From Halorhodospira halochloris (GTDB lineage Bacteria > Pseudomonadota > Gammaproteobacteria > Nitrococcales > Halorhodospiraceae), in NCBI RefSeq assembly GCF_002356555.2, contig NZ_AP017372.2, positions 62,001 through 126,000 on the forward strand: a stretch of 64,000 nucleotides of DNA, read 5' to 3'. Shown here in pieces: positions 1-64,000 of the stretch. Position 1 is the stretch's first letter, and each line of letters begins with the position of its first letter. The translations under genes and the position numbers were made by a program. The notes beneath the pieces were generated by a model, which had not been told where the DNA came from, did no database searches, and saw nothing but the letters and a program-made list of their open reading frames with translations.

Positions 1-510
1 GGCCACTACTATGGTAGGAATGAAGACTCCCCAGTGAACCTCAGCCTGATAAAGGACCTCCTCATCTTCCTCAAGCATGGTCTCGGCTAGACGCTCACGA
101 TCACGCATTGAATAGGTGAGCAGCAATAGGATCACCAGCGGGGGCAGAAGAAGGGTCCCAGCTACCATCAGCATGGTACCCGGAGCGGTGCCGAACCACG
201 CAATACCGAGTAGCAAGCAGATAAGCGATGATAGAGCTATGCCAACTGCGCTGAGGTTAAGCTTGCGCCGCCAATTGACCCCGTCACGCACTCCCTGTGC
301 CTGACGCATAGGCCACCAGCGCATCAGAGAGGCTACTACTGTGGTCGGGAAGAGGACCACAAAGAGCAGCAGGAAGATAAAAGAGTGTTCGCCCCAGAAT
401 GGGAACGATCCTAATAGGGAGCTTATAGTAGCCACTGCCAGGAAGATTATCACCCAGCGGCCAAGCTTCCCTTTTTTGGCCCTACCCTCTATATCTGATG
501 ACTCGTTCAC
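1..510 (-). CDS. Membrane protein, 3' part cut off by window edge (possible bacterial PH-domain protein)
   Basis: An open frame of 170 codons begins at a GTG (508-510) behind a good GGGAGG ribosome site (519-524, 8-nt spacing) and runs off the left edge without a stop. The translation starts VNESSDIEGRAKKGK. It has two hydrophobic stretches at about residues 20-35 and 43-57, a basic loop with RWWPMRQAQG, then two more at about 90-105 and 115-130. It ends in a charged segment followed by EVLYQAEVHWGVFIPTIVV. That last stretch resembles the start of the membrane-attached bPH2 domain (YdbS/YdbT type), but only its beginning is visible, so the family is a guess. It lies just downstream of menA on the same strand, with 123 bp between them. 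The GTG start and missing stop make it easy to overlook. Confidence 0.6.
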   Translation of the reverse strand, partial: MNESSDIEGRAKKGKLGRWVIIFLAVATISSLLGSFPFWGEHSFIFLLLFVVLFPTTVVASLMRWWPMRQAQGVRDGVNWRRKLNLSAVGIALSSLICLLLGIAWFGTAPGTMLMVAGTLLLPPLVILLLLTYSMRDRERLAETMLEEDEEVLYQAEVHWGVFIPTIVVA

Positions 511-633
511 AGTAGTTACCTCCCTCAAAGATGGCAGGCGGGGGGTGGGGCCATTAAAGTGTTTCTGCTTCTATTTCCCAATACCCCCCGGTCAGTCCAA
601 CAGGACTAAACAGATCAATATCCCAGTAATCTA

Positions 634-1581
634 TCAGCCGCCTACCATCACCGCCAACCCTAGGCCTAGACACATGGTTATTGTCACAAGCAACTGAAAG
701 ATCGCCGTACGGGATAGGCAAGTGTTAAAGGTTTGGGCGTCTTCAGCACTGCTAAGAGTTCGCCATATGCGTACCCCTAAGGGGATTCCGCTTAGTCCTA
801 GCATTGCCCCAACCCAAGGCCCCCCAGAAGTCGCTATGGCGATGAGCCCAGCTGTGACTAAGAATAGAAAGGCACCATAAAGCCATATAGCCCCTTCTCT
901 TCCCAGCAGGATTGCTAGCGTTAGTCTGCCGGCACGCTTGTCACTTTCAAGGTCGCGCAAATTGTTCACGAGCAGAACAGCTGCTGCGGGCACTCCAATG
1001 GCCAAGCCCATCAGAATGGTTTTTAAGTCGAAAGGCGCTCCGTAAAGATAAGCAACCCCACCTACCGCCACCAGGCCAAAAAACGCGATAACAAAAACTT
1101 CTCCTAAAGGGCCGCGCGAAACCGGCCAGGGCCCACCAGAGTAAGCGTAAGCGGCGGCAACTGAAAGCATGCCAAGAATGAGGATGGGTAAACCACCCTG
1201 GTAAACCAAATAGGCGCCTAGGAACAAGCCCACAGCATAGGCAAAGTAGGCTGCCCGGATGACCTGTCCAGGGGTTAGCCAGCCGCGCTCGGTCACCCGC
1301 ACTGGTCCGGCTCGATCGGGTTGATCGGTCTCGTTCAGGGTGTCAATAGCATCATTTTGTAAGTTGGTGCCGATTTGAATGATGGCGATAACCAGGACTG
1401 CGACTATGGTTATATCAAGGCGCAATACGCCGGTCTCTACCCAACCTACGGCCGATCCGGCGAGCACTGGAGAAAATGATAGAGGTAAGGTGCGGGGCCG
1501 GATAGCATGCCATACTACGAATGGCCAACTCGGACGGTCATGCTTTTCATAGCGGGATTTGCTGGTAGTTGATGTTTCCAT
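634..1581 (-). CDS. menA: 1,4-dihydroxy-2-naphthoate polyprenyltransferase MenA
   Basis: This is an integral membrane UbiA-family prenyltransferase that attaches the polyprenyl tail to 1,4-dihydroxy-2-naphthoate and releases CO2, giving demethylmenaquinone. Numbered from the ATG at 1581, the first Asp-rich motif is NDAIDTLNETD (76-86) and the second is NNLRDLESDKRAG (206-218). Both bind Mg-prenyl diphosphate. About eight hydrophobic segments surround them and the length (315 aa) is normal. A GTG at 1626 would add 15 residues (LTLHLPATW...), but the added part is not family-like, so I prefer the ATG. The gene is separated from the other men genes by about 4.5 kb, a common arrangement. No demethylmenaquinone methyltransferase is in the window. 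Confidence 0.93.
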   Translation of the reverse strand: METSTTSKSRYEKHDRPSWPFVVWHAIRPRTLPLSFSPVLAGSAVGWVETGVLRLDITIVAVLVIAIIQIGTNLQNDAIDTLNETDQPDRAGPVRVTERGWLTPGQVIRAAYFAYAVGLFLGAYLVYQGGLPILILGMLSVAAAYAYSGGPWPVSRGPLGEVFVIAFFGLVAVGGVAYLYGAPFDLKTILMGLAIGVPAAAVLLVNNLRDLESDKRAGRLTLAILLGREGAIWLYGAFLFLVTAGLIAIATSGGPWVGAMLGLSGIPLGVRIWRTLSSAEDAQTFNTCLSRTAIFQLLVTITMCLGLGLAVMVGG

Positions 1582-1698
1582 ACTCTCTGCACGGCTCCAA
1601 GTGGCTGGGAGATGTAACGTCAGCACAGGTATAGATGAATATTCTCAAGACTCAATTAGCTGACCTTTGTTTGCGCGTAAGGATAGGCGCACCAGTAA

Positions 1699-1971
1699 TT
1701 ATTCAGAATAGGGCCTAAAGTCTGGTGGTGGGGCTGATCCGCTGCCGAACAGAAAACTCTCCATCTCCCTTTCGAGAAAGCGCCTCGTTTGCGCCTCGGC
1801 AGGATTGAGACGGTACTCATTTATAAGCATGGTCTGTTGACGGAACCACATCTCCCAGGCTGGTTTGCTTATTTGTTCGTATATTCGCTGGCCCAGTTCC
1901 CCTGGATAGGGGGGCTTATCAAGGGCCTCGGCCTCTTGTTTAAGCTTTGCGCAGTTGACTGTCTTCGTCAT
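1699..1971 (-). CDS. yggX: YggX-family Fe(II)-trafficking / oxidative damage protection protein
   Basis: A 90-aa cytosolic protein matching the YggX family over its whole length. It starts TKTVNCAKL with the conserved Cys7, then has PPYPGELGQRIYEQISK, AWEMWFRQQTMLINEYRL and an FLEREMESFLFG end. The family protects iron-sulfur clusters from oxidation and is thought to buffer labile iron. In enteric bacteria it sits downstream of mutY; here the neighbours are menA and a tRNA, so the context gives no extra hint. The 248 bp between its start and the tRNA-Arg hold no gene I can support. Confidence 0.93.
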   Translation of the reverse strand: MTKTVNCAKLKQEAEALDKPPYPGELGQRIYEQISKPAWEMWFRQQTMLINEYRLNPAEAQTRRFLEREMESFLFGSGSAPPPDFRPYSE

Positions 1972-2218
1972 ATCACTCTCATGTAACCCAGTTGACCTTA
2001 GGGGAGCACTTGGTGCCCTTGCGCCTGCTCATTCTAACCTCAATCGGCCTGTCGGGCGATGTACTTTTAGGTCTGGACTTGTTATCCCAAAGGCCTATAC
2101 GAAGCGCTGCTTTTGCGGGCCTATTCGCCTCCTGCAGATGGTTTTCCAGTCGCCACCCTTGGCATGCAGGTTTGGGCGCGTTATGATTGGAAATCCCAGA
2201 TGCGTTTGACCGTCCTTC

Positions 2219-2295
2219 CCGCCCGTAGCTCAGCCGGATAGAGCGTCGGCCTCCGGAGCCGAAGGTCGCAGGTTCGAATCCTGCCGGGCGGGCCA
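2219..2295 (+). tRNA. tRNA-Arg (anticodon CCG)
   Basis: A complete 77-nt cloverleaf. The acceptor CCGCCCG (2219-2225) pairs fully with CGGGCGG (2285-2291), followed by discriminator G and an encoded CCA (2293-2295). The D arm is AGCTCAGCCGGATAGAGC. The anticodon loop reads CTCCGGA, giving CCG, which decodes CGG. The T arm is GCAGG-TTCGAAT-CCTGC. It resembles E. coli argX closely. Position 1 is C rather than the usual G, with a matching G at 72. No phage or integrase sits next to it. Confidence 0.96.
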
Positions 2296-2334
2296 AAACT
2301 ACTCACGCTTCAGAAGGCGCCCGCCGGGGCGCAA

Positions 2335-3444
2335 CTATTCGGCTCGCTCCAGCGCGTTTATCCAGCCGCTAATCTTCTCATAGGTCCTTTCAGGGCACTC
2401 CTCGTGAGGTAGGTGGCCACAGTCCTCGATTACGAGTGAATCGGCGTTCTGTAAAGTTTCTGCTAGCTGTTGCGACTCTTGCGGATCGATGATGGTATCT
2501 TCCGCGCCGATTACTACCAAGGTAGGCACGCTGACCTCGGCGATAGCCTGTTCAACATCAAGGGGTTCCACCAGGGCGCGGTTGAAGATCTCCCCCCAGG
2601 CAAGATCCCAGCCCTCTACCTGAGTATGGAGTAATGCCAGCTCGCGTCGCCGCTCGCTAATAAGTGCTGGGTCGTGGTATGAGGCCTCAAGCAGTGTTGT
2701 GCTAGACCCGAACCAGCGGGCTGCTAATAGGTTAAGGCGTTTTACCTGCGGACTATGGCCCAACCAGTCGGGCAATGTCATCCGCTCGACCGTTGCCATC
2801 GGGTTGATAAGGACTAAGGCCTCGATCCTCTCGGGGTGACTGTGCGCGGCAGCCAGAGCTACAGCGCCTCCTGAGGAATTACCAACCAAGATACTGTTGG
2901 GTATCTCCTGCTTATCTAGTAACGCTATGAGGTGATCAACAGCAGCTGCAAGACTGAAATAGTCTACGTCTTCATCGGCCTCGAGCGCCGGCTTAGCGCT
3001 CAGGCCATAAGGAATCTGATCGTAGGCTATGACTTCCCTGCTTGTTGCCAAGTGCGGGATTATCTCTTGCCAAGAGTAGGCATTGAGGGTAAATCCGTGC
3101 AGAAGGACCATGGGAGTTGTCCGGTGCGAACCACCTGCTGCACTATCCGTAGCAGGCTTATCTGCCTTTTCTGGGTCAGTTCTGTTTGGGTAAGAGTTGC
3201 CCTCTCCCGCCGCGTGCAGATAGTGGATCAGCAATGCTGTGTTGTCGTTGGTGGTCAGGTTCATGAACCGACTTTGTTCTGTGGCGAGCTCTTCGGGTGG
3301 CGCGCCCTCTGCAGGGTCGGTGGATATCAAGAAGGGTAGGACGAGGGCAGCTATGAGTAGCGACCCGAACAAAGCCAGCGTTACCTTGCCCAAAAGGGGT
3401 AGACGGGACTGCTTTCTTGATTGGTTTGGATTAGCTTCTGTCAT
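2335..3444 (-). CDS. Membrane-anchored alpha/beta hydrolase
   Basis: A 369-aa serine hydrolase of the alpha/beta fold. From the preferred ATG (3444) the N-terminus is MTEANPNQSRKQSRLPLLG, followed by one hydrophobic segment (LALFGSLLIAALVLPFL). This suggests an inner-membrane anchor with the enzyme in the periplasm. The nucleophile elbow is VGNSSGGA, the oxyanion region is LLHGFTLNAYSW, the acid is in VIGAEDTIIDP and the base in DCGHLPHEE. Substrate specificity cannot be read. The reading frame extends to a TTG at 3492, but that lies inside the palindromic repeat at 3486-3593. The ATG has an AGGA ribosome site 6 nt upstream, so I use it. It is divergent from the HD-GYP gene. Confidence 0.85.
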   Translation of the reverse strand: MTEANPNQSRKQSRLPLLGKVTLALFGSLLIAALVLPFLISTDPAEGAPPEELATEQSRFMNLTTNDNTALLIHYLHAAGEGNSYPNRTDPEKADKPATDSAAGGSHRTTPMVLLHGFTLNAYSWQEIIPHLATSREVIAYDQIPYGLSAKPALEADEDVDYFSLAAAVDHLIALLDKQEIPNSILVGNSSGGAVALAAAHSHPERIEALVLINPMATVERMTLPDWLGHSPQVKRLNLLAARWFGSSTTLLEASYHDPALISERRRELALLHTQVEGWDLAWGEIFNRALVEPLDVEQAIAEVSVPTLVVIGAEDTIIDPQESQQLAETLQNADSLVIEDCGHLPHEECPERTYEKISGWINALERAE

Positions 3445-3485
3445 GGCTTTCCTAATTGGCTCACAGGACACCTTTAACCCTCCCT

Positions 3486-3593
3486 GAGCCAATGGGCTGC
3501 CCCGGTGTGGAGCACGCCGTCAATCCATCTCTGGAGGCTTCAGTGCGCTATCTCTGGTGCCAAGACCTCCACACCGGGACAGCCCATTGGCTC
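3486..3593. repeat. Palindromic repeat element, copy 1
   Basis: Two 27-nt arms (3486-3512 and 3567-3593) are inverted repeats with one mismatch. The inner part, CCCGGTGTGGAG, is shared with the other copies. The outer part, GAGCCAATGGGCTG, is unique to this copy. The centre (3514-3565, 52 nt) matches the common core in the orientation CGCCGT-AATCCAT-GGAGGCTTCA, with several differences, so it is a drifted copy. A weak likeness to the family terminus (AGGACACCTTTAA) lies at 3465-3477, but I see no matching right end. It lies between the divergent hydrolase and HD-GYP genes, so it is in their promoter region rather than at a gene end. Confidence 0.85.
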
Positions 3594-3699
3594 GGGGGGA
3601 GATTTCGAATGCCTAAAGGGACATTTCACTTCTGGATAATGTTAATGTTACTAGTTAACGGGGGGATTGCTAAGTTGGTTAAGGTTATAGGGGGGCAGA

Positions 3700-4908
3700 G
3701 TGGGATCTGCAAGTGAAACACCCAAGGAAGCCGAGGCCTTAAAGGAGTTGTCGGTAGATCAGCTCAGGCCTGGCATGTACGTGCATGACCTAGGTGTTCC
3801 GTGGGTATTTCACCCATTCCTCTACAACCGCTTTTTCCTCGACCGTCAAAGCATCGATCGGCTGCGCAAGCTGGGGATACAGCGGATTGTTGTCGATACC
3901 TCGCATGAACAGCATGATGAGAAACCAGCCGCACCGCCTACCAAGGATTATGCCCAAAGAGGGACTGCCCAAGAGACGGATAAACATGCCGGCAATCAGG
4001 TCAGGGCTATTACCAAGGAGGCTCGCTCATTCGTCAAAGGCATGATCGAGCAAGCGCGCGCCGGTCAGGCGATTGATCACAGTGATGTGGAAGCGGTGAG
4101 TGATTCACTGTTTTCGGCGGTTACCTCCCATCGCTCGACCATGTTCGCCTTTGGCAGGATCCGCTCGCGGGATAACTATACGTACCAGCACTGTGTAAAC
4201 GTCTCCGTGCTCTTGATGGCGTTCGCCGAACATATCGGCATGGAGCACGATCACGTGCGTCGCATCGGGACTGCGGGGCTTCTCCACGATATTGGCAAGG
4301 CACTGATACCTGAAGAAATTGTCAAAAAGCCGGGTAAATTGACCGAAGCTGAATATAAAATCATGAAGACCCACGTCCGCCAAGGAGTGGCTGTGCTCCA
4401 GGATAGTGACGGGATACCGCCGCTTGCCATTGAGCTAACCGCCACCCACCATGAGCGGATGGACGGTGGTGGTTATCCTAATGGCTATGACGCGAGTAAG
4501 CTCTCTGCCGAGTCTCGAATGATAGCTATGGTTGATGTTTACGATGCGCTGACCGCCGTTCGCCCCTATCATAATGGTAGCCCTCCTACCCAGGGGCTGC
4601 ACTTTATCCTCAACCAGGCCGGGCATTTTGATCGCCAACTCTGCGAGCGATTTGTGCGCTGTGTCGGGGTCTATCCGCCGGGTAGCCTGGTGCGGCTTAG
4701 TTCGAACGAGCTGGCGGTAGTTTTGAACGTGAAGGAGGGTAAATCGCTATTGCCCGTGGTGCGCATTGTCTACGATATTAAACGCGATAAGATGTATCAT
4801 CCGCCCCGGGTAGTTGATCTTGCGGGTAGCAGAGCCAATCTTCGGATTGAATCTTATGAATCACCGGAACGCTGGCCGGTGCCGCCGGAGTTGTATTTAA
4901 CTGATTGA
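3700..4908 (+). CDS. HD-GYP domain protein (probable cyclic-di-GMP phosphodiesterase)
   Basis: A 402-aa cytosolic protein. Residues about 1-130 match the DUF3391 region often found ahead of HD-GYP domains (LSVDQLRPGMYVHDLGVPW). Residues about 150-330 form the HD-GYP domain, with LLHDIGK (H196-D197), an HVRQG motif, HHERMDGGGYP (250-260) and DVYDALTAVRPY. The HD pair and the GYP loop are intact, so catalysis (c-di-GMP to pGpG or GMP) is likely. No receiver or membrane segment is present. It starts at GTG 3700 behind GGGGGGCAGA. Downstream lies a 10-bp inverted repeat (4925-4934 and 4975-4984) and then the AI-2E-family gene. Confidence 0.92.
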   Translation: MGSASETPKEAEALKELSVDQLRPGMYVHDLGVPWVFHPFLYNRFFLDRQSIDRLRKLGIQRIVVDTSHEQHDEKPAAPPTKDYAQRGTAQETDKHAGNQVRAITKEARSFVKGMIEQARAGQAIDHSDVEAVSDSLFSAVTSHRSTMFAFGRIRSRDNYTYQHCVNVSVLLMAFAEHIGMEHDHVRRIGTAGLLHDIGKALIPEEIVKKPGKLTEAEYKIMKTHVRQGVAVLQDSDGIPPLAIELTATHHERMDGGGYPNGYDASKLSAESRMIAMVDVYDALTAVRPYHNGSPPTQGLHFILNQAGHFDRQLCERFVRCVGVYPPGSLVRLSSNELAVVLNVKEGKSLLPVVRIVYDIKRDKMYHPPRVVDLAGSRANLRIESYESPERWPVPPELYLTD

Positions 4909-4924
4909 TTATACGACCTAAGCG

Positions 4925-4984
4925 TAAGCGTTGCTGAATCAGCTCTGGCAATGCGCTGAATTAGAAGGCAAGGGGCAACGCTTA
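4925..4984. other. Inverted repeat between HD-GYP and permease genes
   Basis: TAAGCGTTGC (4925-4934) and GCAACGCTTA (4975-4984) are perfect inverted copies separated by 40 nt. The interval lies in the 107-bp gap after the HD-GYP stop and ends 31 nt before the permease start. It has no T-run, so it is not a clear intrinsic terminator. It could be an operator or a weak RNA stem. Confidence 0.4.
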
Positions 4985-5015
4985 GCTGTTCAAGTTTGAG
5001 GTTGTCGGTGAAACT

Positions 5016-6053
5016 ATGCTGAAGAGTGAGAATCCACTACCTAATGCTTGGTATTGGTTAGTAGGGGCTGCGGCAATGGTCGTGGTTCTTGCGGCCATGC
5101 AGGAGGTCTCTTCCATTCTAAACCCTCTGCTACTGGCAGCCTTCCTGGCGATTGCCTCAGCGACTCCACTTAATTGGATGCAGCGCCAGGGTGTCCCCGC
5201 TCCGCTAGCTGTACTAGTTCTGTTTCTTATTATCGGCATGTTCTTCTTCTTGATCTTTCTTGCCTTGCGGGGGGCGGTGGAGACCATGGCGGCGCAGGCG
5301 CCGCAGTACCAGGCCCATATCGGGGCCCTATTCGGCGAGTTACGCGAATATCTTGTCGGCTTGGGGGTGCCGCCAGAGGCCCTGCCTGATACCCTACCGC
5401 TGCCCGCAGTCGGGACCTTTGCTGATGCCGCAGCCACCATAGCCGGCGGCCTGACCCAGTTTACGGCAGCGACCTTCCTGGTGTTGCTGGCGTTTATGTT
5501 CTTGTTGCTCGAAGAGAGCACGTTACCCGGCAAATTCAACGCTGCATTCCCGCGCAGCCGGCGGACCCGGGTCAGGATGCGCCGCTTTATGCAGGCCGTT
5601 GATCGCTACATCTTCATTAAGAGCGCAACCAGCCTAGGTACCGGCGTGGTGGTAGGGATTGGCCTGTTTGTGATCGGTGTCGATTTCCCGGTTTTGTGGG
5701 GCATCCTGGCCGGACTGCTCAACTTCGTGCCGACTGTCGGCTCATTTATCGCTGCTGTACCTGCGGTTTTGGTAGCTTTGGTTGGCGGCGGCTGGGTTGA
5801 GGCGATTATGGCTGTGGCACTCTATGTTGCGGTCAACGTCACCGTAGGCAGTATCCTTGAGCCGCGCTTAATGGGACGCAGCCTCGGACTATCGCCGCTA
5901 GTAGTGTTGATCTCGTTGTTGGTCTGGGGCTGGGTCTTCGGCCCTGTAGGTATGCTGCTCTCCATACCTCTGACCATGATCGCCAAACTCGCTCTTGAGG
6001 CGCAGCCAGCGACACGATGGGTTGCGGTTATGCTCAGTGATAGGGCTGACTAG
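5016..6053 (+). CDS. AI-2E family transporter (PerM/YdiK-like permease)
   Basis: A 345-aa integral membrane protein of the AI-2E exporter family. An N-terminal hydrophobic pair (WYWLVGAAAMVVVLAAM and ILNPLLLAAFLAIAS) is followed by a third membrane segment, a soluble region (about residues 85-145) and a C-terminal membrane half. The C-terminal half contains the family's signature stretches GLLNFVPTVGSFIAAVPAVL and EPRLMGRSLGLSPLVVLISLLVWGW. Family members are linked to efflux of various small molecules; the substrate here is unknown. Its TAG stop shares the palindrome CTAG (6050-6053) with the stop of the convergent menE, with no space for a terminator. Confidence 0.9.
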   Translation: MLKSENPLPNAWYWLVGAAAMVVVLAAMQEVSSILNPLLLAAFLAIASATPLNWMQRQGVPAPLAVLVLFLIIGMFFFLIFLALRGAVETMAAQAPQYQAHIGALFGELREYLVGLGVPPEALPDTLPLPAVGTFADAAATIAGGLTQFTAATFLVLLAFMFLLLEESTLPGKFNAAFPRSRRTRVRMRRFMQAVDRYIFIKSATSLGTGVVVGIGLFVIGVDFPVLWGILAGLLNFVPTVGSFIAAVPAVLVALVGGGWVEAIMAVALYVAVNVTVGSILEPRLMGRSLGLSPLVVLISLLVWGWVFGPVGMLLSIPLTMIAKLALEAQPATRWVAVMLSDRAD

Positions 6054-7453
6054 CTTTCTCGCTTGCGGCTTTGTTTGGCCAGACATTCAAGCTGCTTACG
6101 TGGCACCTTCATCCCCTCTTGGGGGGGTATTGGCAAGAACTCATCGGGCACTAAGAATGCTGCTAGGCGTTCTCGCAGCCAGGCTTTGAGCTCTTCCTCA
6201 GGGGGTATGTGGTTGTGTGAGTCGACGAAGGCCACCGGACGATGGCCGTATTCATCGTCCGGTCTTGCCACAACAACGGCTTCGCGAATCGCCGGATGGC
6301 GGCGCAGCTCCAGTTCAATGCTCTCGGGCTGAATGTTTTCACCGCCACTGATGAACTGATTGTCTTTGCGACCGATTATTGCCAGCCCCGCACCTAGCCA
6401 CCTGCCCAGATCACGGGTGGCAAACCAGCCTTCGTGGTCGGTGGCGGAGCGGATCTCGCCGTTGCGCAAATAACCCAGAAAGAGCGTCTCACCTCTGACC
6501 ATGATCTCGCCATCGGCGGCCAGAGTCAGTTCGCGATAGGGGAGAATATGAGCTCGCCCTTGAGGGTCGTGGGTTAACACCTGAGAGGCCATTTCAGTCA
6601 GCCCATAGCTGAGATAGCAGGGTAACTGATGTTGCCTCGCCTGCTCGAGCAGAGTTTCTGCTACCGGCCCGCCGCCGAGAAGAATGCAGCGCAACTCAGG
6701 CAGGTCAATATCGCGTTGTTCGAGCAAGCGGCGTAACTGTGTGGCCACCATCGAGATGTGACTTATGCTGTGCCGCTCGAGGAATTTGGCATCTTCTGCC
6801 CGTCCCCCCAATACCATCGTTGCCCCTGACTCGAGGCAGCGCATGATGATTGCAAGCCCGCCGACATGGTTTAAGGGGAGACTTAGCAGGTAGCGATCGC
6901 CAGCTACCAAAGGAATTAGTTGTTGCGAGCCTTGGGCGCTACGAACATAGTTAGCGTAGCTATGCACCGCGACGCGTGGCCGGCCGGTCGAGCCCGAGGT
7001 CAGGATGCCAGCGCAAGGGGTGTTAGCCCGGAAGAAGAGCTGCTCTGCCAGCGCCGCTTCCCGCTCGCTGGGGCTGGCCAGGCCAGCAGTTGGGATACTG
7101 GATGATTGAGCCGGCAGCGCCCCTGGTTCAGGGATATAGAGCCCAATTTTATGCTCGCTGAGCATCTCCTGCAGGCCTGCCTCAGGTGTGCGCTGGCCTA
7201 CCGGTAGTGCAATACCACCAGCGCGCAATACCGCTAGCCAGTCGATGACACCTTGCTGGCTGGTGGTTACCCTCAGGGCCGTCCATTGTTGCTCGCTTAC
7301 CCCGTGTTGTTGAAGTTGCCTGGCACGCTCGCTAACCATCTGGTCTAGATCGCTGAAGCTTAATCGATCAGTGACATTAATAAGCGCCGTGTTATTGCCA
7401 AATAAACGGGCAGCACGGGACAACCTGCACTCAATTGCTGATTCTCTGCTCAT
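6050..7453 (-). CDS. menE: o-succinylbenzoate--CoA ligase MenE
   Basis: A 467-aa ANL-superfamily adenylate-forming enzyme that converts o-succinylbenzoate, CoA and ATP to OSB-CoA. The phosphate loop LTSGSTGRP is at residues 151-159. Other signatures are YGLTEMASQV, the GWFATRDLG hinge region and ISGGENIQPESIELEL. The C-terminal catalytic lysine region ends in PRKQLE. The ATG (7451-7453) overlaps the menC stop as TAATG; a TTG three codons upstream is also in frame but less likely. It is the last gene of the menFDHBCE operon and ends in an overlap with the convergent permease. Confidence 0.94.
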   Translation of the reverse strand: MSRESAIECRLSRAARLFGNNTALINVTDRLSFSDLDQMVSERARQLQQHGVSEQQWTALRVTTSQQGVIDWLAVLRAGGIALPVGQRTPEAGLQEMLSEHKIGLYIPEPGALPAQSSSIPTAGLASPSEREAALAEQLFFRANTPCAGILTSGSTGRPRVAVHSYANYVRSAQGSQQLIPLVAGDRYLLSLPLNHVGGLAIIMRCLESGATMVLGGRAEDAKFLERHSISHISMVATQLRRLLEQRDIDLPELRCILLGGGPVAETLLEQARQHQLPCYLSYGLTEMASQVLTHDPQGRAHILPYRELTLAADGEIMVRGETLFLGYLRNGEIRSATDHEGWFATRDLGRWLGAGLAIIGRKDNQFISGGENIQPESIELELRRHPAIREAVVVARPDDEYGHRPVAFVDSHNHIPPEEELKAWLRERLAAFLVPDEFLPIPPQEGMKVPRKQLECLAKQSRKRES

Positions 7454-8508
7454 TACAACCAACGTCCAAGATAGGTAAGCTCGGTTGGGCTGATAATCGG
7501 TTTTTGGTCATGTCCGGATTGGCTACGCAGCGGTTCTATAAGGCAGACTGGCCAAGCATCAAAGGTTCCCAAGCCTTGATAGCCGCTTAACTGCCATAAA
7601 GCACAAAGTCGGGCGTATAGGTCCAGAGTCAGATTGCTCTCGAAGGCCGCACTTAGAACAATTTGACGCTGCGCGGCGCTGGCTGTCTCCAGCCAAGCCA
7701 GGGTTCGGGCTAGGCCGGTAAGCATGGGCTTGATCACCAGCGCCTTAAGGCCCGGAGTATGCAGGTCGGCTTCTGGGTACTCGCGGATCGTCTCATCCCA
7801 AGCAAAAGGTACTGCTAGGTGGCTTGTCCAGTTACGGTAGCAGCTGCCTGCAAGTAGCGGCTCTTCTACATAGTCGATGCGTTGAGCTGGAATGGAACCG
7901 CAGACCTGCTCGGCCTGCTCTAAGGTCCAAGCCCTGTTAGCGTCAAGACGCAGTTTGACGTGAGAAGGTAGCTTGTCGTGGATTAAGCGCAGCTTATCAA
8001 TATCTTCAGCAACGGAGTGGCGTCCCACCTTGACTTTTAGACAGGTTAAATCAGCCGCTAAACCAGCTAGCTCAGCATCAGCGCCATCTATCTCGCCCTG
8101 CTGTGAGGGGTCGATAAGACTGCACAGCTTGACACGCTGTGCCGCGGGCAGCTTATGCAGGGCCTGCAGGCGACCGGCCTCAATGGCGAAGCGGGCAGCC
8201 GCCGGCAGATCCGCAAGACCTGCCGGTGCCACTTCATCTACTGTCCGCGCGGCCGCATCTTGAGCAAGCCAGGTTTCACAAGCTTGCCGGCACTCCTTCA
8301 GCCCTTCTGGGCTGAAGCCAGGTAGCGGTGCCACCTCTGACCAAAACCGCCGGCCATCATGAAGATGCCAGAGGAGTATTATGCCGTGCCTTTCGGCAAC
8401 GGGCGCCGGCGGTTGGAGGGGGATGCAATACTCCCAGACCTCGATACTACTAATATGACTTGCTGAAGGGCTTGGCAATGGGTTCATAGGCCAGATAGGC
8501 TGGGCCAC
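7453..8508 (-). CDS. menC: o-succinylbenzoate synthase MenC
   Basis: An enolase-superfamily dehydratase that converts SHCHC to o-succinylbenzoate. Visible catalytic residues are the LKVKV motif (K158 and K160), metal ligands Asp189 (LRLDANRAW), Glu215/216 (VEEPLL) and Asp238 (AWDET), and Lys260 (VIKPML). The 351 aa assume a GTG start at 8508. An ATG at 8487 would remove seven residues, and neither has a strong ribosome site. Its stop overlaps menE (TAATG). The gap to menB is 33 bp, the largest in the operon, and I see no promoter or terminator in it. Confidence 0.92.
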   Translation of the reverse strand: MAQPIWPMNPLPSPSASHISSIEVWEYCIPLQPPAPVAERHGIILLWHLHDGRRFWSEVAPLPGFSPEGLKECRQACETWLAQDAAARTVDEVAPAGLADLPAAARFAIEAGRLQALHKLPAAQRVKLCSLIDPSQQGEIDGADAELAGLAADLTCLKVKVGRHSVAEDIDKLRLIHDKLPSHVKLRLDANRAWTLEQAEQVCGSIPAQRIDYVEEPLLAGSCYRNWTSHLAVPFAWDETIREYPEADLHTPGLKALVIKPMLTGLARTLAWLETASAAQRQIVLSAAFESNLTLDLYARLCALWQLSGYQGLGTFDAWPVCLIEPLRSQSGHDQKPIISPTELTYLGRWL

Positions 8509-8541
8509 CCATCGCTGCTGAGGTGGTGGCCCAAGCAGAGT

Positions 8542-9393
8542 TCATGGATTGCGGGTAAAGCGATTGAAATCGGGATTGCGCTTTTCAACGTAGGCGTTAC
8601 GCCCTTCTTGACCTTCTTCTGTCATGTAAAACATTAAGGTGGCATTGCCGGCGAGTTCTTGAATTCCAGCCTGGCCGTCAACGCCGGCGTTAAACGCCGA
8701 TTTAAGCGCGCGCAAAGCCAACGGCGAATGCTCCAGGATGCGCCTGCTCCAGTCTACTGTTTCTTTCTCCAGATCCGATAGCGGCACTACAGTGTTGATC
8801 AGGCCCATGTCGAGCGCTTGCTGAGCGTCGTATTGTCGGCACAGGTACCAGATCTCACGCGCCTTTTTCTGACCGACGATACTGGCCATGAAGCTTGCCC
8901 CAAATCCGCCGTCGAACGAGCCAACCCGTGGTCCAGTTTGGCCGAAGCGGGCGTTATCGGCAGCGATAGTCAGATCGCAAACCAGGTGTAGAACATGGCC
9001 GCCACCGATTGCGTAACCCGCGACCATAGCTATGACGGGCTTCGGGCAAGAGCGGATCTGGCGCTGTAGATCAAGTACATTCAGGTGATGGGTGCCACTT
9101 TCATCTTTATAGCCTGAATCGCCGCGGACCTTCTGGTCTCCCCCTGAGCAAAAGGCCAAATCACCCTGGCCGGTTAGGATGACAACGCCGATCTGCGCAT
9201 CGAAACGGGCATCGGCCAAGGCCTGTTGCATCTCCATAACCGTGCGGGGGCGGAAGGCATTACGTACCTCCGGGCGGTTGATAGTAATCTTAGCGATACC
9301 TTCAGCCTTGTGGTAGCAGATGTCTTCATATCCAGATGAGTGGTCTTGCCATTGTGCGGCAGGAACAATAGAACTTTTGGCGTCATCGCTCAT
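8542..9393 (-). CDS. menB: 1,4-dihydroxy-2-naphthoyl-CoA synthase MenB
   Basis: A 283-aa crotonase-fold enzyme that closes the second naphthoquinone ring of OSB-CoA. The oxyanion segment CSGGDQ is at 82-87. [13 protein letters not shown] (151-163) carries the Gly found in bicarbonate-dependent E. coli-type MenB where the other class has an Asp. FLCRQYDA-like and C-terminal RNPDFNRF sequences also match. The start ATG overlaps the menH stop as ATGA (9390-9393), indicating translational coupling. Confidence 0.96.
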
Positions 9394-10232
9394 ATGCTTG
9401 AACTCACTGATGAGGGGTGAATGTTACTGAGCAGAGAGTGAATCTCTTGGGCAACCTGCTCAGGCTCTTCAGCGTGGCAGTTATGCCCGACTCCAGGCAA
9501 TTTGGCAAGTCGTAGATTAGAGATAACTGCCTTGAGCTCCGTGCCGATGGCAGAAAACTTTTCATCCTTGCCACCGGCTATGTATGCAATCGGGATCTCC
9601 AGCTTGCGTAACACATCGTGCATCTGTGGTTGCCTGGCGAGGCTTCCACCGCGGAGCACGGCGGCTAGATGGCAAGGGTTATGCCGGGCGCGTCGGCTGA
9701 TCAAATGGGCTCTTTGCTGCTCGTTGAGTGATTTGAAAACTGGTTGCCGGTACCATTGATCGAGCACCTCCGGCCACGGGCCCTGCTCAAAGCGCTGCGC
9801 CCAAGACTCATCGTGGGCGCGGCGTTGGCTACGCAGTAGGCTATCATCAAGGCCCGGGTGGGCGCCCTCTAGGATAAGCGAGTCAATGCGTTTACGAGGG
9901 CCGTTGGGCAACGGGGTATCTGTGCATAACGGCTGCTCTGCTAGCAGCACCTGTTGTCGCGCGATCTCCATAGCCAGCCGACCGCCGAGTGAGTAGCCAA
10001 CGAGGGCGAAGCAATCAGGTAGGTCAGTATTTATCTGGTCCCACAGTTCAGCTGCCAAGCCGGGGAAATCAGCAGCCTGGGGAGGGGCGCCGGCGTGGCC
10101 AGGGAGGCTGGGTGCGAGGCAGTGATAGGAGTCGGCAAGCCTAACAGCCACCTCCTCCCACTCTTGGGGATCACCAAGAAAGCCGTGGAGCAGGAGGATC
10201 GCTGGCTTGCTTGGGTCTCCCCAGCTTAGCAC
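9390..10232 (-). CDS. menH: SHCHC synthase MenH (alpha/beta hydrolase fold)
   Basis: MenH removes pyruvate from SEPHCHC to give SHCHC. The nucleophile elbow is [14 protein letters not shown], the oxyanion region [12 protein letters not shown], the acid lies near AGGKDEKF and the base in [13 protein letters not shown] choose the GTG at 10232: it gives 280 aa, overlaps the menD stop (GTGCTAA) and follows GGAGGCGGCACC. The frame stays open upstream to 10334, but that part only reads through menD. The gene is flanked by menD and menB with overlaps on both sides. Confidence 0.9.
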
Positions 10233-11983
10233 TCCGGTGCCGCCTCCAAGCTGCGCATTAGTTCGCCCAATCGGTCGCAGCCCTGTTGGGGTGGGCAGGC
10301 AACTTCGATAACTGTTGCCCCAGGGGTTTGGCAAGCCTTGCGGTACGCCTGACGAAGTCGATTAGCGTCCGCGCACAGGTGGTAGGGAAGCCGGAATTGC
10401 GCAGCGGCATGCTCAAAGCTGAAGCCGTGCGGCATCCGAAAGAGCTGCTTGTGGCTCTCGCCCTGGCCGCGCGCCGGGAGCATATCGAATATGCCGCCAC
10501 CATCGTTATTGAGCACAACAATCGCCAATGGGTGCTCAGCCGCGGCGGCTAAGGCCAGGCTGTTCAAATCGTGTAGGGCTGACAGATCACCGATGACTAG
10601 GGTTACGCCTGCCGGATGGCGGGCGGCGTGACCAGCCGCGGTGGCGATAAGCCCGTCAATACCGCTGGCGCCGCGCTGAGTGATGCAGGGATTGCCGTGT
10701 CTAGGTGTAGCAAGCAAATCAAAAAGTCGGATGGCTAAACTGTTACCCGGGAAAAGGGCCATCTTTTTCGGCAGTTCGGTAGCAATGATATGGCTGGCCA
10801 CTAGCTCGTCGAAACCCGATTCATGGTCCCCCTCAGTACTAATTTCAGCACTACCTTCCCTGGGCGCCTTATCGGCTTTGCTCAGGCGCGGCAACGTTAT
10901 GCCCCTTACTTGACCGATTGCCTTGTCAAGATTGGCGATGGGGGGCTGCTCTGGCGGCTCAATACTGGCGCAGAAGCTTACTATGTCGGCCTGTATTGGC
11001 TTAGCTCGCCAAGCAGGATCGAGATAGTCATTGCGCGGGCTAACAAGGTAGTGTTCGGCATTTGTGTAGGTGAGCCATTGGGCGATCCGCTTGCCAGTTA
11101 GCCGACCGCCAAATTGCCATATCTGATGCGCCGCGTTGAGGGCTTCACGTCCACAGGTGGTAGCCAGCAACAGTTCACTGCCGCCGATAACGCAGGGGTG
11201 CTCGAGCAGGCGCAGTTGGCTGGAGATGTCCGCCAAGATAGGTATAGAAGCGCGCTCAGCGCAATTTAGGACTGCCTGCGCTTGTTCATCGTCAAGCGAA
11301 CCGGCGACAAACAGCAGGGGTGGCCGGATCTCTACCTGGGGATCCTGGTGTGGCGCAGCTGCTGGCCGCGGAGCTGGGCTAGGGAGCTGCTGTTGCCAGG
11401 CGTGTTCGTCTATCGCCTCGCCACCACCGTAGAGGGGTTCACGGAACTGGACATTGATGTGAACTGGGCCGCCATCGGCGGGATCGCGGGCACGCTCGAG
11501 CGCGCTGTCAATTCGCCGAGCGAGCCACAGCGGCCCTAGTCGGTCATCGGGGGGCGGTAGATTGAGCGAAGCTCGCGCCTGTGGGGCAAATAGTTCAACC
11601 TGATCAATGGCCTGGTTTGCACCGCAGTTAAGAAGCTCAGGCGGGCGATCAGCAGTTAGTGCGATAAGGGGCAGATAACTGTGTCTTGCTTCGGTAAGCG
11701 CTGGATAGAGGTTCGGGACAGCCGTCCCAGAGGTGGTGATAACCGCGCACGGCCGCCCCGTTTGTCGGCTCAACCCGAGGGCGTAGAAGGCCAGCCCACG
11801 CTCATCGAAGTGGGTATGGATGCGCAGCCTTGGTTCGGCTTTGCTCATTCGCCCGGCGGCTAAGGCCAAGGGAGCGCTGCGACTGCCGGGGGCTATACAC
11901 ACATCCCTTACGTCGTGGGCGAGGAGGCGATTAACAATGGAGTCGGCCCAGGCGGCATTGAGATCGTAAAGCGCCTCATCCAT
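10226..11983 (-). CDS. menD: SEPHCHC synthase MenD
   Basis: A 585-aa thiamine-diphosphate enzyme that adds the succinyl-semialdehyde carbanion from 2-oxoglutarate to isochorismate. The N-terminal Pyr domain has APGSRSAPLALAAG and ITTSGTAVPNLYPA. The C-terminal cofactor domain has GDLSALHDLNSLALA (from residue 465) and VLNNDGGGIFDMLP (NND at 492-494), the usual GD...NN cofactor motif of MenD. It starts 8 nt after the menF stop. The substrate 2-oxoglutarate ties this pathway to the same TCA branch point used by SucA in this window. Confidence 0.96.
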   Translation of the reverse strand: MDEALYDLNAAWADSIVNRLLAHDVRDVCIAPGSRSAPLALAAGRMSKAEPRLRIHTHFDERGLAFYALGLSRQTGRPCAVITTSGTAVPNLYPALTEARHSYLPLIALTADRPPELLNCGANQAIDQVELFAPQARASLNLPPPDDRLGPLWLARRIDSALERARDPADGGPVHINVQFREPLYGGGEAIDEHAWQQQLPSPAPRPAAAPHQDPQVEIRPPLLFVAGSLDDEQAQAVLNCAERASIPILADISSQLRLLEHPCVIGGSELLLATTCGREALNAAHQIWQFGGRLTGKRIAQWLTYTNAEHYLVSPRNDYLDPAWRAKPIQADIVSFCASIEPPEQPPIANLDKAIGQVRGITLPRLSKADKAPREGSAEISTEGDHESGFDELVASHIIATELPKKMALFPGNSLAIRLFDLLATPRHGNPCITQRGASGIDGLIATAAGHAARHPAGVTLVIGDLSALHDLNSLALAAAAEHPLAIVVLNNDGGGIFDMLPARGQGESHKQLFRMPHGFSFEHAAAQFRLPYHLCADANRLRQAYRKACQTPGATVIEVACPPQQGCDRLGELMRSLEAAPEC

Positions 11984-11991
11984 GGTTCAGG

Positions 11992-13413
11992 TCAGCCCTC
12001 CACCGCGGCGAGGAAAGACTCGATCTTCGCCTCAAGCTCTTGCCACTCGGCCTCTGGGTCGGAACCCTCGACAATGCCTACTCCGGAGTAACACCAGGCC
12101 CTGTCTTCAGCAACGAGGGCAGAGCGGATGGCAACGGCTAGCTCCGATGAGTGTGGGGACACTACCCCGATCACTCCGCTGTACCAGCCGCGCTGGACAC
12201 TCTCGTGCCGGGTTATTAAGTCATGCGCTGCATGCCGTGGGAAACCACATACCGCCGGGGTAGGATGGAGGGCGCGGAGCAACTCTAGATCACCGACATG
12301 CTCTTTTAGTTTGGCACGGATTGGCAAATGCCGATGCTGGATGCGGTCGAGCTTTAGCACCCCGGCCTTTTGCGGAGCGCTAGTGCTGACTACCCAGGGG
12401 GCTAATTCGCCTTCTATGTAACGAGTAACCCAATCATGTTCGCGGACCAATTTCGAGTCGTTGCGCAGTGATTCTTCCAGCTTCAGGTCTTCATCAGGGG
12501 TTTCGCCGCGGCGCACTGTGCCAGCCAGAGACTCGGTAAGGACATCGCGCCCGTCACGGCGAAAGAGTCGCTCTGGGGAGCAGCCCATAAAGACGCGATC
12601 GGCATGTTCTATGGCAAACGAAAAACTGCCGGGGCTAATCTGTTGCCAGCGTCTCAGAGTGGCGAAAGGCGATAATTTGCCCGCTAAACGCAGTTCTACC
12701 TGTCGGGCCAGAACCGCCTTATGGATATCGCCTTGAGATATTTCACTGAGTATATCGCTGATATGCGCCTTACAGGACCCATAATCTAGCTCATCAAGGC
12801 GTTGTACAACCTCCACCCCGGAATCGAGGTAATCCTCGCTAGATACCGGAATAAGCTTGTTCAGCAAGGAGATGAGCTCGCGTCTCTGCAGCGCTAGTTC
12901 ATCCTCAGTCATGGCGAAAAGATTAGCTGCCAGCCGCAGCGTGCCTTTTTCGCGACGGATCTCTACGGCTGGCAATAAGGCTAGTGCTGCAGGGAAGCCT
13001 TGCCAGTGGGCGCGTCCCGGGGCCTCGTCAAAGGCGAAGGCACAAATCAGGCTAGAGCTGGCCTGGGCAGCAAGCTCGTGGGCGCGGCTCAATAGGCTCG
13101 CAAAGTCGTCCGCGCTGTGGGCTTGGAATTGAATAGCGCTGCCGATGCCGCCGATCTCCAAGCGCTGCTCGCGGTCACTCCAGTAACTACGCGGTTGCCA
13201 GTGGTTGTAGTGAAGCCACGTGAGCACATCCAACTCAGGGATGATTTGACAGCAGCGGTGGAGGGTGCCAGGGCGCAACTGCCAAGCGCGCACCTGGTCA
13301 ATTAGGCGCGACAAGGCATGTGACCAAGCCGCCTCGGTCGAGATGCTATCTGCAGCACCTCGGCTGTGCGCGGAAGCTACAATCGTGTTGGCGCATTGAG
13401 GGATATGAGACAT
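11992..13413 (-). CDS. menF: Isochorismate synthase MenF
   Basis: The first enzyme of the pathway converts chorismate to isochorismate. The 473-aa protein has the chorismate-binding domain in its C-terminal half: GDIHKAVLARQVEL with general base Lys232, MGCSPERLF, LTESLAGTVRRGETPDED, HLPIRAKL, LHPTPAVCGFPR and GWYSGVIGV. It leads the menFDHBCE operon. The 65-bp gap to the upstream chemoreceptor gene, which lies on the same strand, may hold the operon promoter or be read through. Confidence 0.94.
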   Translation of the reverse strand: MSHIPQCANTIVASAHSRGAADSISTEAAWSHALSRLIDQVRAWQLRPGTLHRCCQIIPELDVLTWLHYNHWQPRSYWSDREQRLEIGGIGSAIQFQAHSADDFASLLSRAHELAAQASSSLICAFAFDEAPGRAHWQGFPAALALLPAVEIRREKGTLRLAANLFAMTEDELALQRRELISLLNKLIPVSSEDYLDSGVEVVQRLDELDYGSCKAHISDILSEISQGDIHKAVLARQVELRLAGKLSPFATLRRWQQISPGSFSFAIEHADRVFMGCSPERLFRRDGRDVLTESLAGTVRRGETPDEDLKLEESLRNDSKLVREHDWVTRYIEGELAPWVVSTSAPQKAGVLKLDRIQHRHLPIRAKLKEHVGDLELLRALHPTPAVCGFPRHAAHDLITRHESVQRGWYSGVIGVVSPHSSELAVAIRSALVAEDRAWCYSGVGIVEGSDPEAEWQELEAKIESFLAAVEG

Positions 13414-13478
13414 TACACCACAAAACTATGTTCTAAGAGCACAGTGCGCGTTAATCCCAAGTGCCTCGCTCAGTGGAT

Positions 13479-15101
13479 TCATCCTCCCTTTGCCACAGAG
13501 CGACGCCTTTGGGCGAACCTGTCCGTCAACGCGGTCATGCGCGAGATACGATCGCTGGCCTCTTGGAGGCGCTGATCGGTATTGTGCGACTCTTGGGTGA
13601 CCTGGGCCGACACGTGTTCGATATTAGATACACTGCGCGAAATCTCGTTAGCTGTAGCACTCTGCTGTTCGGTCGCGGTAGCGATTTGCCCGGTCATGTC
13701 GCGGATCTCCTCCACAGCGGAGTGGATTTGCTCCAGAGCAGAATTTGACTCTCTAGCGTATTCCAAGGTTTGCTCTGCACGCTGAGTACTCTCGTGCATT
13801 GCCTTAACTGCCTGCGCCGAACCCTGCTGTAGGGACTCAATTATACCTTCAATCTCCTGAGTTGACTGAGAGGTTTGGCCGGCTAACTTGCGTACCTCTT
13901 CGGCGACGACGGTAAAACTCCGCCCAGCCTCTCCTGCCCGAGCCGATTCAACCGAGGCGTTGAGTGCGAGCAGGTGAGTCTGCTTGGTTATCTTGTTGAT
14001 AAGCGAAGAGGCCTTGCTTATTCGTTCTGCCTCGCTGTCAACGCGGTTAATGATCTCCGAGGCATTCTCTATGTCGCGGACCAAGGCGCGGACCGCCTCT
14101 GTGCTTTGCTCGACAGTCCTTTTGCCGCGGTCGGTCTCCTCACGCGCCCGCTGAGTAGTATCCGCAGCTGCAGCGGCGTTGCGCGCTACTTCGTCTACGG
14201 TAGAGCTCATCTGCTCCATAGCGGTGGCTACGCTGCGGGTCTCGTCACTTTGATTTTGCGCTTCCTCACGCACTGTCTGCATAGCTTCGGCGACGCCTTG
14301 CATATGACGCTTGAGGCCCTGTGAATCGTCGCCAAGGCGTTTGGCAACGGCCTCAATCTCCGTGCTCAAATAGAGCTGTACTAATCCAAGCGAGCTACCC
14401 TCGTTGTTACTTGCGAGAAAGACCTCTTCACCGAGGGGGTCGTCAAGCATCTGTTTGGCTTGTCTATGGGCGCGGAGCATCTGGCTGAGCGCCGGCGCTA
14501 CGCTGCCAGCATATACAAGTATGGCCAGGGTTGCCAATGAGAGCTGCACGGCGCTGGATACAGGCAATATTACCGCCCCTAACACGGCAAGGGCCCCGGC
14601 CACCTGTCCGCCAAAGAGCAACCTCGTCGAACTGATGCGCTGGCTGCCGCGAGTCAGCCCTTCGGGGATTTCGCCCTGATCAGGTTCGGCACTACGGATC
14701 TTTTGGTAGATTTTTTCGGCCCGCTCAATTATCTTCTGATCGGCCACACGCTGACGAACCGACTGGATCTCGGTGATTTCACCGCGCTCATTGAGGATCG
14801 GTGTCGCGTAGGCATGGACCCAGTAATGATCGCCATTTTTGCACCGGTTTTTGACTAATCCCATCCACGATTGGCCGGAGCTAAGCCGCCGCCACATCTC
14901 ACGAAACACCGCCCGGGGCATGTCGGGATGGCGGATTACGTTATGCGGCTGGCCAACCAATTCCTCCGGCTGGTAGCCGCTGATCTTTACGAAATCCTCG
15001 TTGATATAGCGTATCTTGCCTTTAGGGTCGGTCGTGGAAAGGATGTTGGCCCCCTTCCAGACAGTTACTTGGCGTTGCGTTACCGGCTCGTTGACGCGCA
15101 T
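13479..15101 (-). CDS. PAS-domain methyl-accepting chemotaxis protein (Aer-like)
   Basis: A 540-aa chemoreceptor. Residues about 15-130 form a PAS domain ([22 protein letters not shown], then HPDMP and [16 protein letters not shown]) that resembles the FAD-binding PAS of Aer, suggesting aerotaxis or redox taxis. A hydrophobic hairpin at about 165-215 ([20 protein letters not shown] and [15 protein letters not shown]) anchors it without a periplasmic domain. A long coiled coil carries the signalling tip [20 protein letters not shown]. No C-terminal methylesterase-docking pentapeptide is visible. There are no che genes nearby, so it is an orphan receptor gene. Confidence 0.93.
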
Positions 15102-15239
15102 GGGGCTCTCCTAGGGAGGTGCTGGGCCCTCACAAAAGATCGTGGCGATGCTCAAAGCAGCCATTACCGTTTTTCAGGCGATACTGCATTGACATCGCAT
15201 GATTATACGTTTTAGTGAAGACGAAGTCACCGCAGCTCT

Positions 15240-16088
15240 TTAATCGAAATCAAGATAAGTATATTCCGCAGCAAACCCGGCAAACCCGGCCCACTCAATC
15301 ATGGCTGTGTGCTTATACCAGTCGTCGCCATAGTGCATCAGCCAGACTCGCGAGCGCAGTCCTTTATCCAGTGAGCTTAGCTCTTCGACCGAGGCGTGGA
15401 GCCCCCCAGTGAAACCCTGTGCGTCGTGGAAAATCGCCTCCAGATCAAACCTTTGATCGAGCTCAGCAAGCAGCTCAGGATCAAACTTGGTGTCACCGCT
15501 GAAGAAGATCCGCTCATCGATCAGGATGCCGACACTGTATGCTGCCTCTTGCCAGGTTCGGGCCTGCTCTGGTAGGTGGTTGGTGCGGATGAGTTTGATA
15601 TTCAACGTACCCAAATCCAGCTCGCCAGCATTCCGTGGCAGGTCTGCGCGTTTGCACGGTCGCTCTATCTGCCAGAAGTCCTCGAGCTCCAAAAAACGGT
15701 TATCGACTACTTCGTTGTAGGCGCACCCACCGCGCAGGCTCTCATGCCATAGCGTATCGCGGTAGTCATCTTCGAGGATCAGTGCGGGCTTTTTGTGGGC
15801 TATATAGCGCGAGCGTAACATCACCTCCTCAAGCCCGCCGATGTGATCGGCGTGGCTGTGGGTGACTAGAAAGTACCCAATATCAGTTGGGTCAACCATG
15901 CAGTCCCGAAGTCGAGGCGGGGTTTTTGGCCCGCAGTCGATGAGCAGACTGGTTTCACCCTTGAGCACCAACCAATTATTATTACCCAAGGTTTGGCTGA
16001 ATGCTGCGCCGCAGCCCACCGGAAACAGGCTAAGTCGACCGTCTGTCTGCAGGCTTAGTGGTTGATTTTTAAGTGGGCGATGGCGCAT
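15240..16088 (-). CDS. MBL-fold metallohydrolase
   Basis: A 282-aa metallo-beta-lactamase-fold protein without signal peptide. The metal motif THSHADHIGG is near residue 77, a later ligand is in RTNHLPEQ, FFSGDTKFD supplies the bridging Asp, and WLMHYGDD carries the final His. The order resembles ribonuclease Z / lactonase-like members, but the RNase Z signature is not clear enough to name it. It is divergent from the GH15 gene with only 63 bp between the starts, so the two may share a control region. Confidence 0.8.
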   Translation of the reverse strand: MRHRPLKNQPLSLQTDGRLSLFPVGCGAAFSQTLGNNNWLVLKGETSLLIDCGPKTPPRLRDCMVDPTDIGYFLVTHSHADHIGGLEEVMLRSRYIAHKKPALILEDDYRDTLWHESLRGGCAYNEVVDNRFLELEDFWQIERPCKRADLPRNAGELDLGTLNIKLIRTNHLPEQARTWQEAAYSVGILIDERIFFSGDTKFDPELLAELDQRFDLEAIFHDAQGFTGGLHASVEELSSLDKGLRSRVWLMHYGDDWYKHTAMIEWAGFAGFAAEYTYLDFD

Positions 16089-16151
16089 GCTCAGTTAACC
16101 CCAATAAATTAGCCTATTAGCGATTATCCGCAAGGCGCTTTAGGAGGGCAA

Positions 16152-17939
16152 GTGAGTACACTCGACCAGGCTCTAATTGGCAACTGTGGTTACGCTGCGC
16201 TAATCAGCCGTCAGGCGGAAGTTACTTGGGCTTGCTTGCCGCGCTTTGACGGTGATCCTGTCTTTTGCTCGTTGCTCGGTTCGCCGCAGGCCGGTAGCGG
16301 TTACGGTCGCTTTGCGATAGAGCTCGAGCGGTTGGCGCGTAGCGAACAGGAGTATGTCCGCAATACAGCCATTACAGTAACGCGCCTATACGATGCCGAT
16401 GGCGGTGCGGTGGAGGTCACCGATTTTGCACCCCGTTTTGAGCAGTTCGGCCGCACCTTCCGGCCTATGATGCTGATCCGCCGGGTGCGTCGCCTCGCCG
16501 GTTCGCCGTTGATCAAGATAGTGGTACGGCCGGTGTTTGATTACGGCAAGACCCGGCCATCTATAACCCAAGGCAGCAACCACGTCCGTTTTGTCGGCCC
16601 GGACGGTGTTCTGCGCTTGACTACCGACGCCTCGATTACGGCGATTGCCGATGAAACCTCATTCATACTCGAGGATGAGCTAACCCTAGTGCTCGGGCCC
16701 GATGAGACCCTCCCCCACTCGCCAGGTGAGACCGGCGCCCAATTCTACGAGCACACCTGTACCTATTGGCAGGAATGGGTGCGCAGCCTGGCCATTCCGT
16801 TTGAGTGGCAAGAGGCGGTTATCCGGGCCGCGATCACCCTTAAGCTCAATACCTTCGAGGATACTGGGGCGGTCATCGCCGCCGCCACAACTTCTATCCC
16901 CGAAGCTCCGGAAAGTGGCCGCAACTGGGACTATCGCTACTGTTGGCTGCGCGATGCCTACTTTGTGATCAATGCGCTCAATCGGCTTGGGGCGACCAAG
17001 ACGATGGAGAACTATGTGCGCTACATCATCAATCTGGTCGCTACCAATAGCGAGAACGGACTGCGTCCAGTCTATCGCATCAACGGACGGGCCGATCTCC
17101 ATGAGACAATCGCCGATTCACTGCCCGGGTATCGCAATATGGGCCCGGTCCGGGTCGGTAACCAGGCCTATGAGCAGCGCCAGAACGATGTCTACGGTTC
17201 AGCTATCTTGGCGACCGCACATCTGTTTTTCGACGAGAGGCTACGCCGGCGCGGCGATGAGTCGGTTTTTCGCCGCCTGGAAGAGCTCGGTGAGCAGGCA
17301 GTTGCGGTCTATTTAGATCCGGATGCAGGGCCTTGGGAGTTTCGCGGCTTTGAAAAGGTGCATACCTTTTCTACGGCGATTTGCTGGGCAGCGGCTCGGG
17401 TGCTGGGGGCGATAGCCGACAAGCTCGGTTTCGGTGAGCGTGCGCAGTACTGGCGGTCAAGGGCCGAAGAGATCGCCGAGGCGATCAAAGAACAAGCCTG
17501 GAACGAACAGCGCCAAAGCTATGTGGCGAGCTTCGGCGGCGACGATGTTGATGCAAGCCTCATGCTCCTTTATGAATGGGGCTTCCTGGAGGCTGGCGAT
17601 CCACGTCTGGCCTCTACAGTCAAGGCGGTGGAGGAGGAGTTGCGCACCGGTGATTTTCTCTATCGCTACGTCCATGAAGATGACTTCGGTCGCCCGCATA
17701 CCGCCTTTATGACCTGCGCCTTCTGGTATGTTGATGCCCTAGCCGCGGTCGGCCGCGAAGACGAGGCGCGGCGGATGTTTGAACGGTTGCTCGAAAGTCG
17801 CAATCATGTTGGCCTGCTCTCGGAGGATATTGATCCACTAACTGGTGAGCTTTGGGGTAACTTCCCTCAGACCTACAGCATGGTGGGACTAATCAATTCG
17901 GCAATGCGGTTGAGTAAAAGCTGGGAGGAGGGGTTGTGA
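16152..17939 (+). CDS. Glycoside hydrolase family 15 (glucoamylase/trehalase-like)
   Basis: A 595-aa cytosolic GH15 protein with no signal peptide. An N-terminal beta-sandwich-like part precedes the (alpha/alpha)6 barrel. NWDYRYCWLRDAYF (about 257-270) marks the substrate pocket, PWEFRGFEKVHTFS the general-acid region, and LSEDIDPLTGELWGNFPQTYS (about 555-576) the general-base region. Bacterial members include trehalases and glucoamylases. The His usually seen after the last motif is Met here (TYSMVGLI). It starts at GTG and overlaps otsA by GTGA. Its linkage with otsA and glucokinase suggests it releases glucose from trehalose or an alpha-glucan. Confidence 0.88.
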   Translation: MSTLDQALIGNCGYAALISRQAEVTWACLPRFDGDPVFCSLLGSPQAGSGYGRFAIELERLARSEQEYVRNTAITVTRLYDADGGAVEVTDFAPRFEQFGRTFRPMMLIRRVRRLAGSPLIKIVVRPVFDYGKTRPSITQGSNHVRFVGPDGVLRLTTDASITAIADETSFILEDELTLVLGPDETLPHSPGETGAQFYEHTCTYWQEWVRSLAIPFEWQEAVIRAAITLKLNTFEDTGAVIAAATTSIPEAPESGRNWDYRYCWLRDAYFVINALNRLGATKTMENYVRYIINLVATNSENGLRPVYRINGRADLHETIADSLPGYRNMGPVRVGNQAYEQRQNDVYGSAILATAHLFFDERLRRRGDESVFRRLEELGEQAVAVYLDPDAGPWEFRGFEKVHTFSTAICWAAARVLGAIADKLGFGERAQYWRSRAEEIAEAIKEQAWNEQRQSYVASFGGDDVDASLMLLYEWGFLEAGDPRLASTVKAVEEELRTGDFLYRYVHEDDFGRPHTAFMTCAFWYVDALAAVGREDEARRMFERLLESRNHVGLLSEDIDPLTGELWGNFPQTYSMVGLINSAMRLSKSWEEGL

Positions 17940-19309
17940 GCAAACTAGTAACTGTCTCTAACCGCGTAGCCTTACCAAGTCAGCTCCAGGCAGCTCAGGG
18001 GGGCTTGGCTGTTGGGCTGCGGGCAGCCCTGGAGGATTCCGGCGGTGTCTGGTTTGGGTGGGATGGCGGAATCGACGAGAAAGTTAGCGGGCCGCGGGAG
18101 CCTCAGGTTCAGGAACACAATGGGGTGCGCTATGCTACTTTGCGCTTGAGCCGAGAAGAGTACAATCTTTACTACCTGGGCTTTGCCAATCAGGTGCTCT
18201 GGCCACTGTTCCATTACCGCATGTCATTCGTGCACTGCAACAATGCCCGCCTGGAAGGCTACTGGCGCGTAAATAGGCTCTTTGCTGAGCGCCTACCAGC
18301 CCTGCTCGAAGGAGATGAGCTGATTTGGGTCCATGACTACCATTTCATTCCGCTCGGTGAGTTGCTGCGCGAACAGGGCGTAACCGCGCCGATCGGCTTC
18401 TTTCTGCATACCCCCTTTCCGCCCTGGGATATACTCCGCGCCTTGCAGGATTACGAGACCTTCCTGCGCGCTATGTGCCGTTATGATCTGGTCGGCTTTC
18501 AGACAGCCATTGATCGGGACAATTTCCTCGAGTGTCTGCGTCATCTTGATCCGCAGCCTGCAGCGCTGCCCCAAGCTGAGGTCTTTCCGATCGGGATAGA
18601 TGTCGATCAGGTTGCCAATGCTGCCCGCCGCGGCTTCAACTCCCAGCAGGGACGACGACTGGAGCAGAGCCTGCGCGATCGGCGGCTAGTTATCGGCGTC
18701 GATCGGCTCGATTACTCGAAAGGGCTGCGCAACCGTTTTGAGTCCTATGAGTTGCTGCTGGAGAGCCACCCTGAACACCGCTCAGACGTCGTATATCTGC
18801 AGATCGCTCCGGTTTCACGGGGTGACGTGCCAGAGTATGAGGAGATTCGTCAGTACCTTGAGTACATGGCCGGCCATATCAATGGCCGCTTCGCCGAGTA
18901 CGATTGGGTGCCGCTGCGTTATATCAACCGCGGTTTCCATCGCGCCAACGTCCTCGGCTTTTTGGCCCGTGCCCATGTCGGCCTGGTAACGCCGATGCGC
19001 GACGGCATGAACCTCGTCGCTAAGGAGTTCGTCGCCGCCCAGACTCCTGATAATCCGGGAGCCCTGGTCTTATCGATGCATGCCGGGGCGGCTGAGGAAC
19101 TTGATGGGGCGATTAAAGTTAATCCCTATAATGTCGATGATGTGGTAACAGGGTTGCATAACGCCCTAACCATGCCGCTGAGTGAACGCCGTGAGCGCTG
19201 GGAGCAGATGATTGAGGCGTTGCGCCATAACGATATTCAACGCTGGCGGCTGAGCTTTGTCGATGCGCTGCAAAACGCTTATCGGACCCGAGCTACGGAG
19301 GTGCTTTGA
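17936..19309 (+). CDS. otsA: Alpha,alpha-trehalose-phosphate synthase OtsA
   Basis: A GT20 glycosyltransferase that makes trehalose-6-phosphate from a nucleotide-glucose and glucose-6-phosphate. The 457 aa cover the whole family: WFGWDGG near the N-terminus, VHDYHFIPLGELLRE, FLHTPFPPWDILR (about 155-167), GVDRLDYSKGLRNRF, and RDGMNLVAKEF. The GTG start overlaps the GH15 stop. No OtsB phosphatase domain is fused and none is nearby. Trehalose is a compatible solute in halophiles, which suits the proposed host. Confidence 0.95.
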   Translation: MSKLVTVSNRVALPSQLQAAQGGLAVGLRAALEDSGGVWFGWDGGIDEKVSGPREPQVQEHNGVRYATLRLSREEYNLYYLGFANQVLWPLFHYRMSFVHCNNARLEGYWRVNRLFAERLPALLEGDELIWVHDYHFIPLGELLREQGVTAPIGFFLHTPFPPWDILRALQDYETFLRAMCRYDLVGFQTAIDRDNFLECLRHLDPQPAALPQAEVFPIGIDVDQVANAARRGFNSQQGRRLEQSLRDRRLVIGVDRLDYSKGLRNRFESYELLLESHPEHRSDVVYLQIAPVSRGDVPEYEEIRQYLEYMAGHINGRFAEYDWVPLRYINRGFHRANVLGFLARAHVGLVTPMRDGMNLVAKEFVAAQTPDNPGALVLSMHAGAAEELDGAIKVNPYNVDDVVTGLHNALTMPLSERRERWEQMIEALRHNDIQRWRLSFVDALQNAYRTRATEVL

Positions 19310-20280
19310 CTCGCTATCTGTTGGCTGACATCGGCGGTACCCATACACGCCTGGCTGAGTCAGAGCCAGGTGGTAGGCCGGTGGCGACCGAGCGATTCAA
19401 CAACAGCGAGTTTACCGACGCCGCTGAGCTTTTCGTAACGCGTGCTGCGCGGCACGCACGTGAACATCCCGGCCAGGATTTGATCGTCGGCGCCGCCGTT
19501 GCCGGTCCCGTTACGGCTGGTAGGGCGCAGATGACCAATATCGACTGGGTTATAGATGCCGATGATCTAGCCTTAGCGACGGCATCGCAAGATGCGGTAG
19601 TGATCAACGATTATCAAGCCCTAGCGCGCTCGCTCCCTGAACTAACAAGCGATGATCTAGCGCCTATAAACGGTGCTGCCGAGAGTTTTCCCACGATTAG
19701 CGAACCGCTAGCGGTATTGGGCCCGGGAACCGGGCTCGGCGTTGCCGGGGCGATGCCGAGCTCATCCGGTTGGGCGGTTATTAGCGGAGAGGGCGGTCAT
19801 GTAACCTTAGCTGCAGCCGATGATGAAGAGGCACAAGTTCTCTCTTACTTGCGCGCCGATCTGGGTCACGTCTCGGCAGAGTCGCTGTTATCTGGCAGCG
19901 GGCTGGAACGGCTGCATGAAGCACTCCATGGCGAGCGATTAGCGGCACCGCAAATCAGTAAAGCAGCCGATGCGCAGCAGTCTTCCGCCTTACGGACACT
20001 GGACTTATTCTTTCGATTCCTCGGAACTACCGCCGGCAATCTCGCCCTCACCTTAGGTGCGCGGGGTGGTATCTATTTGGCTGGTGGGATCCTCGCCAAA
20101 CTGGGGCCAGAACGCGTAATCAACTCCAGGCTACAAGAGCGGCTCGTTGCTAAAGGCCGCTTTGCTGACTATTTGAGCCCGATCCCTGTCTACTTGATTA
20201 AAGACCCTGATTTTGCCGCCCTGCTCGGGCTCAGAGCCTGGTTGGACGATCTTGTTTGTGCGAGTCAGGGGGGGAGATGA
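19306..20280 (+). CDS. glk: Glucokinase (E. coli Glk type)
   Basis: A 324-aa sugar kinase of the ROK-unrelated Glk family. Motifs are LLADIGGTHTRLA (phosphate 1), VINDYQALARSLP with the catalytic Asp, LGPGTGLGVAG, ISGEGGHVTLA and LAGGILAKLG. It starts at TTG (19306) overlapping the otsA TGA as TTGA, with GGAGG at 19297-19301, so translation is coupled. It would convert glucose released by the GH15 enzyme to glucose-6-phosphate, the acceptor for OtsA. Confidence 0.93.
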   Translation: MTRYLLADIGGTHTRLAESEPGGRPVATERFNNSEFTDAAELFVTRAARHAREHPGQDLIVGAAVAGPVTAGRAQMTNIDWVIDADDLALATASQDAVVINDYQALARSLPELTSDDLAPINGAAESFPTISEPLAVLGPGTGLGVAGAMPSSSGWAVISGEGGHVTLAAADDEEAQVLSYLRADLGHVSAESLLSGSGLERLHEALHGERLAAPQISKAADAQQSSALRTLDLFFRFLGTTAGNLALTLGARGGIYLAGGILAKLGPERVINSRLQERLVAKGRFADYLSPIPVYLIKDPDFAALLGLRAWLDDLVCASQGGR

Positions 20281-20286
20281 GCAGAG

Positions 20287-21588
20287 ATGAGCCAAGATAG
20301 CCAACTCCCGGCGGGAGCACCAATCCCCTCAGATGAAGAGCAGCGTCTGTGTGCCTTGTACGAATATCAGGTGCTTGATACCGGCCCGGAAGAAGAGTTT
20401 GATCGTATCACGCGGCTCTGCGCTTGGTTATTGGGGGTGCCGATCTCTTTTATCTCCTTGGTTGACCGGGACAGGCTGTGTGTTAAGTCGATATATGGCG
20501 CCGACTTTACCGAGGCCAACCGCGAGTCGTCCTTGTGTACCCATGTAGTTGGTGCCGGTCAGCCATTGATAGTGCATGATGCTAGTGTCGATAGCAGATT
20601 CAAGGACGCGCCTGTTGTGACTGCGGAGCCATACCTGCGTTTCTATGCCGCTGCGCCCCTGTTAATCCCAGAAGGTTACTCTCTTGGTACGCTCTGTATA
20701 GCCGACCGGGCCCCGCGCCGGTTGGGCAACGGGACTTTGGACGTTCTCCAGCAACTCGCCGCGGTAGTTGTTGATGAGTTAGAACTACGCGCTGCCAACA
20801 GGCGTCTGCATGCAGAGCAGTCAAGTGCCCATCACAAAACCCTGGAACTCTCCCGTCTGCAAGCCGAGCTAAGTCAAGCCAAGGAGGAGGCGGAACAGGC
20901 CAATCGTGCCAAATCTGAGTTCTTGGCCGGTATCAGTCATGAGCTACGTACTCCGCTAAACGCCGTGCTCGGCTTTGCTCAGGTTCTCGAGCAGGACACC
21001 GAGGGGCACCTCACAGCTTCCCAGGCTCGTTATGTCGAGCAGATCCTCAAAGGGGGGCGCAATCTTCTGAATCTAATCGATGAGCTGTTGGAGTTGGCGC
21101 GGATCGAGTCGAGTCGCGTCGATTTGCACGAACAGTGCTTTGAGATTGCCCCATTGCTGAGCGAATCTGTGCACATGCTTGAGGCGATGGCGCAAGAGTA
21201 CGACGTAACGGTGCTGAATAAGGCAGGCGATGCCGCGCAGACGGTCTGTGCTGACCGTTCGCGGGTGCTGCAATTGGTGCAGAACTTGCTGACCAATGCC
21301 ATCAAGTACAACAGGCCCGGCGGTTGGGTGACCATAGAAGTGCGCTCTGTGGCTTCAGTCTGGGTACGGGTAGTGGTGAGTGATTCTGGTATCGGCATCC
21401 CAGTGGCAAGACAGCGTGAGCTGTTTCACCCGTTCAACCGCTTGGGCCGGGAATCAACCGGCATAGAGGGGACCGGCGTCGGTTTGGCAGCGGCGCAGCG
21501 GCTGGTAGAACAGATGGGTGGGCAGATCAGCTTCTCAAGCGAGGAGGGGGTCGGCTCGGTCTTCTGGGTTGATCTGCCGCAGGCTTAA
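20287..21588 (+). CDS. Soluble GAF-domain sensor histidine kinase
   Basis: A 433-aa kinase with no membrane segment. A GAF domain (about 30-165; [40 protein letters not shown]) is followed by a coiled coil (about 175-215) and a HisKA domain with the phospho-acceptor in [17 protein letters not shown]. The ATPase domain has [17 protein letters not shown] and [18 protein letters not shown]. It starts 6 bp after glk, so it is probably in the same transcript. No response regulator is encoded nearby. The GAF ligand is unknown; SLCTHVV-type GAF domains are common in phytochrome-like and energy-sensing kinases. Confidence 0.9.
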
Positions 21589-21611
21589 GTTAACCGAGAA
21601 AGTTCAAGTTT

Positions 21612-22811
21612 TTGCACTTATCCGCATTTGAGCATAGCAAACCCTGTTACGCCGGCGGCGGGCTAGTTAATCTGATGGCCAGCCTTGGCCAGGCCTTTGA
21701 TGTACCTTCGCGCCACTACAATCCATTGGTCTTTGCCGGCGCCGGCGAGCTGGCAACCCGGTTGTGCCAGGCCCGCACAGTGGTGCTGTGGGTCGTAGAT
21801 GGATTGGGTGATAGTGATCTGCGCAATCCGGTAGCTGGCGCGCTGGCGCGCGATCGTTTAACTGCCCTAGACTCGGTCTTTCCGGCTACCACTGCGGCGG
21901 CGATAACTACCTTTATGACCGGTATGGCACCACGCGAGCATGCGGTTACCGGCTGGTTTGTCTATCTCCATGAACTCGGTGCGGTAACCGCCTGGCTGCC
22001 CTTCGGGCCGCGGGTGGGTAAGGGGCAGTGGGCGCGTTTGCTGCCCGAATCAGTTGAATTGCTCAAGCGCGAGTCACTCTTTGATAGGATGCGTGCCGAC
22101 GCCCATCTTATCCAGCCGAAGTGGCTGATCAATACCCCCTACAGTAAGGCTACACGGGGCAAGTTGACCCGTTGTCACGGCATTAACTCCCTGTCCGGTT
22201 TGGTTAAGCGCATTGGCACTATAGCGCGCTCCAGGTCGCGCTCACGCCGTCGCTTTGTCTACGCCTACTGGCCAGACCTAGACAGTCTGCGGCACCGCCA
22301 CGGGGTGAACAGCCCCCAGGCCCAAGCCGAGTTTGAGCACATTGAGGCTGCCTACCGGCGTCTGCTGGGCATACTCGCGGGGACTGACAGCCTGCTATTG
22401 GTCACCGCCGATCACGGCCTGGTCGATACTGGCGATGATGCTGTTATTAAACTCGAGGATCATCCGGATCTAGCCGCGATGCTCGCCCTGCCCTTGTGCG
22501 GTGAACCGCGCGCTGCCTACGCCTATCTGCGACCAGGGACAGAGGCAGATTTCGACGCCTATGTCAGTGAACATCTTGGCGACGTCTGCGCTGCATTACC
22601 AAGCGCCGATATGCTCGCCTCGGGCTGGTTCGGGCCGGGTCCTGAGCACCCGCAATTGCGCCGGCGTATCGGTGACCGAGTGCTATTGCCGGCCTCCGGG
22701 TGGGTTATCAAGGATCGACTGCCGGGTGAGGAGCAGTTTAACCAGATCGGTGTGCACGGTGGTGGCAGTTACGCCGAACGGCAAGTGCCGCTGATCAGTC
22801 CTGTCCTCTAA
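21612..22811 (+). CDS. Alkaline-phosphatase-superfamily phosphodiesterase
   Basis: A 399-aa protein of the type I phosphodiesterase / nucleotide pyrophosphatase family. VVDGLGDSDL gives the first metal-binding Asp, PATTAAAITTFMTGMAPREH the Thr nucleophile region, YWPDLDSLRHRHG the second metal set and LVTADHGLVDT the third. No signal peptide is visible, so it may be cytosolic. The TTG start at 21612 keeps the segment PCYAGGGLVNLMASLG, which looks family-like. An ATG at 21675 would drop it. It follows the kinase by 23 bp and precedes the pterin-synthase-like gene by 24 bp. Confidence 0.82.
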   Translation: MHLSAFEHSKPCYAGGGLVNLMASLGQAFDVPSRHYNPLVFAGAGELATRLCQARTVVLWVVDGLGDSDLRNPVAGALARDRLTALDSVFPATTAAAITTFMTGMAPREHAVTGWFVYLHELGAVTAWLPFGPRVGKGQWARLLPESVELLKRESLFDRMRADAHLIQPKWLINTPYSKATRGKLTRCHGINSLSGLVKRIGTIARSRSRSRRRFVYAYWPDLDSLRHRHGVNSPQAQAEFEHIEAAYRRLLGILAGTDSLLLVTADHGLVDTGDDAVIKLEDHPDLAAMLALPLCGEPRAAYAYLRPGTEADFDAYVSEHLGDVCAALPSADMLASGWFGPGPEHPQLRRRIGDRVLLPASGWVIKDRLPGEEQFNQIGVHGGGSYAERQVPLISPVL

Positions 22812-22835
22812 ACTGGCATCTGCTAAAATGGCCCG

Positions 22836-23831
22836 ATGGAACAGGGCTACTATACGATCTCATTGCCTTTTGAGGCGGCGCGGCGCGATCATCGCGGCTG
22901 GCATGGCCACTCTTTTTGTCTGCGTCTGCGCAGTAATGCGACAGCGATAAGCGATCATGAGTGGTTGCTCAGCGAGGCCGCCCGGGTAGTGGAGCCGTTC
23001 GACTATAGCCTGCTTAATGAGCAGGTGCCGGATGTAGCTGATCCAGCTTTGCTGAGTGAGCTTGAACAGCGCCTGCGTGCTGTAGGTCTACCGCTTAATC
23101 GTCTGGCCCTGCGCAGTGCCCCCGATCGTGGTGCAGTGATCGATTTGTGCGACGGGCAGCGCTGGTGCTGGCGCAGTTTTCGCTTTGAGGCCGCCCACCA
23201 GCTGCCTAACGTGCCACCTAGTCACCCTTGCCACCGCATGCATGGCCACGGTTATCGGGTCATCCTCGAGGCGGCGAATGGTGAGGATGCCGAGGCGCTC
23301 GGGCAGCTTTGGCAACCGGTCGCTGCTCAGTTGCACCGCTCCTGTCTCAACGACGTACTTGTCAACCCGACTAGTGAGCGCCTCGCTGAGTGGATATGGA
23401 TGCGACTGCGCATGTATTCGTCCGGCTTGAGGCGGGTTCATGTCCAGGAGACCGAGCATTCAGGGTGCTTTTTCGACGGCTTTCACCACACCATTTGGAA
23501 GGCGCAGCGTTTCGAGGCAGCAACTGCCCATGCCGCAGCCCGAAGCATAACTGGCCATGGTTACAGGCTGCGCCTCTACCTGAGCGCACCGCTCGACCCC
23601 GATCTGGGCTGGACGCTCGACTACGCCGATGTAAAGGCGGCTTTCGCCCCGCTGCGCGATAGCCTTGATCATCACCGCCTGGATCAGCTCCATGGCTTAG
23701 CTGGCGGGGATCTGCTCAGCGTGGCCAAGTGGATCCTCAATCAGGCAAATGCCCAGCTGCCCGAGCTGTATAGGGTCGATGTCAGCGAGGATGAACAACG
23801 CGGTGTTATAGCCGAACGGGATCCCGGTTAG
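22836..23831 (+). CDS. Three-domain 6-pyruvoyl-tetrahydropterin synthase / QueD-like protein
   Basis: Family members are normally about 120 aa; this one is 331 aa and contains three repeats of the T-fold unit. Repeat 1 (about 1-112) has AARRDHRGWHGHSF and FDYSLLN. Repeat 2 (113-215) has FEAAHQLPNVPPSHPCHRMHGHGY, NPTSERLAEWIW and VQETEHSGCFF. Repeat 3 (216-331) has FEAATAHAAARSITGHGY and LDHHRLDQL. Only repeat 2 keeps all three zinc histidines, the catalytic Cys and the substrate Glu. Only repeat 3 keeps the Asp-His pair. In this family the pair acts across a subunit interface, so the chain may form a pseudo-trimer with one active site. Adjacent queE supports a queuosine-precursor role (QueD), though a degenerate function is possible. 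Confidence 0.83.
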   Translation: MEQGYYTISLPFEAARRDHRGWHGHSFCLRLRSNATAISDHEWLLSEAARVVEPFDYSLLNEQVPDVADPALLSELEQRLRAVGLPLNRLALRSAPDRGAVIDLCDGQRWCWRSFRFEAAHQLPNVPPSHPCHRMHGHGYRVILEAANGEDAEALGQLWQPVAAQLHRSCLNDVLVNPTSERLAEWIWMRLRMYSSGLRRVHVQETEHSGCFFDGFHHTIWKAQRFEAATAHAAARSITGHGYRLRLYLSAPLDPDLGWTLDYADVKAAFAPLRDSLDHHRLDQLHGLAGGDLLSVAKWILNQANAQLPELYRVDVSEDEQRGVIAERDPG

Positions 23832-23842
23832 AGTTGTGTTAA

Positions 23843-23871
23843 GCCACTCGCGTAGTGGCCTGGCCTATAAT
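23843..23871 (+). promoter_or_regulatory. Hairpin plus TATAAT box upstream of queE
   Basis: A short stem GCCACT-CGCGT-AGTGGC (23843-23859) is followed by a perfect TATAAT at 23866-23871, 36 nt ahead of the queE ATG. No good -35 hexamer is placed 17 bp upstream; that position lies in the stem. It may be a promoter for queE with an activator, or chance. Confidence 0.35.
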
Positions 23872-23906
23872 AAGAGCTACTGTTGGCAACACACGCCGGG
23901 ACCCCA

Positions 23907-24542
23907 ATGCCGTACCTGACCCACAGCATCTTCTATAGTCTCCAGGGTGAGGGTGCCTGGAGCGGTCGCCCGGCTGTGTTCGTCCGTTTTGCTGGCTGTA
24001 ATCTGTGGAGTGGACGCGAGCAAGATCGCGCCGCTGCCTTATGCCGGTTCTGCGATACCGACTTTGTAAGCACAAAAGATGGGCGCGGAGGTAGGTTTGC
24101 TGATCCACAACAGCTCGTCGCCAGGATTGTTTCACTCTGGCCGGATGCTAATGTACCGCCTTATGTGATCTTTACCGGCGGTGAACCCGCCCTACAACTT
24201 GATGCTGAGCTGATCACAGCTTGCCATCGGCGTGGCTTCCAGGTCGCCGTTGAGACCAATGGCACCCGCTCGCTACCTCAAGGTTTGGACTGGGTCTGTG
24301 TTAGCCCTAAACCAGGCACTGAGCTTATGATAGACCGCGGCGATGAGCTAAAACTGGTTTATCCGGTTCCCGGCCTTCATCCACAAGCCTATGCGGGGCT
24401 TGCTTTTCGCCATTTCTATTTGCAGCCTCTCGATGAAGGTGGTGAGGGAGGCACGCATATCGCCGCGGCGCTCGAATACTGTTTGCGTCACCCGCAGTGG
24501 TCGCTTAGCCTGCAGCTACATAAGTGGATAGGGATAGAATAA
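23907..24542 (+). CDS. queE: 7-carboxy-7-deazaguanine synthase QueE
   Basis: A radical-SAM enzyme that rearranges 6-carboxy-tetrahydropterin to 7-carboxy-7-deazaguanine in queuosine synthesis. From the ATG at 23907 (211 aa) the cluster cysteines are C31, C46 and C49, a C-x14-C-x2-C spacing instead of C-x3-C-x2-C. This is typical of the QueE class described from Burkholderia. YSLQGEGAWSGRPAVFVR and VIFTGGEPALQ also match, as does the C-terminal QLHKWIGIE. A TTG at 23883 would add eight residues; I prefer the ATG. It lies directly after the QueD-like gene. Confidence 0.93.
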   Translation: MPYLTHSIFYSLQGEGAWSGRPAVFVRFAGCNLWSGREQDRAAALCRFCDTDFVSTKDGRGGRFADPQQLVARIVSLWPDANVPPYVIFTGGEPALQLDAELITACHRRGFQVAVETNGTRSLPQGLDWVCVSPKPGTELMIDRGDELKLVYPVPGLHPQAYAGLAFRHFYLQPLDEGGEGGTHIAAALEYCLRHPQWSLSLQLHKWIGIE

Positions 24543-24552
24543 GGATTGAAGA

Positions 24553-24945
24553 ATGTTTGAAGTTAATGTCGATACGGTCTGCTTTATCATCAACAAGTGC
24601 CGCGAGTTTCAGGCTAAAGATTCGGTGGAGATAGATGCTGGCCCTGATGGTATGGGTGACGACTGGGCTAGCCGGATGTTATCGAGCTACGAGGATGAGG
24701 TTACGGTACAGGAGGTCAGAGGGGCCTTTGAATCACTTGAGCCTGCTCAGCAAGCCGAAGTTGTAGCTTTGATGTGGGTCGGACGCGGCGATTTTGACGC
24801 CAGCGAATGGGTCGAAGCGCGTAGTGAGGCCAAATCGGCTTGGACTCCGCCGCCGCGCACCGCCGATTACGTCATGTCGACGCCACTGGCTGCCGATTAC
24901 CTTGAAGATGGCCTCGGTGCCTTCGGGTTTGACTGTGAGGATTGA
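24553..24945 (+). CDS. DUF3775 domain protein
   Basis: A 130-aa acidic cytosolic protein with the start VDTVCFIINKCREFQAKD, then LEPAQQAEVVALMWVGRGDFDASEW and an end of PLAADYLEDGLGAFG. This matches the uncharacterised DUF3775 family as I know it. It starts 10 bp after queE (AGGATTGAAG ahead of the ATG), so it is probably co-transcribed. No catalytic motif is visible and I cannot assign a function. It ends the rightward run of genes that begins at the GH15 gene. Confidence 0.75.
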   Translation: MFEVNVDTVCFIINKCREFQAKDSVEIDAGPDGMGDDWASRMLSSYEDEVTVQEVRGAFESLEPAQQAEVVALMWVGRGDFDASEWVEARSEAKSAWTPPPRTADYVMSTPLAADYLEDGLGAFGFDCED

Positions 24946-25082
24946 TGGATTCGGTGCCTGCCTAGATCGGCTAGTTCTAACCCATATTGGCCAGCATGCG
25001 CCCTGCCTTTGAGGCAAACCTGGCTATCATCCCTCTCCTGCCGGTGCTGGGACGCAGAGATGAAGACTGGCCGATTTCAGTC

Positions 25083-25118
25083 GGGCTTATCCCAGGCTTA
25101 TCCCAAGCTTATCCAAGC
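25083..25118. repeat. Three tandem 11-bp repeats across the esterase stop codon
   Basis: On the plus strand GGCTTATCCCA-type units occur three times in a row, with the last one base shorter and slightly diverged. On the minus strand each unit reads roughly CCTGGGATAAG. The TAA stop of the esterase gene (25109-25111) lies in the first-transcribed unit. It appears to be a local tandem duplication with no coding consequence. Confidence 0.6.
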
Positions 25119-25780
25119 AGGGACTTGAGCCATTTGCCGACTTGCTCTATCTCGGCCATGCAAACTCCGTGCTCCAAGGTGTACTCATGCCAGTCGACCC
25201 TGAATCCCGCATCTGTCAAGCGGCGGCTGCTGTCTAATCCAAGGCGGAGAGGCACCACGGGATCCTGATTGCCGTGGGCCATGAATATGGGTAGGTCGTC
25301 GAGGCCGCTAAGTGGCTTTATTTCTGTTGCGGCGGGCAGCCAGCCGGAAAGAGCAATTATTCCGGCCGGAGCTTGTTCTAGTTGCAGGCCAGCATAGAGG
25401 GCGGTTGCTGCCCCTTGGGAAAATCCAGCAAGCACGATGCGCTCTGCGGGTATGCCGCGCTCTTTCTCCCCGCCGATCAGCTCTACTATGTGTGATAATG
25501 CCTCTGCCAGGCCGCTCGTATCCTCCTCGATACCCCCTTCGCCTAAGCCGATGATGTCATACCAGGCGCGCATGGGCATGCCGCCGTTAACGGTAACCTG
25601 TCTTACCGGGGCATGCGGGAAGATAAATCGAACCCCCGGCGAGCCGCCTAGTGGTAGCTCATCGACTATAGGTACAAAGTCGCTACCATCGGCGCCAAGG
25701 CCGTGTAGCCAGATCACACTGGCATCAACCGACTGTTTGGTAGTCTTTTCAATGTACTCTAAGGAAGGGGTAGTTGCCAT
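25109..25780 (-). CDS. Carboxylesterase / lysophospholipase-like alpha/beta hydrolase
   Basis: A 223-aa cytosolic serine esterase of the acyl-protein thioesterase / carboxylesterase 2 family. Motifs are VIWLHGLGADGSDFVP, FPHAPVRQVTVNGGMPMRAWYD, LAGFSQGAATAL with the Ser nucleophile, MAHGNQDPVVP with the acid Asp, and the C-terminal YTLEHGVCMAE with the catalytic His. Length and order are normal. It is 11 bp downstream of an ArsR-family regulator on the same strand, so both are likely in one transcript. Confidence 0.92.
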   Translation of the reverse strand: MATTPSLEYIEKTTKQSVDASVIWLHGLGADGSDFVPIVDELPLGGSPGVRFIFPHAPVRQVTVNGGMPMRAWYDIIGLGEGGIEEDTSGLAEALSHIVELIGGEKERGIPAERIVLAGFSQGAATALYAGLQLEQAPAGIIALSGWLPAATEIKPLSGLDDLPIFMAHGNQDPVVPLRLGLDSSRRLTDAGFRVDWHEYTLEHGVCMAEIEQVGKWLKSLLG

Positions 25781-25791
25781 TGGTAATTGCC

Positions 25792-26139
25792 TTACGCTGA
25801 TTGGCGATCGATTGTGAACGGGCGCGCGGGCATCGCGGCGAGTCGCTCGCGTTCGGTGCGATCGTCATGTCCGTGGACGGTGGCTTTGAGAATCTCTTGA
25901 ACCCAAACAGGTAGATTATCCGGGAGCCGATAGTGGACCCACTGGCCGCGCCGCTCGTCGACCACCAGGCCTGCTGCACGGAGTGTGGCCAAGTGCCTGG
26001 AGACCTTAGGTTGGACTATATCGAGTGCGGCTGTCAGCTCACAGACACACAAGCTGCCCTCGCTCTGCAGGAGCATGATACAGCGCAGGCGGGTGGGGTC
26101 ACTGAGTAACCTAAATAGCTGTTCGGGAGTCAATTGCAT
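25792..26139 (-). CDS. ArsR-family metalloregulatory repressor
   Basis: A 115-aa winged-helix repressor. LFRLLSDPTRLRCIMLL precedes the metal box SLCVCELTAAL, whose CVC pair is the As(III)/Sb(III) site of classical ArsR. The recognition helix is QPKVSRHLATLRAAGLV and the wing is RRGQWVHYRL. Arsenic-type sensing is therefore likely from the motif. No arsenite pump or reductase is adjacent; the downstream gene is an esterase and the upstream side is occupied by palindromic repeat copy 2. The regulated target cannot be seen. Confidence 0.9.
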   Translation of the reverse strand: MQLTPEQLFRLLSDPTRLRCIMLLQSEGSLCVCELTAALDIVQPKVSRHLATLRAAGLVVDERRGQWVHYRLPDNLPVWVQEILKATVHGHDDRTERERLAAMPARPFTIDRQSA

Positions 26140-26230
26140 GTCATCAGGATATTGGCATAGCTGCTGGTGATCAAGTACACGGGTGCCCGCTCGGCCGAGG
26201 GACCGTTAACGCAACGCTAGGCTGCAGCTA

Positions 26231-26409
26231 TGGAAACTCAAAAAAGCCTCCTCAGGCCACTTCCCAGGTCCATCTAGCCACCCCGGTGTGGAGGACGCCG
26301 TGAATCCATACCTAGAGGCTTCATGGCGCCATCCATGGCGCCAAGACCTCCACACGGGGTTAGCTAGATGGACCTGGGAAGTGGCCTGAGGAGGCTTTTA
26401 GCGGTCCTG
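26231..26409. repeat. Palindromic repeat element, copy 2 (long arms)
   Basis: The arms are 26242-26294 and 26347-26399 (53 nt each, three mismatches, with 37 consecutive perfect pairs at the outer end). The outer arm sequence, beginning AAAAGCCTCCTCAGGCC, occurs in no other copy. The inner GGTGTGGAGG and the 52-nt centre (26295-26346) match the family in the same orientation as copy 1. The ends resemble the family terminus GGGAACCTCTAAAA (left TGGAAACTCAAAAA; right complement with five mismatches). Flanking GCTA and CATA are not a clean duplication. It lies between the ArsR and phasin genes. Confidence 0.88.
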
Positions 26410-26468
26410 CATAGGCGGTTCTGTATAGAGTTAGCGCTTACTGGCCGATTGATTCGGTTTTCTGATAA

Positions 26469-26500
26469 TAAAAAAGCTCCCGGGGAATCCCAGGAGCCTT
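26469..26500 (-). terminator. Intrinsic terminator downstream of the phasin gene
   Basis: Read on the minus strand, GCTCCTGGG pairs with CCCGGGAGC around an ATTC-type loop and is followed by TTTTTT. It stands about 80 bp after the phasin stop, with another stem in between. It should end phasin transcription before the repeat element. Confidence 0.8.
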
Positions 26501-26520
26501 GTTTGGCAACTCAGCCAACC

Positions 26521-26568
26521 CCGTTTGCGGTGCTCTCGCGCTAGGTAAGCGTGAACAGCCGCAAACGG
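26521..26568 (-). other. Hairpin in the phasin 3' untranslated region
   Basis: CCGTTTGCGG (26521-26530) and CCGCAAACGG (26559-26568) are perfect inverted 10-mers with a 28-nt loop. They start 13 bp after the phasin stop and lie before the terminator. Two successive stems suggest a structured, possibly stabilising, 3' end or a 3'-derived small RNA; the sequence cannot distinguish these. Confidence 0.45.
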
Positions 26569-26581
26569 TTATGGCGGCAAT

Positions 26582-26971
26582 TTAGGCAGCCTTTTGCTTG
26601 CCTTTTGCAGCGGTGTTGAACGGTGCAGAAAGGTTTCCCGAGTGCTCACGCATCGCCTTTTGCATGTCCTGAGCCATAGCTTGGCCCATCTCGGTCAGCG
26701 TACGGGTATCCTTGGCCAGGGCATCGGCAGTTTCCCGGATCGCTTCGCTACCCTTACGCATGTAGTCCTGAACCTGCTCCGGTGATTGTAGGCTTGCTGC
26801 CTCGCGCATGTGACCAACCGCGGCGTCGGTGTAGCGGCGGGCCATGTCGATCTGATACTCAGTGACCTTTTCCCAGTGCTCCAGGGCCTTACCGTTGATT
26901 TGGCGCATCGGTTCCAGGTAGTTGCCCCACTGGCTGTTCATCTGCTTGATCATGTCATCGTAGTTCATCAT
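26582..26971 (-). CDS. Phasin family protein (PHA granule-associated)
   Basis: A 129-aa, mostly alpha-helical, low-complexity protein. It has the phasin pattern: an N-terminal NSQWGNYLEPMRQINGKALEH, then an amphipathic region with MARRYTDAAVGHMREAASLQSPEQVQDYM. An Ala/Lys-rich tail (AAKGKQKAA) ends the protein. Phasins coat polyhydroxyalkanoate granules. A strong structured 3' end (hairpin plus terminator) follows, consistent with an abundant transcript. No PHA synthase gene is in the window. Confidence 0.88.
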   Translation of the reverse strand: MMNYDDMIKQMNSQWGNYLEPMRQINGKALEHWEKVTEYQIDMARRYTDAAVGHMREAASLQSPEQVQDYMRKGSEAIRETADALAKDTRTLTEMGQAMAQDMQKAMREHSGNLSAPFNTAAKGKQKAA

Positions 26972-27127
26972 GGTGTTGCTCCTCTTTTGGGATCTGATTG
27001 TGGCGCGCTTTTCGTAGCGTGTTGCGGTGCATCATAGCAGCGTCCATATTGCAATGCAACATCATTTGATAAAAAAAATTGTCGCAACCTAGTTCCCCGC
27101 AATCTTTTTTATGTCACTATATAACTG

Positions 27128-27166
27128 CGGGCTGTGATAGGCCTAATAAGGCAGCAGACCCGCATA
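27128..27166 (+). promoter_or_regulatory. Possible cold-shock 5' untranslated stem upstream of cspA-type gene
   Basis: The 229 bp between the divergent phasin and cold shock genes are AT-rich around 27061-27126. A GCGGG/CCCGC stem with an inner CTG/CAG pairing lies roughly at 27128-27166, then AGAGG leads into the ORF. A structured leader would fit cold-shock control, but no recognised element is certain. Confidence 0.3.
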
Positions 27167-27200
27167 TTCAAGTAAGTGAAACATTAGAGGTTGTTCTAAG

Positions 27201-27410
27201 ATGTCAGAGCGTCAACAAGGTACGGTAAAGTGGTTCGATAATGCTAAGGGCTACGGCTTCATCAGCCGTGATGGGGGTGAAGACGTATTCGTCCACTTCC
27301 GTGCCATCAGGGGTGATGGCTTTCGCTCCCTGGAAGAGGGACAGGCGGTAGAATTCAGTGTCACCCGCAGTGCCAAGGGCCTGCAGGCTGAAGATGTAGC
27401 TGCCGTTTAA
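27201..27410 (+). CDS. Cold shock protein (CspA family)
   Basis: A 69-aa single cold-shock domain. RNP1 is KGYGFISR and RNP2 is VFVHFRAI; the start [17 protein letters not shown] is typical. It binds single-stranded RNA and DNA as an RNA chaperone. The gene is monocistronic: it has its own terminator at 27436 and a long AT-rich upstream region. Confidence 0.96.
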
Positions 27411-27435
27411 GGTAGGTCATCACGGCCGAAACCAG

Positions 27436-27470
27436 AAAAGGGCTCTCCCCAGACGGGGAGGCCCTTTTTT
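27436..27470 (+). terminator. Intrinsic terminator of the cold shock gene
   Basis: AAAGGGC and TCTCCCC pair with GGGGAG and GCCCTTT around an AGAC loop, followed directly by TTTTTT. It lies 26 bp after the stop codon. The A/T-rich base could also work leftward against the envelope locus. Confidence 0.92.
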
Positions 27471-27527
27471 ACTTCATGAGTGCTGGTCTCGATGGGCGCG
27501 GCTAGAGGGGCTAGCGGTCGAGCCGCC

Positions 27528-28733
27528 TTACTCAGCGGCACTGAGCAGCTCGCGCCCCTCCTCGCCGGCGATGATCGCCCGGGATAGGGCTGCTACCACC
27601 TGCTGCGAGGTTTGCTCCACTTCGGCTGCCGAGACCTGTTCGACGGTCGCCTCCTTCGAGGCGATGACGTTGCCCTGCTCATCTCGCCCTTCGACCTCAC
27701 CGCGTAGGGTGTAGTACTCTTCGCCGGCTACCTCGGTTAAGAAATCTTCGTCTAGCTCGTAACGCAGCTCAACTGCGGCGGCATCACTGACCTCGACTCC
27801 CTTTTCATTGAGGGTTCGCTGAGCTACCTCGGGGCAGCACTCGGCACCGGTGAGCTGGACCTGCGCCTGATCGACCTCCGGGACCAGGGTCAAATCCACA
27901 GTCTCCTCGCTGTGGGCACTCAAGCGCAGGCTCTCGCCCTCGCTACGATAGCCATCGGCACTGACCTCGTAGCGGTAGGTGCCGGGAGGCAGGAGTTGGC
28001 GCTGGCGGTTGTCGATCTCTTCGCCCTCGAGCTCGATTGCGGCATCTTCGGGGCTGACATCGAATGTCAGCTGGCCGAAATCGAGGAACTGGGTCGCCTC
28101 GGCCCGAGCCTGTTCCAACTCCTCGGCGATCTGCTCGGCCTCTCTCGCCTGCGGGCCCTCAGCCAGGGCTGCCAGGGCGATGCCGAACTCGGTCCGATCG
28201 ACCAGCTCCTCGATCTCGCGATCATTGAGCGCGGCGATCTCCCGGTCGGCTTCGCGGACGATCTGGTTGAGGGTCTGCTGTAAAGCCTCTGCTGAGAGCT
28301 GAGCCTCAACGCGCACCTCGCCGTTGCGCTCGACCGGATCCGAATACTCTACCCCCTCGAAGTATCCTGAGGCGCGCGAGGCGATGCGCTGATCCATCTC
28401 CTCCTCGGTCTCATCGGGGTCCATGGTGGTGCGGACCTCGATCTCGCCCTCAACGTCGGCGGCGACATTCTCGCTGAGTGCCTGCAGGGCTTGGGCGCGT
28501 GCATCACTCTCGCTGTCGCCGTAACCGCTAGCGCTGAGTACGACGGCCAGCACCACCCCCGGGGCTGCGGCCATCACGGCCGCAACCCCGCCGGCAACAG
28601 TACGTGCCGAGCGTTGCCCAGGCCTGCGACCATGATGCCTATCATGGCTCGGCACCGGGTCGGCTGCGGGGCTCCTCTGCAGAGAGTGAGCCCCGCCGCG
28701 GGGGCGCTTATTGGATAACGATATCATCAGCAT
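27528..28733 (-). CDS. Exported protein B with PEGA-like repeat (LPP20-like N-terminus)
   Basis: A 401-aa acidic protein I cannot name. A basic N-terminal stretch leads to a hydrophobic segment ending VVLAVVLSASG. Next comes an N-terminal domain with SDARAQALQALSENVAA, the pattern of LPP20-type and related envelope proteins whose name-giving residues follow a G-Y-G motif. A helical EAEQIAEELEQARAEA region follows. Then a PEGA-like unit, LLPPGTYRYEVSADGYRSEG, is followed by LRLSAHSEETVDLTL. A Cys pair (ECCPE) lies near residue 280. Its start overlaps the end of gene A by 26 nt. The long N-terminal extension makes the true start uncertain. It is a paralogue of the gene at 32136-33431. Confidence 0.7.
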   Translation of the reverse strand: MLMISLSNKRPRGGAHSLQRSPAADPVPSHDRHHGRRPGQRSARTVAGGVAAVMAAAPGVVLAVVLSASGYGDSESDARAQALQALSENVAADVEGEIEVRTTMDPDETEEEMDQRIASRASGYFEGVEYSDPVERNGEVRVEAQLSAEALQQTLNQIVREADREIAALNDREIEELVDRTEFGIALAALAEGPQAREAEQIAEELEQARAEATQFLDFGQLTFDVSPEDAAIELEGEEIDNRQRQLLPPGTYRYEVSADGYRSEGESLRLSAHSEETVDLTLVPEVDQAQVQLTGAECCPEVAQRTLNEKGVEVSDAAAVELRYELDEDFLTEVAGEEYYTLRGEVEGRDEQGNVIASKEATVEQVSAAEVEQTSQQVVAALSRAIIAGEEGRELLSAAE

Positions 28734-29946
28734 CGTCGATATCTCCTACGCTGAGGATAAGCAGTGCTCCGCTGTCGAGATTCCGCTCAATGGTGCCGGG
28801 ACCGCCATAAGCGGTCTCAAGGTCGATAAGCAGATCCATGGCGTCGTTTTGCTCAGTACAACGTAGGGTATAGTCGAAGCTGGTCTGACCGGCGGCGTTG
28901 CGGTTTGATTCGGGGCAGACATCACTGAAGATCCGGTGCATCTCACGGCTGATATCGCCGGCGTCGGCCTCCGCGGCCGAAAAGACGACCTTGAATGGCC
29001 GGCCGCGCTCGACCTCATCCGCCCAGCTGTTGGCGATCTGCCGGGTAACTCGGTTCCCCACCGCATTGGCCGCCTCTTCAATCACCGCCCGATGACCAGA
29101 GACATCACGCTCCGGGGAATGGCCGGTGGTGGCCCCAAGTTGATCGCCGGTGGCTGTGTAATATGCGGTTGCCGAGACACTGGCGCTGAGCACCTCGCTG
29201 CCACCAACATCACGGCTCTCTTCATCAACCGAGACGGTTATGTAGACATCGCTGCCGGCCTGCAGGGCAAGCTCATACATTGGGTCGACATCCCCCTCAA
29301 GCGCAGCAGCCTGACTAACAATCTCATCTACCTCGTCGCCGGCACGTGGCACCTCAACATCGAAGTCGCGCTCCTGCAGGTACTCTGAGATCATGGTGAT
29401 AGCCGGTCGGGCGTCGTCTTCGTCTTCTTCACTCTCCGGGATAACGGCGATGCGGGGGCGGCCCAGCTCGGCGAGGATCTCCATCGGATCGTCTATCACA
29501 TCCCGATCCACTAGCTCTTCCTGGAGACGCGCGGTATTGACCCGAACCTCCTTCTCGACTACCTGATCATCGCCGTCCTGGTGCCGGCTAAGCGGCGAGC
29601 TGTAGTCACTGATATAGTTTGTAGCATTAGCGAAGATCTCTTCCTCGTGCTCCTCAAAGGCGCTGCGCGCATCGCTATCGGGCAGCAGCGGATGGGTGCC
29701 GCTATAGAGGGCGTAGTAGATTGCCGCACGGCGTGCATCGTCGCGGGCAGCTGAGGTGTCTGGACCGATACCGCGGGCGCGGATAGTCACCTCGGCGGCG
29801 GATACCGCCTCAATTTCCTCGCCCTGACGTGAGGTCGGGACGTAAGTATCAGGTTCCTCGGGCGCGGTCTCACAGCCAATCAGGGCGACTGTCCCGAGCA
29901 TTGCGGCACTACTTGCGGCTATTCGGAAAAGGTTTTGGGATTTCAT
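28708..29946 (-). CDS. Lipoprotein A of duplicated envelope module
   Basis: A 412-aa predicted lipoprotein: the signal segment ends AMLGTVALIGCETAPEE, with a lipobox-like LIGC. The mature part starts with TYVPTSRQGEEIEAVSAAEV, then TIRARGIG and ARDDARRAAIYYALYSG. A middle domain, EILAELGRPRIAVIPES, resembles the FlgO/TolB-like pattern of predicting short names of envelope factors, but I cannot assign a family. A second Rossmann-like stretch ends TAYTYTG-style with TGDQLGATTGHSPERDVSGHR. It is followed in overlap by gene B. The paralogue is at 33400-34647, with clearly similar sequence along the whole length. Confidence 0.7.
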   Translation of the reverse strand: MKSQNLFRIAASSAAMLGTVALIGCETAPEEPDTYVPTSRQGEEIEAVSAAEVTIRARGIGPDTSAARDDARRAAIYYALYSGTHPLLPDSDARSAFEEHEEEIFANATNYISDYSSPLSRHQDGDDQVVEKEVRVNTARLQEELVDRDVIDDPMEILAELGRPRIAVIPESEEDEDDARPAITMISEYLQERDFDVEVPRAGDEVDEIVSQAAALEGDVDPMYELALQAGSDVYITVSVDEESRDVGGSEVLSASVSATAYYTATGDQLGATTGHSPERDVSGHRAVIEEAANAVGNRVTRQIANSWADEVERGRPFKVVFSAAEADAGDISREMHRIFSDVCPESNRNAAGQTSFDYTLRCTEQNDAMDLLIDLETAYGGPGTIERNLDSGALLILSVGDIDDADDIVIQ

Positions 29947-30036
29947 GACCTTGCTATCCCCCCTGTTTATGCGGATGTGGAAGCTATCTAATTACCGCCT
30001 CGAGTCTACTGGTTCAAGTATACGAATTAAAGGTAA

Positions 30037-30069
30037 GGAGCCCGCAGGTTGAAGTAACCTACGGGCTCC
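30037..30069. other. Strong hairpin between genes C and A
   Basis: GGAGCCCGCAGGTT (30037-30050) pairs with AACCTACGGGCTCC (30056-30069) with one C-A mismatch and a 5-nt loop. It lies 70 bp after the end of gene C and 90 bp before gene A on the minus strand. The following T-run is weak (TTACCTTTAATT), so it may be a leaky terminator or an mRNA-processing stem that separates the C transcript from A-B. Confidence 0.6.
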
Positions 30070-30138
30070 TTTGCTTCGCAAGGTTGGCGGTGAGCCAACA
30101 GCACAAACTAAAACGTTACGCTCGGTTAAGCGCAGCGC

Positions 30139-32097
30139 TTAATTGTGCATACCCCTTTGTAGAGCGGTACGGAAGGCCTCGCCTGCCGGACGTTGCTGTG
30201 GGGTGCAGGCCCGTGCCGTCCCTTCCTCGGCATCATCCAACTCCTCAAGCTGCCGTTCATCACGCAGTTCCTGACAGCGTAACGAGGGGTCCTGCGTCAT
30301 GCTAGCGAAAGGCCCGGCGAAGCCGATGTGGTGGGCGATGGAGAGCATGGCGTGGGGGCCGCCTTCCATGTCTACAGAATAAGTCGTTCCGTCAATATCG
30401 ACGTCGGTGTAGATCGGTTGGCTGTAGCCTGCGTGGGCCATCAGCTTCCAATTGGGACCGAAGTAATACCCTATACCTGCCCGCGGCTGGAGGTTTATGT
30501 TAGTTACGTCCCAATCATCACCGGTATCACTCTCATAACTTTGGTACTCTATGCCGAGGTCGGCGCCAGCCATGAGATAGAGGGGGCTGCGCAGGTGGTA
30601 GCGGTACTCCAGCCCCCAGCGGTTGCGGACAGCGAAGCCTCCGTCAAGCTCAACCCTCCCTTCATCAAAGTCCTCGACAACCCCGATATCCAAGTCGACA
30701 TTGGCCCACATGCCGTATAGTGCTTCACTGTTGAATATGAACGCCAAGGAGCCTTGAAAACCTATGCCAACATACTTGGGTTGGCTGCCGCCTGTTTCAT
30801 CGACGATGTCGAGCTCGGTTCCATCCATCCCAGCACTATACCGGCCGTAGACGCCCGTCCAAGGATGTTCGCGGGTCTGATCGAAGTCGTCGATGCCGCC
30901 ATCGGAGATGATCTGCGCGACGCTGGCGGTTCGGTCGGCCTCATCGAGGACTAGGCAGGTGTCGCCAACCGTGCGGATCTTGCCCCAACCGATATTCTCC
31001 TCCTCACCATCAATAACTCGGGTGACCATCATTGGCGCGCCGGGGCGGAGGTTTTCCTGGTTGCCCACAGGGATCTCCATGCGACCATCCCTAACCGCCT
31101 GGGTAGGCGCGGCGACGGCGAAGTTGCGATCCTCGGTGAGGCTGGTGGTGAGGGCTATCACCGAATCACGGAAGGATGCCTCAAAGACCTTATCAAAGAC
31201 ATCTTGGGCATCACCCTGACGGGGGCGGCTTGGGGTGGTTACCGATTCGGTGCCGGAAACCCGTTGTGCCAATGCCTCCATGAGATTTGCTGGCTCAGCA
31301 GAAAAGGTGTTATAGACATTGAACTCCTGCGCCTCATAGTCGAAATCGAATACAACCACGCTGGTCTTCAGCGGGGCCGTCAGGCGAGTGCGATAGACGT
31401 AGTAAGTGCTACCATCGGGGCGGGTGCGCTGCACTTGGTTGATGCGAAATTGACCGCTGTCGATCTTTGGCAAATAGAAGCCGAAGGTGTATGCAGAATT
31501 GAGCAGCTCTTCAAGGACAGTGGCAGGGATATCGAGTTCCTGAGCCCGCTCCTCGATAAACCGGGTTTGCTCATCGCGTGACATCTCCTCAAATCGACTC
31601 TGCCGTGCAGACTCCATAATCTCGGCTAGGGGCTCTGCTATATTGTCGTTGAGGTGGCTTTGCAGCTGCTCGATATATGTATCGAAGTCTTGCCCGGCGG
31701 AGAAGCTAAATTCCGGTACCCAGGAGTCCTCAATCTCGTGAACCTCGGTAGCGGTCTCGATGCGGGTATCGGTCCCTTCAAGGATGATTTGATCGTACCG
31801 GGCCGGGATAATCATGCCCATATTGCCCATCAGCACCCCGTCGGCGAAGCTCTGTGAGACGCTGACACGCCAGGTGCCTACATCTCTACAGTCACCCTCG
31901 TGGGGACAGTAGGTAACAGGAAAACGGTAATCGGTCTCCTCCAGACCGAGTGTCGATATGCCGAATATAGCTTGACGATCGCTGTGTTCGATATCGCCGG
32001 ATATCGGCACATCTTCATTGGCTGATGAGTACAGTGGAGCGCCTAATAACAAAACCGATGCGGCGCCAATAGCGCCAATTCTTTGCCATGGTTGCAT
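30139..32097 (-). CDS. Putative outer-membrane protein C
   Basis: A 652-aa exported protein. The signal peptide IGAIGAASVLLLGAPLYSSANE is clear. Residues about 25-400 form an acidic soluble region with a helical part (TYIEQLQSHLNDNIAEPLAEIMES). From about 420 the sequence alternates in the manner of beta strands (YVGIGFQGSLAFIF, WGLEYRYHLRSPLYLMAGADLGIEYQSY, PRAGIGYYFGPNWKLMAHAGYS). That suggests an eight-strand-type barrel in the outer membrane. A charged tail follows and the last residue is not Phe. I do not recognise the family. It sits between the two copies of the A-B module, 38 bp after B' and about 190 bp before A. Confidence 0.65.
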   Translation of the reverse strand: MQPWQRIGAIGAASVLLLGAPLYSSANEDVPISGDIEHSDRQAIFGISTLGLEETDYRFPVTYCPHEGDCRDVGTWRVSVSQSFADGVLMGNMGMIIPARYDQIILEGTDTRIETATEVHEIEDSWVPEFSFSAGQDFDTYIEQLQSHLNDNIAEPLAEIMESARQSRFEEMSRDEQTRFIEERAQELDIPATVLEELLNSAYTFGFYLPKIDSGQFRINQVQRTRPDGSTYYVYRTRLTAPLKTSVVVFDFDYEAQEFNVYNTFSAEPANLMEALAQRVSGTESVTTPSRPRQGDAQDVFDKVFEASFRDSVIALTTSLTEDRNFAVAAPTQAVRDGRMEIPVGNQENLRPGAPMMVTRVIDGEEENIGWGKIRTVGDTCLVLDEADRTASVAQIISDGGIDDFDQTREHPWTGVYGRYSAGMDGTELDIVDETGGSQPKYVGIGFQGSLAFIFNSEALYGMWANVDLDIGVVEDFDEGRVELDGGFAVRNRWGLEYRYHLRSPLYLMAGADLGIEYQSYESDTGDDWDVTNINLQPRAGIGYYFGPNWKLMAHAGYSQPIYTDVDIDGTTYSVDMEGGPHAMLSIAHHIGFAGPFASMTQDPSLRCQELRDERQLEELDDAEEGTARACTPQQRPAGEAFRTALQRGMHN

Positions 32098-32135
32098 TTA
32101 TCCCCCAGATTTCATTGAAGCTCGGTTGTATTTGT

Positions 32136-33431
32136 CTATTCTTCAGAGGCCTTACTCAGCATAGCCTTGCCGTCTTCCCCAGAGATGATGGCTCTAGTAA
32201 GTGCCTCTACCAACGCGGTGGAGCGTGAGTCCAGCTGACCTTCGGCGACACGCCTTAGCGTAGCCCTATTAGAGGCCATGACTTGACCCTCATATAGCCC
32301 CTCTACCTCCGCTTGGAGTCGATAGTAGCTCTGTCCTCCTATCTCGGCAAGATGCTCTTGATTGAATGTGAAGCGTAAAGTTACCGCAGAGTTATCATCT
32401 ACGCTGATCCCGTATTCACCTAAGGCCCGACGTGCGGCGCGCGGGCAGCAGTCGGTACCTTCCAGGCGGACGCTGGCAGCAACATCAGGCACCATAGCGA
32501 AACTGATAGTCTCGTTGCTGTGGGCGCTTAGGCGCATACTGGCGGTTTCCGTGCGGTAGCCATCAGCCTCGATGCGGTAGCGGTAGACCCCCGGCGGCAG
32601 CAGCTGACGCTGGCGGTTATCGATACGCTCGCCTTCAAGTAGTATTTGCGCCTGATCGGGTTGAATATCGAAGGTTAGGTGGCCAAAATCGAGAAAGCGC
32701 ATGGCCGCCGCCCTTTTTTCTTCCAACTCGGCGGCGATTTCCTCGGCTTGAGTGCGTTGCCCGCCGCGGGCGTATCCGGCGAGTGCTATACCAAAGTCGG
32801 CGCGGTCGATAAGTTCGCCGATCTCGTGGTTACTCATAGCGTCGAGCTCGCGATCTGCTGAGCGGCGGAGCTGGCGTAGGGTTTGGAGCAGTGCGTCCTG
32901 CGATAAACGGGCTTCCACCCGTTTTTCACCATTGACCTGCTCTGCCTCAGAATACTCGACTCCTTCAAAATAACCTGCAGAGCGGGCAGCAATCCGCTCG
33001 TCCATCTCCTCCCTAGCGCCGTCGGCATCTATTGTGGTGCGGACCTCGATCTCGCCTTCTATCTCCGTAGCAATGTTCTGACTGAGCCCCTGCAGAGCTT
33101 GTGAGCGCGCTTCGCGTTCGGAACTGCCGTAGCCGGTAGCCGTGAGAGTGGCAGCAACAGCACTAGTTGAGAAGACCAGGGAGGCCACCACAATCAGTGT
33201 AATTGCAACGTGGACGAGCATGGCGCGGCCAGCTACGCCAAGCCTGCTCAGCCACGCCTTACCGGCTGAGCAGGGCGCTACACCTACAGCCCCTGAGGTT
33301 GCACAGCGCCGTCCCTGGCGCCATGGTCCCCACAACGAAAGCCGTGGGGGTTGTGCTGGGGGATTGTGTTGCGACATCTCGGCGTCTCTCAGGTGCCGCT
33401 TACTCGATGACAATGTCGCTGCCATGGCCAC
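32136..33431 (-). CDS. Exported protein B' with PEGA-like repeat (paralogue of B)
   Basis: A 431-aa paralogue of the protein at 27528-28733. Shared landmarks include EIEGEIEVRTTIDADG, YFEGVEYSEAEQVNGE, FLDFGHLTFDIQPDQAQI, ERIDNRQRQLLPPGVYRYRI, LRLSAHSNETISF and a Cys pair at GTDCCPR. The hydrophobic export segment is MLVHVAITLIVVASLVFSTSAVA, which could itself begin the protein at 33221. Starts at 33377 and 33431 are also open. The longest form overlaps the end of A' by 32 nt, mirroring the A-B arrangement. The DNA coding the N-terminal extension contains a fragment resembling the palindromic-repeat core (33306-33323). Confidence 0.7.
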   Translation of the reverse strand: MAMAATLSSSKRHLRDAEMSQHNPPAQPPRLSLWGPWRQGRRCATSGAVGVAPCSAGKAWLSRLGVAGRAMLVHVAITLIVVASLVFSTSAVAATLTATGYGSSEREARSQALQGLSQNIATEIEGEIEVRTTIDADGAREEMDERIAARSAGYFEGVEYSEAEQVNGEKRVEARLSQDALLQTLRQLRRSADRELDAMSNHEIGELIDRADFGIALAGYARGGQRTQAEEIAAELEEKRAAAMRFLDFGHLTFDIQPDQAQILLEGERIDNRQRQLLPPGVYRYRIEADGYRTETASMRLSAHSNETISFAMVPDVAASVRLEGTDCCPRAARRALGEYGISVDDNSAVTLRFTFNQEHLAEIGGQSYYRLQAEVEGLYEGQVMASNRATLRRVAEGQLDSRSTALVEALTRAIISGEDGKAMLSKASEE

Positions 33432-34647
33432 TTTCCCCGGCTGTAATGATTAGCAGTGAACCGCTGTCAAGGGTCCGCTCGATAACACCTGGGCCGGCGT
33501 AGCCGGCTTCCAAGTCGAGCAGCAGATCCATGGCGTCGTTTTGCTCTGTGCAGCGCAGGGTGTAGTCAAAGCTGCTTGAGCCGGCGGCGTTGCGGGTTGA
33601 CTCATTGCAGACTGCACGCATGAGGCGATGGATCTCCCTGCCAATGGCGGAGGCTTGACCCTCTTCAGCCGAGACGACCACCTTGAATGGGCGACCCCGC
33701 TCAAGTTCGTTGATCCAACTGCGGGCAATTTGGCGGGTTATCCGGTTGCCGACGGCGTTAGCTGCTTCCTCGACTACTGATCTGTAGCCAGAGACGTCCC
33801 TTTCCGGCGAGTGACCGGTAGTCGCCCCGAGTTGGTCGCCGGTGGCGGTGTAGTATGCAATGGCAGAGACACCTGCACGCAGCACCTCACTACCGCCAAT
33901 GCGCCGCGAGCTCTCTTCGACATCTACTGTGATGTAGATATCACTGCCGGTTTGCAGGGCCAACTCGTACATGGGGTCGGCTGCGCCCTCCAGTGCCGCA
34001 GCCTGGCGGATGATATCGTCAACTTCATCGCTCGCCCGCGGGACTTCAACATCAAACCCACGCTCCTGCAGGTATTCGGAAATCATGGTAATAGCTGGGC
34101 GCGCCTTATCTTCTTTATCAGCAGACTGGGGTATAACCGCAATCCGCGGGCGGCCAAGCTCAACCAAAACCTCCATTGGATCGGTTATGACCCCGAGGGC
34201 GACAAGCTCTTCCATCAGCCGAGCTTCATTAACCCGCACTTCCTTTTCTACTATCTGGCGGTCGCCATCTTGGTGACGGCTTAGAGGCCGACTGTAGTCG
34301 GTGATAAAGTCGGTGGCGTTACGAAATATATCTTCCTGATGCTCTTCGAAAGCACGGCGGGCATCGCGATCTATGAGCAGGGGGTGGGAACCACCATGCA
34401 GTACCACCCAGATCGCTGCACGGCGGGCATCGTCACGTGCTGTAGCCATGTCCTGGCCAATACCGCGCGCCCTGATGGTGACTTCAGCTGCTGATATGGC
34501 CTCTACCTCCTGGCCTTGGCGTGAGGTGGGCACGTAAGTCTCTGGTTCTGTGGGGGTGCTTTCGCAACCGAATACTACGGCTGCGCTAAGCGCAATCAAG
34601 GAGCTACGTAGAGGAAAGCGGGATTTGATATTTAACACGTTAGTCAT
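33400..34647 (-). CDS. Lipoprotein A' (paralogue of A)
   Basis: A 415-aa paralogue of the protein at 28708-29946. The signal segment ends SAAVVFGCESTPTEPE, with the likely lipidated Cys in FGC. TYVPTSRQGQEVEAISAAEV, ARDDARRAAIWVVLHGGSHP, VEKEVRVNEARL and GRPRIAVIPQS are nearly the same as in A. The C-terminal half has the shared LRCTEQNDAMDLLLDLE and ends SGHGSDIVIE. It is the first gene of the A'-B'-C-A-B locus. 255 bp upstream separate it from tRNA-Ile2 and presumably hold its promoter. Function unknown; the duplication suggests two versions of one envelope assembly. Confidence 0.7.
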   Translation of the reverse strand: MTNVLNIKSRFPLRSSLIALSAAVVFGCESTPTEPETYVPTSRQGQEVEAISAAEVTIRARGIGQDMATARDDARRAAIWVVLHGGSHPLLIDRDARRAFEEHQEDIFRNATDFITDYSRPLSRHQDGDRQIVEKEVRVNEARLMEELVALGVITDPMEVLVELGRPRIAVIPQSADKEDKARPAITMISEYLQERGFDVEVPRASDEVDDIIRQAAALEGAADPMYELALQTGSDIYITVDVEESSRRIGGSEVLRAGVSAIAYYTATGDQLGATTGHSPERDVSGYRSVVEEAANAVGNRITRQIARSWINELERGRPFKVVVSAEEGQASAIGREIHRLMRAVCNESTRNAAGSSSFDYTLRCTEQNDAMDLLLDLEAGYAGPGVIERTLDSGSLLIITAGESGHGSDIVIE

Positions 34648-34901
34648 GCCTCATGTGAAATACAGCTGCTGCCTGATATCTGTTACACCGCGGCCCTAAA
34701 GCTAAAGCAAAAGAGTGTAACTTCTAATTAGCACAAATAGCGCGGGTTTGGAAGGCTTATAAGGGATTATTTTGCAGGTTGATAAGTAAATACGCGATCA
34801 CACGGTAGTAAGGGCGGCAGGATCAGGGAGTTAAGGCTGCGGTCCGCGGCCAAGTGGGTTAGGCACTGCTGGCGAGTGTCCGCAGAGAGTATTTCACAAA
34901 A

Positions 34902-34977
34902 TGGTGGGCCCGGTAGGATTCGAACCTACGACCAATGGATTATGAGTCCACTGCTCTAACCACTGAGCTACAGGCCC
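34902..34977 (-). tRNA. ileX: tRNA-Ile2 (anticodon CAU)
   Basis: A 76-nt tRNA with acceptor GGGCCTG pairing with CGGGCCC (one G-U), discriminator A and an encoded CCA. The anticodon loop is CTCATAA, giving CAU. Three features favour the lysidine-modified Ile2 tRNA that reads AUA rather than elongator Met. These are AGTGGTTAGAGCAG in the D arm, the TTGGTCG variable region, and the position next to rpoD, as for ileX in E. coli. Met cannot be excluded without comparing identity elements. Confidence 0.85.
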
Positions 34978-35005
34978 TTATGAAGAGCGCGATGCGCCAT
35001 GCCCT

Positions 35006-35030
35006 GGGGGGGGAGGGGGGGGGGGGGGGG
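35006..35030. repeat. Poly-G tract (8 G, A, 16 G)
   Basis: An uninterrupted run of eight G (35006-35013), one A, and sixteen G (35015-35030) lies between rpoD and tRNA-Ile2. GAAGAGCG occurs just before (34982-34989) and just after (35029-35036), as an imperfect direct repeat around the tract. It is C-rich on the rpoD-sense strand. It could form a quadruplex or be prone to slippage, and the exact length may be an assembly uncertainty. Confidence 0.9.
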
Positions 35031-35034
35031 AAGA

Positions 35035-35049
35035 GCGGTGACGCACCGC
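35035..35049 (-). terminator. Short hairpin after rpoD
   Basis: GCGGTG-ACG-CACCGC forms a tight six-pair stem 13 bp beyond the rpoD stop. On the rpoD-sense strand it is followed by TCTT and then the C-tract rather than by T-rich sequence. It may stop transcription poorly or act as an mRNA end. Confidence 0.4.
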
Positions 35050-35061
35050 GCATTAACCTAA

Positions 35062-36882
35062 CTATTCTTCCAAGAAGCTCCTCAATCCTTCTGAGCGTGT
35101 CGGATGACGTAACTTTCGCAGTGCCTTCGCCTCTATCTGTCTAATCCGCTCACGAGTCACGTCGAACTGCTTGCCAACTTCTTCGAGTGTATGATCAGTA
35201 TTCATATCTATTCCGAAGCGCATGCGCAAGACTTTAGCCTCGCGCGGTGTCAGCCCCGATAATACCTCACGTACCGACTCACGCAAACCCTCTGAAGTTG
35301 CCGAGTCCGCCGGCGACGTTACGCTCGTATCCTCAATGAAGTCACCAAGGTGGCTATCTTCGTCATCGCCAATGGGAGTCTCCATTGATATAGGCTCTTT
35401 AGCGATCTTGAGGACCTTGCGCACTTTGTCCTCAGGCATCTCCATGCGCTCTGCCAGCTCCTCCGGAGTAGCCTCCCGGCCCATTTCCTGGAGCATCTGC
35501 CGCGATACCCGGTTGAGCTTGTTGATGGTCTCAATCATATGCACCGGGATGCGGATTGTGCGTGCTTGATCTGCAATCGACCTGGTTATTGCCTGACGTA
35601 TCCACCAGGTGGCATAGGTCGAGAACTTGTAGCCGCGCCGGTACTCAAACTTATCAACAGCCTTCATCAGGCCTATGTTACCTTCCTGAATCAGATCTAG
35701 GAACTGTAAGCCGCGGTTAGTGTACTTCTTGGCGATGGAAATGACCAGGCGCAGGTTCGCTTCCACCATCTCTTTTTTGGCACGCCGAGCCTTGGCCTCG
35801 CCGATCGACATGCGCCTGTTTATCTCTTTGATCTCGGCTACAGAGAGGGCGTTCTGGTCCTCAATCTGTTTGAGTTCACTCTGGGCGCGACGAATCTTGG
35901 TGACATGGGGCTGGAGCCGTGCAATGCGATCATCATCTTGTCCGATTAGATCGCTAATCCAGTCCAGGTCGGTCTCGCGATCTTGGAAGCTCTTGACAAA
36001 CTCCTTGCGGGGAATTTGACCGTCGCGCGTACAGATAGCCATGATTTCGCGCTCACGCTCGCGAATGGTGTCTACTGTGGCGCGTAGCCTATCAGCCACC
36101 GCATCTGTCACTTTGGGCGTAAACTTGATAGTCAGGAAAATATCCCGCAATTCCTGCCGGAGCTCGTCGATGCGCGGGGAGCTGGAGCCCTGCTCGACGA
36201 GCACCTGCTGCATCTCTTGGTAAGCGCTGCGCAGGCGTTCAAATACCTCCCGAACCGCTTCGGGATCTGGGCCGAATTCCGGTGGAGTCTGTTCACCGTC
36301 AGCATCGACAGCCGCCTCATCTGCCGGCGGCTCTTGGGCAATTGCTTCGGTGCCGCTGGCCTCATTAGCGGATTCGTCACGAAAGCCAGCGACGATATCG
36401 GTTAGGCGCGCCTCACCTTCTTGTGCCCGATCATAGAGATAAATCAACTGGCGGGAGGCCTCTGGATATGCAGAGAGCGCCTCCAAAGCCCGGTCGAGGC
36501 CGTCCTCTATACGCTTAGCTAGCTGTATTTCGCCTTCCCTGGTCAACAGCTCAACCGAGCCCATCTCGCGCATGTACATACGGACAGGATCCGTCGTGCG
36601 ACCGAACTCAGCATCTACCGCTGCTAACGCCGCCGCAGCCTCTTCTGCCTCATCCTCGTCGGTAGGGACGGTTGTCTCAGCAAGCAGCAGTTCATCTGAG
36701 TCTGGCGCTGTCTCGTGGACATGAATCCCCATGTCGTTAATCATGCCGATGATATCTTCTATCTGGTCAGGGTCGACGATATCATCGGGGAGGTGGTCGT
36801 TAACCTCCGCATAGGTTAGGAAGCCTTGCTCCTTGCCTTTGGCAATGAGCTGTTTGATTTGGGACTGCTGATCCTGTGACAT
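35062..36882 (-). CDS. rpoD: RNA polymerase primary sigma factor RpoD (sigma-70)
   Basis: A 606-aa housekeeping sigma factor. Region 1.1 is at the N-terminus ([19 protein letters not shown]). Region 1.2 is [20 protein letters not shown], followed by the acidic non-conserved insert (about 165-215). Region 2 has [20 protein letters not shown] and [20 protein letters not shown]. Region 3 is EEPISMETP-like, and region 4 has [15 protein letters not shown] with the helix-turn-helix [17 protein letters not shown]. Last gene of the rpsU-yqeY-dnaG-rpoD macromolecular synthesis operon, 103 bp after dnaG. Confidence 0.98.
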
Positions 36883-36985
36883 AGGCTTTGATCAGGTCTG
36901 CTGTTGCTAAAGGGAAGAATACGCGCTGGAGCAACATTCCATAATATGTTATCCCCGCCGTTTAGGCAAGGAATAGGTTGCCAAA

Positions 36986-38863
36986 TCAATCGAGATTAAA
37001 GTGATTGCGCAGTCTGCTCATCTCTGCACCCTCCGTATCGGCTTCAAGCCCTTGCGCCTTTAGCTTGTCGAATAGAAATTGCAATCGCTGGGCATCCTTA
37101 AGACGTTGCTCAAGCACACAGTTTTGGGGCTGACAAGCAAGCTGCTCAATGATTTTCTCCTGTTCGCGAGCGATGATCCGCTCCTCTATCCGCATCAGCG
37201 CATCGCGCATTTCCTGCTCTCGCTCTACCGCCCGCTCAGCTGGCTGCCAGGCGGCGAGCTTTTGCAGTGCGCCTTCATGACGGTCGTCGCGAAACTTCTC
37301 AAGTAAGCGTGCAGTAGTTGTGTGGGGGTCAGCGCGGATTATTTCAAGTAGGTGTTGGAGAAGTTCTAGTCCAGCGATGCCGCGATCGGCAAAGCGGTCG
37401 GGATCGCCAGCCAAGTAAGCAAGTTGCGGCTGCTGAAGGAGTAATGCAATAGCGTGGCGCACCGGGGTGCGCCGCCCTGGGTCAGAACTACCACCAAGTG
37501 GGGACGATGATTGGCGTTTGTGGTGGCTAACTTGCTGGTTCTTGACTCTGTCGCTGGGAGTTGCATGGCTGGATTTGGGTGGCTGGCTGCGGCAGAGATT
37601 GTCGATTCGTTGCGGATCAGTGTGGGTGAGGTCGGCAAGGCGGCCGAGCAGGGTCTCGCGCAAAATGCCATCAGGGATGCGTTTAAGCAGTCCAGAGGCA
37701 CGTTCAAGCATGCGGGTACGGCCGTCTACCGTGGCTAGGTCGCAGTCACTATGTAGATGCGAGAGGTAGAGTTCAATGACTGGTGAGGCGTTGTTCAGGC
37801 GGTTTTCGAAGGCCTCACGGCCGTCTTGACGAATTAGATCATCTGGGTCACTGCCCTGGGGCAGTATCATTACCCTGACTTGGCGATCGCCCTGGAGGAC
37901 CGGCAGAAGGTTTTCCGCCGCGCGGAAGGCTGCGCCTTGGCCGGCACTGTCGCCGTCGAAACAGAGCACCACTTCCGGGGCGCTGCGCAGCAACAGTAGG
38001 GCTTGCTCGCGCGTCGTCGCAGTGCCCAAGGTGGCAACGGCGCCGGGTATGCCGGCTTGAGTTAAGGCGATCACATCCATGTAGCCCTCTACCACGATCA
38101 GCCGCTCAATGCGCCGCTGCGCCTGCAAAGCGTGGTATAAGCCGTATATCTCACGGCCTTTCTGAAATATCGGGCTTTCCGGTGAGTTGAGGTACTTTGG
38201 CTCACCATCGGTAACTACACGGGCGCCGAAGGCGACGACACGGCCGCGTCGGTCATGGATCGGGAAGGTTATCCGATCACGGAAGCGATCGTAGGTTTTG
38301 CCGTCCCGCTCAATGATTAGCCCTGCCTTGATGGCGTCCTGGGGAGCATCTAAGTGCTTGAGCAGATTGTTCCAGCCGGGCGGGGCGAAACCAATCCCGA
38401 ACTGGGCGGCCACCTCGCCGCTAATGCCGCGCTGGCGCAGATAGTCAACCGCTGCATTGCGCTTGGGGTGGCTACGCAGTGCCTCACGATAGAAACGGTC
38501 TGCTTTTGCCAGTACTGCATAGAGGGGCTCGTTATCTTCCCTTGGGGAAGACTTGGGGTCCGAGACCGAAGGGATTTGGAGGCCAACCCTGGCCGCGAGC
38601 TCGGCTACTGCCTCGCGAAAGCCGAGCCGATCGTGGTCCATCAAAAACCCGATTACGGTGCCGTGGGCCCCGCATCCGAAACAGCGATAGGTTTGGCGTT
38701 CAGGGCTTACTGTAAACGAGGGGGTGCGCTCTTCGTGAAAAGGGCAAAGCGCCTTGTAGTTGGAGCCCGCCTGGCGCAGTGGGACGCGCTCTCCAATTAC
38801 TCCAACAATGTCGGTGCGCTGGAGGAGATCATCAATGAACTCCTGCGGGATGCGTCCCGCCAT
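36986..38863 (-). CDS. dnaG: DNA primase DnaG
   Basis: A 625-aa primase that makes RNA primers at the replication fork. The zinc ribbon has Cys40, His43, Cys61 and Cys64 (CPFHEERTPSF and CFGCGAHG). The catalytic core starts near residue 115, and the Toprim domain has VVEGYMDVIAL and CFDGDSAGQGA with metal-binding acids. A linker rich in Ser/His/Gln (SSHATPSDRVKNQQ) precedes the DnaB-binding C-terminal helical domain. It follows yqeY by 11 bp. Confidence 0.97.
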   Translation of the reverse strand: MAGRIPQEFIDDLLQRTDIVGVIGERVPLRQAGSNYKALCPFHEERTPSFTVSPERQTYRCFGCGAHGTVIGFLMDHDRLGFREAVAELAARVGLQIPSVSDPKSSPREDNEPLYAVLAKADRFYREALRSHPKRNAAVDYLRQRGISGEVAAQFGIGFAPPGWNNLLKHLDAPQDAIKAGLIIERDGKTYDRFRDRITFPIHDRRGRVVAFGARVVTDGEPKYLNSPESPIFQKGREIYGLYHALQAQRRIERLIVVEGYMDVIALTQAGIPGAVATLGTATTREQALLLLRSAPEVVLCFDGDSAGQGAAFRAAENLLPVLQGDRQVRVMILPQGSDPDDLIRQDGREAFENRLNNASPVIELYLSHLHSDCDLATVDGRTRMLERASGLLKRIPDGILRETLLGRLADLTHTDPQRIDNLCRSQPPKSSHATPSDRVKNQQVSHHKRQSSSPLGGSSDPGRRTPVRHAIALLLQQPQLAYLAGDPDRFADRGIAGLELLQHLLEIIRADPHTTTARLLEKFRDDRHEGALQKLAAWQPAERAVEREQEMRDALMRIEERIIAREQEKIIEQLACQPQNCVLEQRLKDAQRLQFLFDKLKAQGLEADTEGAEMSRLRNHFNLD

Positions 38864-38874
38864 TACCTGTCTGC

Positions 38875-39357
38875 TTAGCCTGTCTGGGTGCTTAACCGGG
38901 ATTTGACGCGGGCGCTTACTGCCGCTAAGTCAGCCCTGCCTTGGAGTTTGGGTTTGATTTTGCCCATAACCTGACCCATCTCCTTCATCGAATTGGCCCC
39001 GGTAGCTACGATTGCCTCGTCTATGAGCGAATCGATCTCTGCCTCGCTGGCAGGTTCAGGAAGGAACTCACTGATGATCTCGATCTCTTTTTCTTCGGCT
39101 GCTGCTCGAGCGGCCTCACCTGCTTCTCTATACTGCTGTGCCGAGTCGCGACACTGCTTTGCCATCTTGGTCAGGACCTCAGTGGCAGCGGCATCGTTCT
39201 CCGCCAAGTCAATACGCTCATCGACCTCGCGCTGCTTAATGGCCGCACTCGCCGCACGCAGGACGGCTAGTCGCTCCTTGTCGCCGGCGCGCATGGCGTC
39301 TTTTATGGCGTCAAGCAAGCGGTTTTTTATGCTTTGGGTAGCCACGTCGGTTTCCAT
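38875..39357 (-). CDS. yqeY: GatB/YqeY domain protein
   Basis: A 160-aa helical protein of the YqeY family, related to the C-terminal tRNA-binding domain of GatB. It begins ATQSIKNRLLDAIKDAMRAGDK, has RAASAAIKQREVDER, and ends MGQVMGKIKPKLQGRADLAAVSARVKSRL. The exact function is unsettled. Its position between rpsU and dnaG is common in gammaproteobacteria and supports a place in this operon. Confidence 0.92.
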   Translation of the reverse strand: METDVATQSIKNRLLDAIKDAMRAGDKERLAVLRAASAAIKQREVDERIDLAENDAAATEVLTKMAKQCRDSAQQYREAGEAARAAAEEKEIEIISEFLPEPASEAEIDSLIDEAIVATGANSMKEMGQVMGKIKPKLQGRADLAAVSARVKSRLSTQTG

Positions 39358-39424
39358 TTTCTCGCAAGACAGGCGCCTAAGCGTAACTGCTGCAGGTTGA
39401 TTGGTCAGGCCTGAGGCCGGTACC

Positions 39425-39640
39425 TTAGTACGCGCGCTGACGGCGTTGCTGCTCGCGCTGTATGCGCTTCATGTGCCTCTTGATCGCGGCTGCTTGCTTA
39501 CGCTTGCGTACTTGGGTCGGCTTTTCGTAATACTCGCGGCGGCGGATCTCGGAAAGAACTCCGGCCTTTTCACATGAGCGCTTGAATCTGCGCAGCGCAA
39601 CCTCGAATGGCTCGTTCTCGCGTACTTTGACTATCGGCAT
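39425..39640 (-). CDS. rpsU: 30S ribosomal protein S21
   Basis: A 71-aa, highly basic small-subunit protein: [20 protein letters not shown], then [20 protein letters not shown], and a basic tail ending [10 protein letters not shown]. Full match to S21 in length and composition. It leads the operon to yqeY, dnaG and rpoD. The nearest upstream sequence is only about 92 bp before palindromic repeat copy 3, so the promoter must lie in that short interval or within the element. Confidence 0.97.
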
Positions 39641-39693
39641 GCGTCTTTTGACCTTCTCTTACGTTGGAATTTTTTCAATGGAGCTAAACGCAC

Positions 39694-39723
39694 AGTTTAT
39701 TCCCTTTGGCCCTGAGTAAGCAA
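39694..39723 (-). promoter_or_regulatory. Candidate sigma-70 promoter for rpsU operon
   Basis: On the minus strand TTGCTT (39718-39723) and TAAACT (39694-39699) are spaced 18 bp, 54 bp ahead of the rpsU start. It is the best-looking promoter between repeat copy 3 and rpsU. Only 8 bp separate its -35 box from the element end. Confidence 0.45.
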
Positions 39724-39731
39724 CTCTTTCA

Positions 39732-39883
39732 GGGAACATCTAAAAACTTTGCCGGCGCCACCATCCGCCCCGGTGTGGAGGTCTTGGCGCCAGGGATGGC
39801 GCCATGAAGCCTCCAGGGATGGATTCACGGCGTCCTCCACACCGGGGCGGATGGTGGCGCCGGCAAAGTTTTTAGAGGCACCC
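39732..39883. repeat. Palindromic repeat element, copy 3
   Basis: The arms 39739-39781 and 39834-39876 are a perfect 43-bp inverted repeat around a 52-nt asymmetric centre (39782-39833) containing two TGGCGCCA units 4 bp apart. The ends are GGGAACATCTAAAA and the complement of GGGTGCCTCTAAAA. TTCA occurs immediately outside both ends (39728-39731 and 39884-39887), like a 4-bp target duplication. The right TTCA contains the stop codon of the acyltransferase gene. The orientation is opposite to copies 1 and 2. Confidence 0.93.
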
Positions 39884-39884
39884 T

Positions 39885-40826
39885 TCAGGCGCGCGTCGCT
39901 GTTTTTCTCTTGTTCCGGCGTTTGCCACGGCCAGGATAGGGGCTGTGGCCATCGGGCTGAGTGGCAAAGCGTTTGTAGGTCCACTGGTACTGCTCCGGAG
40001 CTAGCCTAACGCAGGCCTCGACACCGCGATTAACAGCTGCAGCGGCAAGTTGTGGGTCGGGGTTGGCAATGTCAGCATCAGCGGGGATGAAGTGAAGCTC
40101 AAAACCCTTTGCTGCGGGCAACCGTCTAGCGCATGCAAACAGTACGGGGGCTTGCGATTTATAGGCAACGCGGCTGGCCAGAGTCATAGTCTTGGCGGGT
40201 TGGCCGAAGAGCGGGGCAAACGGCTCATTGCCCTCGGGCTCTTGGTCGGGGAGGATGCCGACGCTCTCCCCTGCGTTTAGTGCCTTCATGATCCCCCTGA
40301 TACCCTGTGGGCCGGCCGGCAACATACGCGCGCCATTGCGGGTGCGGCCCTCAAGGAGGATCGGTTCTAGGGAGCGCTGTCGGGGTGGTCGGTAGAGCGC
40401 GGTTAAGGGATGGCGCTCAGCAACCCACAGGTTGAGTAGCTCCCAGCAGCCGTAGTGCGGGGCAAGTAAGATGGTGCCTGTACCATGATCCATTGCGGCC
40501 GTTAGGTGTTCCGCGCCGAAGACATCCACAACCCATCTTCTGGTCAGATGCTGGGGCTGTCTTTTGAATATTGGGCCTATCTCCAGCGCTGTCTTACCTG
40601 TTTCGACTAAGCAGAGCCGCAGCAGTCTGCGTTGCTGGGCAGCGGGTTTAGAGGGGAAGCATAAATTGATATTAGTTGCGGCGATAAGTCGCGCACGATT
40701 GGGTACAATGTAGGCTAGGTGCCCCACTAACCAGCCAAGCATATGCAGCGCGGGCAGAGGCAATAGAGCAAAAAAGGAGAGCAACCCATCTACGCTGCGA
40801 GTTTTCCAGTGTCTAACAGCCATCAC
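39885..40826 (-). CDS. LpxL-type lipid A / lysophospholipid acyltransferase (paralogue 1)
   Basis: A 313-aa inner-membrane acyltransferase of the HtrB/LpxL family that adds a secondary acyl chain to the lipid A precursor. A hydrophobic N-terminus (LLSFFALLPLPALHMLGWLVGHLAYIV) precedes the catalytic H-x4-E in LLAPHYGCWELLN, then YRPPRQRSLEPI, GILPDQEP and PAPVLFACARRL. The usual basic C-terminus (PEQYQWTYKRF) is present. Repeat copy 3 is inserted at its stop codon. A second, diverged family member lies at 63020-63985. Confidence 0.88.
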   Translation of the reverse strand: MMAVRHWKTRSVDGLLSFFALLPLPALHMLGWLVGHLAYIVPNRARLIAATNINLCFPSKPAAQQRRLLRLCLVETGKTALEIGPIFKRQPQHLTRRWVVDVFGAEHLTAAMDHGTGTILLAPHYGCWELLNLWVAERHPLTALYRPPRQRSLEPILLEGRTRNGARMLPAGPQGIRGIMKALNAGESVGILPDQEPEGNEPFAPLFGQPAKTMTLASRVAYKSQAPVLFACARRLPAAKGFELHFIPADADIANPDPQLAAAAVNRGVEACVRLAPEQYQWTYKRFATQPDGHSPYPGRGKRRNKRKTATRA

Positions 40827-40978
40827 TTTATGTAATCGTGTCTGTAATGCGAAAGCAAGGGGTTTTGTGGTTCACTATTGTCTACGTTTTGATTATCGGG
40901 CGTCGCGGCTGATGCCGAAGGGCGTCCTCCACTGCCGCGCTGCAACTAGACGAGCTACCCAGCAAGGGGGGTTGAGCT

Positions 40979-41497
40979 ATGAACGCTAATAAAGCTATGG
41001 AAGACATGGTCCGCGAGTGGACTGACATGCAGAAGAAGATGTGGGATAGCTGGCTGCAGTCAGTTAAGGGAGGCCAAATGCCTCAAGGGGTTGGCGCTGA
41101 AGAGTGGCGCAAACAGTATCAGAGCTGCCTTGAGGCGTGGGAAAACGCGGTTCGTCAAGCGCTTGAGGCGCAGGTCGAGTGGACGCGCAAGTGGACTGAA
41201 CAGCCGGGTGTGGAGCAGAGTGCACCGCAGGGCATGGAAGAGGCCATGAAGCAGACCCAGGAGATGATGAAGGCCTGGACCGAGGCGCAGAGTAAGCTCT
41301 GGAACGCTTGGTTCGACAACGCCAAGAATATGGACCCAACGCAAATGGCCCAGCAGTGGGATGAAGAGGGTCAGCGTGTCCTTAAGTCGTGGCAGGAGGC
41401 GACTGAGCGCGCCCAGGAGGCCATGCGGGAACTGTCACGAGCAGCAACACAGGGAGCAGGTGGCAGCAGCGGAAAAGGCTCAGGATCTAAATCCTAA
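40979..41497 (+). CDS. Trp-rich phasin-like protein
   Basis: A 172-aa helical, Gln/Trp/Met-rich protein with no signal peptide. It contains two copies of a helix with the pattern W-T-(D/E)-x-Q-(K/S)-(K/L)-W-(D/N)-(S/A)-W-(L/F): VREWTDMQKKMWDSWLQ (about 9-25) and MKAWTEAQSKLWNAWFD (about 98-114). A related segment, WTRKWTEQ, lies between them. The tail is Gly/Ser/Lys-rich (QGAGGSSGKGSGSKS). This composition fits phasins and PhaE-related granule proteins, but the family is uncertain. It has a plausible GGGGGG ribosome site and stands alone. Confidence 0.6.
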   Translation: MNANKAMEDMVREWTDMQKKMWDSWLQSVKGGQMPQGVGAEEWRKQYQSCLEAWENAVRQALEAQVEWTRKWTEQPGVEQSAPQGMEEAMKQTQEMMKAWTEAQSKLWNAWFDNAKNMDPTQMAQQWDEEGQRVLKSWQEATERAQEAMRELSRAATQGAGGSSGKGSGSKS

Positions 41498-41594
41498 GAG
41501 CGGTCTTCGTGAGTTGCACAGCTATCCTGTGCCTCCCGCCCGGCTGGGATCAACCGAAGGGCTGTTGAGCCATGCAGCACTTGCGGCGGGGGGG

Positions 41595-41676
41595 TGGTGC
41601 CAGGGACGGCGCCAAGAAGCATCTTAGGGGAAGCATCCTAGGGATGGAATCACAGCAGCCTCCTCAGTAGAGGCAT
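41595..41676. repeat. Decayed palindromic-repeat core (copy 5)
   Basis: GTGGTGCCAGGGACGGCGCCAA followed after an insertion by CCTAGGGATGGAATCAC and AGCAGCCTCCTCAG follows the order of the core of copies 3 and 4, with many changes. The expansion AAGCATCTTAGGGGAAGCATCC in the middle is a small duplication. I cannot find long arms or terminal repeats. It fills most of the 268-bp gap between the phasin-like gene and dtd; the rest of that gap shows nothing else. Confidence 0.6.
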
Positions 41677-41765
41677 GGGTGGCGTGATCCGGCGCAGGAG
41701 TCGCGGCTTAAGCAAGTGGCAGCAGTAGGCGAAGCAATAATTAATCACACAACTTCCCCACCAGC

Positions 41766-42221
41766 ATGATTGCTCTAATCCAGCGGGTAACCCAAGCGCA
41801 GGTTGCAGTCGATAGCGAGGTCGTCGGCGCCATTGAGCAGGGCGTACTAGCGCTAGTGGCAGCAGAGAAGGGGGATGGTGCGCCTCAGGTAGAGCGTCTG
41901 AGTGAGCGGCTGCTCAACTACAGAATTTTCGCTGATCAGGCGGGCAAGATGAACCTGTCAGTAGAGGATATTCGAGCTGACCTGCTTATCGTGCCGCAAT
42001 TTACCCTCGCTGCTGATACCCGCAAAGGCAATCGACCGAGCTTCAGTGGTTCAGCGCCTCCCGAGCAAGGCCAAGAGCTGTTTAAAAAGCTGTGCCAAAC
42101 ACTGCGCCGCAGGGCAAGTGGCAGCGTTGCCAGTGGGGTGTTTGGGGCCGATATGCAGGTGACTTTGACCAATGACGGGCCGGTTACGTTCTGGTTGCGG
42201 GTGCCGCCGGCAGATGATTGA
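41766..42221 (+). CDS. dtd: D-aminoacyl-tRNA deacylase Dtd
   Basis: A 151-aa proofreading enzyme that removes D-amino acids (and Gly) from tRNA. The conserved SxQxxP-type VPQFTLAADTRKGNRPSFSGSAPP and the chirality-checking NDGPVTFWL motifs are present. The start ATG has no strong ribosome site. It precedes hisB by 46 bp and may be the first gene of the his-tat run. Confidence 0.95.
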   Translation: MIALIQRVTQAQVAVDSEVVGAIEQGVLALVAAEKGDGAPQVERLSERLLNYRIFADQAGKMNLSVEDIRADLLIVPQFTLAADTRKGNRPSFSGSAPPEQGQELFKKLCQTLRRRASGSVASGVFGADMQVTLTNDGPVTFWLRVPPADD

Positions 42222-42267
42222 TATGATATGCTGAGCGCAAACCCAGCAGCTAGTTTTTAATTCATCC

Positions 42268-42861
42268 ATGGCAGAGCGCATCGGTGCCGCACAGCGGAAG
42301 ACAAAAGAGACACAAGTGGAGGTTAGAGTCGATCTGGATGGTACGGGCAAGGCCGAGATCGACTGCGGAGTTCCGTTTCTTGCCCACATGCTCGAGCAGA
42401 TTGCCCGCCACGGCATGATCGATCTGCAGATTAGCGCTAGCGGCGACACCTGGATTGATGATCACCACAGTGTTGAGGATATAGGCATTACTCTAGGTCA
42501 GGCCTTGAGCCTTGCCTGGGGTGATAAGAGGGGTGTCAGCCGTTACGGACATGCCTACGTCCCGCTCGATGAGTCTCTAGCGCGTGCGGTCATCGACCTC
42601 TCCGGCAGGGCAGGCCTGGAGTATCAGGCCGATTTCCCCCGCGAGCGCGTCGGTGCTCTGGATACTGAACTGATCGAGGAATTTTTCCGCGCCTTGGCCT
42701 TCAATGCTTCCCTTACCGCGCACCTTGATGTGCTGCGCGGGCGCAATGCCCATCATATGGCCGAGGCGCTGTTCAAGGCCTTCGGGCGTGCCCTGCGCAG
42801 TGCGGTGGAACTCGATCCGCGCGCGGCCGGCCTGGTGCCATCTACTAAGGGTGCATTATGA
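42268..42861 (+). CDS. hisB: Imidazoleglycerol-phosphate dehydratase HisB
   Basis: A 197-aa monofunctional HisB (without the phosphatase domain of enterics). Manganese-binding histidine clusters are in [24 protein letters not shown] and [14 protein letters not shown]. The reaction yields imidazole-acetol phosphate. The last codons overlap hisH by ATGA (42858-42861). Confidence 0.97.
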
Positions 42862-43514
42862 GCAGGGTCCAACTCGCTATCGTCGATTACGGAATGGGCA
42901 ACCTCTACTCAGTGCGCCGGGCATTTGAGCACGCCGCCGAGGGTCGGTGCGAGCTGGTCGTGACCGCCGATCCTCAGCAAGTCCGTGATGCTGACAGAGT
43001 GGTGCTGCCTGGCGTAGGGGCGATCGGCGACTGCATGGTGGAGCTCACTCGCTTAGGCCTGCGTGAGGCGGTAATCGAGGCGGCGACCAGCAAGCCATTC
43101 CTAGGGATTTGCTTGGGCATGCAGGCGTTACTTGAGCACAGTGAGGAGAGCGGTGGAGTTGCTGGGCTGGGGCTGGTGCCTGGTCAAGTGCTGCATTTTC
43201 CGCGCGGTGATTTAGATGGCGTGGGTCGGGTATTGAAAGTGCCCCACATGGGTTGGAGTAGGGTGTATCAAGCCAACCCCCACCCGCTGTGGGCAGGAAT
43301 AAAGGACGGTTCCTGGTTCTACTTCGTACATAGCTACTACGCTGTCTCGGGGGACCGGCACGCTGTTGTGGGAGAGGCCGAACATGGCCGGCGCTTTGCC
43401 GCCGCTTTAGCACGGGGCAGCTGCTTCGCGGTGCAGTTCCACCCGGAGAAGAGCCAGGCCGTGGGCCTGCAACTCTACCGTAATTTCGTAACTTGGGATG
43501 GCAGTTGGAGTTAA
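42858..43514 (+). CDS. hisH: Imidazole glycerol phosphate synthase glutaminase subunit HisH
   Basis: A 218-aa class I glutamine amidotransferase. The Cys nucleophile is in [18 protein letters not shown] and the His/Glu partners in [13 protein letters not shown]. It supplies ammonia to HisF, encoded two genes on. Its ATG overlaps his[19 protein letters not shown] at the N-terminus is typical. Confidence 0.97.
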
Positions 43515-43517
43515 GTT

Positions 43518-44252
43518 GTGATCGTAATCCCGGCAATTGACTTAAAAGGCGGTAAATGTGTGCGTCTGCGCCAAGGCAGGATGGACGATGAGACGATCTA
43601 TGCCGATGATCCAATTGCTGTGGCCGAGCGGTGGGCGGCGGCTGGTGCAGAGCGGCTCCACCTTGTCGATCTTGACGGTGCGGTAAAAGGGGAGCCGGCT
43701 CATGAGCAGACCGTCCACGCCATAGCACGGGCTAACCCCCAACTGAAGCTGCAGATAGGCGGCGGTGTGCGCAGCCGGGAGACGGTAGAGCGCTATCTCA
43801 ATGCCGGGGTAGGTTCCGTTATTATCGGTACGCGCGCCGTTCGCGAACCGGAGTTTGTTGAGCAGTTATGCCGGGATTTTCCGCAGCAGGTATGTGTCGG
43901 TTTGGATGCTCGTGGTGGCTATATTGCCACTCATGGTTGGGAGCAGACATCCGATGTGCGCAGCGTAGATCTGGCCCAGCGCTTCGCCGCTGCCGGAGTG
44001 GCGGCGCTCATCTTTACCGACATCGGCCGTGACGGCATGCTGCAGGGGTGTAATATTGAGGCTACCCGGGAGTTGGCGCGCTCGGTGTCGATACCCGTTA
44101 TCGCCTCCGGTGGGGTCAGCAGTGAGGCGGAGATTCGGACTCTTGCCCAAGCCCCAGAGGGAATTGCCGGGGCTATAGTCGGTCGGGCGATCTATGCCGG
44201 TGAGCTTGATCTGGGTAAGGCGATCGCCGCTGCCCGGGAGGCAAGAGCATGA
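43518..44252 (+). CDS. hisA: ProFAR isomerase HisA
   Basis: A 244-aa (beta-alpha)8 barrel. The catalytic Asp near residue 7 ([14 protein letters not shown]) and the second catalytic Asp in [11 protein letters not shown] are visible, with phosphate-binding IGGGVRS and IASGGVSS loops. Starts at GTG (43518), 3 bp after hisH. Its end overlaps hisF as ATGA. Confidence 0.97.
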
Positions 44253-45013
44253 CTGCTAAACGGATCATTCCCTGCCTGGATGTCGACTGTGGCCGGGTTG
44301 TCAAAGGGGTCAAGTTTGTCGATATCCGCGATGCCGGCGACCCGGTCGAGGTGGCCCGAACCTACGATGCGATGGGCGCTGATGAATTAACCTTCCTGGA
44401 CATTACCGCCAGTCACGAAGGCCGGCAGACTATTTACGATGTCGTCGAGGCGGTTGCCGGGCAGGTGTTTATTCCCCTTACCGTCGGTGGCGGGGTGCGC
44501 GAGGTGGCCGATGTTCGCCGCCTGCTTAACTCCGGTGCCGATAAGGTGGCGATCAACACCGCTGCAGTGCACAACCCGACTCTGGTCAGCGATGCTGCCG
44601 CGCGCTTTGGCTCCCAGTGCATAGTGGTTGCTGTCGACGCCAAGCAGGTGGAGAGCGAGCCGGCGCGCTGGGAAGTCTTTACTCACGGTGGGCGCGAACC
44701 GACCGGCATAGATGCTGTGGAGTGGTCGCTACGCATGGCCGAGCTGGGTGCCGGTGAGATCCTGCTGACCAGCATGGATCGTGATGGCACCCGCAGCGGC
44801 TTCGACCTGCCCTTAACCCGCGAGGTTGCTGATAGCGTGCCGGTGCCGGTTATCGCCTCAGGGGGGGTAGGCAGCCTTGAGCATCTGGCTGATGGTGTCG
44901 ATCAGGGCCGGGCTGATGCCGTGCTGGCTGCCAGCATTTTCCACTTCGGTGAGTTCTCGGTAGAGCAGGCTAAGCAACATATGGCTCGGCGGGGAATCGA
45001 GGTACGGTTATGA
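44249..45013 (+). CDS. hisF: Imidazole glycerol phosphate synthase cyclase subunit HisF
   Basis: A 254-aa barrel partner of HisH. Catalytic Asp in [17 protein letters not shown], second Asp in [10 protein letters not shown], and phosphate loops [15 protein letters not shown] and IASGGVGS are all present. Its TGA overlaps the ATG of a 23-codon ORF that leads to hisE. Confidence 0.97.
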
Positions 45014-45081
45014 ACATGACGGCGCTGATGAGGCCAACTGCTACCAATCCAATCGGCCTTCTTATGGGGCTTCAGCTATGA
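45010..45081 (+). CDS. 23-codon ORF bridging hisF and hisE
   Basis: ATG at 45010 overlaps the hisF stop (ATGA) and the ORF ends at TGA 45079-45081, overlapping the hisE ATG (ATGA). The peptide is [10 protein letters not shown] followed by [13 protein letters not shown]; it does not look like any part of HisI. In related gene orders hisI occupies this place. The ORF may simply carry ribosomes from hisF to hisE, or be an accident of the junction. It is too short for confident coding potential. Confidence 0.4.
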
Positions 45082-45416
45082 GCGACGCGCGCGAGATTCT
45101 TCAGCAACTTGCTGCTACCATTGAACAACGTCGTAGCGCTCCTGCGGACAGCTCTTATGTTGCCAAACTGCACAGTAAGGGGCTTGATGCCATCCTCAAA
45201 AAGGTTGGTGAGGAGGCTACCGAGGCAGTTATAGCTGCTAAGGGAGGAGAGCGTCAGCAGTTAGTTTATGAAACCGCTGATCTATGGTTCCATAGTTTGG
45301 TAATGCTCAATGCTAGCGGCATCGATATCGATGAGGTGCTTGCCGAATTACAGCGCCGCTTGGGGCGTTCGGGCCTGGATGAGAAGGCGGCGCGAGGCCA
45401 AAATGGTGAAAATTAG
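45078..45416 (+). CDS. hisE: Phosphoribosyl-ATP pyrophosphatase HisE
   Basis: A 112-aa MazG-like all-alpha enzyme hydrolysing PR-ATP to [34 protein letters not shown] and [14 protein letters not shown] give the metal-binding E-x2-E-type and ExxD-like motifs. It is a stand-alone domain, not fused to HisI, and hisI is not adjacent. The gene precedes tatA by 76 bp, a common order. Confidence 0.96.
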
Positions 45417-45492
45417 GCTGTTGCGCGAGCAGCGGTTAAAGTTTCTACATAACTTAGTGGGCGGTAGGTAAACCGCCACAGGGGGAGACACC

Positions 45493-45768
45493 ATGGGAGT
45501 GAGTGTTTGGTCATTACTCATCGTACTGCTGATAGTTGCATTGCTGTTTGGTACCAAGCGGCTGCGCAATATTGGTGGTGATTTAGGCAGTGCCATTCGC
45601 GGCTTCAAGGATTCGGTGCAATCTGGCGAGCAGGATGGTGGCCGTGAAGAGAGCGAGCAACCGCGACAGGGTTCTAGCACCATAGAGCACCAGAGCAGTA
45701 ACTCAGCCGATAGCGATCGCAGCCGGTCGCAGGATGCGGCTGGTCAGCATGATCGCAGTTCGCACTGA
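45493..45768 (+). CDS. tatA: Sec-independent translocase subunit TatA
   Basis: A 91-aa protein with one N-terminal membrane helix ([20 protein letters not shown]), the [14 protein letters not shown] hinge and an amphipathic helix, then a polar disordered tail. TatA oligomers form the pore that folded proteins pass through. GGGGGAGACACC ahead of the ATG is a good ribosome site. First of tatABC. Confidence 0.96.
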
Positions 45769-45790
45769 GCTACTAGCCTGTGTATAGAAG

Positions 45791-46309
45791 ATGTTCGACC
45801 TAGGCTTCTGGGAAGTTCTTATTATCTGTCTCATTGGACTGCTAGTCCTCGGCCCCGAGAGGATGGCCAAGGCGGCGCGAATGGTTGGCTATTGGGTGGG
45901 TTGGGCACGCAGTTCGTTTAATGCGGCGCGAACAGAGGTTGAGCGCGAGTTACAGATTGAGGAAATGCGCCGGGTAGGTGATTCGCTACGCCGTGATGTT
46001 GAGTCAACCCGCCGGGATCTGGACGCTCGGCGCATGGAGATAGAATCAAGTACCAGGCGTTCGGCCTTGGAAGAACAGCGTTCTGAGCGGTTGCGCCGGG
46101 CCGAGCGTGCTGAACAGGGGGAGCCACGCACCCCGCAAACCTCTGCAAGTGCTACCGCGGGTGTTACTAGCAGTGATTCCTCTTCCTCTCCGCCCCCTGC
46201 CCAAGATCCGGACTCAACCCAAGCACAGCAGGGCACTGCTGATGGCGGTCAAGAGCAGCAGCCTAAGCGCCACGAAGAGCAGCAAAATAAGCAGGAGCAG
46301 CAGGAGTGA
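45791..46309 (+). CDS. tatB: Sec-independent translocase subunit TatB
   Basis: A 172-aa TatB. N-terminal FDLGFWEVLIICLIGLLVLGPERM has the E-x-L and GPERM features that separate it from TatA. A long charged coiled coil follows (about 40-110) and then a Ser/Pro/Gln-rich low-complexity tail (HEEQQNKQEQQE). With TatC it forms the twin-arginine signal receptor. Overlaps tatC by 4 bp. Confidence 0.96.
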   Translation: MFDLGFWEVLIICLIGLLVLGPERMAKAARMVGYWVGWARSSFNAARTEVERELQIEEMRRVGDSLRRDVESTRRDLDARRMEIESSTRRSALEEQRSERLRRAERAEQGEPRTPQTSASATAGVTSSDSSSSPPPAQDPDSTQAQQGTADGGQEQQPKRHEEQQNKQEQQE

Positions 46310-47145
46310 GCGGCCAGGATCAACCGCGTGGGGAAGGTAATAATGCTGACGCGGAGCAGAACGCTGAGCGCGCCGCTAAGGCTGGGGAGTATGCCGCAAC
46401 CATGGAGCAGCCCCTGCTAAGCCACCTGAAGGAGCTGCGCTCCCGGTTGCTGAAGATAACCGGGGTGGTTTTGATCGCATTCTTAGCGCTCTACCCTTTC
46501 CGCGATAATCTATACAGCCTGATTGCTGGACCGCTGCAGGAAATTCTGCCCGAAGGCACTTCAATGATCGCCATCAAGGTGGCGTCGCCTTTCCTGATCC
46601 CGATGAAGCTGGCCCTCGTCGCTGCGGTGGTGATCACTATTCCCTATATCCTCTACCAGATCTGGGCTTTTGTTGCCCCGGGGCTCTATAGGCGGGAGCG
46701 GCGCTTGGTTTGGCCGCTGCTCATATCGAGCACTTCGCTGTTCTATCTGGGCGGGGCTTTCGCCTTTTTTGTGGTCTTCCCCATTGCCTTTCGCTTCTTC
46801 GCCTTTGTCTCACCTGAAGGGGTGCAGATGATGACCGACATTGGCGAGTATCTCTCGTTTGTACTGACCCTTTTCTTTGCCTTTGGGGTCGCGTTTCAGG
46901 TGCCCATTGCTACGATATTGCTGGTGCGCACCGGGGTGACCACTCGCGAGGATTTGGCCGCTAAGAGGCCGTATGTGATTGTGGGGGCCTTCGTGCTCGG
47001 AATGCTTTTGACCCCACCTGATGTGCTCTCCCAGGTCTTGCTGGCGATACCGGTGTGGCTGCTCTATGAGATAGGTATTCTGTTAGCGGGCCGGCCGCGG
47101 CTGGTGGGTGATAAAGATTCAAAGCAGGCTGCGCGGGGGTCGTAG
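46306..47145 (+). CDS. tatC: Sec-independent translocase subunit TatC
   Basis: A 279-aa six-helix membrane protein. PLLSHLKELRSRLLKI carries the conserved Glu near the first helix, FAFFVVFPIAFRFFA and FGVAFQVPIATILL are typical later helices, and the Pro-rich LTPPDVLSQVLLAIPVWLLYE is the family signature. The start GTG overlaps the tatB stop. The N-terminal 40 residues are a polar extension rich in Glu/Ala. Confidence 0.95.
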   Translation: MSGQDQPRGEGNNADAEQNAERAAKAGEYAATMEQPLLSHLKELRSRLLKITGVVLIAFLALYPFRDNLYSLIAGPLQEILPEGTSMIAIKVASPFLIPMKLALVAAVVITIPYILYQIWAFVAPGLYRRERRLVWPLLISSTSLFYLGGAFAFFVVFPIAFRFFAFVSPEGVQMMTDIGEYLSFVLTLFFAFGVAFQVPIATILLVRTGVTTREDLAAKRPYVIVGAFVLGMLLTPPDVLSQVLLAIPVWLLYEIGILLAGRPRLVGDKDSKQAARGS

Positions 47146-47171
47146 TCGCAAAGCTGAGTTAGAGTTTATAT

Positions 47172-50012
47172 ATGAGCGCAAAAGACGGTTTCCTGCAAAA
47201 GCTGCGCAGTTCCTACCTCCACGGGGCCAATGCCGGTTACATTGAGGGCCTATACGAGGCTTATCTCACCGACCCTGAGAGCGTGGAAGCCGATTGGCGT
47301 GACTACTTCCGTGCCTTAGAGCGCTCCGCCGGCAACGGTCAGGACGTCCCTCACAGCCAGGTGCGCAAGCGCTTCGAGCGCTATGGCCGTGCCGGCTGGC
47401 GGCGCCGGGGTGGTGCAGGTGTTGCTGAGCTTAGCCCTGATGCTGCGGAGAAGCAGGCCGCAGTGCTGCGCCTTATCAATTCTTATCGCTTTCGCGGCCA
47501 CCAGGCGGCCGATTTGGACCCCCTGCAGCTGCGCCCTAAACCCCCAGTGCCAGATCTCGATCCGGCTTTCCACGGCCTGGGCGAGGAGGATCTGGACGAA
47601 ACCTTCAACACCGGCTCGTTATACGCAGAGCCACGCATGACTCTGCGCGAGATCATTGCTCTGCTCCAGCAGGTTTATTCAGGTGCGCTGGGCTCGGAGT
47701 ATATGCACATAACGGATACCGAGCAAAAACGCTGGATCCAGCAAAGGGTTGAGGGGAGCAGGGGACAACCGCGGTTGAGTACGGCGCGCAAAAAGGAGGT
47801 TTTCGAGCGCTTGGTTGCCGCGGAAGGGATTGAGAAGTATCTGCACTCGAAGTACGTTGGCCAGAAGCGGTTTTCTCTCGAGGGTGGGGATGCCCTGATA
47901 CCGTTACTGCATGATCTGATCCAGCGCGCCGGGACTCAGGGCATCAAGGAGATGGTGCTGGGCATGGCCCACCGGGGCCGGCTTAACGTGCTGATCAATA
48001 TCCTCGGTAAGGATCCGGGAGATCTATTCGCGGAATTTGAAGGGCGTTACCAGCGCGACGGTAATGGCTCAGGTGACGTCAAGTACCATATGGGCTTTTC
48101 CTCCGATGTCCAAACTCCTGGCGGCCCCATGCATATAGCCTTGGCATTTAATCCGTCCCACCTCGAGATAGTTAATCCGGTGGTCGAAGGCTCTTGCCGG
48201 GCGCGCATGCGGCGGCGCCGAGATGATGAGGGCGGGCAGGTTCTACCGGTGCTCATTCACGGTGATGCTGCATTCGCCGGTCAGGGTGTGGTAATGGAGA
48301 CCTTTCAGCTGTCGCAGGCGCGGGGTTTCTACACCGGCGGCACAGTCCATGTGGTAATCAATAATCAGATCGGCTTTACCACTTCAAATCCGCTCGATAC
48401 GCGCTCTAGCCTCTACTGCACTGAGGTAGCGAAAATCGTCCAGGCTCCAATCTTCCATGTCAACGGTGATGATCCAGAGATGGTGGCATTTGCCACCGCG
48501 CTGGCTTTGGATTACCGCAACACCTTCCGCCGTGACGTGGTTATCGATATGATCTGCTATCGCCGCCACGGCCATAACGAGGCGGATGAGCCGGCCGCCA
48601 CCCAGCCTATGATGTATCAAAAGATACGCAATCGTCCGACTGTGCGCCAGTTATATGCCCAGCAATTGGCTGAGGAGGGAGTGTTTGGTGCCAATGAGGC
48701 CGAAGAGATGGTCGGCGACTACCGGGCAGCGCTTGAAAACAGGGAAGTTGTCGCCACCAACATCATAACCGGGGTGCGGAATGAGTTTGTGGCCGATTGG
48801 CACCGGTTTTTCGATGGCTGTTGGCACGAATCGGTCGATACTGCAGTAAGTCAGGAGCGCTTGCGAGACCTGCAGGCGATACTCGATGTTCTGCCCGAGG
48901 GCTTTGAACTCAACCCACGCGTTGCAGCGATTCGCGAGAGCAGGCGGAAGATGGCTGCGGGGGCTTTGCCGCTTGATTGGGGATTCGCTGAGACCATGGC
49001 CTATGGCACTCTACTGCAAGACGGTTACCGGGTGCGGCTGAGCGGCCAAGATTCTGGGCGCGGTACATTCTTCCATCGCCATGCGGTCCTCCATAATATG
49101 GCCGATGGCTCCACCTTTACGCCTCTGCAAGATGTCACGACCGAGCCCAAGGACTTCGTGGTTATCGATTCGCTGCTATCAGAGGAGGCGGTGCTGGGCT
49201 TTGAGTACGGATATGCCACGAGCGAACCCGATACCTTAACCATCTGGGAGGCGCAGTTCGGTGATTTTGTTAACGGCGCCCAGGTGGTAATTGATCAGTT
49301 TATTGCCGCTGGTGAGGCCAAATGGGGCAGGCTTAGCGGCTTGACACTGTTTCTGCCGCATGGCTATGAGGGCCAGGGTCCGGAACACTCCTCTGCACGC
49401 CTCGAGCGTTTTCTCCAGCTCTGTGCCGAGGAGAATATACAGGTATGCGTACCATCGACGCCGGCTCAGTTCTACCATATGCTGCGCCGGCAGATGCTGC
49501 GCCGGTTCCGTAAGCCGCTGATCGTCCTGACACCAAAAAGCTTGCTTAGGCATAAGCTGTCGACATCCAGTCTTGATGACTTGACTAGGGGTAGCTTCAG
49601 CACAGTTATCGATGAGATCGACCCGATAGATCCTCAACAGTGCAAGAGGGTAGTGCTGTGCGCGGGCAAGGTCTATTACGATCTGCTTGAGGCGCGCCGC
49701 CGACTCGGGCTCGAGAAGGTTGCGATCCTGCGCATCGAGCAGCTCTACCCATTTCCAGAAGGCTCACTCAAAGAACTAATGAGTCAATGTTACCCTGGAG
49801 CAAGAGTAGTGGTTTGGTGTCAGGAAGAGCCGAAGAATCAGGGTGCGTGGTATTCCACCAATCACCATATACTAAATTGTCTGGTTGGCGATCAAAGGTT
49901 GCACTATGCCGGGCGCCCTGCTGCTGCATCACCGGCGGTAGGCTATCCCAAACTGCACCACGAGCAGCAGCGTGAGTTGGTTGATAGAGCCCTGGGTGTA
50001 GAGTCTGTCTAG
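47172..50012 (+). CDS. sucA: 2-oxoglutarate dehydrogenase E1 component SucA
   Basis: A 946-aa thiamine-diphosphate dehydrogenase that decarboxylates 2-oxoglutarate. The N-terminal E2-binding segment (YIEGLYEAYLTDPESVEADW) is present. LGMAHRGRLNVLINILGK, HGDAAFAGQGVVMET, NNQIGFTT, RRHGHNEADEP and HGYEGQGPEHSSARLERF mark the catalytic core. A normal full-length chain. Operon with sucB and lpd; the 89-bp gap to sucB holds a ribosome site AAGGGGAGCC just before the next ATG. Confidence 0.97.
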   Translation: MSAKDGFLQKLRSSYLHGANAGYIEGLYEAYLTDPESVEADWRDYFRALERSAGNGQDVPHSQVRKRFERYGRAGWRRRGGAGVAELSPDAAEKQAAVLRLINSYRFRGHQAADLDPLQLRPKPPVPDLDPAFHGLGEEDLDETFNTGSLYAEPRMTLREIIALLQQVYSGALGSEYMHITDTEQKRWIQQRVEGSRGQPRLSTARKKEVFERLVAAEGIEKYLHSKYVGQKRFSLEGGDALIPLLHDLIQRAGTQGIKEMVLGMAHRGRLNVLINILGKDPGDLFAEFEGRYQRDGNGSGDVKYHMGFSSDVQTPGGPMHIALAFNPSHLEIVNPVVEGSCRARMRRRRDDEGGQVLPVLIHGDAAFAGQGVVMETFQLSQARGFYTGGTVHVVINNQIGFTTSNPLDTRSSLYCTEVAKIVQAPIFHVNGDDPEMVAFATALALDYRNTFRRDVVIDMICYRRHGHNEADEPAATQPMMYQKIRNRPTVRQLYAQQLAEEGVFGANEAEEMVGDYRAALENREVVATNIITGVRNEFVADWHRFFDGCWHESVDTAVSQERLRDLQAILDVLPEGFELNPRVAAIRESRRKMAAGALPLDWGFAETMAYGTLLQDGYRVRLSGQDSGRGTFFHRHAVLHNMADGSTFTPLQDVTTEPKDFVVIDSLLSEEAVLGFEYGYATSEPDTLTIWEAQFGDFVNGAQVVIDQFIAAGEAKWGRLSGLTLFLPHGYEGQGPEHSSARLERFLQLCAEENIQVCVPSTPAQFYHMLRRQMLRRFRKPLIVLTPKSLLRHKLSTSSLDDLTRGSFSTVIDEIDPIDPQQCKRVVLCAGKVYYDLLEARRRLGLEKVAILRIEQLYPFPEGSLKELMSQCYPGARVVVWCQEEPKNQGAWYSTNHHILNCLVGDQRLHYAGRPAAASPAVGYPKLHHEQQRELVDRALGVESV

Positions 50013-50101
50013 GAACAAAGAGGGCAAGGCTTTAGAGTAGCGTCCTGGCTGGTATCTGGAGCAGTTACCGGAGCCGCAGTTAAGCAAGCAAGGGGAGCCC
50101 C

Positions 50102-51409
50102 ATGAGCGTGGAGATAAAAGTCCCGGAGTTGCCTGAATCAGTGGCTGAGGCGACGGTAGTTGCCTGGCATAAACAGCCGGGTGATAAGGTTGCTAGGGAT
50201 GAAAACCTCGTCGATCTTGAGACAGATAAGGTTGTGTTGGAGGTGCCAAGCCCGGCAGATGGGGTCTTGGGGCCGGTTCACAAACCGGTCGGAGAAGTGG
50301 TTACCGCAGACGAGGTGCTCGGCGCTGTAGAACATGATAACGGCCCTGGCTCCGTCACGGAGGTCGCCCCGGAGGCGACGCCGGCTAAGAATCAGGAGTC
50401 GCCGCAGAGTGGCTCAGCCGGCTCCGCATCAGCTCAGAGTGATGATCGCGGTGCAGAGCCAGGCGCTAGAGAGGCGGATGAAACAGAGACTGATCCAGCG
50501 GCGGAAGCCCCCAACCAGGTCAATCTGGATGATCTCAGCCCGGCAGTTCGGCGTCTGGTCATGGAGCATGATCTGGATGCGTCGCTAATCGAGGCGTCAT
50601 CTCAGGACGGCAGGCTTACCAAGGAAGATGTGCTCCGTCACCTTGAACAGGGTAAACCGACAGTTGGCCCTGAGGCTCAGGCTGCAGCAGCTGCACCAGC
50701 GCTGGGCGAGCGCCCCGAGGAGCGGGTGCCGATGACGCGGCTGCGCCAACGCATAGCTGAGCGGTTGGTTGAGGCGCAACGCACGGCCGCTATGCTGACC
50801 ACATTTAACGAAGTGGATATGCAGCCAGTTATGGATATCCGTTCGCGCTATCGTGATCGCTTCGAAAAGATGCACGATGTGCGCCTCGGCTTTATGTCGT
50901 TCTTCGTAAAGGCTGTTATTGAGGCGCTCAAGCGCTATCCGGCGGTAAATGCTTCGATAGACGGCAGTGATATCGTTTATCATGGTTACTACGATATCGG
51001 TATAGCCGTATCTTCACCACGAGGACTGGTTGTGCCGGTGGTGCGGGATGCTGATCAGCTCTCATTCGCCGAGATCGAAGCCCAGATCAACGAACTGGGG
51101 CGCAAAGCGCAGGCCGGCAAGCTCGCTATGGACGAGCTGACCGGAGGGACATTCACTATCACTAATGGCGGTATCTTCGGATCGTTGCTCTCGACTCCGA
51201 TCCTCAATCCGCCGCAGAGCGGCATCCTGGGTATGCATAAGATCCAGGAGCGCCCGGTGGCGCAGGATGGGGAGGTGGTGATTAAGCCGATGATGTATTT
51301 GGCGCATTCCTATGATCATCGGCTCATTGATGGCCGCGAAGCGGTCCAATTCCTTGTCACTGTCAAAGAGCAGATTGAAGATCCGGCGCGTTTACTGCTT
51401 GAGGTTTGA
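50102..51409 (+). CDS. sucB: Dihydrolipoyllysine succinyltransferase E2 SucB
   Basis: A 435-aa E2 core protein. The lipoyl domain carries Lys43 in [11 protein letters not shown]. An Ala/Glu-rich linker (about 85-140) leads to the E1/E3-binding domain [21 protein letters not shown]. The catalytic domain has [21 protein letters not shown] and the active-site [14 protein letters not shown]. It transfers succinyl groups to CoA. The end is adjacent to lpd without a gap. Confidence 0.97.
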
Positions 51410-51411
51410 TC

Positions 51412-52845
51412 ATGTCAAACGGTTATGATGTTATCTTCATTGGCGCTGGGCCAGCCGGATACGTGGGGGCGATTCGTAGCGCTCAACTCGGTATGCAGGT
51501 CGCGGTGGTGGACAATTTTGTCTTTAAGGATGGCAAGCCGGCACTTGGTGGTACCTGCTTGAATGTCGGTTGTATCCCCTCAAAAGCGCTACTCGACTCA
51601 TCAGAACAATATCATAAGGTAACGGAACATCTTTCTGCGCACGGTATTACCGCCCGAGGGGTGGAGCTAAACGTGGAACAGATGATTGCCCGTAAGGATA
51701 AGGTCGTAAAGGATCTGACCGGAGGCATTCGCCAGCTCTTTAAGGCCAATAAGATCGAATGGATCCACGGTCACGGCAAGTTGGTCGACAATCGTGAGGT
51801 TGAGGTTACCAATGCGGATGGTACTACCGAGAGGTACACAGCCGGGTCAGTGGTGCTTGCACCTGGTTCGTGCAGCATTGAGATAGGTTCAGCACCACTG
51901 GATGGCGACAAGATCATTAACTCTGATCAGGCCCTCGACCTCACCGCTGTGCCCCCCCGGCTTGGTGTTATCGGTGCGGGTGTAATCGGACTGGAAATGG
52001 GCTCGGTATGGAGTAGGTTGGGTTCCGAGGTGGTGCTCCTTGAGGCTCAGGATGAGTTGCTTGGTCCGGTGGATAGGCAGGTAGTCCGCACCGCGCAGAA
52101 GGCGTTCAAGGATCAGGGCCTGGATATCCGCTTAGGTTGTCGGGTTACTGGTACAGAGATTGGTAGCGGTGCAGAGGCAGCGGTTACGGTTAACTACGAA
52201 GACAAAAAAGGTGAACAGCAGTTGACGGTAGATAAGCTCATTGTCGCTGTTGGGCGTCGGCCGAACACCGATAATCTGGTCTCAGGCGATGTCGATCTGC
52301 TGCTTGATGAGCGCGGTTTTATCAACGTCGATGAGCACTGTCGCACAAATCTGCCCGACGTCTACGCCATAGGCGATGTGGTTCGCGGGCCGATGCTGGC
52401 CCACAAAGGGCAGGAAGAGGGCGTGATGGTCGCCGAGCGCATTGCCGGTAAGGCAGGCCATGTCAATTATGAGACCATCCCCTGGGTAATCTACACCGAT
52501 CCGGAGATTGCCTGGGTCGGTCGAACAGAGGCGCAGCTCAAGGCGGCTGGAGTGCCGTTCAACATCGGTACATTCCCCTTTGCTGCCACTGGCAGGGCGC
52601 GGGCAATGGATCACTCTACTGGCATGGTCAAGCTGCTTGCCCACGCCGAGTCTGATCGGTTGCTGGGGGCCCATATAATTGGCCCGCAAGCCTCTGAGCT
52701 GATCGCCGAGGCGGTGGTGACAATGGAGTTTGCCGGCTCGGCAGAGGACCTGGCACGGACAATGCATGCCCATCCGACACTCTCCGAGGCGGTTCGGGAG
52801 GCGGCTTTGGCGGTAGGCAAGCGAGCCCTGCACAAGGCAAATTAG
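51412..52845 (+). CDS. lpd: Dihydrolipoamide dehydrogenase E3
   Basis: A 477-aa flavoprotein. FIGAGPAGYVGAIRSAQLG binds FAD, redox-active Cys49 and Cys54 lie in GGTCLNVGCIPSKALL, the NAD site is GVIGAGVIGLEMGSVWSRLG, and the His-Glu pair is in HAHPTLSEAV. I use the ATG at 51412; a TTG at 51406 lies in the sucB stop region. It completes the oxoglutarate dehydrogenase complex and could also serve pyruvate dehydrogenase and glycine cleavage. Confidence 0.96.
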   Translation: MSNGYDVIFIGAGPAGYVGAIRSAQLGMQVAVVDNFVFKDGKPALGGTCLNVGCIPSKALLDSSEQYHKVTEHLSAHGITARGVELNVEQMIARKDKVVKDLTGGIRQLFKANKIEWIHGHGKLVDNREVEVTNADGTTERYTAGSVVLAPGSCSIEIGSAPLDGDKIINSDQALDLTAVPPRLGVIGAGVIGLEMGSVWSRLGSEVVLLEAQDELLGPVDRQVVRTAQKAFKDQGLDIRLGCRVTGTEIGSGAEAAVTVNYEDKKGEQQLTVDKLIVAVGRRPNTDNLVSGDVDLLLDERGFINVDEHCRTNLPDVYAIGDVVRGPMLAHKGQEEGVMVAERIAGKAGHVNYETIPWVIYTDPEIAWVGRTEAQLKAAGVPFNIGTFPFAATGRARAMDHSTGMVKLLAHAESDRLLGAHIIGPQASELIAEAVVTMEFAGSAEDLARTMHAHPTLSEAVREAALAVGKRALHKAN

Positions 52846-52960
52846 TAGCGCAGGTCTGGTGTGGCCCTTGTCTGGTCGGGCGTGTGGTCTAGTGGGTAAG
52901 TGAAGGAGCACCCCGGCACCGCGCCCGTCCCGTGTGAGGGAATGCGGCTAGCTCATCTAA

Positions 52961-52979
52961 GCAGCCTGAGGCAGGCTGC
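52961..52979. terminator. Short hairpin between convergent lpd and hydrolase genes
   Basis: GCAGCCTG-AGG-CAGGCTGC is a perfect 8-bp stem. It stands 116 bp after lpd and 17 bp before the stop of the leftward hydrolase. There is no T-run on either side, so it is at best a weak terminator. The rest of the 150-bp gap holds nothing I can support. Confidence 0.4.
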
Positions 52980-52995
52980 CCGCCGACCTGCCTGC

Positions 52996-53826
52996 CTAAT
53001 CCTCACCAATGGAGCGGATAAAATCGCGCAGGCCGCTAATATAGGTGTCGCCGCTGACCCTGAAGCCGGTGTTGTGATCGCCCCTGATCTGGAGCATCTG
53101 CCCCCTATCGCCGGCTATTTCCAGCAGTTGCTGGGAGTGTTGAAAGGGGATTATTTCATCCTCCGGGCTGTGGACTACCAAAACCGGCTGATCAGTTTGC
53201 CTGAGGTACTTGGCCGTGGGGTACTCCAGCCGGGTTAGCAGGCGAGTGGGGAAGAACGGATAGATATCCCCGGCTACGTCCTCAGCTGAAGTGAAGGTCG
53301 ACTCTAGAATCAGGGCGCTGGGCTGGCGATGAGCGGCAGCCTCCGCAGCAAGTGGGCCGCCTAATGAGCGGCCGAAGTAGACGGTTTTGGGCCCAGCCAG
53401 GCCATCACGGTTTTCCTCCAGCCATTCGGCAGCTGCGCGGGCATCACGGCGAAGCCCTTGTTCGTGGGCGCGGCCTTCGCTTTGGCCGTAGCCACGGTAG
53501 TCAAAGATTACAACGTCTAGGCCAAGCTCGGAGAATATTTCGATCGAATCGAGGCGATGGGATATATTGCCGGCGTTGCCGTGAAAGAATAGCAAGGTAC
53601 CTCGCGCCTGGGGGGATTTAACATGCCAGCCGTGGAGGTCAACATTGTCCTCGGTTGTGATAGTTAAATCTTGCCACTCAAGTCCAAGCTTATCGGGCGT
53701 TGCCACCAGTTCCCGCCCAGGGATCTGCGGGAGATGAACCATACGCTCTTGCATGGTGTAGAGCATGGCTGCAAATGCCATATAGGCCACCACCGCGAAA
53801 GCTATGATGATTAATAGGAATCGCAT
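52996..53826 (-). CDS. Membrane-anchored alpha/beta hydrolase (BEM46/ABHD13-like)
   Basis: A 276-aa hydrolase with an N-terminal membrane helix (RFLLIIIAFAVVAYMAFAAML). The order FFHGNAGNISHRLDS, VIFDYRGYGQSEGRAHEQGL, YFGRSLGGPLAAEAAAH (Ser nucleophile), VVHSPEDEIIPF (acid) and RGDHNTGFRVS (His) matches the BEM46-type family. Substrate unknown. It starts 9 bp after the OppF-type gene on the same strand, so it may be read as the last gene of the importer operon. Confidence 0.88.
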   Translation of the reverse strand: MRFLLIIIAFAVVAYMAFAAMLYTMQERMVHLPQIPGRELVATPDKLGLEWQDLTITTEDNVDLHGWHVKSPQARGTLLFFHGNAGNISHRLDSIEIFSELGLDVVIFDYRGYGQSEGRAHEQGLRRDARAAAEWLEENRDGLAGPKTVYFGRSLGGPLAAEAAAHRQPSALILESTFTSAEDVAGDIYPFFPTRLLTRLEYPTAKYLRQTDQPVLVVHSPEDEIIPFQHSQQLLEIAGDRGQMLQIRGDHNTGFRVSGDTYISGLRDFIRSIGED

Positions 53827-53835
53827 CGAAAGTAA

Positions 53836-54870
53836 TCAACCTCTTAGCCAGCAGGCTACCCGATGACCGATGCGGGGCTGAAATTCCTTGGGTGCAAAGT
53901 ATTCGCACCGACCGATCATTACCTGCGAACAGCGTGGGTGAAAACGACAACCCTCCGGTGGTGAGACGAGACTGGGTGGCTCACCCTTAGGAACGCGACG
54001 TTGGCGGCGGGCATTGGCAGGGTCGGGGTCGGAGAGGGCGGCTAGCAGTGCCCCTGTATACGGGTGAAGAGGGCGCTCGAGCAGACTGTCGACCGGTGCT
54101 TGTTCGATTATCCGTCCAGCGTACATGACCATTGCGCGGTGAGCATAATGGCGCACGGTAGAGAGATCGTGGGTGATATAGAGAAGTGCTATGCCGTGAG
54201 CGAGCTGGACGTGGCGCAAGAGCTCTAAGATCTCTACTCTCACCGATGCGTCCAGCATAGATACCGGCTCGTCGGCAATGATCATCTGCGGACGCAGGAT
54301 AAGTGCGCGAGCTATTACCACGCGCTGTTGCTGACCGCCACTTAGTTGGTGGGGAAACTTGCGCCAGACCTCGTGTGGAGGCTCTAGGCCAACCTCCTTG
54401 AGCGCCTCCTTAATTCGGCGTTGGCGTTCTTCTTTGCCGCTTATGCCGTGGATAATCAGCGGCTCCTCAAGGATGCGGCGAATGTCCATGTAGGGGGGCA
54501 AGGCCCCATAGGGATCTTGCTGAACATAGCCAACCTTGGCGCGATAGGCCTTTAGGGTCTTTCCTTGCAGGTTTGTCAAAGAGCTGCCGGCGAAGCGCAC
54601 ATCACCGCCGGTCGGGCGATGCAGGCCGAGCAGGGTACGGGCAAGCGAACTCTTGCCACAGCCGCTCTCACCAACAATTGTTGCAGCCTCGCCGGAGTCT
54701 AGTGAGAAGCTGACATTATCTACTGCTTGCACCGATCCGATGCGCAGGAATCCCCACTGGCGAAGCTCGAAATGGGTCTGAAGCCTGTCCACAACCAGCA
54801 GCGGCTCTTTTAAGGCAGCCGAGTCTGCGCCGGTTTTGGTAACGGCTAAGTTCGATCCTGTGTTACTCAT
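53836..54870 (-). CDS. Peptide-type ABC transporter ATP-binding protein (DppF/OppF-like)
   Basis: A 344-aa ATPase. Walker A is GESGCGKSSLARTLLG, the Q-loop YVQQDPYGALPPYMD, signature LSGGQQQRVVIARAL, Walker B IIADEPVSMLD. The C-terminal oligopeptide-type extension has EGCRFHPRCSQVMIGRCEYF, a Cys pattern seen in OppD/OppF/DppD/DppF. Partner of the ATPase encoded 2 bp upstream. The D-loop DASVR follows normally. Confidence 0.93.
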   Translation of the reverse strand: MSNTGSNLAVTKTGADSAALKEPLLVVDRLQTHFELRQWGFLRIGSVQAVDNVSFSLDSGEAATIVGESGCGKSSLARTLLGLHRPTGGDVRFAGSSLTNLQGKTLKAYRAKVGYVQQDPYGALPPYMDIRRILEEPLIIHGISGKEERQRRIKEALKEVGLEPPHEVWRKFPHQLSGGQQQRVVIARALILRPQMIIADEPVSMLDASVRVEILELLRHVQLAHGIALLYITHDLSTVRHYAHRAMVMYAGRIIEQAPVDSLLERPLHPYTGALLAALSDPDPANARRQRRVPKGEPPSLVSPPEGCRFHPRCSQVMIGRCEYFAPKEFQPRIGHRVACWLRG

Positions 54871-54872
54871 TA

Positions 54873-55847
54873 CTAACTATCTCCCCGCGAATGCAACCAA
54901 CAGTTGACCCAGTGGCGGGGGCGGAGGTTCGCTGCCGGCGGGTCGGCACTACAGCGCGCAAAACGCTTGGGACAACGATCAGCAAAGCGGCATCCAGAGG
55001 GCGGGTCGATCAGGCTTGGTGGTCGACCGGGAATGGATTTTGGGTGCTCTTTTTGACGTAGATGGGGAACCGACGCCATTAGCATTTGGGAGTAAGGGTG
55101 AGCGGGGCGGGTAAAGAACAGTTCTGCGTCGGCAACTTCGACTATTCGTCCGGCATACATTAAGGCGACGCGGTCGGCGAGTTCGCTGGAAGTGGCGACA
55201 TCGTGGGTTATGAGGATGAAACTTGTGCCGCGCTCGTTTTTGATGCGCTTGAGCACATTCATAATAGACGCCTGAGTCAAGACATCAAGCGCCGAGGTTG
55301 GCTCATCGAGGATGATCAAGTCCGGCTCAGTAACCAAGGCCATGGCAAGAACGGCGCGCTGGCGCATGCCGCCAGAAAGCTCATGGGGGTAGCGCTGCAG
55401 AAAGTCCGGGGCTATCCCAACCTCCTCAAAGGCTTCGGCGGCACGCTGCATGGCGCGGTGTTTGGACCAGCGCCGATGGATACGCAGCGGTTCTGCGACT
55501 TGTTCGCCGACACGGACTACGGGGTTTAGCGCATTCATGGCTGCCTGCATGACTAAGGCCATGCGCGTCCAGCGGATTTGGCGGCGAAATTGCTCCTCAC
55601 TCAGGGCGAGGACATTCTCACCGGCAAGGCGTACTTGTCCACTAGGGGGGTAGGCGTTGCGTGGTAGAGTCCGCAACAAGGCCTTGGCAAGTGAACTCTT
55701 GCCGCAACCAGATTCGCCCAGCACTACTAGGGCCTCATTGCGGCGCAGCTCTAGATTGACGCCGTCAACGGCGAATACCTCGCCATCTTCAGTGCGGTAG
55801 CGCAAACGCAGCTCTTCTATCTCCATTAATGAGCCGCTCGACATCAC
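54873..55847 (-). CDS. Peptide-type ABC transporter ATP-binding protein (DppD/OppD-like)
   Basis: A 324-aa ATPase with Walker A GESGCGKSSLAKALL, signature ELSGGMRQRAVLAMAL, Walker B LIILDEPTSALDV and switch His in FILITHDVATSSELADRV. The C-terminal Cys-containing extension (DPPSGCRFADRCPKRFARC) is present. The annotated start overlaps the upstream permease by 4 bp; an ATG seven codons in (55826) is also possible. Confidence 0.93.
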   Translation of the reverse strand: MMSSGSLMEIEELRLRYRTEDGEVFAVDGVNLELRRNEALVVLGESGCGKSSLAKALLRTLPRNAYPPSGQVRLAGENVLALSEEQFRRQIRWTRMALVMQAAMNALNPVVRVGEQVAEPLRIHRRWSKHRAMQRAAEAFEEVGIAPDFLQRYPHELSGGMRQRAVLAMALVTEPDLIILDEPTSALDVLTQASIMNVLKRIKNERGTSFILITHDVATSSELADRVALMYAGRIVEVADAELFFTRPAHPYSQMLMASVPHLRQKEHPKSIPGRPPSLIDPPSGCRFADRCPKRFARCSADPPAANLRPRHWVNCWLHSRGDS

Positions 55848-57178
55848 AGATTCCTCAGTCGGGGGTTGAAGACGCGATCCAGAGCAAAACCCAGCATAGC
55901 GAAACCGAGTCCGGTAAGCATCAACAGTGCTGCCGGGCTAAGCACCCAGTAATAAAAGCCGTGATAGAGGGCACTCTGGTCCTGAGCATCGTACAAAACC
56001 TTGCCCCAAGTCGGCAGTACAGGGTCGCCGAGGCCCAGCACGGCAAGAGATGCCTCGAGAAAGACGTAGGTCGGTATTAGGGTCACGAAGGTCGGTATCA
56101 ATACCGGCAAGATACGGGGCACCATGTAGCGCATTATTATGCGCATGTTGCTAGCTCCGTAGGAGCGCGCTGCCTCGATGTACGGGGCTTCGCGAATCGG
56201 CAACAGCATAGCGCGGTACATTTTGATGCCGGCGCTGAATATGCCTAAGACGACCACTACCCCGAGCATCAGCCAGATACTGGTGGAGTAAAGTGTGCCG
56301 ATCATTACTAGTACCGGCAGCAGGGGCAGGATGATATTGATCTCAGTAAGGCGCTGAATCGTGGCATCTACCCAGCCGCGGTACCAGACTCCGGTAGCGG
56401 CAATGAGCAGCGTGGTAACGGTGGTTCCTACCGCTGCCAAAAGGCCGAACGCCAAGGCGATGGGGGTTCCCCACAACAGCGCTATACTTAGGTCACGGCG
56501 CTGGTGATCGGTTCCTGCCCAGCCATGAACCTGGCCGTAGACCACTAGCTCAGCATCAAGTTTGGCCTGCTCTTCAAAGTGGACGGTCTCTACGAGTAAG
56601 GTGTACTCACCGCCACGTACTTGAGGCTGTTCGGCATCCGGCGCGGCACTTGTGAACAGACCGATTTGCGGGGCATGGCCGAGACGGTTCTCTAGCGCTT
56701 GGTTCTGCGAGATAGAAATGCGCTCCGAGGCCCCAACCCGACGCGCCTCAATCGGTATCTCATCCCCCTCGGGGGTGATCCAGGCCGTGCGGACGAAGGG
56801 TTGACGCTGCTCATGGTCGCTTTCGAGAAAGAGATTTACCTCGCTGGGGAACTCGCTATACGGGAAGTCGAACTCCAGGCGCTGCTGTTCGATGCGAACA
56901 CCTTCGTAGGCCTCTTCGGCAACTGCCGCATCCGCGCTCTCTGCCTTGATAGTGCGTGGGGCATCACCGCCGAATAGTCGGTCGGCCCACACCGGTCCGG
57001 CATTAACCGGCAAGTCCTGCCACATATCACCGCCGCGCCATAGCTTCTGCGCCTCCGAGTAAGGAATAGAGACAACGGCATAAATGGCGGTCGCTACCAG
57101 CGCGGCGATAATGAGAACGCCGAGCGCAGCTGAGGGGTAGCGCTTGAGACTGCGCAGCCCTTCACGCCAGGGGGTCAT
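55844..57178 (-). CDS. ABC transporter permease (DppC/OppC-like) with large extracytoplasmic insert
   Basis: A 444-aa permease, compared with about 300 aa for the family. After TM1 (AALGVLIIAALVATAIYAVV) comes a soluble region of about 170 residues (about 40-215). It includes LEFDFPYSEFPSEVNLFLES and a beta-rich part ending HFEEQAKLDAELVVYGQVHG. The remaining TMs and the EAA loop (YIEAARSYGASNMRIIMRYMVPRILP) are standard. The insert resembles a periplasmic domain and is paired with an extended partner permease. Confidence 0.88.
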   Translation of the reverse strand: MTPWREGLRSLKRYPSAALGVLIIAALVATAIYAVVSIPYSEAQKLWRGGDMWQDLPVNAGPVWADRLFGGDAPRTIKAESADAAVAEEAYEGVRIEQQRLEFDFPYSEFPSEVNLFLESDHEQRQPFVRTAWITPEGDEIPIEARRVGASERISISQNQALENRLGHAPQIGLFTSAAPDAEQPQVRGGEYTLLVETVHFEEQAKLDAELVVYGQVHGWAGTDHQRRDLSIALLWGTPIALAFGLLAAVGTTVTTLLIAATGVWYRGWVDATIQRLTEINIILPLLPVLVMIGTLYSTSIWLMLGVVVVLGIFSAGIKMYRAMLLPIREAPYIEAARSYGASNMRIIMRYMVPRILPVLIPTFVTLIPTYVFLEASLAVLGLGDPVLPTWGKVLYDAQDQSALYHGFYYWVLSPAALLMLTGLGFAMLGFALDRVFNPRLRNL

Positions 57179-58332
57179 TTTTGCCCTCCTTCTATGCGGA
57201 CCCGGGGGTCAAGAACAGCGTAAAGGAAATCGAGCACGAACACGGTTATAGCGAGCAAGTAGGCAAATATAACTACTGAGCCGATGATGACCGGGGTATC
57301 ACGATGGCCTATGGCCTCGAAGAGCAGAGTACCTAGACCGGGCCAGTTGAAGACCTGCTCGAGGATGATGGCGCCACTCCACAGGCCAATCAGCATGAGC
57401 AGGAAGCTGGTGACGATGGGCGAGAGGGTCGGGCGCAGGATATAACGCTGCTCGATGAGGTTATTCGGTAGCCCTTTAGCTCGTGCCATCTCGACGTAGT
57501 CCTCACTGGAATGGATGAGGAAGAAGGTTCGCCAGGAATATATGGATATAAATATCTGGGCAATGAACATGGCTGCCACGGGGAGGGCCATGTGCTTTAT
57601 TACACTAGCTGCATAAGCCCAGCCTCCCTCCGGAGGTGGGGCTGAAACCATGCCACCAGAAGGGAACAGAGGCACCATGAAGGAGAACAGCAGGACTAGG
57701 AAGATGCCATAGAACCAGGCAGGGGCTGCGGAACTTGGCGCTAAGGCGATAACACTGCGATCGAGTTTGCTCCCGTACCGGCGTGATAGGCTTAGGGCGG
57801 CGAATACGGCGACGAAGAAGACTAGCAGGTTGGCGGTGCCGAACAGTAGTACGGTTGCCGGCAGGCGTTCAAGAATTATCTGTGCCACCTGACGCGAGCC
57901 GGCATCGCTATGCATCTCCTCGGCACGACCGAGGTCAAGGGATAGAGCTTGCAGCAAGTAGTCAACGCTTCTCACCAGGAAAGGCTCGTCGAGGCGCAGG
58001 CGCTCGACTTCCATCTGGATTCGCTCTTCCATGAGCTCCTCGCGGCGCTCCGAGGGGAGATCGTGGAAGGCTGGATCGGCCCGCACCTCTTCAGCGACCT
58101 CGTTTTCGATCTGCGCTAGGCGCAGTTCATCTATTTGACCGCCCATATTGGCGATGAAGATGGTCAGATAGACCCCTATCACCACGGTGAAGAATAGCGC
58201 CACCAACCGTTTCCCAGAGAAAACCGCGAGGCGACGCAGATCCCTGACCAGTTGCCTGGTCCGGTTGCGCCCGGCTGCTTTTGACGGAGGGGATTCAGGT
58301 GAGCTGGTGGCGGGGTTCTCGATTTGGCTCAC
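57175..58332 (-). CDS. ABC transporter permease (DppB/OppB-like), extended
   Basis: A 385-aa permease (family usually 310-340). TM1 (RLVALFFTVVIGVYLTIFIA) is followed by an acidic insert (about 65-130; NEVAEEVRADPAFHDLPSERREELMEERIQMEVERL) outside the membrane. The standard TM domain then has the EAA loop DYVEMARAKGLPNNLIEQRYILRPTLSPI. It overlaps both neighbours by 4 bp. The first 35 residues are a polar cytosolic segment rich in Ser/Pro/Arg. Confidence 0.88.
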   Translation of the reverse strand: MSQIENPATSSPESPPSKAAGRNRTRQLVRDLRRLAVFSGKRLVALFFTVVIGVYLTIFIANMGGQIDELRLAQIENEVAEEVRADPAFHDLPSERREELMEERIQMEVERLRLDEPFLVRSVDYLLQALSLDLGRAEEMHSDAGSRQVAQIILERLPATVLLFGTANLLVFFVAVFAALSLSRRYGSKLDRSVIALAPSSAAPAWFYGIFLVLLFSFMVPLFPSGGMVSAPPPEGGWAYAASVIKHMALPVAAMFIAQIFISIYSWRTFFLIHSSEDYVEMARAKGLPNNLIEQRYILRPTLSPIVTSFLLMLIGLWSGAIILEQVFNWPGLGTLLFEAIGHRDTPVIIGSVVIFAYLLAITVFVLDFLYAVLDPRVRIEGGQK

Positions 58333-60869
58333 GGCTCATCTCCTCCCTCATCGATAGCCTCGTCCGCGCGCTGCGGAACAGTCGCGAAGGCGTGAGCAGC
58401 GAAGGATGGCAAGGCGACATTAGGCGTGATTACCGTTACCTCCAGGCTGTTGGCGCCGGTGCCTAGCTCGGCAAGTTTTTCCGGTTCGATGGTGATTTGC
58501 CAGCGGCCATCTTCCGCCGTTGGTTCGGCTTCGCCATGCAGACGCAGCTCATCATCGCCGTCAAAAAGCATATACCGGGCGCTGTCGATCTCTTGGTTGG
58601 GGTAAGGCTCGCCAGCGTAGGTGACTGATAAATTGATTTCGGCTCCTGCACCCTTTTCGATAACCAGCGGCCCCTGCAGATCGAGTTCTGGGATGCGCGG
58701 ATCAGTAAAGTGCAGCCATTTATCTCCCCGGTCGGGGAAATCCTTATTGCGTCGCAGCACTAAAGTACCCTCGACGGGGCGTACTGAGTGCAGGTAGTAA
58801 GGGCCGTCATCAACCCAGAAGTGTCCCCTTTGCGCGTGCCAATCCTGCAGCGCCTGGTGGCGCTGTTCAACCTCACCTTCGCGCAGCCATTCGTCTATCG
58901 CCTCCGGGTAGGGGTAGCGGCCGGCCTCGGCGGCGGAGCTGAGGTAGCCGCGCAGGATCTCGAGGCTGGGGCCAGAGACTAGGTTTTGCCACTCGACACC
59001 GAGTTGGTCGGCTTTGGTTGAAGAGAAGGCCAGCTCACCGCGACGCTCCGCTTCCATCCCGAGTTGCAAAACGTGCCAGGGTAAAAAGCTTGGGGCACGC
59101 ATTGCGGCAAGGTATTCGGCATCGGGATAGATTTGATCGCTGTATATCTCAACGCTTAGCGGGTCGGTGTCGACAATACGCCAGCCGCGGAAGTGCTCGC
59201 GATAGACCTCAAAGCTCGACAGATGGCTGGGATCGAACAGCGAACTTTCCTCGTCGGCGCGTTCGAAGCGCAGGATCCAAGGCACTACCATATCGGCAAT
59301 GGAAACCTGTGAACCATCGTGCCAATTTCTGTCAAGAAAGCCTTCTGAGTAGCGCAGTTTGGTACGGGCGCGCGCGGTCAGGCCGTCAGGGTGCGCTGTG
59401 CCGACATCGATTATCTCGCCGCTATCTCTGTCCCAGTCAATCCAGGCGTCATCGGGCACCTCTATCTCTTCTGAGGTCTCCAAAGTCACCCAGTCGAGGG
59501 TTTTCTGAATAGGCGTGTCCTCTTCTACTGTTACCTCGGCGCCCTCCAGGCGTTGCGGGTGGTAGAGTCCGGTAAACGGATCGGGCAGGGCTGCCGCATC
59601 ACTCAAGCCGCGTTGGATCATGGTGTCAAAGATCCAATTGCTGCCGGCGAGGAAGTTCCACGGCTCAGTAAGCATGCTCGGGGTGGCCACCATCAAGCGG
59701 CCGCCAACCCGATCACTGAAGCGAATAGTAAATGGCCACAGCGCTGAACCGGCGATGCCCCCTGCCAAATCGGCACCCATCTCAATTTCTGCGGCATGCG
59801 GCGTGACGCTAGTCTGGTCGATTAGCCAGATGCGCGCTGAGTTCTCCATTGCTAGCTCCAGGCCACGCTCGAGCAGCTCATGGCGCTCCTCAAGGCTGGC
59901 GAAGTCGCGCCGTTCCAGCACTTCGGCGATCTCGCTGAGCTCAGCGCCCGGCTCATAGGCTTGCCACAGGGCTGATGGGCGTCCGCGTGGGGTGTAGTAG
60001 AAGCTCAGGTTATCCCCGGCATCGCGGTCGATGACCGGGGAAACCCACGCCCCGGTATAGATGTGCCAGCGCCCAGCGGCGGGGTCCGAGGCGATCCAGA
60101 TGCGGGTCGCTTCATCAGCGGTGCGATACAGCCGTTCTATGCGAAAACCTAGGTCCTCAAGGCGGTTGGCGACATAGTCACCAACCCTTTCGCGATTGTC
60201 TTCGGTGCGAATCAGGACCTTAATTGTTACCGGCGAATCGCCGTCGTACCACTGACCGTCGCGCCTCTCGGCACCGAGCTCTTGCATACGCTCGGTGATA
60301 ATGCGCTCAGCCCGCTCCGGGTCATGGGCGTATTTGCGCTCTAGTTCGCGGGCGGTTTCGGCGAGCAGTGCATAGTCCGGGAACGCCGTATGGATGGGTA
60401 GATAGCGCGGCCGAGCCAGGCCGCCGTAGATCTCCTCGGCGATGTAGCGGCGATCGATAAGCCAGTTCATGGCCTCGCGGATGGCTCTATCATTGAACGG
60501 ATTGAGTGAGCCGTCGTCAAACTCGGCCGGGTTTAATGCCAAATCAGCGGTGTTGCCGTGGGAGAGGTAGTATTCAACGTTCGGAGAGGTTTGGATTTGG
60601 CGAAATATGGTTGAACTGGCTATGCCTTGGGCATAGAGATGGTGAGAACCGCGCTCAATCTGCGCGGCGATGCGGCCCGGGTCAGACTCTACCGTGAAGA
60701 CTATCTCATCCACCAGGCCGCCCCGTCGTTCTGCGGGGTCGCCTGGGGTAGCGGCAAGATCTTGGCGCTGTTCCTGTTGTGCCTGACGCTCGCCCATGTA
60801 TAGGGTGAAGGCGATTGCCGCAGCTATGAGAGTCAGTAAGCTCAGAGGTATCAGGTTGCGCAGCGCCAT
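58329..60869 (-). CDS. ABC transporter substrate-binding protein (family 5), unusually long
   Basis: An 846-aa binding protein, compared with about 500-600 for the family. From the ATG at 60869 (MALRNLIPLS) there is one hydrophobic segment (LIPLSLLTLIAAAIAFTLYM) and no lipobox Cys, so it is probably anchored in the membrane by this helix. The SBP family-5 parts are visible: NPFNDRAIREAMNWLIDRRYIAEEIYGG, DGLTARARTKLRYSEGFLDRNWHDGSQVSIADMV, and a C-terminal YYLHSVRPVEGTLVLRRNKD. A beta-type domain (VIEKGAGAEINLSVTYAGEPY...) is added at the end. A longer start at 60902 is less likely. The family order seems rearranged: the small-solute end precedes the typical N-terminal domain. Confidence 0.8.
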   Translation of the reverse strand: MALRNLIPLSLLTLIAAAIAFTLYMGERQAQQEQRQDLAATPGDPAERRGGLVDEIVFTVESDPGRIAAQIERGSHHLYAQGIASSTIFRQIQTSPNVEYYLSHGNTADLALNPAEFDDGSLNPFNDRAIREAMNWLIDRRYIAEEIYGGLARPRYLPIHTAFPDYALLAETARELERKYAHDPERAERIITERMQELGAERRDGQWYDGDSPVTIKVLIRTEDNRERVGDYVANRLEDLGFRIERLYRTADEATRIWIASDPAAGRWHIYTGAWVSPVIDRDAGDNLSFYYTPRGRPSALWQAYEPGAELSEIAEVLERRDFASLEERHELLERGLELAMENSARIWLIDQTSVTPHAAEIEMGADLAGGIAGSALWPFTIRFSDRVGGRLMVATPSMLTEPWNFLAGSNWIFDTMIQRGLSDAAALPDPFTGLYHPQRLEGAEVTVEEDTPIQKTLDWVTLETSEEIEVPDDAWIDWDRDSGEIIDVGTAHPDGLTARARTKLRYSEGFLDRNWHDGSQVSIADMVVPWILRFERADEESSLFDPSHLSSFEVYREHFRGWRIVDTDPLSVEIYSDQIYPDAEYLAAMRAPSFLPWHVLQLGMEAERRGELAFSSTKADQLGVEWQNLVSGPSLEILRGYLSSAAEAGRYPYPEAIDEWLREGEVEQRHQALQDWHAQRGHFWVDDGPYYLHSVRPVEGTLVLRRNKDFPDRGDKWLHFTDPRIPELDLQGPLVIEKGAGAEINLSVTYAGEPYPNQEIDSARYMLFDGDDELRLHGEAEPTAEDGRWQITIEPEKLAELGTGANSLEVTVITPNVALPSFAAHAFATVPQRADEAIDEGGDEP

Positions 60870-60993
60870 TAGGTTATCGTGACCTTTGATAGGGGTGACC
60901 ATGCCAGCTTGCAGGATGCTGCACTAGTTTATGGGTTGCTGTCCAGTGGCTATATTATACCCGTCGGGGGCAAAACTCCCTGCCAAGTTGGGA

Positions 60994-61887
60994 TTAAAAC
61001 TCTAGGTGGAGCATGGCTCCGTGACCGCTTTCGCTGATCCACGGGACGAGGTGGGCGTTGTCGTCGGCGAAGGGGTTCAAGTCGACTGTAATACGGCCGA
61101 TGCCAAACCCAACCAGTGAGCCAATTACTATATCCGATGTCCAATGGCCGTCGTCGTGGACTCTAGATAGGGCCGTGCTAGCTGCAACGCTGTAGGCTCC
61201 CCAGTAGATGAAGGGGTTGTCGTCATATCTCTCCGCTAGCACTGTCATAACTGCCCAAGTTCCTGAGGCGTGCCCGGAAAAAAAGGAATCGCCACCGCTA
61301 ACACCAAAAGAGTAAGCATCGTCAGGACTGTTGCGTGGCCGTTCGCGCCCGGCTAGATTGCGTGTCGTTTCGGTTATCGCCGAAGTTATGGCAAGGGCCT
61401 GGAATGAAAGGTGGAGGCTTTTGCGTAGGTATTGATCGCTAGCCGCGAAGCTATAGCCATAGCCCAGGACAAAGGCGGTAGCTGCAACCGCAGGCCTGCC
61501 GACTTCATAGATGTAATCAGTAGCCTTGTCACTGCTGCTACCTCTTACATCGTCTTGGACCCAATCGCGAATCTCCTCATCTAATGTGAAGGCGGTAGCG
61601 ATTGCCCCGACAGCTAAGGCGTTGCGAGTTAGGCCCTCGCTATCGGTGCGCCCCAGCTCCCGTAAACCATGCCAGGGTACTCTATAAAAATTTCTTAGAT
61701 ATGATTGGTTGTCAGCATGGCGCGTTTCTTGGCCGCTGCGTTGGCCTGACTCTTGGGCTAGACTGTCGCTATAGTGCAGTGAGTAACTTGCTTCTTGTGG
61801 CTCGGCTGAGGGTGCGCTGAGCGGGAAAATAAGAAGAGCAGCTACTATGGCAAATTTGGTCAATGAGTTAGTATCCTCGCAATGCAT
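60994..61887 (-). CDS. PAP2-superfamily phosphatase
   Basis: A 297-aa exported phosphatase. Signal peptide FAIVAALLIFPLSAPSAEP. The acid-phosphatase motifs are RNLAGRERPRNSPDD (motif 1, with Arg at the usual Lys place), SFFSGHASG (motif 2) and SRVHDDGHWTSDIVIG (motif 3). A hydrophobic region lies at about 130-185. It likely dephosphorylates a lipid or other phosphoester outside the cytoplasm. It is divergent from folB with 45 bp between the starts. Confidence 0.88.
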   Translation of the reverse strand: MHCEDTNSLTKFAIVAALLIFPLSAPSAEPQEASYSLHYSDSLAQESGQRSGQETRHADNQSYLRNFYRVPWHGLRELGRTDSEGLTRNALAVGAIATAFTLDEEIRDWVQDDVRGSSSDKATDYIYEVGRPAVAATAFVLGYGYSFAASDQYLRKSLHLSFQALAITSAITETTRNLAGRERPRNSPDDAYSFGVSGGDSFFSGHASGTWAVMTVLAERYDDNPFIYWGAYSVAASTALSRVHDDGHWTSDIVIGSLVGFGIGRITVDLNPFADDNAHLVPWISESGHGAMLHLEF

Positions 61888-61932
61888 TGTTTGTTTCCTT
61901 CACTCCGTTATATTTATGGTTGAGTGTCTGTA

Positions 61933-62295
61933 ATGGATTTAGTCTTCGTTCGTGGCCTAGAAGTAGAAACTGTTATCGGTATTTTTGAGTGGGAGAGACG
62001 CATATCGCAGAAGGTCTCCCTGGACTTGGAGATGGCTACGGATGTCTCACGTGCAGCGGCATCGGATTCAATTGATGATGCGCTGGATTATAAAGCATTG
62101 GGCAAGAGGATTATTGCTTACGTAGGCGCAAGCGAATTCCTGCTGGTCGAGACCCTGGCAGAGGGTGTAGCCGGTATTGTTCGAGAGGAGTTCAAGGTAA
62201 GTTGGGTGCGCTTGTCGGTGAGCAAGCCTGGGGCACTTAGGGGTGCTAAGGACGTCGGGGTTACTATTGAAAGGGGGCAGCGCCCAGATCATTAA
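61933..62295 (+). CDS. folB: Dihydroneopterin aldolase FolB
   Basis: A 120-aa T-fold enzyme converting dihydroneopterin to 6-hydroxymethyl-dihydropterin. DLVFVRGLEVETVIGIFEWERR has the family start, DDALDYKALGKRI gives Tyr, and LLVETLAEGVAGIVREEF the Glu that binds pterin. A GTG three codons upstream (61924) is in frame; I prefer the ATG. folK follows 45 bp downstream, completing consecutive steps. Confidence 0.95.
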   Translation: MDLVFVRGLEVETVIGIFEWERRISQKVSLDLEMATDVSRAAASDSIDDALDYKALGKRIIAYVGASEFLLVETLAEGVAGIVREEFKVSWVRLSVSKPGALRGAKDVGVTIERGQRPDH

Positions 62296-62340
62296 GTGCC
62301 TTGCCGGTCCACCAAGCCACCATTGCAAAAAGGTTAAGCA

Positions 62341-62841
62341 GTGCCAGACGTATATCTAAGTATTGGAACCAACATTGATCGCGAGCAAAATATTTGCTCG
62401 GCGATGAGTGCGTTGCGCGAACACTGGCCGAGTGTGCTCTTTTCGCCCGTCTATGAGAGTGTTGCGGTGGGGTTTGCTGGCGAGGATTTTTTTAATCTTG
62501 CCGCAGTGTTCACTACCGAAGAGCCCCTCTACTACGTTCTAGATACGTTGCGGGGTATTGAAGATGCGCATGGGCGTGCCCGCAGCGGCCCAAAGTTCGC
62601 AGCTCGAACGTTGGATCTAGATTTGCTCAGTTGGGGCGATGAGATTATCAATACTGAGTCCCTCACTTTGCCGCGCGCAGAGATACTAGAGCACGATTTC
62701 GTCCTCCTCCCGTTAGCGGAAATCGCGCCCGAATCGGTTCATCCGGTAAGTGGTCTAACTTATAGGCAGCTCTGGCAGCAATTTACTGGTGTCCATTCGA
62801 TCCGCCGGGAGGTCTCTATTGGCGATGTGACTCAAGATTGA
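62341..62841 (+). CDS. folK: HPPK pyrophosphokinase FolK
   Basis: A 166-aa 2-amino-4-hydroxy-6-hydroxymethyl-dihydropteridine diphosphokinase. YLSIGTNIDREQNI at the start, YESVAVGFAGEDFFNLAAVF, GPKFAARTLDLDLLSWGD with the Mg-binding D-L-D, and LPRAEILEHDFVLLPLAEIAP are the standard motifs. It starts at GTG with AAGG seven nt upstream. Its stop is 19 bp before palindromic repeat copy 4. Confidence 0.95.
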   Translation: MPDVYLSIGTNIDREQNICSAMSALREHWPSVLFSPVYESVAVGFAGEDFFNLAAVFTTEEPLYYVLDTLRGIEDAHGRARSGPKFAARTLDLDLLSWGDEIINTESLTLPRAEILEHDFVLLPLAEIAPESVHPVSGLTYRQLWQQFTGVHSIRREVSIGDVTQD

Positions 62842-62860
62842 GGCCTATAGCCTGCCTATT

Positions 62861-63010
62861 GGGTACCTCTAAAACTTCGCCGGCGCCACCATCCGCCCCG
62901 GTGTGGAGGTCTTGGCGCCAGGGATGGCGCCATGAAGCCTCCAGGGATGGATTCACGGCGTCCTCCACACCGGGGCGGATGGTGGCGCCGGCGAAGTTTT
63001 AGAGGTTCCC
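62861..63010. repeat. Palindromic repeat element, copy 4
   Basis: The arms 62861-62909 and 62962-63010 are 49-nt inverted repeats with one mismatch. The 52-nt centre (62910-62961) is identical to copy 3 and in the same orientation. The ends are GGGTACCTCTAAAA and the complement of GGGAACCTCTAAAA. TATT flanks both ends exactly (62857-62860 and 63011-63014). Relative to copy 3 it has one fewer A:T pair and a C:G for T:A pair in the arm, both changed on both sides. It lies between the convergent folK and acyltransferase genes, so it could act as a bidirectional terminator. Confidence 0.93.
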
Positions 63011-63019
63011 TATTGGTGA

Positions 63020-63985
63020 TTAATAGGGCGAGGGTTCGGTTGGATCCGGGCGGGTCTTAAAGCGCCTATGCAGCCACAGGTACTGTTCCGGCGCTCGCCT
63101 TACTTGCTCTTCTATAATGGCATTTATACTAGCCGCATCCTTATGGTCATCGCCTGAGGGGAAGTCTGCTAATGGGGGATCCAACCTTACATGCCAGCGA
63201 TTGCCGGCCAGCCTCTGGCAGTGTAAAGGCACCACCGGTGCAGCCGAGGCACGTGCAATACGTGCAGTAACTGTAAGGGTGCTGGTTTGAACACCCATGA
63301 AAGGGGCAAACACTGAACTTTCACGACCGAAATCTTGATCGGGTGAGTAGGAGACGACATGGTTATCCTTTAGCACCTTGAGCACTGCACGCATGTTTTC
63401 GCTAGCTATCGGCTTAGCTACCCCAGTAGAGCGGGCCTTGAGCATCGCTGCATTGAAGGCAGCGTCCTTAGCTGGTTTGTAGGTAGGATAAAAGTCAGCT
63501 ACGTGAAGACCGATTATCTTGCCGCACATCTCCATGGAAGTGTAGTGCGGCATCAAGAGGATCACCCCTCTACCGTACCGGCGGGCTTTTTCCAGGTTCT
63601 CTAAGCCTTCTATGGTGTAGTATGGGCTTAGCTTATCGCCGGGAGTCCACCATGCTAGTGCCCCTTCGAGCATACCCCGCGAGGCTGAACGAAAATGGCG
63701 ACGTTCAAGCTCCCTCTGCTTGTTAGTTGGCCAATCGGCAAAGGCCAGCTCAATGTTGGTGCGCACTATATGCCTACGTTTCGATACCAGTGCCCAAAGC
63801 AGCATTCCAAGGCCGTCACCTAATCGCCCAAGCGCTGCGACAGGTAAGAGAGTCAATAGCCGCATTGCCCCGAGTCCAAGCCAGGTTGGCCAGTAGTAGG
63901 GGTGGTAAATGTTGTGCGGCGGTTTTTTCTTCTTCTTTTTGGGGCGCATCGGTTTCAACTGGGTTGGTTCCGGTTTTTTGCTCAT
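63020..63985 (-). CDS. LpxL-type lipid A acyltransferase (paralogue 2)
   Basis: A 321-aa inner-membrane acyltransferase. The N-terminus has a Lys-rich stretch (RPKKKKKKPPHN) before the hydrophobic segment WLGLGAMRLLTLLPVAALGRLG. The catalytic H-x4-E is in LLMPHYTSMEMCG, followed by YTYKPAKDAAF, SYSPDQDFGRESSVFAPFMG and the C-terminal PEQYLWLHRRFKTRP. It differs from the 39885-40826 paralogue across its length, so the two may add different acyl chains. Repeat copy 4 lies 9 bp beyond its stop codon. Confidence 0.9.
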   Translation of the reverse strand: MSKKPEPTQLKPMRPKKKKKKPPHNIYHPYYWPTWLGLGAMRLLTLLPVAALGRLGDGLGMLLWALVSKRRHIVRTNIELAFADWPTNKQRELERRHFRSASRGMLEGALAWWTPGDKLSPYYTIEGLENLEKARRYGRGVILLMPHYTSMEMCGKIIGLHVADFYPTYKPAKDAAFNAAMLKARSTGVAKPIASENMRAVLKVLKDNHVVSYSPDQDFGRESSVFAPFMGVQTSTLTVTARIARASAAPVVPLHCQRLAGNRWHVRLDPPLADFPSGDDHKDAASINAIIEEQVRRAPEQYLWLHRRFKTRPDPTEPSPY

Positions 63986-64000
63986 ACCAATTTGCTGTAG

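Follow-up and report, generated by a model that had tools for sequence, protein, structure and literature searches.

The 64,000-nt window analysed here (positions 62001-126000 of the Halorhodospira halochloris genome, a single contig of 2,834,560 bases) carries a 152-bp palindrome, copy 3, flanked by rpsU and a lipid A acyltransferase gene, each on the minus strand (Table 1). Its inverted repeat arms are 50 nt long and 94% complementary, it ends in GGG...CCC, and the open reading frames across it are mechanical short frames only, of 95 and 86 aa. A sequence check confirmed the first-pass annotation in that TTCA flanks copy 3 and TATT flanks copy 4 exactly at the GGG...CCC ends. The last three bases of the right-hand TTCA are the acyltransferase stop codon, so the acyltransferase reading frame was left whole. 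The termini of copies 2, 3 and 4 had been fitted to one inverted repeat; copies 3 and 4 do fit it, whereas copy 2 does so only loosely, its ends being degenerate. Copy 2 retains long palindromic arms and has no exact duplication, and copy 1 has neither recognisable ends nor an exact duplication. The window had also been described as devoid of a transposase, a claim that was checked for DDE_Tnp_1, and no such domain was found. Elsewhere in the window, positions 27016-27469 match the Rfam cspA thermoregulator barely over the cut-off (80.4 vs. 78 bits).

Table 1. Element copies and adjoining genes in the 64-kb window (window coordinates).
Feature	Position	Strand	Basis or remark
Copy 1, decayed	3482..3597 (outer limits approximate)	-	core 3515-3549, 5 mismatches
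Copy 2, decayed	26231..26409 (outer limits approximate, by eye)	-	core 26296-26330, 2 mismatches
rpsU (ribosomal protein S21)	39425..39640	-	start codon 91 bp from copy 3
TTCA, left target-site duplication of copy 3	39728..39731	.	sequence; family-wide test
Copy 3, probable MITE, complete, 152 bp	39732..39883	+	sequence and genome pattern search
Left terminal inverted repeat of copy 3, GGGAACATCTAAAA	39732..39745	+	
Two-hairpin core of copy 3	39784..39833	+	conserved, both loops GGGA; common to other genera of the order
Right terminal inverted repeat of copy 3, GGGTGCCTCTAAAA	39870..39883	-	forward-strand letters TTTTAGAGGCACCC
TTCA, right target-site duplication of copy 3	39884..39887	.	
Lipid A acyltransferase gene, htrB/lpxL-like	39885..40826	-	ends at copy 3 insertion
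TATT, left target-site duplication of copy 4	62857..62860	.	
Copy 4, probable MITE, complete, 150 bp	62861..63010	+	between convergent folK-like (HPPK) and acyltransferase genes
TATT, right target-site duplication of copy 4	63011..63014	.	

A 35-base pattern of the element core, allowed up to 3 mismatches, matched the genome 254 times (143 + 111), and its reversed control did not match at all; this amounts to one such hairpin per ~11 kb of the 2.83-Mb genome, a density that matters for annotation. Likewise, a pattern of both termini with zero mismatches recovered 28 elements, and its control none. Within the window, the terminus pattern by itself at 3 mismatches was not above chance (6 matches; shuffle mean 3.26; 11 of 100 shuffles reach 6), and the duplication test was therefore made on whole copies. 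Positions among the matches listed cover 200 of the 254 core matches. Copies were sampled from 461,642 bases that include the window and consist mostly of stretches around copies, counting the core to 6 mismatches and calling a terminus when at least 10 of 12 scored positions match. The sample contains 235 core copies, of which 111 are two-ended, 67 one-ended and 57 without a recognisable end, so that 124 lack one or both. The copies are palindromes of ~150 bp with 14-bp termini (GGKNNCCTCTAAAA); 83 of the 111 two-ended ones measure 150-152 bp, with extremes of 134 and 175 in a smaller set of 226 copies (103 two-ended, 67 one-ended, 56 without ends). Among copies of equal length, the nearest pairs are a single base apart over 150-152. 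Those unpaired termini of the genome that were read belong to MITE copies, halves and truncated copies, with no longer IS among them, and no transposase lies near the remnant at 331397.

Several individual sites are recorded here as observations. Near contig position 723378 (L137), a stretch of ~43 bp has the same ends (GGGAAACTCTAAAA...TTTTAGATGTCCCC) with almost no interior and is perhaps a minimal version. Near 918976 (L135), a half copy runs into an apparent coding sequence, RhuM-like by eye, and some copies may thus have been incorporated into genes. At 1812500-1817500 (L128), a decayed and a truncated copy flank two small genes of 291 and 118 aa; by eye the pair resembles regulators of the STAS/RsbR type, and rearrangement between the flanking copies is possible.

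We examined the flanks of all 111 two-ended copies. An exact 4-bp direct repeat stands at the termini of 66 and is missing in 45. A lack of duplications at other copies had been named in the first pass as evidence against a MITE, and this is not what the copies show. Ten other registers of the same copies gave 0, 0, 0, 1, 0, 0, 0, 1, 4 and 0 exact 4-mers, and re-pairing left and right flanks between copies in 1000 trials gave 1.63 on average and never more than 6. The repeat is present in 33 of 43 perfect-ended copies, and a 5-mer matches on both sides in 1 of 111, indicating that the duplication is 4 bp. Its share is 37/51, 20/34, 5/10 and 4/16 in copies with 0, 1, 2 and at least 3 core mismatches, respectively; the duplication fades with copy age.

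The preceding base is C in 50 of the 66 duplicated copies and the following base is G in 50, giving the target preference C-NNNN-G, in which the first duplicated base is mostly T or A and the last mostly A or G. A 6-bp duplication CNNNNG was considered and rejected: the following base is not G in 16 sites and equals the first base of the element in 1 of these 16. YTAR is the classic target of the IS5 subgroup. It fits only 6 of the 66 duplications, so that the subgroup's target is not the one used here, and IS relatives with like ends are also off YTAR (CATT, TCTA, CGTA, ATAA). We take YTAR to be a habit of the subgroup, not a criterion of the IS5 family.

Copies that jumped into other copies provide empty sites within the genome itself, each with a single 4-mer. 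For 103 copies, the two flanks were joined and matched against every copy, and nine cases were chosen among the matches listed. Seven of the nine have an exact duplication, and when one 4-mer is collapsed the flanks run across the junction into another copy. Among the cleanest are those at 253936 (65 nt ungapped, 89% alike), 311611 (53 nt ungapped, ~72% alike) and 1743578 (one gap, distant from the junction); gaps lie away from the junction at 180727 and 1384202, and small gaps just past it at 958961 and 717543. The other two cases, 594811 and 554922, have no exact duplication. Empty sites that keep both 4-mers had been named in advance as counter-evidence to a MITE; the nested insertions show one 4-mer instead. 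The first-pass check also called for empty sites in relatives, at rpsU among other loci. The acyltransferase-rpsU neighbourhood is kept in relatives, and its spacer, taken between the matched parts, is shorter in 8 of 9 loci, at 114-139 nt vs. 248 nt in H. halochloris; the ninth locus, in a congener (G002), has a spacer of 302 nt without the MITE. The rpsU site thus shows an empty site only roughly, the sequences being too diverged for a base-exact junction.

A DDE transposase of the IS5 type had been suspected from the outset, and an IS with matching ends was to be sought in the genome. One with like ends was found in the congener, where a 2070-bp element on contig C70 (L340) has the ends GGGCACCTCGAAAAACC / GGGAGGCTCGAAAAACT and CATT on both sides, with C before and G after the duplications. 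Its transposase belongs to the IS5 family (NF033581 transpos_IS5_4), the N half scoring 176.6 bits against a cut-off of 140 and the C half 68.4, and the gene is split by an insert with the toxin-antitoxin genes BrnT and BrnA (Pfam). The insert spans ~0.7 kb, about 1780-2500 of L340, and its right border looks attC-like (integron) by eye. The genome of H. halochloris itself yielded only a broken relic, which the C half of this transposase matches at 38.5% over 109 aa, with stops. The relic lies 98 bp from a terminus, GGGAGCCTCTATAAAC, and TATA; its left end was not found, and on the right it abuts a partial IS1634 transposase gene, of which an intact copy reads uninterrupted ACTATAGTCGAC and is alike in 297 of 300 bases from TATA onward. 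The N half found no match in this genome and matched 22 of 115 genomes. Searches with DDE_Tnp_1 and the N half found no intact transposase with MITE-like ends in H. halochloris or in the genus.

The congener also carries small core-less elements of ~79 bp with the same ends; GTAA flanks the copy on contig C59 and also that on C11, which a similarity search brought up. Matches to the 79-bp element outside these two genomes were taken as chance; of the five that were read, L291, L292 and L298 fall within ordinary coding ORFs. Among 54 genomes from the order, the plain terminus pattern was seen in two, those of H. halochloris and the congener. Upstream of the IS1634 gene of H. halochloris (L240:60-140), two inverted end-like matches with 2 and 1 mismatches lie ~80 bp apart; they may mark a small element without the core, of the kind seen in the congener.

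Like ends are found on IS5 elements elsewhere, in support of the affinity first proposed. An element on an Azotobacter salinestris plasmid has GGGCACCTCTAAAAAC at both ends and the flanks CGAG and CGAT, alike in 3 of 4 bases; those of pWW0 and Pandoraea have like ends without a duplication. Four copies were seen in Acidithiobacillus caldus, one in SM-1 with TCTA, one in MTH-04 with CGTA and two without a duplication. The end search found no matching ends on ISAzo41 or a Thauera element. Ten further genome loci gave 4-bp duplications at L346 (ATAA), L349 (TTAA), L351 and L368 (TTAG) and L367 (CTAA), and none was found at L347, L348, L350, L353 and L355; GGGNNCTC-type ends occur in L346 only, and the rest begin GGA. 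Across the 19 IS5-type loci examined, a 4-bp duplication is present in 7, and 12 show none with GG ends. Both a like-ended element with an IS5 transposase gene, albeit a split one, and 4-bp duplications at related IS were thus found.

Another DDE family that makes 4-bp duplications, e.g. IS1380, could have moved the MITE, and candidates reside in the genome. Its DDE_Tnp_1 regions comprise one IS1634, three IS1380-type (one split), one weak and one broken, the relic; leaving the relic aside, the regions over the Pfam cut-off are the IS1634 one and all three of the IS1380 type, the split one of which is under the NCBIfam cut-off. However, the inverted repeats near the IS1380 and IS1634 genes differ from the MITE ends (e.g. 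TCCTGAATCCGTGA at L243), and the loci of those four genes show isolated end-like matches (up to 2 mismatches) but no flanking GGGNNCCTC-like end pair. Matching end pairs (GGGNNCCTCTAAAA ends) sit on IS5 elements. We rejected IS1380 and IS1634 as drivers for want of a flanking pair of matching ends and, from a search that covered DDE_Tnp_1 families, consider a mover from another DDE family very improbable.

The core of the element, its central ~50 nt, consists of two hairpins; other genera of the order have it too, set in palindromes whose arms differ. The 152-bp element matches at least 18 of 59 genomes, its own included, with up to 14 candidate places scored per genome. In the other 17 the match covers the centre only (~positions 46-117 of 152), except in G016, whose two matches are both to a 24-base arm stretch. 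None of 57 core loci of other genomes, several of which end at contig ends, has an IS5-like terminus (up to 1 mismatch, within 120 nt); the 57 loci represent 56 places (L089 = L383). Forty-eight of them passed the alignment score and gave 31 distinct sequences, which with one from H. halochloris make 32. Their stems pair in 94.6% of cells vs. 81.4% in shuffles, and the covariation score is 0.331 vs. 0.090 shuffled, a value reached by 0 of 500 shuffles. Nine of 15 pairs change on both sides (58 cells), cell counts that overstate events, as the rows were chosen by similarity to the core and a small number of genomes supplies many of them. In the second hairpin, three pairs are invariant, and the one adjoining the loop pairs in 20 of 32 only. 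NGGA is the loop sequence in 30 of 32 first hairpins and in all 32 second ones, and the bulge TTCAC is kept in 29 of 32. An Enterobacter plasmid has one weak core match (81% over 48 nt), and viral contigs gave none for the core pattern. Rfam returned nothing over the element at gathering scores, the best match at lax thresholds having 26.6 bits vs. the 70 needed.

The arms were compared in 97 aligned complete copies of 145-158 bp, out of 103. They are complementary within a copy where copies differ, one pair, for example, at 0.90 within vs. 0.46 between copies, and in 342 Watson-Crick arm cells both bases depart from the commonest pair. Positions 4-5 of the ends are unpaired at the outer edge. 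Left and right arm lengths are correlated (Spearman 0.43, n = 111). These paired changes would suit a structured RNA or bidirectional terminator selected at each site, with the 4-mers incidental, as would the very stable fold (z -15) and the covarying stems of a core common to the order. However, the arms contain 95 G-T pairs and 105 A-C mismatches, and this lack of a G-T excess speaks against selection on a one-strand RNA and in favour of the palindrome being maintained in DNA. Nor can such selection yield register-exact 4-bp duplications in 66 of 111 copies or insertions nested in other copies, and a consensus terminator scan at copy 3 gave 0 sites (shuffle mean 1.0). Convergent and divergent gene settings are equally rare, at 3 each among the 31 copies for which both neighbours could be called, a weak argument given that 105 of 226 copies had neither called. 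Site-by-site selection of an RNA or terminator thus has very little chance of being the right account. Mobilisation by a tyrosine (HUH) transposase, as a REP/BIME-like or hairpin element, would be in keeping with the many copies and the palindromic form, but target duplications, present in 66 of 111 copies, are not expected of such elements, and the matching-ended IS has a gene for an IS5 DDE transposase, leaving this the least credible of the alternatives.

Together, short non-coding form, terminal inverted repeats, a duplication of fixed length and empty sites with a single target were all found, and the original MITE reading held when its terminal repeats, 4-bp duplications, non-coding palindrome and IS5 affinity were each tested. 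We conclude, with a probability of roughly 90%, that the family consists of non-autonomous transposable elements (MITE) of the IS5 family. The matching ends suggest that an IS5-type DDE transposase acted in trans on the MITE ends. It would have cut the two target strands 4 bp apart, host repair would then have produced the duplication, and the spread may have stopped or slowed once the transposase decayed.

The likeliest history of this MITE, judging from the sequences compared, is that an older structured repeat, the two-hairpin repeat of the order, became bracketed by IS5-type ends and was then multiplied by them, because the small same-ended elements of the congener lack the core and core copies of other genomes lack these ends. 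What goes beyond a routine MITE is this fusion of IS5-type ends with an older order-wide two-hairpin repeat. A joint account, tentative and rather doubtful when taken whole, would make the core an order-wide DNA repeat of its own kind (NGGA loops, TTCAC bulge, stems and long outer arms variable yet complementary) with its own way of spreading or being kept; IS5-type ends would have been gained in one species only, producing the MITE, and arm complementarity would be kept at the DNA level, by template switching or hairpin-directed repair. DNA-level upkeep is preferred to RNA selection in this account because G-T and A-C mismatches are equally common.

Duplications, a matching IS and empty sites made by the family itself here back a MITE call from one genome, and the likely transposase family is named. 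With the transposon ends separated from the older core, strain comparison can be used to test both the capture of a hairpin by a transposon and the maintenance of long palindromes. A literature search of titles and abstract openings found no description of this MITE family.

Among known systems, the IS5 family (NF033581 transpos_IS5_4; the Azotobacter salinestris plasmid element) shares the ends GGGNNCCTC(T/G)AAAAAC, a 4-bp duplication in part of the related elements and a matching element with a DDE transposase gene. Unlike those elements, the Halorhodospira element is non-coding and ~150 bp long, and its target is C-NNNN-G, not strict YTAR. ERIC is a palindromic MITE of hairpin form with a conserved centre. 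Like the Halorhodospira family, it is a repeated intergenic element of tens to hundreds of copies, 30 to 711 according to PMC10969869; the likeness is one of description, and IS5-type ends and 4-bp duplications set the Halorhodospira family apart. The same paper describes Chunjie of Geobacter uraniireducens and QMITE1/2 of Coxiella burnetii as having full-length copies with terminal repeats and duplications, and many truncated ones (PMC10969869). Full-length copies with repeats and duplications stand beside many truncated ones in H. halochloris as well, a likeness again of description, whereas Chunjie, QMITE1 and QMITE2 measure 235, ~400 and ~190 bp, respectively, as given there.
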